Below, piece after piece: positions 1 through 25,279 of a DNA stretch of 25,279 bases (the first letter of the stretch is position 1; the number at the start of each line of letters is the position of its first letter). The notes under the pieces are model-generated. The model made no database searches, was not told where the DNA came from, and was given only the letters and a program-made list of their open reading frames with translations. The position numbers were made by a program, and so were the translations under genes. The stretch spans positions 2,553 to 27,831 of the IMG/VR virus record IMGVR_UViG_3300030061_003174. One strand, 5' to 3'. The stretch comes from a virus.

Positions 1-68
1 TTATTACTATCAGTATTAAATCGTATTGCGCCTCTTGGGATTTCACCTGATGGGGGAAGATTACTCAT
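1..68 (-). CDS. Short-stem beta-propeller protein, N-terminal fragment
   Basis: The first 22 codons of a gene that runs off the left edge. The visible peptide begins MSNLPPSGEIPRGAIRFNTD. This nearly repeats the N terminus of the 345-aa protein at 1831..2868 (MSLPPSGEIPQGAIRFNTDS) and resembles that of the 339-aa protein at 4635..5654. By this likeness it should be the third short-stem member of the adhesin array and continue into a six-bladed propeller outside the window; that is inference. The start is supported by an AGAGG ribosome-binding site in a leader that copies the leader at 2869-2886. A late promoter motif lies just upstream at 88..95. Confidence 0.8.
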   Translation of the reverse strand, partial: MSNLPPSGEIPRGAIRFNTDSN

Positions 69-87
69 ATTTTTATACCTCTATGCA

Positions 88-95
88 TATTTATG
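88..95 (-). promoter_or_regulatory. T4-type late promoter, CATAAATA
   Basis: On the minus strand the octamer reads CATAAATA, matching the NATAAATA late promoter of T4-like phages. It overlaps the stop codon of the LamG-propeller gene at 91..1827 (codons TCA TAA, then ATA). It sits about 20 bases upstream of the ATG at 68. The same arrangement of stop codon, promoter, AGAGGTA ribosome-binding site and ATG occurs at 2887..2894 and 5673..5680, which argues that it is functional. Confidence 0.65.
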
Positions 96-1827
96 AGATG
101 CCACCATGAGAGTCTGAAAGACCACCAGGATGTCTTCTTGCCACAAGTAAGTCTCCAAAGTCTTTTGCATCACCTGTTGTTGCAATAGTAATGTAATCTA
201 TTGTATTGGTAAGAGTTGGAGTTGCTCCTCCAGCAGCAAGTCCTCTTTCTGAATTTGAAACACCACTACTACGAGCAAAAGCAGAGATAGTTAAATCACC
301 AAAATCTTGAGCATCTCCTGTTGTTGCTATGGTTACATATTGAATGGTATTTACTCCAGCTGGAGCAGCATAACCACCCATAAATACACCTCTTGTCTTA
401 CTACTTACTCCCGCTATTCCGAAAGACAATTGAGCATTTAAATCACCAAAATCAAGTCCATTTCCTGCTGTTGCAATAGTAATGTACTCAATTACATTTG
501 TTCTACTAGCTGGAGAAGTATCATCATATCCACCAGCAAATAATCCACGAGTAGGGGAAGAACAAGAACCAAAATTTTGTCGGCGTTTTTTTAATAGATC
601 ACCAAAGTCTTTTGCATCTCCTAATGTTGAAATTGTGACAAAATTTATATTATTAACACTTGATGGTGCATCACCACCTGCAAAAATACCTCTGGTATTA
701 TTTGAAAGTCCTCCTGGTGCTGTTGGTGCATATAATAAGTCACCAAAATCAACTGCATTACCAGTAGTTGCAATTGTGACAAATTCAATTGTATTATCAT
801 TCACTGATGGATTGTATCCACCACCAAATAATCCACGAGTTGCTGATGCACATCCACCAGCACCATTAAGAGCTCTTGTTAGATCACCAAAATCTTGGAT
901 GTTTCCAGTGGATGCAATATTTACAAATTCAATTATGTTTTGTCTGGTTGGAGTTATTCCTCCAGCAAACAATCCACGACCTCTGCCTCTTTGGGTTGTT
1001 GTTCCCTTTGGTAGTGTCAACCAGTTCTGTGAGTTATATCCTACTCCACCTTCGAATGTTGGACCAGCAGTTGCATCAACACTTCTTGTAAGTCCTGGAT
1101 TGAATGTTGTAATACCAATGGGACTATCAGTTGCTGTGGGTGTTGGAGAACTTAAACGATCACCAATTGCTGCAATGATCTTTCCTGTTTTTTCTGCAAA
1201 AATATTCTCTCCATCATACAATCCAAGGAAAACAGTTTCTGGGTGAACTTCTAGTTCTCTGGTTGGTGGTGTAAAGTTTTCAGTATAAACTGCATGTCCA
1301 TTACACAGTCGAGCATTGGATATATATCCATCAAAGTAAACGCTGGATTGTATTCTTCCAAAACCAATTTGATTTGCCCCTTGATGTATTGCTGATGAAG
1401 ATGTAAAAGAATCCGTAAGTATTCCGTCTTTAAAAAGATAAAAATTAGAACCACTTCTAGATATTGCTAAATGATACCATTGTTTTGCAGTAATAAGACC
1501 AAAAGTTTTATTTGACGCAATACCCCAACTAGATCCATTTGCAGATATGTATACTACAGCATGTCCATTTGTTGATGCATCATTTTCAATATAACCAATG
1601 AGAGGTGCATAAGTTGTTGTTGTAGAATCTAAAACAGCAGGTGTATCTCCTGTACTTCTACTTTCATAATAAACCCACATTTCAAAGGTAAAATCATTTG
1701 TGCCTAAAGCAAAATCATCACTTACTTCTGTGGCAAGATAATCTCCAGTCCCATCAAAAAATACTGACCCTGTGTTCTCGGTGGATACTCCAACTGCTGC
1801 AATCTTATTGACTCTTAGTTTTGCCAT
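91..1827 (-). CDS. LamG-domain plus six-bladed propeller adhesin (578 aa)
   Basis: Predicted virion adhesin or tail-fibre tip protein. A short leader (MAKLRVNKIAAVG) is followed by a LamG/concanavalin-like domain at about residues 20-195, with the pattern FTFEMWV, WYHLAISR, LFKDG, GYISNARL and YTENFTPPTREL. From about residue 280 to the end there are six kelch-like repeats of the form TRG-h-h-x-GG ... I-x-Y-h-T-I-A-T-x-G-x-x-x-DFGDL, ending DSHGGIS. The ATG lies 3 bases after the stop codon of the 345-aa gene. Its ribosome-binding site GGAGGT is formed by the last Gly-Gly codons of that gene, so the two are probably translationally coupled. LamG domains commonly bind glycans, so a role in host-surface binding is likely but inferred. 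It is the closest paralogue in layout to the 581-aa protein at 2890..4635. Confidence 0.9.
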   Translation of the reverse strand: MAKLRVNKIAAVGVSTENTGSVFFDGTGDYLATEVSDDFALGTNDFTFEMWVYYESRSTGDTPAVLDSTTTTYAPLIGYIENDASTNGHAVVYISANGSSWGIASNKTFGLITAKQWYHLAISRSGSNFYLFKDGILTDSFTSSSAIHQGANQIGFGRIQSSVYFDGYISNARLCNGHAVYTENFTPPTRELEVHPETVFLGLYDGENIFAEKTGKIIAAIGDRLSSPTPTATDSPIGITTFNPGLTRSVDATAGPTFEGGVGYNSQNWLTLPKGTTTQRGRGRGLFAGGITPTRQNIIEFVNIASTGNIQDFGDLTRALNGAGGCASATRGLFGGGYNPSVNDNTIEFVTIATTGNAVDFGDLLYAPTAPGGLSNNTRGIFAGGDAPSSVNNINFVTISTLGDAKDFGDLLKKRRQNFGSCSSPTRGLFAGGYDDTSPASRTNVIEYITIATAGNGLDFGDLNAQLSFGIAGVSSKTRGVFMGGYAAPAGVNTIQYVTIATTGDAQDFGDLTISAFARSSGVSNSERGLAAGGATPTLTNTIDYITIATTGDAKDFGDLLVARRHPGGLSDSHGGIS

Positions 1828-1830
1828 GAC

Positions 1831-2868
1831 TTATAAACCTCCGTGTGCATTAGAACATCCTGATGGATAGTGTCTTGCCACTGTCAAATCTCCAAAATCA
1901 ACTGAATCACCTTCCGTTGCAATTTCAATATATTCAATAACGTCAGTAGTGGGATTGTTGCCACCTCCAGAAACTGCACGAGTTGGTGATGAACATCCTC
2001 CTCGACCTTGCGAAGTAGTATCAATTGGTTCGCCAAATCTTACTGCATTTCCTCCAGATGCAATAGTAATTGAACTTATAGATCCGTCATATGAGGCAGG
2101 TGATGCAACTGCTTGTCCACCAAATATTATCATTCTGGTGGCATTTCCAGATCCAGATCCTCCCCAACTTGCTGTTGCTAGATCACCAAAGTCTTGTGCA
2201 TTACCAAGAGTTGCAATGGTTACATATTCTATTACATTATGATAGGTATAGGGACTTCCTGGAGATATTCCTCCAGCCCATATGCCACGAGTTGATGATC
2301 CAGCTGCAACATCAACTTCTCTCGCTACAGACAAATTTCCAAAATCAACTGCATTACCTGTTGATTGTATGGTGACATAATCCATTACATCACTTGTAGG
2401 ACTCCAACCGCCACCATTGATGGCACGAGTAGAATTTGAAGTTGCCTGACAAAATCCTCTACCTGCGGTTGACAAATTACCAAAATCTGTTGCATCTCCT
2501 GTTGATGCAAAAGTCCAAAAATCTATAGTGTCAGAATAACCAGGTACACTATATCCCCCCATCAAAAGTCCACGAGATCTATCTCCAGCACCACCACCAC
2601 CACCTCTCGCTACACTCAAATTTCCAAAATCTATTGCATCACCAAGAGAGGAAATATTGATATAATCTAATTCATTTTTGGCGCTTGGAATTATTCCACC
2701 AGTAAACACACCACGAGCACCAGGAGTTGAATCACCACTGGTTCCAAGATTAGGAGTATCAGTAGACATCACCCACCATTCTCCCTGAGCATAAAACTCT
2801 AACCTCTGGGAGTCGGTATTAAATCTGATTGCACCTTGTGGGATTTCGCCTGATGGGGGGAGACTCAT
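1831..2868 (-). CDS. Short-stem six-bladed propeller protein (345 aa)
   Basis: Predicted virion adhesin made almost entirely of a propeller. The first 48 residues hold a short module also seen in other fibre proteins here: G-A-I-R-F-N-T-D-S-Q-R-L-E-F ... G-E-W-W. Six kelch-like repeats follow, starting at GARGVFTGG and ending NAHGGL. One blade has diverged in its second half (VRFGEP in place of DFGDL). The gene has its own late promoter at 2887..2894 and an AGAGG ribosome-binding site. Its last codons (CAC GGA GGT TTA TAA) supply the ribosome-binding site of the next gene. It is 345 aa against 339 aa for its counterpart in the neighbouring cassette. The exact ligand is unknown. Confidence 0.88.
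   Translation of the reverse strand: MSLPPSGEIPQGAIRFNTDSQRLEFYAQGEWWVMSTDTPNLGTSGDSTPGARGVFTGGIIPSAKNELDYINISSLGDAIDFGNLSVARGGGGGAGDRSRGLLMGGYSVPGYSDTIDFWTFASTGDATDFGNLSTAGRGFCQATSNSTRAINGGGWSPTSDVMDYVTIQSTGNAVDFGNLSVAREVDVAAGSSTRGIWAGGISPGSPYTYHNVIEYVTIATLGNAQDFGDLATASWGGSGSGNATRMIIFGGQAVASPASYDGSISSITIASGGNAVRFGEPIDTTSQGRGGCSSPTRAVSGGGNNPTTDVIEYIEIATEGDSVDFGDLTVARHYPSGCSNAHGGL
1837..1842 (-). promoter_or_regulatory. Ribosome-binding site encoded by the C-terminal Gly-Gly codons of the upstream gene
   Basis: GGAGGT on the minus strand encodes the Gly-Gly near the C terminus of the 345-aa propeller protein and lies 9 bases before the ATG at 1827. The same dual use is seen before the ATGs at 4635, 8018 and 10894, and before psbD at 24824 (GGAGGT at 24836-24841). 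Where the next gene has its own leader, the Gly codons are not GGA GGT (the LamG genes use GGT GGC or GGT GGT), or the GGAGGT is too distant to act. Confidence 0.75.
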
Positions 2869-2886
2869 ATCTTTATACCTCTAACA

Positions 2887-2894
2887 TATTTATG
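2887..2894 (-). promoter_or_regulatory. T4-type late promoter, CATAAATA
   Basis: CATAAATA on the minus strand matches the NATAAATA late motif. It overlaps the stop codon of the 581-aa gene (TCA TAA). It precedes the 345-aa gene by about 20 bases, and the leader has AGAGGTA as ribosome-binding site. The leader is nearly identical to those at 69-95 and 5655-5680. Confidence 0.65.
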
Positions 2895-4635
2895 AGATAC
2901 CACCATGAGAGTCTGAAGCAGATGCTTGTTCCCTTTGGTTTTCTTCTGTGGGAAGATCACCCCAATCCACTGCATTTCCTGTGGTCTGTATTATTATATA
3001 ATCAATCGTGTTACCTTCAGCACTCCCACCGGCAAATACGCCTCTTATTGAATTGGATACTGCTGCTAATGCACTTCTAGCAACAGTTAAGTCTCCAAAA
3101 TCTTGAGCATTTCCTGTTGTTGCTATGGTTATATATTGAATTGTATTAAGCGTAGGGGAGGTTCCTCCACCAATTAACCCCCTTGTTGAATCGGAACATG
3201 ATGCTGCTAAACTATTGAAAATATGATCACCAAAATCTATTGCGTTTCCTAGTGTTGAAATGGTTATATATTGAAGTTCTCCGAGTCCATTTCCAAAGAT
3301 AATACCACGAGTTGGTGATGCACATCCCGTACCCTCCCTTGCGCCCCTGATCAAATCACCAAAGTCTTGTGCGTTTCCAAGAGCTGCAATGGTGACATAT
3401 TGAATAACATTGCTTCCACTTGGAGCTGAGGGTGCTTCACCACCTGCAAAGATACCTCTAGTGCTATTTGATAATCCACAATGTATCATATCTTGGAAGT
3501 CAATTAGATCTCCAAAATCTGCTGCATTTCCTTCTGATGCAAGTGTAACGTAATCTATTACATTGGATCTACTAAGAGGTGGTGTCGGAGATTCTCCAGT
3601 GCTAGATCCACCGGCAAATACTCCGCGAGTTGCTGATGCACATCCACCTAACTCTTTTCTTTTAACAGTTAAATCACCAAAACTTGCTGCAATTCCGCTA
3701 CTTGAAATGTTTATGAAATCAATTAAATTTGTTTTGCTGGGAGCACTTCCACCAGCAAATAATCCACGACCACCAGTTCTGTTTCTATCCGTTGTCGTGC
3801 CTGATGGTGGAACAAAATATCCTTGTGTATCAAATGTTGTGACACCATTAAACTCTGTGCCGAATGTGAAGTCTCTGGTGAGTGATGGATTATCTGTAGC
3901 TACTGTTGGGTCTCCACCTGTAGTAGCAATATGTGCAGTTCCAATACCTGCATTTGATACTGCTGTTACGGAATCTGGGTTATTACAACAAAGGATTCTA
4001 GTTCCATTAATTGTCTCTAGTGCATGAACTGGTGGTGTGAAGTCTGATGTATAAAGTCTGCGTCCATCAACAACTCTCAAGTTGGAGATTTCGCCAGTTA
4101 AGTATGTATCACTATGTTCATTTTTTGCAACAAGGAATGCATATGAACTATCACTGGTTGAGTAATCTCCTGTACCAAAACTGCCGTTTGCAGTTCCAGT
4201 GCCACTATCTACTTCTACTCCATCAACATACAATGTTAGTGTCTTATCACTGAATTTAAATACTGCTGCGATATGATGCCAAGTGTTTACTGTGAGACCA
4301 CCATTTGATCCCCAATATCTATAATTTCCTGCTGATCCTCTGCCAAACATCGCAAACACACCTGTGCCATCAGCTTGATTATCATCAGTGGACATAACGA
4401 CAATACTAAATCCTACCTGAGCACTACTTGCTCCAGTGCCGAAAGCAAATTGTCTGGTTGCACTGCCGGTTTTTACCCAAAATTCTGCAGTCCAATCAGA
4501 GAGTGCATTGTGAAGGAAATTAAAATCTCCTGCATTACCAATAGATAAGTTATCATTACCATCAAAACTCACAGACCCTGTGACTGGTGTGGGTGTTTCT
4601 AACCCAGAAATTTTATCGGTGCGTAATATTCCCAT
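2890..4635 (-). CDS. LamG-domain plus six-bladed propeller adhesin (581 aa)
   Basis: Predicted virion adhesin. The N terminus MGILRTDKISG leads into a LamG/concanavalin-like domain at about residues 20-205 (SVSFDGNDNLSIG, WTAEFWVKTG, WHHIAAVFKF, TLTLYVDGVEVDSG, GEISNLRVVDGRRLYTSDF). A linker of about 80 residues ends in a Thr/Arg-rich stretch. From about residue 288 six kelch-like repeats follow, ending DSHGGIS. The fourth blade is shortened (GNGLGELQYITISTLGNA). The ATG shares one base with the TAA stop of the 339-aa gene (TAATG), and GGAGGT in that gene's last codons is the ribosome-binding site. Surface-glycan binding is inferred from the LamG fold. Confidence 0.9.
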   Translation of the reverse strand: MGILRTDKISGLETPTPVTGSVSFDGNDNLSIGNAGDFNFLHNALSDWTAEFWVKTGSATRQFAFGTGASSAQVGFSIVVMSTDDNQADGTGVFAMFGRGSAGNYRYWGSNGGLTVNTWHHIAAVFKFSDKTLTLYVDGVEVDSGTGTANGSFGTGDYSTSDSSYAFLVAKNEHSDTYLTGEISNLRVVDGRRLYTSDFTPPVHALETINGTRILCCNNPDSVTAVSNAGIGTAHIATTGGDPTVATDNPSLTRDFTFGTEFNGVTTFDTQGYFVPPSGTTTDRNRTGGRGLFAGGSAPSKTNLIDFINISSSGIAASFGDLTVKRKELGGCASATRGVFAGGSSTGESPTPPLSRSNVIDYVTLASEGNAADFGDLIDFQDMIHCGLSNSTRGIFAGGEAPSAPSGSNVIQYVTIAALGNAQDFGDLIRGAREGTGCASPTRGIIFGNGLGELQYITISTLGNAIDFGDHIFNSLAASCSDSTRGLIGGGTSPTLNTIQYITIATTGNAQDFGDLTVARSALAAVSNSIRGVFAGGSAEGNTIDYIIIQTTGNAVDWGDLPTEENQREQASASDSHGGIS

Positions 4636-5654
4636 TATAGACCTCCGTTTGCATTAGAGAAACCAGCCGCAGCTGCTCTTGCTTGACTTAAATCACCAAA
4701 ATCAACTGCATCCCCTTGAGTCGCATATTCAAACATATCTATCCCTCCATTAAGTCCAGGACTGAATCCTCCACTTATTATACCTCTTACAGGATTACCA
4801 AACGAGGCATATGTTTCAGCTCTATTAAATGTTGCATCGCCAAAATTAGTTCCATTTCCCGTTGATGCAATCTGAACATAATCCAGTGCTTTAGATGCAC
4901 CATACGGACTACTTGGTGAAGTATATCCAGTTCCAAATACTCCACGAACAGCATTAGAAGAAGCAATTGCTTCTCTTCTAGCTTCGGTCATATCACCAAA
5001 GTCTTGTGCATCACCAAGAGTTGCGATGGTTATGAAATCCATAGTATTAATACCCGTCACAGCACCAGAAGGATCTTGTCCACCACAAAATACCCCTCTT
5101 GTTGGACTAGACATACCTCCCGGACCAAATCGGGCAACAGTCAAATCACCAAAATCTACATAGTTACCTTCAGATTGTATAGTGCAATAATCAATAGTAT
5201 TAGTATAAGGATTACCTCCAGCACGTATGCCACGAGTTGGATTATTACAACCACCAGTTCTTGATCTTGATTCTGTTAAATTACCAAAATCTGTTGCATC
5301 ACCAAGAGATGCAATAGTTACAAAATCAACTGTATCTACATGACTTGGTGTATAACCACCCTGAAATAATCCACGAGATTTATCAGCAGCACCTGCCAAA
5401 TTTCTTCTTGCTTGTGATAAATCGCCAAAATTAACTGCATCTCCCGTAGATGCAATGTTTATATAATCAATCGTATCAACAATACTTGGGGACTCACCAC
5501 CACCAAAAATACCACGAGCACCAGGTTCTCTATCACCACTCGTTCCAAGATTTGATGATGCAGTATGAACCTGAAACCATGCCGAACCATTCCAATACTC
5601 CAACTTCTGTGAGTCGGAGTTAAATCTCATTGCACCTGCTGGAATACCTGACAT
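4635..5654 (-). CDS. Short-stem six-bladed propeller protein (339 aa)
   Basis: Predicted virion adhesin. The first 40 or so residues (MSGIPAGAMRFNSDSQKLEY, then WNGSAWFQV) are the short fibre module G-x-M/I-R-F-N-x-D ... L-E ... W shared with the 345-aa, 453-aa, 493-aa and 497-aa proteins. Six kelch-like repeats run from GARGIFGGG to NANGGL. The sixth blade has lost the usual Tyr-Ile-Thr-Ile pattern (GIDMFEYATQGDAVDFGDL). A late promoter at 5673..5680 and an AGAGGTA ribosome-binding site precede the ATG. Its stop codon overlaps the ATG of the following LamG gene. Confidence 0.88.
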   Translation of the reverse strand: MSGIPAGAMRFNSDSQKLEYWNGSAWFQVHTASSNLGTSGDREPGARGIFGGGESPSIVDTIDYINIASTGDAVNFGDLSQARRNLAGAADKSRGLFQGGYTPSHVDTVDFVTIASLGDATDFGNLTESRSRTGGCNNPTRGIRAGGNPYTNTIDYCTIQSEGNYVDFGDLTVARFGPGGMSSPTRGVFCGGQDPSGAVTGINTMDFITIATLGDAQDFGDMTEARREAIASSNAVRGVFGTGYTSPSSPYGASKALDYVQIASTGNGTNFGDATFNRAETYASFGNPVRGIISGGFSPGLNGGIDMFEYATQGDAVDFGDLSQARAAAAGFSNANGGL

Positions 5655-5672
5655 GTTACACTACCTCTATAA

Positions 5673-5680
5673 TATTTATG
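5673..5680 (-). promoter_or_regulatory. T4-type late promoter, CATAAATA
   Basis: CATAAATA on the minus strand overlaps the stop codon of the 780-aa gene (GCA TAA) and lies about 19 bases before the ATG at 5654. The leader also carries ATAGAGGTA, as in the two other cassette leaders. Three independent copies of the same layout make chance unlikely. Confidence 0.65.
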
Positions 5681-8018
5681 CGATGGCACCCTGAGAATCA
5701 GAAGCAGTACCGAATCTTAATCTTCCTCGCGTTAAATCACCAAAATCTTGTGCATTTCCTGTGGTCTGTATTGTTACATAATCCACTGCATTAGTTGTAC
5801 TAGCTGAATCTGCTATATGATGAACACCTCTTATTGAGTTACTTACTGCATCACCATCGTTTGATACGACAGTCAAATCACCAAAGTCTTGTTCATCTCC
5901 TAGTGATGAGATAGTTACGTAATTAATCATATTAATTTTGTTGCCTCCTGGGGAGTCTCTTCCACCAAAACGAATCACTCTTGTTGGATCAGAACATGTT
6001 CCGGACTGACCTTGAGTGCCAGAAGTCATCTCTCCGAAACTTGTTGCATTGCCTGTTGATGCCCATGTAACAAATGAAATGTCCTGTCCGGGATCCCTGT
6101 GAAACATAAGACATCTAGTTGGAGATCCAGATGCCTTGTAATAATAATTACCAGAGAGTAAATCACCAAAATCCTGTGCATCTCCTAGTGATGAGATAGT
6201 TACATATGAAATATGATTCATACTCCACCCACCCATTGCAAGCCATCTAGTGGTATTTGCTGCAGCACCAGTGCCCCATCCGTCATAACTTAAATCCCCA
6301 AAGTTTTCTGCATTACCTCTTGTTGCAATAGTTACATATGATATGGTGTTTGAAGAAGGATCTCCACCTGCCCAGATTCCACGAGTGCGATTTCCGCCAG
6401 CACCTACTTTGTCTCTTGCCTCAATTAGATCACCAAATTCTAGTCCATTACCCGTTGATTGAATTTGAATATATTCAATAGAATTTGTTCTGCTCGGATC
6501 TCCTCCACCAAACAATCCACGACCACTACCAGTATCTCTTGTTATAGTATCACCAGTTGGGAGATAGAAATAAGCATCTGAATTTATTTTGGTGACACCC
6601 TCAAAGGTTACTTTCCTATCATCACCGACTTGTGGTGTGAAATTGGATGGTCCTGGTGCTGTTGTTATACCAGAAGTAACAACTGTATCATATGTGTAAA
6701 TTCCATTAAGTGAAATAGTTTTTCCTGTTACTTCTTGTGTTGGATCATTGGAGTCTTGACAACATAAAAGAACAGTGCCTGGAACTTTTTTCAGTTCTCT
6801 GGTTGGTGGGATGAAGTTTGATGTGTAGAGTGCAGTGCCTTTAATAAATCTAACGTTAGAAAGATGTCCCTTGAAAAAATTATTTCCTTCAAAATCTGCA
6901 CCAATTCTAAATGCACCGGTAGTAGATGAATTTGTTACTGATCCAAAATTTTCAGTAATTCCATTAATTGAAATATAAACAGTTCCACCATCTCGACAAA
7001 CAGCAATATGATTCCAACTACCGGCAGTCATCTTATTAGTTGAAGTTTTTGTTGTGCCAGACAACCTCCACTCCATAGTGCCAGCAGAAAGTGCGCTGAA
7101 ATACATTCCATCACTACCTGCATTGCTAGTTCCTTGTCTTATTACTTCAGAATAAGATGAACTATTATCAAAGGATGTGGCGTGTATCCACAACTCAAGG
7201 GTAAAATCATCACTAGATGATAATCCAAAGTCAGTACTGTTTGTTAGATCTAAGTAATCGGTGCTCCCACTAAACTCAACAGACCCAGTGATAGCACTAC
7301 CACCACCAGCCTTGGGAACAGGTGTCAGAATACCAGGAGTGAGTTCACTTGCAACCGCAGTTCCGTTGACAGTGATGGTCTTACCAGTTTTTTCAAGTGA
7401 TGCATCAGTCTTTGATTGGCAAGCAAGAAGAACAGTTCCTGGAACAACTTCAAGTTCTCTCATTGAAGGTTTGAAGTTTGATGTGTAGAGTGCAGTGCCT
7501 TTGACTATACGGAGGTTAGAAATAAATCCCTGAACATCAACGCCGCTCGCAACATTAGGATGTCCACCAATATAATTTATGCTACTACTACTTCCAATAT
7601 CTCCTGTATATGTTCCTTGTCCAGTTTGAACACCATCCCTATAAATTTTTAAGTTATTTAATCCACTGCCATTTCTCACGAGGGCATAATGAACCCATGT
7701 TGATAATGGTGCATTAGATTCTTCGGTAAATGTTACAGAACTTCCATTTACATAAACCTTTTGTGCTACTACCCCTGCATTACTAGCACTTTGTATGGCA
7801 AGGTTTGGATTTGTTGCATAGTTTATACTGAGAACCGTTTGATACTCATCTGGTTCGTCTTTCATGTATTGCCACCATTCAACTGTAAAATCTCCTGTTC
7901 CAAAATCAAAATCAGAATTAGCAGCGATCTGCAGGGAATCTGCATCTACAAACTGAACAGAACCAGTCGTCTCAAAGGTTTCTGTGCTTGTAATCTTGTC
8001 TACTCTTAAATTTGCCAT
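5676..8018 (-). CDS. Double-LamG plus six-bladed propeller adhesin (780 aa)
   Basis: The largest propeller protein of the array, a predicted virion adhesin. MANLRVDKITSTETFETTGS leads into two successive LamG/concanavalin-like domains. The first, about residues 20-225, contains FTVEWWQYM, WVHYALVRNG, LKIYRDGVQTG and FISNLRIVKGTALYTSNF. The second, about residues 240-450, contains FTLELWIHA, WNHIAVCRDGG, VYISINGI and HLSNVRFIKGTALYTSNF. The equivalent DNA segments (around 6811-6843 and 7471-7503) are nearly identical and exactly 660 bases apart, so an in-frame LamG duplication is the simple explanation. Six kelch-like repeats start near residue 499. Blades 4 and 6 have lost the Gly-Gly motif, and the C terminus is DSQGAIA instead of DSHGG. 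The ATG follows the stop of the 453-aa gene by 1 base, with GGAGGT as ribosome-binding site. Confidence 0.9.
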   Translation of the reverse strand: MANLRVDKITSTETFETTGSVQFVDADSLQIAANSDFDFGTGDFTVEWWQYMKDEPDEYQTVLSINYATNPNLAIQSASNAGVVAQKVYVNGSSVTFTEESNAPLSTWVHYALVRNGSGLNNLKIYRDGVQTGQGTYTGDIGSSSSINYIGGHPNVASGVDVQGFISNLRIVKGTALYTSNFKPSMRELEVVPGTVLLACQSKTDASLEKTGKTITVNGTAVASELTPGILTPVPKAGGGSAITGSVEFSGSTDYLDLTNSTDFGLSSSDDFTLELWIHATSFDNSSSYSEVIRQGTSNAGSDGMYFSALSAGTMEWRLSGTTKTSTNKMTAGSWNHIAVCRDGGTVYISINGITENFGSVTNSSTTGAFRIGADFEGNNFFKGHLSNVRFIKGTALYTSNFIPPTRELKKVPGTVLLCCQDSNDPTQEVTGKTISLNGIYTYDTVVTSGITTAPGPSNFTPQVGDDRKVTFEGVTKINSDAYFYLPTGDTITRDTGSGRGLFGGGDPSRTNSIEYIQIQSTGNGLEFGDLIEARDKVGAGGNRTRGIWAGGDPSSNTISYVTIATRGNAENFGDLSYDGWGTGAAANTTRWLAMGGWSMNHISYVTISSLGDAQDFGDLLSGNYYYKASGSPTRCLMFHRDPGQDISFVTWASTGNATSFGEMTSGTQGQSGTCSDPTRVIRFGGRDSPGGNKINMINYVTISSLGDEQDFGDLTVVSNDGDAVSNSIRGVHHIADSASTTNAVDYVTIQTTGNAQDFGDLTRGRLRFGTASDSQGAIA

Positions 8019-8019
8019 T

Positions 8020-9381
8020 TTAGAAACCTCCTAAACCACCGTGAGAGTCTGAACAACCACCTGCCGCACCAGTTCCCAAATTCAAATCTCCAAAATCTTG
8101 TGCATTACCGGTAGATGAAATATTTGCATAATCAATCACATTACTATTACCTGGATTAAGACCTCCTGCCCAAAGACCTCTAGTATTTGTTGAACCCGAG
8201 GCAGATCTTGTTCTTGCTTCTGTTAAATCACCAAAATAAACCGCATTTCCCTCTGTTGCAATAGTAATATAATCCATTACACTCAAAAGCACTGGTTGCT
8301 GACCACCAGCAAAAATACCACGAACATTATTGGAACATGCTGATTCAGCAAGCATTCTTCTTTCCGCTGTTAGATCACCAAACTTAAGTGCATTTCCTTT
8401 TGATGAAATAGTAACGTAATCAATAAGACTTTTAATTGGGGGATCCATGCCTCCTCCCCAAACTGCTCTTACTCCATTTGAGACAGCACCAGCAGAATAT
8501 CTACCTGTAAATAAATTTCCAAAATCAAGTGCATTTCCTAATGTTCCAATCTCAATGTAATCTATTACATCTACGGTTGCGGCCGATGGAGATGTAGTAT
8601 AACCACCACCAAATACTCCACGAGTTGATGAGGAAGCTCCTGACAGATATCCTCTATTTGTGGTTGATAAGTTGCCAAAATCTGCCCCAGTTCCTCCTGA
8701 TGCAATGGCCACATAATCAATCGTATTTTGATAAGCACCACCAGCCCATATGCCACGAATTGCTGATGAGCAGGATGTTACATTACTTCTTGCTTCAGTA
8801 AGATCTCCAAAAAATTCAGAATTTCCAAACGTGTTTATATTAATCTTTTGGATTGTGGTAACATTACCTGGAGTAACTCCACCACCATTTAACATACGAC
8901 CAGCAGCACCACCTCTACTATATGAATTTACTGTCTTCCAATTATTTCCATCAAAGAACTCAAGTGTTCCGAAGTCTTGGTTAAATCTAGTTGTTCCTGC
9001 TTCTGGTGCAGCGTCTCTATTGTTTGTTTCTCCAAGAGGAACAGCAAACTTATCAGTGACAGTGAGTGTCTTTGTCTTTCCTACTTCTACTGTTGAACCA
9101 GATGATACTGTTGTTTCTCCAGTAATTCTAATCTCACCAGATAGAGAACTGAAAGGACCACTCGTCCCATTATCAATAACAATACTATTTGTAATGCCTT
9201 GTTGAGTTTGTTGGAAACCTTGATACTCTTTAAAAGTTGATACTCCACTACCACCGGCAGCACCTTCTGCTACAATATTACCAATAACTTCTAAAGTGGC
9301 AGTCGGATTTGTCGTTCCGATTCCGACTTGCTCATTCTCAATATTGAATTGTGTGGATAAACCAATCCTTATACTTGGCAT
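8020..9381 (-). CDS. Fibre-stem plus six-bladed propeller protein (453 aa)
   Basis: Predicted tail-fibre-type protein. The N terminus MPSIRIGLSTQF is followed by EQVGIGTTNPTATLEVIGNI, an I-G-I-G-T-T-x-P-T-x-x-L-x-V-x-G motif found at the start of many phage fibre proteins and also in the 1604-aa protein here. A stem with short beta-rich repeats follows. Near residues 125-150 is the module GTTRFNQDFGTLEFFDGNNW. Six kelch-like repeats run from about residue 161 to the end, finishing DSHGGLGGF. A late promoter motif at 9400..9407 precedes it. Its last GGA GGT codons serve the next gene. Confidence 0.88.
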   Translation of the reverse strand: MPSIRIGLSTQFNIENEQVGIGTTNPTATLEVIGNIVAEGAAGGSGVSTFKEYQGFQQTQQGITNSIVIDNGTSGPFSSLSGEIRITGETTVSSGSTVEVGKTKTLTVTDKFAVPLGETNNRDAAPEAGTTRFNQDFGTLEFFDGNNWKTVNSYSRGGAAGRMLNGGGVTPGNVTTIQKININTFGNSEFFGDLTEARSNVTSCSSAIRGIWAGGAYQNTIDYVAIASGGTGADFGNLSTTNRGYLSGASSSTRGVFGGGYTTSPSAATVDVIDYIEIGTLGNALDFGNLFTGRYSAGAVSNGVRAVWGGGMDPPIKSLIDYVTISSKGNALKFGDLTAERRMLAESACSNNVRGIFAGGQQPVLLSVMDYITIATEGNAVYFGDLTEARTRSASGSTNTRGLWAGGLNPGNSNVIDYANISSTGNAQDFGDLNLGTGAAGGCSDSHGGLGGF

Positions 9382-9399
9382 TATGTCTACACTTTCCTA

Positions 9400-9407
9400 T
9401 ATTTATT
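9400..9407 (-). promoter_or_regulatory. T4-type late promoter, AATAAATA
   Basis: AATAAATA on the minus strand lies in the 31-base gap between the 493-aa and 453-aa genes, about 19 bases before the ATG at 9381. It is followed by AGGAAAG as a likely ribosome-binding site. It matches the NATAAATA late motif seen at five other places in this window. Confidence 0.6.
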
Positions 9408-9412
9408 AGTCA

Positions 9413-10894
9413 TCAGAAACCTCCTAGTCCACCGTGTGAGTCTGAGACTTTTGGATTAAAGTTTCCATGAATTCCAGAGTCTCCAAAATCTGTTGCAGAA
9501 CCAGAAGTGCTAAATGTAATTTCATCCAAATAATGTGCTACGTTATTTGTTCCAGTAAAAGGTGATTGTCCAGGACCAAAAACACCTTTGGTTGCACTAC
9601 TCATACCACCAGACGAAGCAGTTTGGTGTAATCCATTCATTTCTCCAAAATCAGTGCCATTTCCATTAGATGCAAATGTGATGTAATTTATTACTGAACT
9701 CCCAGTTGGTGATATATTATAACCACCACAAAATATTCCTCTTACTGAATTGCCAACGGTTCCAGAACCACTAGTAACTTGAAATACATCACCAAAAAAT
9801 GTTGTATTTCCTTTAGATGCAATATTAATAGACCTCAAAGTAGTGCTACCATTTCCATCACCAAAAACTGCTTTTGTTGGACTTCCTATTCCCTGTATGT
9901 TTCTACCTGCAACATGATCTCCAAAATCAATTGCATCACCAAGAGTTGACATTTCAATATAATCTATACTATCTGTATCTGTATTTGGGTGAACACATCC
10001 ACCAGCAAATAATCCCCTTGTCGATGATGACACTGCTCCGTGACTTCTTACTCTATTATTTAAATCGCCAAAATCAATTGCATTTCCCTGAGATGCTGTA
10101 GTAATATATTGAATATCATTTTGTTCCTCACCAGGACTTTCAGCAGTTCCACCACCTTTTATTGATCTTGTAGAACTTCCTAGACATGCAGCACTTTCTC
10201 TTGGACCCCCATTTTCTAGACTTCCAAAATCTTGTACATTACCTCTTGTTGAAATTTGAATATAAGAAATATTTGCAATTGCTGCACCTGCTGTATCTGG
10301 TGCAGGATATTGTCTACCACCCATAATGACACCACGACCACTTCTGGTTGTATTATCTACCTGTCTCCAACCATTACCATCATGGAACTCAATGGTCTTA
10401 AAGTCATAGTTATAATATAATTGACCTGGTTTTGGTTTATATGGTCTCTCATTTGTTCCGCCACTTGGAGGTGTGAAAGTATTGAAGACTTTCAGACACT
10501 CTACTTGACTACCACCTGCAAGGTTTACATCTGTGGTGTCAATGTTTGATGCAGTTTTTCCATTTGCATCAGTAGTAGTTCCGACACCAACTTCGGCAGT
10601 TCCAAGACCCACAATACCAATCGTGACTGTGACACCAGTTCCAACAATAATCTCACCAGACAATGATGCCTTGAGACCATTACCAAACTCAAGTGTGGTG
10701 CTCTCTACAATTTGATTGTCTGCTCTCAGGAATCCTTCATATGCAGTTAGTGATGATACACCACTGGCATAAAGGTCTTGTCCCTTGACGACACCAACTA
10801 CATCAACTCTCTCTTGTGCGGTGATGGTATTGATTCCAAGATTACCATTCTTGAGTGTTAGATCATCACCAAACTCGCGTCTTATATTTGCCAT
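9413..10894 (-). CDS. Fibre-stem plus six-bladed propeller protein (493 aa)
   Basis: Predicted tail-fibre-type protein. The N terminus (MANIRREFGDDLTLKNGNLG, then INTITAQERVDVVGVVKG) is the fibre-start motif. A stem with Val/Gly/Thr-rich short repeats follows. Around residues 155-180 is the module G-Q-L-Y-Y-N-Y-D-F-K-T-I-E-F ... GNGWRQV. Six kelch-like repeats start near residue 185 with GRGVIMGG and end DSHGGLGGF. Blades 4 and 6 are degenerate (FGDGNGSTTLRSINIASKGN; FGPGQSPFTGTNN). The ATG is 1 base after the stop of the 497-aa gene, with GGAGGT from that gene's tail. Its binding target is unknown. Confidence 0.88.
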   Translation of the reverse strand: MANIRREFGDDLTLKNGNLGINTITAQERVDVVGVVKGQDLYASGVSSLTAYEGFLRADNQIVESTTLEFGNGLKASLSGEIIVGTGVTVTIGIVGLGTAEVGVGTTTDANGKTASNIDTTDVNLAGGSQVECLKVFNTFTPPSGGTNERPYKPKPGQLYYNYDFKTIEFHDGNGWRQVDNTTRSGRGVIMGGRQYPAPDTAGAAIANISYIQISTRGNVQDFGSLENGGPRESAACLGSSTRSIKGGGTAESPGEEQNDIQYITTASQGNAIDFGDLNNRVRSHGAVSSSTRGLFAGGCVHPNTDTDSIDYIEMSTLGDAIDFGDHVAGRNIQGIGSPTKAVFGDGNGSTTLRSINIASKGNTTFFGDVFQVTSGSGTVGNSVRGIFCGGYNISPTGSSVINYITFASNGNGTDFGEMNGLHQTASSGGMSSATKGVFGPGQSPFTGTNNVAHYLDEITFSTSGSATDFGDSGIHGNFNPKVSDSHGGLGGF

Positions 10895-10895
10895 T

Positions 10896-12389
10896 TTAGA
10901 AACCTCCTAATCCGCCATGTGAGTCTGATGCTACACCCATTGCATCTCTTGGTTTTGATAAATCACCAAAATCAAGTGCATTACCTGCTGTTGCAATTGT
11001 AACATACTCTATAGTATCTGTTATGGTTGGAGATCTTCCACCATTATTAACTCCTCTTGTATTTGAACTATTTCCTCTCTTATACTGAGCTGCTACAGTT
11101 GCCTCACCAAAATATTGTGTATTTCCTCCAGAGGCAATAGTAACATATTCTATTGAACCGATCATAGCTATCGGATTATTACCACCTAACCATATTCCAC
11201 GAGTCGGGGAAGAAAATCCTGCCATACTAGTTCTTCTCTCAATTAAAGTACCAAAATCTATTGCATCTCCTTTTGATGATATGATTACAGAATCAATCAT
11301 ATTATAATTAGTGCCACTATTATTTCCTCCACCCCATAAACCTCTTGTTGGGGATGATAGTCCATGGCAAGAGTGTTTTGCAATAGTTAAATCTCCAAAG
11401 TCAAGTGCATTACCAAGGGTATGTATTTGAACATAGTCAATAATATTTTGTGCCGAATAACCAGCACCCATTAATCCACGAGTTGATGAAGACAAACCAT
11501 TTCTTCCCCAACTAGCAGTTGTGGTTCCATCACCAAAATCAATTGCATTACCTGCAGATGCAATAGTTATATAGTCAATTGTATTTGTATATGCAGGAGT
11601 TCCTCCACCAGAGAATAAACCTCTAGTATTGGAAGACATTGCAGTTTTCATTGCACCAGACTCTGTTAGAATTCCAAAATCAATTGCATTTCCGAGTGTT
11701 GATGTTTGAATATATTCAATCATATTGGTCATGGCTGGAGCATATCCACCACCAAATACTGCACGACCACTTTGTCCTTGATTATAAGTGAATTGTCTCC
11801 ACTCATTTCCATTGAAGAACTCAAGTGTATTCAAATCATCATTAAATCTTACGGTTCCTTCTATTGGATTATCTTTTCTATCATTACTTCCACCACAAGG
11901 AACAGAGAAGTGATCAGTGACTGATACTTGTTCTAGTGATCCTGCACAAACATATGATGAGTGACTGTGTGGGTCATACTCACCAATGGTTGTAAGACCA
12001 ACCATCTCTGTGTTGGTGATATTTAAGATCTGACCATCATCAATGACCAGATCCTCAGAGAGCGTATTGAAATATTGATCATCTCCGTGATGAACACCCC
12101 CCAGATCAGTGAATCCTGTCTCGGTTTCATAGTATTGAACTGACGTTATTATACCAGCACCAGTTTGAAGACCAACAGTTGCAAAACCAATTGATGATGC
12201 CTTATTGATGTGCTGATTCTGTGCAACAAAACCACCATAGGATGTGAGTGTGGCAACACCAGTGATTGCAAAGTCACCTTTAATTGCTCCTGCAACATCA
12301 AGAGCACTAGTCGGTGTTGTTGACCCTATACCAATATTTTCATTTTTGAGAACAAAGTCTGATCCAAAACCAGAACGAATAGCAGGCAT
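10896..12389 (-). CDS. Fibre-stem plus six-bladed propeller protein (497 aa)
   Basis: First gene of the propeller array in the direction of transcription. The N terminus (MPAIRSGFGSDFVLKNENIG) runs into IGSTTPTSALDVAGAIKGD, the fibre-start motif also seen in the 453-aa and 1604-aa proteins. A stem of about 130 residues follows. Near residues 175-200 is GTVRFNDDLNTLEFFNGNEW. Six kelch-like repeats run from about residue 208 (GRAVFGGG) to DSHGGLGGF. All six blades keep the DFG or YFG core, and two have changed the following residues (DFGILTE, YFGEATV). The ATG lies 10 bases after the stop of the 1604-aa gene, and no late promoter motif is visible in that gap. Confidence 0.88.
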   Translation of the reverse strand: MPAIRSGFGSDFVLKNENIGIGSTTPTSALDVAGAIKGDFAITGVATLTSYGGFVAQNQHINKASSIGFATVGLQTGAGIITSVQYYETETGFTDLGGVHHGDDQYFNTLSEDLVIDDGQILNITNTEMVGLTTIGEYDPHSHSSYVCAGSLEQVSVTDHFSVPCGGSNDRKDNPIEGTVRFNDDLNTLEFFNGNEWRQFTYNQGQSGRAVFGGGYAPAMTNMIEYIQTSTLGNAIDFGILTESGAMKTAMSSNTRGLFSGGGTPAYTNTIDYITIASAGNAIDFGDGTTTASWGRNGLSSSTRGLMGAGYSAQNIIDYVQIHTLGNALDFGDLTIAKHSCHGLSSPTRGLWGGGNNSGTNYNMIDSVIISSKGDAIDFGTLIERRTSMAGFSSPTRGIWLGGNNPIAMIGSIEYVTIASGGNTQYFGEATVAAQYKRGNSSNTRGVNNGGRSPTITDTIEYVTIATAGNALDFGDLSKPRDAMGVASDSHGGLGGF

Positions 12390-12399
12390 ATTATATTAC

Positions 12400-15300
12400 C
12401 TATACAGTTACGGTTGATATCTTAGTGGTGACCGTTGCAATTCCAGAAGTCACCATGTTGACTCTCAATTCGGCATTTGAACCATTAATCGCACCATCGA
12501 ATGATCCAATCATAGAATCTCCGGTTGAGACTGCTGCTTGTTCAATGACCGTCACCGTTGTGCCATCATGTATCATTAAGTATTTGCCAACCTGGTATTC
12601 ATCGATTTGAACAATCTGTGCGATGACCTCGGCAGAACGGAAGGATGCGGTTGCGAAAGAACCAACACCGACCGCACTGGTGCTTGATACATTTGTATCA
12701 ACCTCTTCTGCTCCACCGCCTCCACCAATGGCACCCCAAGAGTCGGTGTATCCTTCAAAGGCACCATCATCACTATTATATCTCAGATCACCTGCAGTAG
12801 GAGAACCTGGTCTTTGTGCTGTTGAACCTACCGGAAGTTTAACTCCACCTGTTCCACTAAAATCAGCACCATCAGTCGTGGTTTCAAATCTCTTGGCAGT
12901 ATTAAAATATAGTTCTACATTGCCATCATTATTACAAATAATAGCATTATCAGAACCACCATTCTGAATGATTACATCATCAGTAGCTCTAATAATTACA
13001 TCATCACCAGTGCTTCTTAAAATCAGATCGCCCGTACTATTATCTACATAAGAATCAGTTCCATCGTGATAAATCTGTAAGTCATCACCGGCACCAAACA
13101 TTGCCTTATTATTGTCACCAAATAATACCGAAGATCCTATGGAAACATTACCATTGAATGTAGAAATACCAGCAACCTGAAGTTCATCAAGGTCGGTTTG
13201 TCCATCAACATCTAAACCACCGGTACTAACATCTAATTGGACGAAAGATGAAACTCCAGTCGCATTAACATTAACAAGACTTCCTAAGAAATTAACATTA
13301 CCACCAGAAGTTATACGAACTCTCTCAACAAGACCACTGGAACCAGTAGAAGTCTTCAGCACCATATCATGGTCTGCTGAACTATTTTGATCTGCTGCAA
13401 CAGCAACACCTCTACTATTTGGTAAATACAGTGCAGATTTACCAATAAAGAGTGTTTGTTCTCCAGTTCCACCAGTGCCTTGTATCATTACATCACCAAT
13501 GGTGTGTAACTTTGCCGATGGATTAGTCAGTCCAATACCAACATTACCAGTAGAAGTTATACGAAGTCTTTCTGCTGTGGTAGTTGTATCATTATTTGTA
13601 TAGAATACCAGATCAGTTGGCATATCATCACTGGCAACACTAGATTGAACTATGGCATCAATCTTTGCACCTTCTAGCATTGTGGTGCCATCAGTACCTT
13701 GGAAACTAATAAATCCTAACCCATCACCATCTTGAACAATCGTATCTGATCCATCAGAAGTTCCTCTACTCTTACCCAATATTATACCACCATCAAATGC
13801 ATCATTAGAATTTCTAGTAATGCTCATTCTGGAAGTTGGTTGTGTCAGTCCTTCAATTTGGAACTGACATCCTACATTCGTGCTATTATCCCAATCGGTT
13901 CTACCTGCACTTCCTATAGAAACTGTACCAGCAGCACTAACACGAATTCTTTCATTACCAGAAGTCTCTACAGTGAATGTATCAGCAGCAGGGAATCTTA
14001 ATGCAGTATTAGTATCACCAGTATGAACAATCTTATCTGCAATTGAGAAGTCTCCAGTTGCACCCGATGCATTTGATGCAGTTCCAGTTAAAGCACCAAC
14101 AAATGTAGTGGCAGTGACAACACCAGTAACATCTAATCCACCTGCAAGTATTCTTACATTATCATTGAATGTGGATACACCAGCAATTACTATTGATCGT
14201 GCCTGTATATTAATGCCTTGAGTACCAACACCAGTTAAGTTTGCACCTGAACCTACAAAACTTGTTGCCGTTACAACACCTGCTTTACCTAACTGAATAG
14301 CAGTGCCAACTTGAATTTCATTATCGGCATCGATGGACGGATATGCGGTATTGAATACTGCCTTAGCAGAGAATGTAGATACACCAGCAACTTGAAGTTC
14401 ATCAAGGTCGGTTTGTCCATCAACATCAAGTCCGGCATTAATATCAACAGCACCACTGAATAAACATGTGCCATCAGCACTGATACGAAGTCTTTCTGTA
14501 GTTGTTGATGCTCCGTCAGATGTTGTTTTGAATTCAATTCTTCCGGGCATATCATTACTGCCAGGAGTTCCATCTACTTTGACTACAATTTCTGCTCCCA
14601 CAGAATTGAAATCAGATCCATCAGCTCCAGCAAAGTGAAGACTTCCAAGAAGATCACCACTGCTAACAGCAGTTGAAGCACTATTATCTAAATCTCTTCC
14701 TTTGGCAAAATTAAGTTGAGGACCAGAAGCATTTGCCTGAGTATACATCAGGCTAAGTGCCCTATCACCAACGGTGCCAAAAATCTGAGTCTGTGCTGCT
14801 GAGAAATTAATGGTGGTACTTTCGTCTGTTCCTATGGCAACGACACCGTTATTACGAACACGAAGTCTTTCACTACCAGCAGTTTCTACACTGAATGTAT
14901 TAGCAGCAGGGAATCTAATCGCGGTATCAGTATCACCAGTATGAACAATCTTATCTGCAATTGAGAAGTCTCCGGTTGCACCTGATGCATTTGATGCAGT
15001 TCCAGTTACATCTCCAGTTAGATTACCATTAATAGTGCTACTAAAGGTGGATACACCGGCAACAATCAGTTCATCTAAGTTGGTAAGTCCCTCTACATCA
15101 ACACCGGCAACACCAATGTCTAATGCTCCATCAATCTTAACCGTGCCAGTAAATGTAGAGACACCGGCAACAACAAGTTCATCTAAGGTTGCCTGTCCAT
15201 CTACATCAATACCACCAGTGCTTACATCTAACTGAGTGAAGGATGCAATACCAGCAACATTTAACTGATCAATATTAGCACCACCAGCAACATCTAATCT

Positions 15301-17214
15301 ATTATTAACATCTGCAAGAGCACTGAATGTAGCAACACCAGCAACTACAACTTCATCTAAGGTTGCTTGTCCATCTACATCAATACCACCAGTGCTGACA
15401 TCTACTGAAAGTGCAGTCAGGACACCAATAGCACCAACATCAAGTCCACTACCGGCAACTAGATTGATTCCTGTAGCAGTAATGATTCCTGATGCACCAA
15501 TATCTCCGGTGACGGAAAGATCTCCAACAACATTAGTATTAGCATTAAAGGTTGATACACCGGCAACAACCAGTTCATCAAGATCTGATTGACCATCAAC
15601 TTCAAATCCGCCAGTGCTGACAAATAATTTCTCAGCAGTTCCAACACCACTGACTCTTAACTGAACAGTCGTGGTTGTTCCAGAAACATTAACATCAGTA
15701 AGATTTGAAGAACCAATGGTGTTAATACCAGGAAGATTCGTAATACCAGAACCATCACCGATAAATTTTAATGCAGAAACAATACCAGTTACATGTAAGT
15801 TGTCGCCAAGTATGGTGACACCAGTTCCAATATTAACTTCACTATTAACATCAAAATTAACGGCACCTTGGAATGTGGCAACACCAGCAACAACCAGTTC
15901 ATCTAAATCAGCCTGACCATCTACATCAATTCTAACAAATGATGAAATACCAGCAGCATTAATACCCGTGGTGACTCCAGAAATAGTTAAAGAATCTGCG
16001 GTTAATCCACCAACTACACCAACACCATTATCAATATCTACAGAATCAGTAAATGTTGATACACCGGAAGTTACAATTAAACCTCCAGCATCGACTCTGA
16101 CTCCTGTTCTTGCAGTTACAATTCCAAGTGAATCTATATTAGTTTTATCTTCTGCAGTTAAAGTTCCGGCAATTGTTACATTACCACTGAATTCTGCCGA
16201 AACAGCAACGATGTTCCCGGTAAAAGTAGATACACCAGCAACAACAACTTCATCTAAATTAGTGAGTCCATCTACATCGAGTCCACCAGTGCTGACATCG
16301 AGTTGTGGGAAAGTTGAAACACCAGTAACATTTAAGGTGCTTCTAATTGTTGCCGGATAGTTGGTATTAACAACATTCGCATTCGTTTGAATAGCATTAC
16401 CCATGTATTGGTGGCTACTACATTGATAATGAAGAACTGTTGGAGTTTCATCAGTTATTGTTATTTCAGTATATGTGTCTTGAAAATTGACATTTGTATC
16501 ATATTGAGTTGTCTTATCTGCTTCAAGATAGAATCTGAAAGGATGACTTCCGGTATTGTTATTCGTAAATCTATATGTTCTTCCGGGTGTTAATGTTAGG
16601 AATGGAGATTGAATTCCATCGATTACATAGGCATTGCCACTTCCTGTTCCATTATATCTGTGAGTAGAATCCTTACTTGCAACAGTAACCGCAAGTGTGA
16701 CCGTGCTTCCAAAAGGAGCAGCAGTATATTCGTATCCCTTAATTATATCTGTCGCATTGATAGCAGAACTGAATGTGGCAACACCGGCAACGTTCAGATC
16801 ATCTAACTGAGTATCTCCATCTACATCAAGAGTGCTATTAATATCTACAGCATTACTAAAGGTTGCAACACCAGCAACGACAACCTCATCTAAATCTGCC
16901 TGACCATCAACATCCAGTCCGGCATTTACATCGACAGCACCACCGAATGTAGATACACCAGTAACATTTGCAGTTTCTACAGTAATGCTAGCAGGAACAT
17001 CACCAGTTCCGGTAATCTCAAGTTTTCCTACCGTAGTAGTTCCTTCTACAATCGCATCACCACGAATCTCTAATTGTACAGTGGGATCAAAAGAAGTTGT
17101 GCCAATACCAGCACGACCAACTACCTCTAGCACCTTTGTGTCTTCGGTACTTCCTTCTATACCAATTTTTTGCTGCTGTTGTCTGCCGCTAAGAAAACGA
17201 ATTGGTGCTGCCAT
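12400..17214 (-). CDS. Giant repeat-rich tail-fibre protein with embedded cupredoxin-like domain (1604 aa)
   Basis: Predicted long fibre or virion appendage protein. Residues 18-60 carry the fibre-start motif IGIEGSTEDTKVLEVVGRAG followed by IGTTSFDPTVQLEI. About a dozen copies of an approximately 25-residue repeat, VDGQ-x-x-LDELVVAGVSTF with variants, are spread over the protein and suggest an elongated, probably trimeric beta-structured shaft (inference). Residues about 172-283 form a distinct insert, GRTYRFTNNNTGSHPFRF ... LHYQCSSHQYMGNAI, with His224, Cys265, His268 and Met271 placed like type 1 copper ligands. Two nearly identical segments (GDFSIADKIVHTGDT and flanks) form an internal 918-base-offset repeat. 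Near the C terminus is the module QRPGSPTAGDLRYNSDDGAF ending W-G-A-I-G followed by a Gly run. The ribosome-binding site is GTAGGT. Confidence 0.9.
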   Translation of the reverse strand: MAAPIRFLSGRQQQQKIGIEGSTEDTKVLEVVGRAGIGTTSFDPTVQLEIRGDAIVEGTTTVGKLEITGTGDVPASITVETANVTGVSTFGGAVDVNAGLDVDGQADLDEVVVAGVATFSNAVDINSTLDVDGDTQLDDLNVAGVATFSSAINATDIIKGYEYTAAPFGSTVTLAVTVASKDSTHRYNGTGSGNAYVIDGIQSPFLTLTPGRTYRFTNNNTGSHPFRFYLEADKTTQYDTNVNFQDTYTEITITDETPTVLHYQCSSHQYMGNAIQTNANVVNTNYPATIRSTLNVTGVSTFPQLDVSTGGLDVDGLTNLDEVVVAGVSTFTGNIVAVSAEFSGNVTIAGTLTAEDKTNIDSLGIVTARTGVRVDAGGLIVTSGVSTFTDSVDIDNGVGVVGGLTADSLTISGVTTGINAAGISSFVRIDVDGQADLDELVVAGVATFQGAVNFDVNSEVNIGTGVTILGDNLHVTGIVSALKFIGDGSGITNLPGINTIGSSNLTDVNVSGTTTTVQLRVSGVGTAEKLFVSTGGFEVDGQSDLDELVVAGVSTFNANTNVVGDLSVTGDIGASGIITATGINLVAGSGLDVGAIGVLTALSVDVSTGGIDVDGQATLDEVVVAGVATFSALADVNNRLDVAGGANIDQLNVAGIASFTQLDVSTGGIDVDGQATLDELVVAGVSTFTGTVKIDGALDIGVAGVDVEGLTNLDELIVAGVSTFSSTINGNLTGDVTGTASNASGATGDFSIADKIVHTGDTDTAIRFPAANTFSVETAGSERLRVRNNGVVAIGTDESTTINFSAAQTQIFGTVGDRALSLMYTQANASGPQLNFAKGRDLDNSASTAVSSGDLLGSLHFAGADGSDFNSVGAEIVVKVDGTPGSNDMPGRIEFKTTSDGASTTTERLRISADGTCLFSGAVDINAGLDVDGQTDLDELQVAGVSTFSAKAVFNTAYPSIDADNEIQVGTAIQLGKAGVVTATSFVGSGANLTGVGTQGINIQARSIVIAGVSTFNDNVRILAGGLDVTGVVTATTFVGALTGTASNASGATGDFSIADKIVHTGDTNTALRFPAADTFTVETSGNERIRVSAAGTVSIGSAGRTDWDNSTNVGCQFQIEGLTQPTSRMSITRNSNDAFDGGIILGKSRGTSDGSDTIVQDGDGLGFISFQGTDGTTMLEGAKIDAIVQSSVASDDMPTDLVFYTNNDTTTTAERLRITSTGNVGIGLTNPSAKLHTIGDVMIQGTGGTGEQTLFIGKSALYLPNSRGVAVAADQNSSADHDMVLKTSTGSSGLVERVRITSGGNVNFLGSLVNVNATGVSSFVQLDVSTGGLDVDGQTDLDELQVAGISTFNGNVSIGSSVLFGDNNKAMFGAGDDLQIYHDGTDSYVDNSTGDLILRSTGDDVIIRATDDVIIQNGGSDNAIICNNDGNVELYFNTAKRFETTTDGADFSGTGGVKLPVGSTAQRPGSPTAGDLRYNSDDGAFEGYTDSWGAIGGGGGAEEVDTNVSSTSAVGVGSFATASFRSAEVIAQIVQIDEYQVGKYLMIHDGTTVTVIEQAAVSTGDSMIGSFDGAINGSNAELRVNMVTSGIATVTTKISTVTV
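13951..14090 (-). repeat. Internal direct repeat in the 1604-aa fibre gene, copy 1
   Basis: This 140-base segment aligns without gaps to 14869-15008, offset 918 bases (306 codons). It encodes GDFSIADKIVHTGDTNTALR and flanking residues. Differences are scattered single bases, so the copies are diverged rather than identical. Confidence 0.85.
14869..15008 (-). repeat. Internal direct repeat in the 1604-aa fibre gene, copy 2
   Basis: Partner of 13951-14090. It encodes GDFSIADKIVHTGDTDTAIR and flanks. The ungapped, frame-preserving offset points to duplication of a shaft segment within the gene. Confidence 0.85.
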
Positions 17215-17231
17215 TTTACCTACTTAAATTA

Positions 17232-17573
17232 TTAGAGATTTGATGTTTCCAGAACACTAGTAATAACTTTCAAAGTTGCGGTAGTGCTACCAACCATGGT
17301 TAATGTATCACCGGTTTCTACGACCAACTTTCCTGGAAGAAGATTGGCAGTGTCACTTGCAGGAATTGCCAAGTTCTTAACAATCTCCGTATCAGTTCCA
17401 CTTCTGCGATGACCAAAACTGACAGTCTTAGTTACTGAGTCAGTGTTTGTCACCTGTGCTAAAAGAACAACACCTGTATATCCAGTTGGTGCTGTGTAAA
17501 TTCCAACAGTATTAATACCAACAACATGTGTAATTGTCTGGAACTGGTTTACTGCTGCTGCTGCGACTGCCAT
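17232..17573 (-). CDS. Small virion-associated protein, unrecognised (113 aa)
   Basis: A 113-aa protein beginning MAVAAAAVNQFQTITHVVGI. It is rich in Val, Thr and Gly and has alternating hydrophobic residues typical of beta sandwiches (YTGVVLLAQVTNTDSVTKTV; GKLVVETGDTLTMVGS). There is no signal peptide, membrane segment or Cys. It sits between two large structural genes with 4-base and 17-base gaps and has a strong GGAGGAG ribosome-binding site, so it is probably translated together with them and is likely a fibre- or baseplate-associated protein. I do not recognise a named family. Confidence 0.85.
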   Translation of the reverse strand: MAVAAAAVNQFQTITHVVGINTVGIYTAPTGYTGVVLLAQVTNTDSVTKTVSFGHRRSGTDTEIVKNLAIPASDTANLLPGKLVVETGDTLTMVGSTTATLKVITSVLETSNL

Positions 17574-17577
17574 TTGA

Positions 17578-19809
17578 TTAATCTCCTCCTAATGCAAGAA
17601 TGAATGGTGTTACTTGTGTGAATAAACTCTTAACATAAATGTCTCCGGATATTGTTCCAGTTGATTGATTGATTTGAACACCATCACCAATTCTGAAGTT
17701 ACCAGCTTGGTCGGTGCTCGTATAAACAACTCTTGCACCGTCAAGTTCAATTACTTCATTATCTTGAATAACGATTCCACCTCTCGATGGATATGCTAAC
17801 TCGATAGTGTTTCCTGCACCAACATATTCGAATGAATGTGAACTTACGATTTGCAAACTTTGTCTAGCAAAGAATACTGTTGATCCAACTCCAACTTCAT
17901 TATTTAGATTCTGAATCAAAGTGATGGTTGATATACCAGCAGATGGTTCTGTTGCTGAACCAATCTCATAATAAATTGGATCAAGAACTGCCGTTGCAGC
18001 AGCATCTGAACCGCCGCCACCAGAGAAAGTAACTGCCGGAACAACTTCATACTGCGATCCCTGACTTGTCATGGTGACCGCAGTAACAACACCATTTTCA
18101 ATAGTCGCAGTTGCAGTTGCACGAACGGCAACACCAGGTCCTGTGGGAGCAGCAACTGTTACTGTTGGTGCGGAAGTATATCCAGAACCACCATTCGTGA
18201 TGTCAATCTTTCTGACTACATTATATTTCTTATCAAAGAAAATTGCCTGTCCATCATATGGTCTGTTGCTTCCAACACCACTAACAACAATCTGACTCTG
18301 ACTTACTGCGGCAGTTGAAGTAACGATTCCTGTGTAACGGTCAGTGTTTTTAGTAGTTTCATCACCTCTTCCGATTCCAATAAGACCCTCTCTACCGAAA
18401 GAGGAATTAGAGTTTGTAAGGTCACACTGACCACCACCAGTAGCAGAGACTGCAATGTCATTACAGATGGTGAAGAGTGAAACTAATTGACAATAAGCAC
18501 CGTTACTTACAGAAACTCCGATGCCGCCCTGATTATATTGTGTGTAAGAGTCTACGTTGAATGAACCCTGAACACCAATTCTGTTTATCTTATCTCCTTC
18601 ATCAGCATTGAATCCATCAATTCTTGCTCCAATACTATCAGGAATAAAGTTGGTGCAGTTTCTAATGTAAGGACCTTTGGTAATGATGCCAGTTCCTTGC
18701 AGTGGACTCAGTGCTGCAGTCAGAATACCAGAGTTAGGAGAAGATCCGTCATTTCCTGGGAAGTTCGTGGTAAATCCTGTGGCTGCTGCAACTCCATTAA
18801 TCCCATTCTGAATAATACCAGTTACAATGCCGACACATACTGTAACTGCAGAAAGAACATTAGCACAATTGCCAATGTCAAATGATCCACCATCAGGTTG
18901 AATACTTAAGTCCTTAACCTGAGTATAGCTTGTTTGATAGTTGCCACCACTTGTTTTTGAAAAACCAATGTTATTGATACATGATCTGGCAATACCAACC
19001 GAGTAGTCTAGAGCAGCAATGTGTGTAGCACCGATTCCAGAAGTTAAATCATCACCAGTGAAGTATGATTGACCTGCACCGATACACTTGGAGTTTCCAC
19101 CTCTCGTAATATCATGACAGACAGAACGCATTGCATGCTTGATATTAGTTCTGAATGCAGCATTATCTACGCTGATTGCAGGATTTTGATAGTCAGTGCT
19201 TTCAATATAACCAATAGTTTCATCCGCAATGAAATCAATGTTCTGACGGATGAGTCTGGCACCATCAAAGAATCTATCAGATGCTACTCCTACAAGTGGT
19301 CTATATGAAACAGCTGCTGAATTATTAGTTGCAGCAGTTCCAACAAAACTTAAGTCTGTCAGATGACATCCTTGACTAACATAAAATAAATCTTCGCCGC
19401 CGTTTTGTGGTGTTACAATACAGCGACGAAGTTCTGTTCCCTCAACAGATACATTGTCTGGTAAATTAATTGGATTATTTTCTACATACGTTCCTGGAAA
19501 TACTTTAATAGTATCTCCCTCAGAGGCAGAGGCAACAGCAGACTTAATTGTTGCTTTTGCATTGCCCTCATTTAATCCATCATTATCATCATTACCATTC
19601 TCAGTAACGAATAAAGTCTTACCGGCAAAAGTTGTAGTTCCTGCTCCAACTTCTACAATTCTTGTGCCAACACCAACGCCACTGGTATCTTGTTTAAGGA
19701 ATACTTTACCATCATTAAAGTTTACAGCTAATTCACCTAACTGTAAATCACCGGTCTGTGGTTTTTTGCCAGCAACAGCTGACCTCTTAATCCTAATAGG
19801 TGTTGCCAT
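17578..19809 (-). CDS. Beta-helix-containing virion structural protein (743 aa)
   Basis: Predicted virion appendage protein. The N terminus MATPIRIKRSAVAGKKPQTG followed by DLQLGELAVNFNDGKVFLKQ is a short module common at the start of phage fibre-like proteins. Residues about 63-160 resemble the start of a right-handed beta-helix (GDTIKVFPGTYVENNPINLP; VSVEGTELRRCIV). A Cys/Asn-rich middle part follows. Residues about 545-620 contain two GGSGYTSAPTVTV-like repeats. The C-terminal part ends with DQAGNFRIGDGVQINQSTGT. It is the first large gene after the perfect late promoter at 19856..19863. No clear Shine-Dalgarno is seen before the ATG. The function as an adhesin or baseplate-linked fibre is inferred from its neighbours. 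Confidence 0.87.
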   Translation of the reverse strand: MATPIRIKRSAVAGKKPQTGDLQLGELAVNFNDGKVFLKQDTSGVGVGTRIVEVGAGTTTFAGKTLFVTENGNDDNDGLNEGNAKATIKSAVASASEGDTIKVFPGTYVENNPINLPDNVSVEGTELRRCIVTPQNGGEDLFYVSQGCHLTDLSFVGTAATNNSAAVSYRPLVGVASDRFFDGARLIRQNIDFIADETIGYIESTDYQNPAISVDNAAFRTNIKHAMRSVCHDITRGGNSKCIGAGQSYFTGDDLTSGIGATHIAALDYSVGIARSCINNIGFSKTSGGNYQTSYTQVKDLSIQPDGGSFDIGNCANVLSAVTVCVGIVTGIIQNGINGVAAATGFTTNFPGNDGSSPNSGILTAALSPLQGTGIITKGPYIRNCTNFIPDSIGARIDGFNADEGDKINRIGVQGSFNVDSYTQYNQGGIGVSVSNGAYCQLVSLFTICNDIAVSATGGGQCDLTNSNSSFGREGLIGIGRGDETTKNTDRYTGIVTSTAAVSQSQIVVSGVGSNRPYDGQAIFFDKKYNVVRKIDITNGGSGYTSAPTVTVAAPTGPGVAVRATATATIENGVVTAVTMTSQGSQYEVVPAVTFSGGGGSDAAATAVLDPIYYEIGSATEPSAGISTITLIQNLNNEVGVGSTVFFARQSLQIVSSHSFEYVGAGNTIELAYPSRGGIVIQDNEVIELDGARVVYTSTDQAGNFRIGDGVQINQSTGTISGDIYVKSLFTQVTPFILALGGD

Positions 19810-19836
19810 TCGAATATTCGGTATTTACCATGGACG

Positions 19837-19850
19837 GCAGTATATACTGC
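19837..19850. other. 14-base perfect palindrome in the leader of the 743-aa gene
   Basis: GCAGTATATACTGC is a perfect inverted repeat lying just downstream of the late promoter TATAAATA and about 27 bases before the ATG. In RNA it could fold into a 5-bp stem with an ATAT loop near the 5' end of the transcript. A second palindrome, CGAATATTCG (19811-19820), lies directly before the start codon. Confidence 0.55.
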
Positions 19851-19855
19851 TGATT

Positions 19856-19863
19856 TATTTATA
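19856..19863 (-). promoter_or_regulatory. T4-type late promoter, TATAAATA (perfect)
   Basis: TATAAATA on the minus strand is the exact T4 late promoter sequence. It lies in the gap between the HNH gene and the 743-aa structural gene. From the T4 model, transcription would begin some 7 bases downstream, giving a leader of about 40 bases. It is the strongest late promoter in the window and is likely to drive the structural genes that follow. Confidence 0.8.
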
Positions 19864-19869
19864 AAAAAT

Positions 19870-20241
19870 TCAAGAGACCTTATTTGTTCTTGAACCATAG
19901 CGATAAAGACTGATAGGATCCTCTGGTTTCATCCAGTTTTTAATCCTCTCATGTCTTTCAGCATCAAAAAACTCCTGTGAAAGATACCAATCTTCCATAG
20001 GAGTATGACTTTTATCTTGATTGCAATGATGACAGGCACACAGACAATTTTTAGTAAAATCTGTGCCTCCTTTTGCTCTCGGAACAATGTGGTCTATTGT
20101 AAGTTGATGTGTGGACCCGCAATAAGCACACTCCCAATCCCATTCTTCCTTTATCTGTTGCCTCCATAATCTTTTTGCTTCTGAAGATTTTGCTGTGTGG
20201 AGGTTAAAGACATAGGCTTGAAAAGAATTGTAGAGTGGCAT
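19870..20241 (-). CDS. HNH endonuclease (123 aa)
   Basis: Small free-standing HNH nuclease. Visible elements are C38-x2-C41 (CAYCG), the catalytic core ID-H51-IVPRAKGGTDF with Asp50 and His51, Asn65, and C70-x2-C73 (CHHCNQDKS). The two Cys pairs form the usual structural zinc site, so the active site looks intact. The N terminus (LWRQQIKEEWDW) and C terminus (RHERIKNWMKPEDPISLYRY) are charged and could bind DNA. In this family such proteins nick or cut double-stranded DNA; free-standing copies in phages often act as homing endonucleases, though packaging-linked roles are also known. It stands between talC and the fibre genes with its own late promoter. Confidence 0.9.
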   Translation of the reverse strand: MPLYNSFQAYVFNLHTAKSSEAKRLWRQQIKEEWDWECAYCGSTHQLTIDHIVPRAKGGTDFTKNCLCACHHCNQDKSHTPMEDWYLSQEFFDAERHERIKNWMKPEDPISLYRYGSRTNKVS

Positions 20242-20261
20242 AAGAACTTGCGTCTTACATT

Positions 20262-20269
20262 TATTTATT
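20262..20269 (-). promoter_or_regulatory. T4-type late promoter, AATAAATA
   Basis: AATAAATA on the minus strand overlaps the stop codon of talC and lies about 20 bases before the ATG of the HNH gene. It marks the probable switch from the early/middle metabolic genes to the late gene block. Confidence 0.6.
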
Positions 20270-20921
20270 AACTAATATTAGATTTTATTGTTTCACAATC
20301 ACGATCAAAAATTTCAAGACCTTTATCAGTCAAAATGTGGTCATACATCTGTTCAAATACACTGGGCGGCATGGTTACAACATTAGCACCATTATACCAA
20401 GACCTCACGGCACGTTGAACACTACGAATAGATGCAGAAAGAACTTGAGTGGGAGCACCTTGAATGCGATAGAGTTCAGAAATAGATCTTACAACCTCCA
20501 AACCTGCGATAGATTGATCATCAAGTCTACCCACAAAAGGAGAAACATAATATGCACCTGCACGAGCAGCAAGGATTGCCTGTGCAGCAGCAAAGATGAG
20601 AGTCACATTAACACGAATACCCTTATCAGTCAGTTTACTACATGCCATAAGTCCATCACGAGTCATGGGAACTTTAATGGTTGAGCAGAAACCAAACTTC
20701 TCAAATAAACGAACTCCCTCTTCAATCATCTCATCGGCACTACCAACAACCTCCATGCTGATGTCTCTAATGCCCATGTCTTTAATTTCTTGATAGACAT
20801 CCTCAGGATCTCTACCACTTTTCATAATAAGAGTTGGGTTTGTTGTGATACCATCAATCAAACCAGTCTCATTATATTTTTGAATCAGTTCTGTGTCTGC
20901 CGTGTCCAGAAAAATTTTCAT
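20268..20921 (-). CDS. talC: Transaldolase, TalC type (217 aa)
   Basis: Transaldolase moves a dihydroxyacetone unit between sugar phosphates in the pentose phosphate pathway. Cyanophage TalC is known to help push host carbon toward NADPH and pentose for nucleotide synthesis. The short TalC/MipB-type protein has Asp6 (FLDTAD), ITTNPTL with Asn28, and the Schiff-base lysine Lys83 in TIKVPMT. Length is normal for this subfamily. I chose the ATG at 20921 (MKIFLDTADTELIQ) because a longer reading starting at 20975 would run into tRNA-Leu. The gene follows the tRNA cluster by 27 bases and is probably co-transcribed from the sigma70 promoter at 21756..21784. Its ribosome-binding site is weak. Confidence 0.95.
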   Translation of the reverse strand: MKIFLDTADTELIQKYNETGLIDGITTNPTLIMKSGRDPEDVYQEIKDMGIRDISMEVVGSADEMIEEGVRLFEKFGFCSTIKVPMTRDGLMACSKLTDKGIRVNVTLIFAAAQAILAARAGAYYVSPFVGRLDDQSIAGLEVVRSISELYRIQGAPTQVLSASIRSVQRAVRSWYNGANVVTMPPSVFEQMYDHILTDKGLEIFDRDCETIKSNIS

Positions 20922-20948
20922 CTTAAAAATGCTTGTCAGTTTATATAG

Positions 20949-21033
20949 TGCGAGTAGGGAGACTTGAACTCCCACGACCTTAATGGTCAGCAGATTTTAA
21001 GTCTGATGCGTCTACCGATTCCGCCATACTCGC
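20949..21033 (-). tRNA. tRNA-Leu (TAA)
   Basis: An 85-base class II tRNA. The acceptor stem is GCGAGTA/TACTCGC with A as discriminator. The anticodon loop is CTTAAAA (anticodon TAA), the long variable arm is GACC-ATTAA-GGTC, and the T arm is GGGAG-TTCAAGT-CTCCC. The outermost anticodon-stem pair (T-C) is mismatched. CCA is not encoded. It reads UUA, a codon favoured by AT-rich phage genes. Confidence 0.95.
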
Positions 21034-21182
21034 ATGGCATTACACTTATCCGAATGCTTGCTATGGGGCATTTTCTAAACCCTAACATTCTGACAGTTTG
21101 TAATGGAGCAAGAAGAAAGTGACCAACTCTCTAGATCACAGTGTGGTTAGCACCGTCGCGGGCGAGCTCATTCCCCGTCTTA
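21034..21182. other. Unexplained 149-base spacer inside the tRNA cluster
   Basis: No convincing tRNA, ORF or terminator is seen here, although the other two tRNAs are only 3 bases apart. On the minus strand there is a possible stem GTGATC-9 bases-GGTCAC around 21121-21142 and a small stem GCATT/AATGC around 21036-21056. There is no T-loop motif flanked by a stem, so a further intact tRNA is unlikely. It may hold a decayed tRNA or a small RNA. Confidence 0.4.
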
Positions 21183-21255
21183 TGCTTCCTGTGAGGATCG
21201 AACTCACCTTAGGCAAATTATGAGTTTGCTGCATTCACCAGATTGCTAAGGAAGC
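21183..21255 (-). tRNA. tRNA-Met (CAT)
   Basis: A 73-base tRNA. The acceptor stem is GCTTCCT/AGGAAGC with A as discriminator. The anticodon arm is GCAAA-CTCATAA-TTTGC (anticodon CAT), and the T arm is GTGAG-TTCGATC-CTCAC. CCA is not encoded. The anticodon loop matches bacterial elongator tRNA-Met. A lysidine-modified Ile tRNA has the same anticodon, but an Ile(TAT) tRNA is already next door, so Met is more likely. Confidence 0.88.
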
Positions 21256-21258
21256 AAA

Positions 21259-21330
21259 TAGGACTACCGGGAATTGAACCCGGTTCACACCGTTATAAGC
21301 AGTGGGCATTAACCAATATGCGATAGTCCC
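21259..21330 (-). tRNA. tRNA-Ile (TAT)
   Basis: A 72-base tRNA. The acceptor stem is GGGACTA/TAGTCCT (first pair G-T) with A as discriminator. The D arm is GCAT/ATGC, the anticodon arm is CACTG-CTTATAA-CGGTG (anticodon TAT, reading AUA), and the T arm is CCGGG-TTCAATT-CCCGG. CCA is not encoded. Most bacteria read AUA with a lysidine-modified CAT tRNA, so a TAT isoacceptor is a useful phage supplement for AUA codons. It lies 9 bases downstream of the antitoxin-like gene. Confidence 0.92.
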
Positions 21331-21339
21331 GTAGATGAA

Positions 21340-21513
21340 TTATTGTGCCTCATTGTTTGCATCCCTGTATATTCGTATGAGGTCATCATCTGCGGGCATC
21401 ATCACTGCTGCTTTACCATCTTCTCTTACAATACCAATATGTTCTCCTTTTTCAACTCTCTCTATCAATTTGTCCCAATTCTTTTGAGCTTCATCAACAC
21501 TGAACACATCCAT
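21340..21513 (-). CDS. Phd/YefM-like antitoxin, orphan (57 aa)
   Basis: A 57-aa protein starting MDVFSVDEAQKNWDKLIERV, then EKGEHIGIVREDGKAAVMMP. This matches the Phd/YefM antitoxin pattern: an N-terminal S-x-x-E-A/A-Q-x-N helix, then [HI]-x-I-x-R-x-[DN]-G-x-A-A-V-[ML]-[MIV]. Members bind operator DNA as dimers, and their C-terminal tail neutralises a partner toxin. Here the tail after MMPADDD is short (about 14 residues), and no RelE, Doc or other toxin gene is adjacent. The ATG overlaps the TAA stop of the 72-aa gene (TAATG), and a GGAGG site lies 8 bases upstream. It could serve as a regulator or as an inhibitor of a host toxin; both are inference. Confidence 0.75.
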   Translation of the reverse strand: MDVFSVDEAQKNWDKLIERVEKGEHIGIVREDGKAAVMMPADDDLIRIYRDANNEAQ

Positions 21514-21731
21514 TATTCTTCCTCCCCATCTTCACCCTTTTTTTTATTGAAACCAAATGGTCCGTCTTTTTCTTCCAGTGCAAGTTTCAATGCAACAGCA
21601 CCAACTGCTTCCATAACTTTGATAATCTCTTCAGGTTTTGCATCTTCACCAAGTTCTTTGGCAACGTACCAATACTTAGGCCAGAATGTTTCACCTGCCT
21701 TTTGATAGTCTTCTAGAGTTAATAGTTTCAT
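21513..21731 (-). CDS. Small acidic protein, unrecognised (72 aa)
   Basis: Starts MKLLTLEDYQKAGETFWPKY. It is predicted mostly helical, with a charged C-terminal tail (FNKKKGEDGEEE). There is no membrane segment, signal or Cys. It is the first gene after the perfect sigma70 promoter at 21756..21784, with GAGGG as a probable ribosome-binding site about 11 bases before the ATG. It overlaps the antitoxin-like gene by one base, so the two are probably translated together. The sequence does not resemble RelE/ParE/Doc toxins. The function is unknown; early expression is likely. Confidence 0.82.
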   Translation of the reverse strand: MKLLTLEDYQKAGETFWPKYWYVAKELGEDAKPEEIIKVMEAVGAVALKLALEEKDGPFGFNKKKGEDGEEE

Positions 21732-21755
21732 GATTGTTGGTCCCTCATATGATGA

Positions 21756-21784
21756 ATTATATAAGACATTTGACTATTTGTCAA
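21756..21784 (-). promoter_or_regulatory. Perfect sigma70 promoter (TTGACA-17-TATAAT)
   Basis: On the minus strand, TTGACA at 21784-21779 is followed by a 17-base spacer and TATAAT at 21761-21756. Both boxes and the spacing are ideal for a bacterial housekeeping sigma factor. The -35 box lies within the last codons of the 68-aa gene (Ile-Asp-Lys-stop). The expected start of transcription is about 18 bases before the ATG at 21731. It should be read by host RNA polymerase early in infection and would drive the 72-aa gene, the antitoxin, the three tRNAs and talC. Confidence 0.85.
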
Positions 21785-21980
21785 TAAAGTATTTTTCAAT
21801 AACTTCCAAACGCTCCTCCTCTTTTGCAATCAAATCAATTTGATCTTGAATAGCACCAAGAACATCGGGATGTTCACCAATACCAACAGGATTGGAAAGA
21901 TAAACTTCAATATTCATTTTTGATTTTTTGATATTCCCAATGGCAAGTGCCTTGAGAGCCTCTAACATTTCACGTCTCAT
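21774..21980 (-). CDS. Small helical protein, unrecognised (68 aa)
   Basis: Starts MRREMLEALKALAIGNIKKS. The middle contains YLSNPVGIGEHPDVLGAI, and the C-terminal half is a charged helix (IDLIAKEEERLEVIEKYFID). The ATG at 21980 is chosen over an upstream in-frame ATG at 22025 because it overlaps the stop of the 46-aa gene as ATGA, as in tightly coupled phage genes. Its end contains the -35 box of the next promoter. I recall similar short proteins in cyanomyoviruses but can give no function. Confidence 0.8.
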   Translation of the reverse strand: MRREMLEALKALAIGNIKKSKMNIEVYLSNPVGIGEHPDVLGAIQDQIDLIAKEEERLEVIEKYFIDK

Positions 21981-22117
21981 AATAGAATTGCTCCAATAAT
22001 GAATCCTTTTGCAAATGCAAGACAAAGCATTTGATAATCAGTCAGGTTAAACTTATCCTGAAATCTGACTATCATTCTCTTATCCCATTCTTTTAATTTA
22101 TTCAACCAGCGTGCCAT
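21977..22117 (-). CDS. Small protein with hydrophobic C terminus, unrecognised (46 aa)
   Basis: A 46-aa protein, MARWLNKLKEWDKRMIVRFQ then DKFNLTDYQMLCLAFAKGFI and IGAILL. The N-terminal half is basic and amphipathic. The last 18 residues are hydrophobic enough to associate with a membrane. A strong GAGGAGG ribosome-binding site overlaps the stop codon of petE, and the stop overlaps the next ATG (ATGA). It is therefore the middle gene of a three-gene petE operon. A possible link to the thylakoid membrane is inference. Confidence 0.75.
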   Translation of the reverse strand: MARWLNKLKEWDKRMIVRFQDKFNLTDYQMLCLAFAKGFIIGAILL

Positions 22118-22126
22118 ACATCCTCC

Positions 22127-22450
22127 TCATTCTACATGCACAGTGCCAATCATACCCGCACCTTTGTGTGGACCACACCAATAAGTGTACTCACCAGCAT
22201 CAACAAATTTGATGTCTTGTGATTCACCAGGAGAAAACATTAAAGATTCTCTTGATAAGTCTGGACGACCCTCCACAATAATATTATGTGGAGGTAACAT
22301 ATTATTTTCAAAGTGGACTATTTCACCAGCAGAAATAGTAACTTCTGCAGGATCAAAAACTAAACTTCCATTTGAACCCATCGTTACATCTACTGCCCAT
22401 GCGGGAGCAGCAAGAAAAAGTGTAGCAACAAGTGCGAAAATAAACTTCAT
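22127..22450 (-). CDS. petE: Plastocyanin precursor (107 aa)
   Basis: Type 1 copper protein that carries electrons from cytochrome b6f to photosystem I in the thylakoid lumen. Residues 1-19 (MKFIFALVATLFLAAPAWA) are a signal peptide with a clear A-x-A cleavage site. The cupredoxin domain has all four copper ligands: His55 (PPHN), Cys92 (YWCGP), His95 and Met100 (CGPHKGAGM). Length is normal. I start at 22450 rather than at the in-frame ATG at 22480, which would place extra residues before the signal peptide. Two small ORFs follow in the same operon. Upstream, TATATA at about 22473-22478 could be a -10 box, but the -35 is poor. Phage plastocyanin is known from several cyanomyoviruses and is thought to sustain electron flow when host synthesis stops. 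Confidence 0.95.
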   Translation of the reverse strand: MKFIFALVATLFLAAPAWAVDVTMGSNGSLVFDPAEVTISAGEIVHFENNMLPPHNIIVEGRPDLSRESLMFSPGESQDIKFVDAGEYTYWCGPHKGAGMIGTVHVE

Positions 22451-22526
22451 TGAGTTTACGCAACTGCTTTTATATAGCATGAAAAAGAATAACTTTAAGT
22501 ATATTTTGTTAGGAAATCAAAGCGTG

Positions 22527-22832
22527 TCATGCTTCAACTTTCTGTTCTTTCTCCACCTTCTTTTCAACCTTTACTTCGACAGGAGCAACAGGGTCAGGAA
22601 CTGGATAATATCTACGATACCTTACCGTCTCATATGTTTCAAATACTTCTTCAGGATTACCGTGGCAGATTTTCTTCCTCTGCTCTAGGATCTCATCGTA
22701 AGGGTCTGCCTTAACGTCAGGCCATTGACGGTGTGCGTTCTCAGTGACCTGACGACTAATTACTTCATACTCAACACCGTCGCCAGAGGTAGGCAGGACA
22801 ACATCGACATACTCTTTTTTCTTAGCAGCCAT
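22527..22832 (-). CDS. Hypothetical protein with charged, proline-rich C terminus (101 aa)
   Basis: Starts MAAKKKEYVDVVLPTSGDGV. A probable small folded part runs to about residue 80 and contains YDEILEQRKKICHGNPEEVF. The tail alternates Pro, Val and Lys/Glu (YYPVPDPVAPVEVKVEKKVE) and is probably disordered. The ATG at 22832 is chosen over one at 22886, because the longer form would overlap the coding end of the 42-aa gene and translate through a terminator hairpin. The start codon directly follows the U-tract of that terminator, and the only Shine-Dalgarno-like sequence (GGGGGAG) lies in the hairpin stem. I do not recognise a family. Confidence 0.75.
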   Translation of the reverse strand: MAAKKKEYVDVVLPTSGDGVEYEVISRQVTENAHRQWPDVKADPYDEILEQRKKICHGNPEEVFETYETVRYRRYYPVPDPVAPVEVKVEKKVEKEQKVEA

Positions 22833-22833
22833 T

Positions 22834-22857
22834 AAAAAAGGGGGATCAACTCCCCCT
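22834..22857 (-). terminator. Rho-independent terminator after the psbD operon
   Basis: On the minus strand the sequence is AGGGGGA-GTTGA-TCCCCCT followed by a T run (22839-22834). This is a 7-bp stem, strongly GC-paired, with a 5-base loop. It lies 12 bases after the stop codon of the 42-aa gene and ends one base before the ATG of the 101-aa gene. Confidence 0.85.
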
Positions 22858-22869
22858 AGTATAACATAT

Positions 22870-22998
22870 TCAGAGCATCCCTGCAAGCATTATCAAGAAG
22901 CAGATAAGGGTGAATGCAAATACTACTGCACAACCAATTATCAACTCTTTCAGTGTGGTACTCTCACCGTTTGGTTCCTGATGTGAATGATCCGACAT
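22870..22998 (-). CDS. Single-membrane-segment mini-protein (42 aa)
   Basis: A 42-aa protein: MSDHSHQEPNGESTTLKELI followed by the hydrophobic segment IGCAVVFAFTLICFLIMLAG and ML. It has a soluble N-terminal stretch with two His and one C-terminal transmembrane helix. The ATG overlaps the stop of the PsbN-like gene by one base (TAATG). It is the last gene before the terminator at 22834..22857. Its size and position among photosystem genes suggest a thylakoid membrane partner, but no known low-molecular-weight photosystem subunit is clearly matched. Confidence 0.72.
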   Translation of the reverse strand: MSDHSHQEPNGESTTLKELIIGCAVVFAFTLICFLIMLAGML

Positions 22999-23111
22999 TA
23001 GTCTTCGTGATCATCAAATGGATCGTCTAGTCCTTTAGAAGGAGGACCAAACCCTAGGTAGATACCATATAATGTCAGTGCAAGGACTGATAAACTAATT
23101 CCAGCAATCAT
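22998..23111 (-). CDS. psbN: PsbN-like photosystem II assembly factor (37 aa)
   Basis: A 37-aa protein: MIAGISLSVLALTLYGIYLG followed by FGPPSKGLDDPFDDHED. The N-terminal transmembrane helix and the C-terminal FGPPSK-x-L-x-DPF-[DE]-[DE]-H-[EG]-D signature are those of PsbN, a small thylakoid protein needed for assembly or repair of photosystem II reaction centres in plants. It is slightly shorter than the usual 43 residues, lacking the first few N-terminal positions. Its ATG overlaps the stop of the 78-aa gene (ATGA), and it shares one base with the 42-aa gene. Lying in one operon with psbD, it probably helps to use newly made D1 and D2. The identification is by motif recognition only. Confidence 0.8.
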   Translation of the reverse strand: MIAGISLSVLALTLYGIYLGFGPPSKGLDDPFDDHED

Positions 23112-23344
23112 TGTTCTTCAAATAATTTTTCTAATCTTTGTTTTTGATCGTTGAAGTCTTGACTATTCATACCAGAGACATCCACATACATTACTTCTTC
23201 ACCAGGTTCTGGTGCTTCTGGATGCCTTCTGGTTATGGTTGGTCTGTTCATTTCACTGATGGATTGAATGTTCCTATACATCAGTGCAAATGCTGCTCCA
23301 CCAATACCAAATAAACAAGCAAAGTAGAGTAATCCGATTAGCAT
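23108..23344 (-). CDS. Small membrane-anchored protein, possibly DUF2973-like (78 aa)
   Basis: One N-terminal transmembrane helix ([20 protein letters not shown]) is followed by a soluble tail. The tail has RRHPEAPEPGEEVMYVDVS and a C-terminal charged helix (NDQKQRLEKLFEE). The layout of one helix, then a linker with His-Pro-Glu, then a short strand resembles cyanobacterial DUF2973 proteins; that is a tentative impression. The ATG shares one base with the stop of the DoxX-like gene (TAATG), and its own stop overlaps the PsbN-like start. It probably sits in the thylakoid or cell membrane. Confidence 0.75.
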   Translation of the reverse strand: MLIGLLYFACLFGIGGAAFALMYRNIQSISEMNRPTITRRHPEAPEPGEEVMYVDVSGMNSQDFNDQKQRLEKLFEEQ

Positions 23345-23772
23345 TAGGACCCCATGAGATCGAAGTTTTCTTTTAATACTGTACCGTATCTAGTCTTAAT
23401 TAAATGATCTACCGAGAACATTCCGGGTCCACATAGTAAGACACAAATTGCTCCACCCCAATACAGACCTAAGAGTTCTAACAGATAGATGTTGAATCCA
23501 CTAGTCATAACTGCATGATAGATAGCAATCGACATGGTGCCTACGATTGAGAGAGCACCAAGTCTAGCACCAACTCCTACAATCAATGCCCAACTACCGG
23601 CAATCTCAGAGAAAGCAGCAATGTAGGACAAGAAGATTGGGAATGGTAAATGCAGTGGTCTTACGAATGCATTTGCAAAGTTCTCAATGTCGTTTAATTT
23701 TTCATATCCATGATGGATAAGAAGCACCCCGACACAGAGTCGGAGTGCGAGGAACCCGAAAGAGTTTATCAC
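23344..23772 (-). CDS. DoxX-like integral membrane protein (142 aa)
   Basis: Four predicted transmembrane helices and the DoxX N-terminal signature [19 protein letters not shown] are visible, followed by [20 protein letters not shown] and a C-terminal helix pair. DoxX/DoxD family members are small quinone-linked or redox-related membrane proteins. Cyanobacteria and cyanophages carry copies of unknown role. The ATG overlaps the stop of psbD (ATGA), so it is translationally coupled to D2. This suggests a function in the photosynthetic membrane, perhaps redox balance, but that is inference. Confidence 0.85.
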
Positions 23773-24824
23773 AGAGCGTTACCCCTTGGTAATACTTCTT
23801 CAGGGAATACAAAGTTCTCATGTGGTTGGTCGGCAGGTGCCATCCAAGCACGGAGACCTTCATTGAGTAGAATGTTCTTAGTATAGAACGTTTCAAACTC
23901 AGGATCTTCTGCTGCTCTAATTTCTTGTGATACGAAGTCGTAAGCACGAAGGTTAAGAGCAAGTCCAATGATACCAATTGATGAAGTCCAGAGACCCATC
24001 ACAGGTACGAACAACATAAAGAAGTGCAACCAACGCTTGTTACTGAAAGCAACACCGAAAATCTGTGACCAGAAACGATTGGCAGTAACCATCGAATAGG
24101 TTTCTTCTTCTTGAGTTGGTTCAAATGCTTTGAATGTGTTTGCCTGTTCTCCATCCTCAAACAGTGTGTTCTCTACAGTAGCACCGTGAATGGCACAGAG
24201 CAGAGCACCACCAAGGATACCGGCGACACCCATCATGTGGAACGGGTTGAGCGTCCAGTTATGGAATCCCTGGAGGAAAAGTAAGAAGCGGAAAATAGCG
24301 GCAACCCCAAACGATGGCGCGAAGAACCAGGACGACTGTCCCAGAGGATATAAGAGAAAGACGCTGCAAAAGACAGCAATAGGACCAGAGAAAGCAATAG
24401 CATTGTAGGGTCTAATTCCGACGAGACGAGCGATTTCAAACTGCCTGAGCATGAAACCTATGAGAGCGAATGCACCGTGTAGCGCGACGAAAGGCCAGAG
24501 TCCACCGAGTTGGACCCAACGGACGAAACTGCCTTGAGCCTCAGGACCCCAGAGAAGAAGAAGACTATGACCCATAGCGTCAGCAGGAGTCGAAACTGCT
24601 GCTGTAAGGAAATTCGCGCCCTCAAGATACGAACTTGCCAGACCGTGGGTGTACCAGCTGGTGACAAACGTTGTCCCAGTAAGCCACCCGCCAAGAGCAA
24701 GATAAGCTGTAGGGAAGAGCAGAATACCAGACCAGCCCACAAAAACGAACCTATCGCGTTTAAGCCAATCATCCAGGATATCAAACCATCCCCTCCTTTG
24801 TTGAGTTAAAGTTGATGCGACCAT
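23769..24824 (-). CDS. psbD: Photosystem II reaction centre protein D2 (351 aa)
   Basis: D2 pairs with D1 to form the core of photosystem II. The protein is full length and colinear with host D2, with numbering one lower than the usual. Tyr159 (redox-active YD), His188, His196 (P680 chlorophyll ligand), His213 and His267 (non-heme iron ligands) are all present, as are the five membrane helices. The ATG at 24824 has GGAGGT at 24836-24841, which lies in the last codons of the 76-aa gene. It is followed with a 4-base overlap by the DoxX-like gene. Base composition is visibly richer in G+C than the adhesin array, in keeping with origin from a marine Synechococcus-like host. Phage psbD replaces short-lived host D2 during infection. 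Confidence 0.98.
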
Positions 24825-24826
24825 GA

Positions 24827-25057
24827 TTATTTAAAACCTCCATTTGTTTTTTTCTTTGTATCAAGCACTTCCACATGTGATTTGAAGAGTGGTGGAGTGT
24901 TGAACCATTGTTCCATTACCTCTTCATAACTCTTAAAGATTATACTCTCTTGGTTAGAAAAGATAAATCGGTATTCATGCCTATCGTAAGGCATATCAGA
25001 AGTCTGAGCAAACCAATCAGGTAATACTTTCTCTTCTGGATCTAAACTGCCGTGCAT
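24827..25057 (-). CDS. Hypothetical protein between psbA and psbD (76 aa)
   Basis: Starts [20 protein letters not shown]. The middle has [20 protein letters not shown] and [15 protein letters not shown]. It is soluble and rich in aromatic and acidic residues, with no membrane segment. Its last codons (NGGFK, stop) contain the GGAGGT ribosome-binding site of psbD, and only 2 bases separate its stop from the psbD start. There is no good Shine-Dalgarno before its own ATG, and the psbA terminator ends 22 bases upstream, so it may depend on read-through. I do not recognise a family. Confidence 0.78.
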
Positions 25058-25079
25058 AAAACTTTACAATTGTAGAGAT

Positions 25080-25104
25080 AAAAAAAGGAGGTCCGTAGAC
25101 CTCC
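25080..25104 (-). terminator. Rho-independent terminator after psbA
   Basis: On the minus strand it reads GGAGGTC-TACG-GACCTCC followed by seven T. The stem is 7 bp and perfect, with a 4-base loop. It lies 19 bases beyond the psbA stop codon. No promoter is visible between it and the following 76-aa gene, so psbD would depend on read-through or on a promoter I cannot see. Confidence 0.92.
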
Positions 25105-25123
25105 CACATTATAGCAGATTATA

Positions 25124-25279
<156 letters not shown>

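Follow-up and report, generated by a model that had tools for sequence, protein, structure and literature searches.

A cyanophage array of predicted Kelch-propeller genes with fixed promoter-anchor junctions and apparently exchanged heads

A stretch of viral DNA that repeats a promoter, a short propeller gene and a LamG-propeller gene raises the question of which unit changes in such a locus: the whole cassette or a part of each gene. The original prediction favored the cassette, viewed as a ligand-display module that can be gained or lost together with its own promoter. The window that we analyzed is the whole 25,279-nt stretch (G000:2553-27831) within a 27.8-kb IMG/VR virus record, of which the left 2.55 kb was also read. 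Its photosystem II (psbA/psbD-type), plastocyanin, quinone oxidoreductase (TQO), transaldolase and tail-fibre genes mark it as a cyanophage, and the late-promoter type and the nearest relatives as a T4-like one. The window covers part of the propeller-gene array of an uncultured cyanomyovirus (Table 1).

On the minus strand, the genes run in the order tail fibre, Pa, Pb, AATAAATA P0 G0, CATAAATA S1 G1, CATAAATA S2 G2, CATAAATA S3. Two complete units of CATAAATA, Shine-Dalgarno (SD) site, short propeller gene and LamG-propeller gene (S1-G1 and S2-G2) are present, as originally predicted. A further unit was expected to restart at position 95. Its promoter and short propeller gene (S3, 355 aa) are there, but the next gene encodes a 309-aa non-propeller protein and no LamG gene follows, and we therefore rejected a third full cassette. 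Beyond these units, the window holds a related one, in which AATAAATA precedes the propeller gene P0 and the double-LamG gene G0, as well as two further propeller genes, Pa and Pb. The cassette copies are old, their short proteins being approximately 47-51% identical to each other. Against INPHARED phages, neither the short propeller gene (by tblastn) nor the 309-aa neighbor found a match.

Table 1. Coordinates of the array features in the window.
Feature	Position	Strand	Evidence or remark
Tail-fibre-like gene, 1604 aa	12400..17214	-	Upstream flank of array; PHROG tail fibre matches, E 6e-63 and 9e-61
Pa, propeller gene, 497 aa	10896..12389	-	ORF; head in Pa/Pb/P0 group of tree
Pb, propeller gene, 493 aa	9413..10894	-	ORF; head tree
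AATAAATA, late-promoter-like site upstream of P0	9400..9407	-	NATAAATA at -25/-26 at this position in G001-G006
P0, propeller gene, 453 aa	8020..9381	-	Head better conserved than any other in the array (up to 94% aa identity across relatives)
G0, LRVDKI-type N-terminus, two LamG, predicted Kelch head, 780 aa	5676..8018	-	Pfam Laminin_G_3, two stretches, E 5.7e-30
CATAAATA, putative late promoter; TAA is stop of G0	5673..5680	-	Motif, placement and conservation
AGAGGTA, putative SD site of S1	5662..5668	-	Same place conserved in relatives
S1, short anchor (first ~38 aa, RFNSDSQKLEYWNGSAW) and predicted Kelch head, 339 aa	4635..5654	-	Across five phages, anchor 91% and head 45% aa identity
G1, LRTDKISG-type N-terminus, LamG, predicted Kelch head, 581 aa	2890..4635	-	Pfam Laminin_G_3, E 5e-15
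CATAAATA, putative late promoter; TAA is stop of G1	2887..2894	-	Motif, placement and conservation
AGAGGTA, putative SD site of S2	2876..2882	-	Conserved in relatives
S2, short anchor (first ~43 aa) and predicted six-bladed Kelch head, 345 aa; modelled protein	1831..2868	-	AlphaFold2 and fold matches
G2, LRVNKI-type N-terminus, LamG, predicted Kelch head, 578 aa	91..1827	-	Pfam Laminin_G_3, E 4e-14
CATAAATA, putative late promoter; TAA is stop of G2	88..95	-	Motif, placement and conservation
AGAGGTA, putative SD site of S3	76..82	-	Conserved in relatives
S3 start, third short propeller gene	1..68	-	Whole gene G000:1553-2620, 355 aa; 10-N scaffold gap at window edge

The three CATAAATA sites begin at 5680, 2894 and 95 on the minus strand, and bases 3-5 (TAA) of each form the in-frame stop codon of the upstream LamG-propeller gene, an overlap that had been predicted. 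The proteins ending there terminate in ...GAIA* (G0) or ...HGGIS* (G1 and G2). AGAGGTA, which begins at 5668, 2882 and 82, lies approximately 8 nt upstream of ATG and reads as an SD site; the idea that it is a special leader was rejected. As the junction gaps at these sites measure 21-22 nt, promoter and stop must overlap for both to fit. Genes with a stop inside the motif carry one extra small residue (Gly, Ser or Ala) beyond HGG[LI] in 27 of 30 cases, compared to 12 of 91 otherwise, suggesting that the last codon is dictated by the promoter.

The original identification of a late promoter was borne out as a motif match: CATAAATA matches NATAAATA, the late promoter published for S-PM2 and other cyanomyoviruses (PMC2984593); the T4 late promoter is TATAAATA (PMC2988020). 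Counting alone does not set TATTTATG apart in the window (4 occurrences, a number reached in 14 of 100 shuffles), so the case rests on placement and conservation instead. Over nine arrays, the sense strand has 78 copies of NATAAATA and the antisense strand 6; of the 78, 65 lie 10-60 nt before an ORF start, a placement that is not chance. The ATAAATA core sits at -26/-27 at S1, S2 and S3 in all clade-A relatives read, with a variable first base (C/G); the motif is thus both close upstream of genes and conserved at orthologous positions. TAA is shared with the upstream stop at 3 of 6 sites in the window's contig and at 5 of 8-9 in G001-G003. Promoter-stop overlap is not unique to the array, since it occurs at lower frequency in a T4 late region (2/10), Syn9 (1/4) and S-PM2 (1/6). 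At the DNA level, junction blocks are mostly 80-100% identical and alternate with blocks of about 50%. Promoter, stop, SD site and N-terminal anchor form one position-specific block that is kept while the head changes. The promoter-bearing short-plus-LamG pairs seem, as predicted, to organize transcription in a modular locus that resembles a display locus. Conservation of the junctions may simply serve expression and assembly, without special maintenance.

For the heads, we modeled S2 with AlphaFold2. With 12 sequences the model reached a pLDDT of 49.6, and we used the model built with 119 array sequences (pLDDT 92.1, pTM 0.85). Foldseek and VIA-align match it to the six-bladed Kelch domains of KEAP1, KLHL12 and the SAKe designs (DALI-scale Z 36-38, rmsd ~2 Å and ~277 aa against KEAP1/KLHL and the six-bladed SAKe designs). 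The array heads are predicted, on this model, to be six-bladed Kelch propellers. No window protein matched a Pfam Kelch family at E<=0.01, limiting the Kelch claim to the fold; a PDB sequence search with the head profile gave two hits at E~0.1, which were not used. The head consensus carries GG at the ends of strand B.

Mean entropy in the BC and DA loops is 2.70 bits versus 1.36 bits in AB and CD (p=1.5e-12). In all six close pairs, dN/dS is higher in BC and DA (0.38-0.74) than elsewhere (0.15-0.40), and because it stays below 1 everywhere, positive selection is unsupported. The ligand peptide of KEAP1 binds on the face corresponding to these loops, and many Kelch families have variable BC and DA loops, so the variability is not receptor-specific. 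We infer that ligands of the host surface bind on this face. Residues shared by at least 90% of the 119 heads are chiefly Gly, Arg and Phe recurring from blade to blade, together with the C-terminal SxxHGGL motif; no catalytic-looking signature is apparent among them, which favors binding over catalysis.

The LamG (concanavalin A-like lectin) assignments are supported by Laminin_G_3 scores of 53.5 (G2), 56.4 (G1) and 104.9 bits (G0) against a curated cut-off of 27.6, and G1 of L012 carries CBM_4_9 in addition. Together with tail-fibre neighbors and late promoters, the LamG and CBM_4_9 modules suggest display: the proteins would sit on the virion tail or fibres, and the heads would bind receptors. 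We consider it unlikely that the proteins have no part in receptor binding and instead work as Kelch adaptors in the infected cell, or as decoration or whiskers of the virion. Such functions would suit Kelch propellers as general protein-binding modules, and the predicted Kelch-domain proteins of jumbo phage CBB, one of which is in the virion, have been discussed with its tail whiskers (PMC5259590). However, tail-fibre genes adjoin the array, the genes appear to be under late-promoter control and carry LamG/CBM modules, their N-terminal motif is shared with PHROG families that other fibre-like genes of the window match, and head turnover is typical of host-recognition genes.

To ask which unit changes, we compared related arrays. 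Gene content and gene order are retained in four viral contigs (L010-L013, hereafter G001-G004), which also carry NATAAATA at matching places. The window and G001-G003 all have the order S1-G1-S2-G2-S3, which the readable part of G004 also follows, so that no cassette expansion or contraction is visible among the four closest readable arrays. The best-read relative, G002, has 18 propeller genes in two blocks of nine, separated by a sulfotransferase gene (Pfam E 8e-18) and three further genes of 309 aa, 240 aa and 192-271 aa, and has a 1063-aa fibre-like gene at the place of the window's 1604-aa gene. The more distant arrays are L054-L062. G005 and G006 have S1 G1 G2' ahead of the 309-aa gene, and G007 has S1 G1 S2 G2' S3', without a promoter at S3'.

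These comparisons make it distinctly improbable that the mobile unit is the promoter-short-LamG cassette and that whole-cassette duplication or deletion expands and contracts the locus, altering the number of ligands. Related pairs of S and G anchors do recur, every pair bringing a promoter, and subclades differ in unit number, S2 and S3 being absent from G005/G006. A single orthologous position also has a varying number of Pfam LamG hits: two in the window's G0, one in L054 and none in L056. This last observation concerns the module: LamG modules, unlike whole cassettes, do expand and contract. Against mobile cassettes, number and order are constant among the closest relatives, which show no gain or loss of a promoter-short-LamG unit; the anchors are position-specific, as fixed slots predict; and the copies are old. 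Expansion and contraction, as originally proposed, therefore stands as a difference in promoter-unit number between distant subclades and not among close relatives, where it is the Kelch head that turns over.

Position was assigned from gene order, as single linkage of the anchors merged S1, S2 and S3. Among the window and G001-G004, the anchors (first 20-45 residues) are 77-97% identical per position (74% over 60 residues for P0) and the 309-aa neighbor protein is 93% identical, whereas the heads at S and G positions are only 45-48% identical. Heads resemble each other as much between positions as within them (S heads, 45.9% at the same position versus 46.8% at different positions, p=0.82; G heads, 47.2% versus 46.7%, p=0.92). 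An identity of ~45% could be the floor of the family, and we therefore compared synonymous sites. At S1-S3, pS is 0.10-0.16 in the anchors (from 36-44 codons), 0.33-0.52 in three neighbor genes, 0.55-0.60 in same-position heads and 0.59 in different-position heads, where a value of 0.6 is near saturation and bounds the exchange without dating it. Within a single gene, synonymous sites are saturated in the head yet nearly identical in the anchor, at a distance of a few hundred bases, which argues for replacement rather than divergence in place.

Several heads were found on another position's anchor in another phage at 83-89% DNA identity, in segments that blastn detects with stricter scoring and that stay hidden under lenient scoring. 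The head on the S3 anchor of G002 corresponds to that on the S1 anchor of G004 (83% aa, and 89% DNA over 766 bp); identity climbs around nt 130-160, where the anchor meets the head, and drops again around nt 880-900, within the last blade. Likewise, the head on the B8 anchor of G001 (also of G003) corresponds to that on the B5 anchor of L058 (89% DNA over 918 bp for G001/L058). A tree of 73 heads requires position to change 40 times, against a minimum of 17 and 60 after shuffling. Six sister pairs with starred support join heads from different positions, and two of these pairs lie inside one phage. P-type heads cluster together, and P0 heads are more stable. Exchange is not free, as position and anchor type keep some signal on this tree; because heads group loosely by anchor type, slots with similar anchors seem to be the main exchange partners, as homologous recombination predicts. 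Of an invertase-switched tail-fibre locus (Gin/Cin type), no Resolvase match was found in nine partial records, and no inverted repeats at the three junctions. The N-terminal part is conserved per slot and the C-terminal part exchanged, the pattern of a modular receptor-binding protein (RBP), and the sequence comparisons support head exchange by recombination well.

All compared array sequences are metagenomic, and apparent swaps could be assembly chimeras joined via the conserved junctions. The arrays are repetitive, and long reads yield many more Kelch-repeat proteins than assemblies do (PMC9238414). Over 11.1 kb, L055 matches L056 at 99.7% identity yet has a different head at the next upstream position; since this head sits at the end of its contig and may be chimeric, we treat it only as supporting evidence. 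Even so, chimeras are a very improbable explanation of the swaps overall: two contigs that carry different sample identifiers, L056 and L057, are 99.95% identical across 19.7 kb spanning both blocks, heads are diverged at nearly all positions in several contigs, and the cross-position heads are complete open frames with their own divergence (dS 0.2-0.35) rather than identical copies. Least probable of all is that heads diverge in place without exchange, whether mutation is very rapid or selection diversifying, with or without a diversity-generating retroelement: same-position heads at the family's identity floor and the higher dN/dS of the ligand face would fit, but synonymous sites are saturated in the heads too and not in anchors or neighbors, the cross-position heads supply donors that refute the pure form, whole heads vary rather than a short adenine-targeted stretch, and no reverse transcriptase (RVT_1) was found in nine partial records, although controls were detected.

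The gene order, the promoters, the fold prediction, the fixed anchors with exchanged heads and the cross-position transfers are computational observations. The reading of them that we favor, with a probability of roughly two-thirds, is a modular multi-receptor display in which promoter/stop/anchor junctions are fixed and heads are replaced via homologous recombination. Each gene product would consist of a short position-specific N-terminal anchor, sometimes one or more carbohydrate-binding modules of the LamG (rarely CBM) type, and a C-terminal six-bladed Kelch head. With the late promoter packed into the upstream stop, and SD site and anchor directly behind, the junction would be compact and fixed, and each promoter would drive a short-plus-LamG pair late in infection, which fits the sequence. 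Through its anchor, each protein would attach at a site of its own, probably on the tail or fibres, where heads and LamG modules would bind ligands on the host surface. Heads would be replaced by homologous recombination between array genes of one phage or of different phages. Crossovers would fall where the anchor meets the head and either within or beyond the last blade, leaving promoter, anchor and gene order intact while the propeller's hypervariable face changes. Such exchange would be expected to shift host range.

More tentatively, and with doubt prevailing, the promoter/stop/SD/anchor junction may itself be maintained as a recombination adapter, giving the phage a combinatorial repertoire of up to 18 slots. 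The pS of the junctions (0.10-0.16), below that of the neighbors (0.33-0.52), would then reflect homogenization by, or selection for, frequent crossover. Any head of the right anchor group would fit a slot, much like an antigen-receptor repertoire of the virus population.

If the heads bind receptors, one lineage displays up to 18 Kelch heads that are renewed by recombination while expression and attachment stay fixed, and the array is a concrete, testable locus for the host-range evolution of abundant ocean phages. It is also a natural set of Kelch scaffolds with diversified loops. Our search of the subscription-free literature found no description of a Kelch array of this kind, a weak sign of novelty. 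Because repetitive arrays break short-read assemblies, existing records probably understate the number of such loci.

Among cultured INPHARED phages, only the Synechococcus phage S-SKS1 has clear head relatives (26-34% identity, at up to 20 places). Its Kelch-like genes lie beside tail-fibre, sulfotransferase and 2OG-Fe(II) oxygenase genes, a likeness to the array; they differ in being far diverged, in an array that occupies the ends of the linear record, with some of it lacking annotation, and in that short-plus-LamG promoter pairs were not seen there. T4-type late promoters have the same 8-mer directly ahead of late genes, although stop sharing is commoner in the array. The Kelch-domain proteins of the jumbo phage CBB (PMC5259590) and protein models from the jumbo phages PhiPA3 and BcepSaruman are, like the array heads, predicted Kelch propellers, but these are few genes, for which no array, anchor slots or head exchange is described. 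Anchored, head-swapping RBPs are known from Ackermannviridae and Klebsiella phages (PMC6872550, PMC11414711). Like the branched tail-spike complex of the Ackermannviridae and the multi-RBP Klebsiella phages phiK64-1 and phiKp24, the array, at the level of genes, has several RBP-like members with conserved N-termini and variable C-termini, and in those phages, too, specificity domains are exchanged through conserved 5′ ends by homologous recombination (PMC11414711, PMC6872550). Their heads are beta-helix depolymerases, whereas those of the array are predicted Kelch propellers, and the array reaches up to 18 genes compared to the 14 cited for phiKp24. Unlike these systems, the array gives each gene a short slot-specific anchor and fuses promoter and stop into a fixed junction.

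Synonymous divergence among clade A in the N-terminal anchors of the three short propeller genes, S1, S2 and S3, is 0.10-0.16, lower than the 0.33-0.52 of neighbouring genes. The S3 anchor contains a 10-N scaffold gap exactly at the window edge (window 1; about 2545-2554 of the whole record). Its reading continues properly across these Ns (RFNTDSN....WDGSQW), which makes the scaffold join at this point plausible from sequence.

In L010 (G001), one of the closest viral contigs with the same array order, a conserved insert separates two propeller blocks. Its four genes encode products of 309 aa and 240 aa, both of unknown function, a product of 192-271 aa, and a sulfotransferase. At the far end of this contig, minus-strand genes match 2OG-Fe(II) oxygenase and radical SAM/SPASM proteins. 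The products of the insert and of these far-end genes might modify the display proteins or host glycans. Further features, these in the window, are listed alongside the insert.

Coordinates of the array insert in L010, of window features and of Kelch-like regions of S-SKS1
Feature	Location	Strand	Remark
Conserved four-gene insert	L010:12598-14776		splits array
tRNA genes Leu-taa, Met-cat, Ile-tat (n=3)	window 20948-21330	-	between transaldolase and photosynthesis genes
TATAAATA, late-promoter-like	window 19863	-	precedes 743-aa tail fibre gene
AATAAATA, late-promoter-like	window 20269	-	precedes HNH endonuclease gene
S-SKS1 Kelch-like regions	NC_020851.1:1-1226 and about 202326-203123		loci L197, L132

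Other virus groups (viral contigs L014-L049) each carry two or three larger two-propeller genes of about 620-640 aa, with the N-terminus MANYPQLDN...GVW and adjoining genes of 188 aa and 208 aa. These two-propeller genes form a separate Kelch-like family of their own.

The sole cultured relative is Synechococcus phage S-SKS1, whose linear record has Kelch-like genes close to each end; one of these genes falls in a region that carries no annotation. The record ends may simply reflect an assembly broken within the array. As in the array phages, the Kelch-like genes of S-SKS1 adjoin sulfotransferase and 2OG-Fe(II) oxygenase genes.
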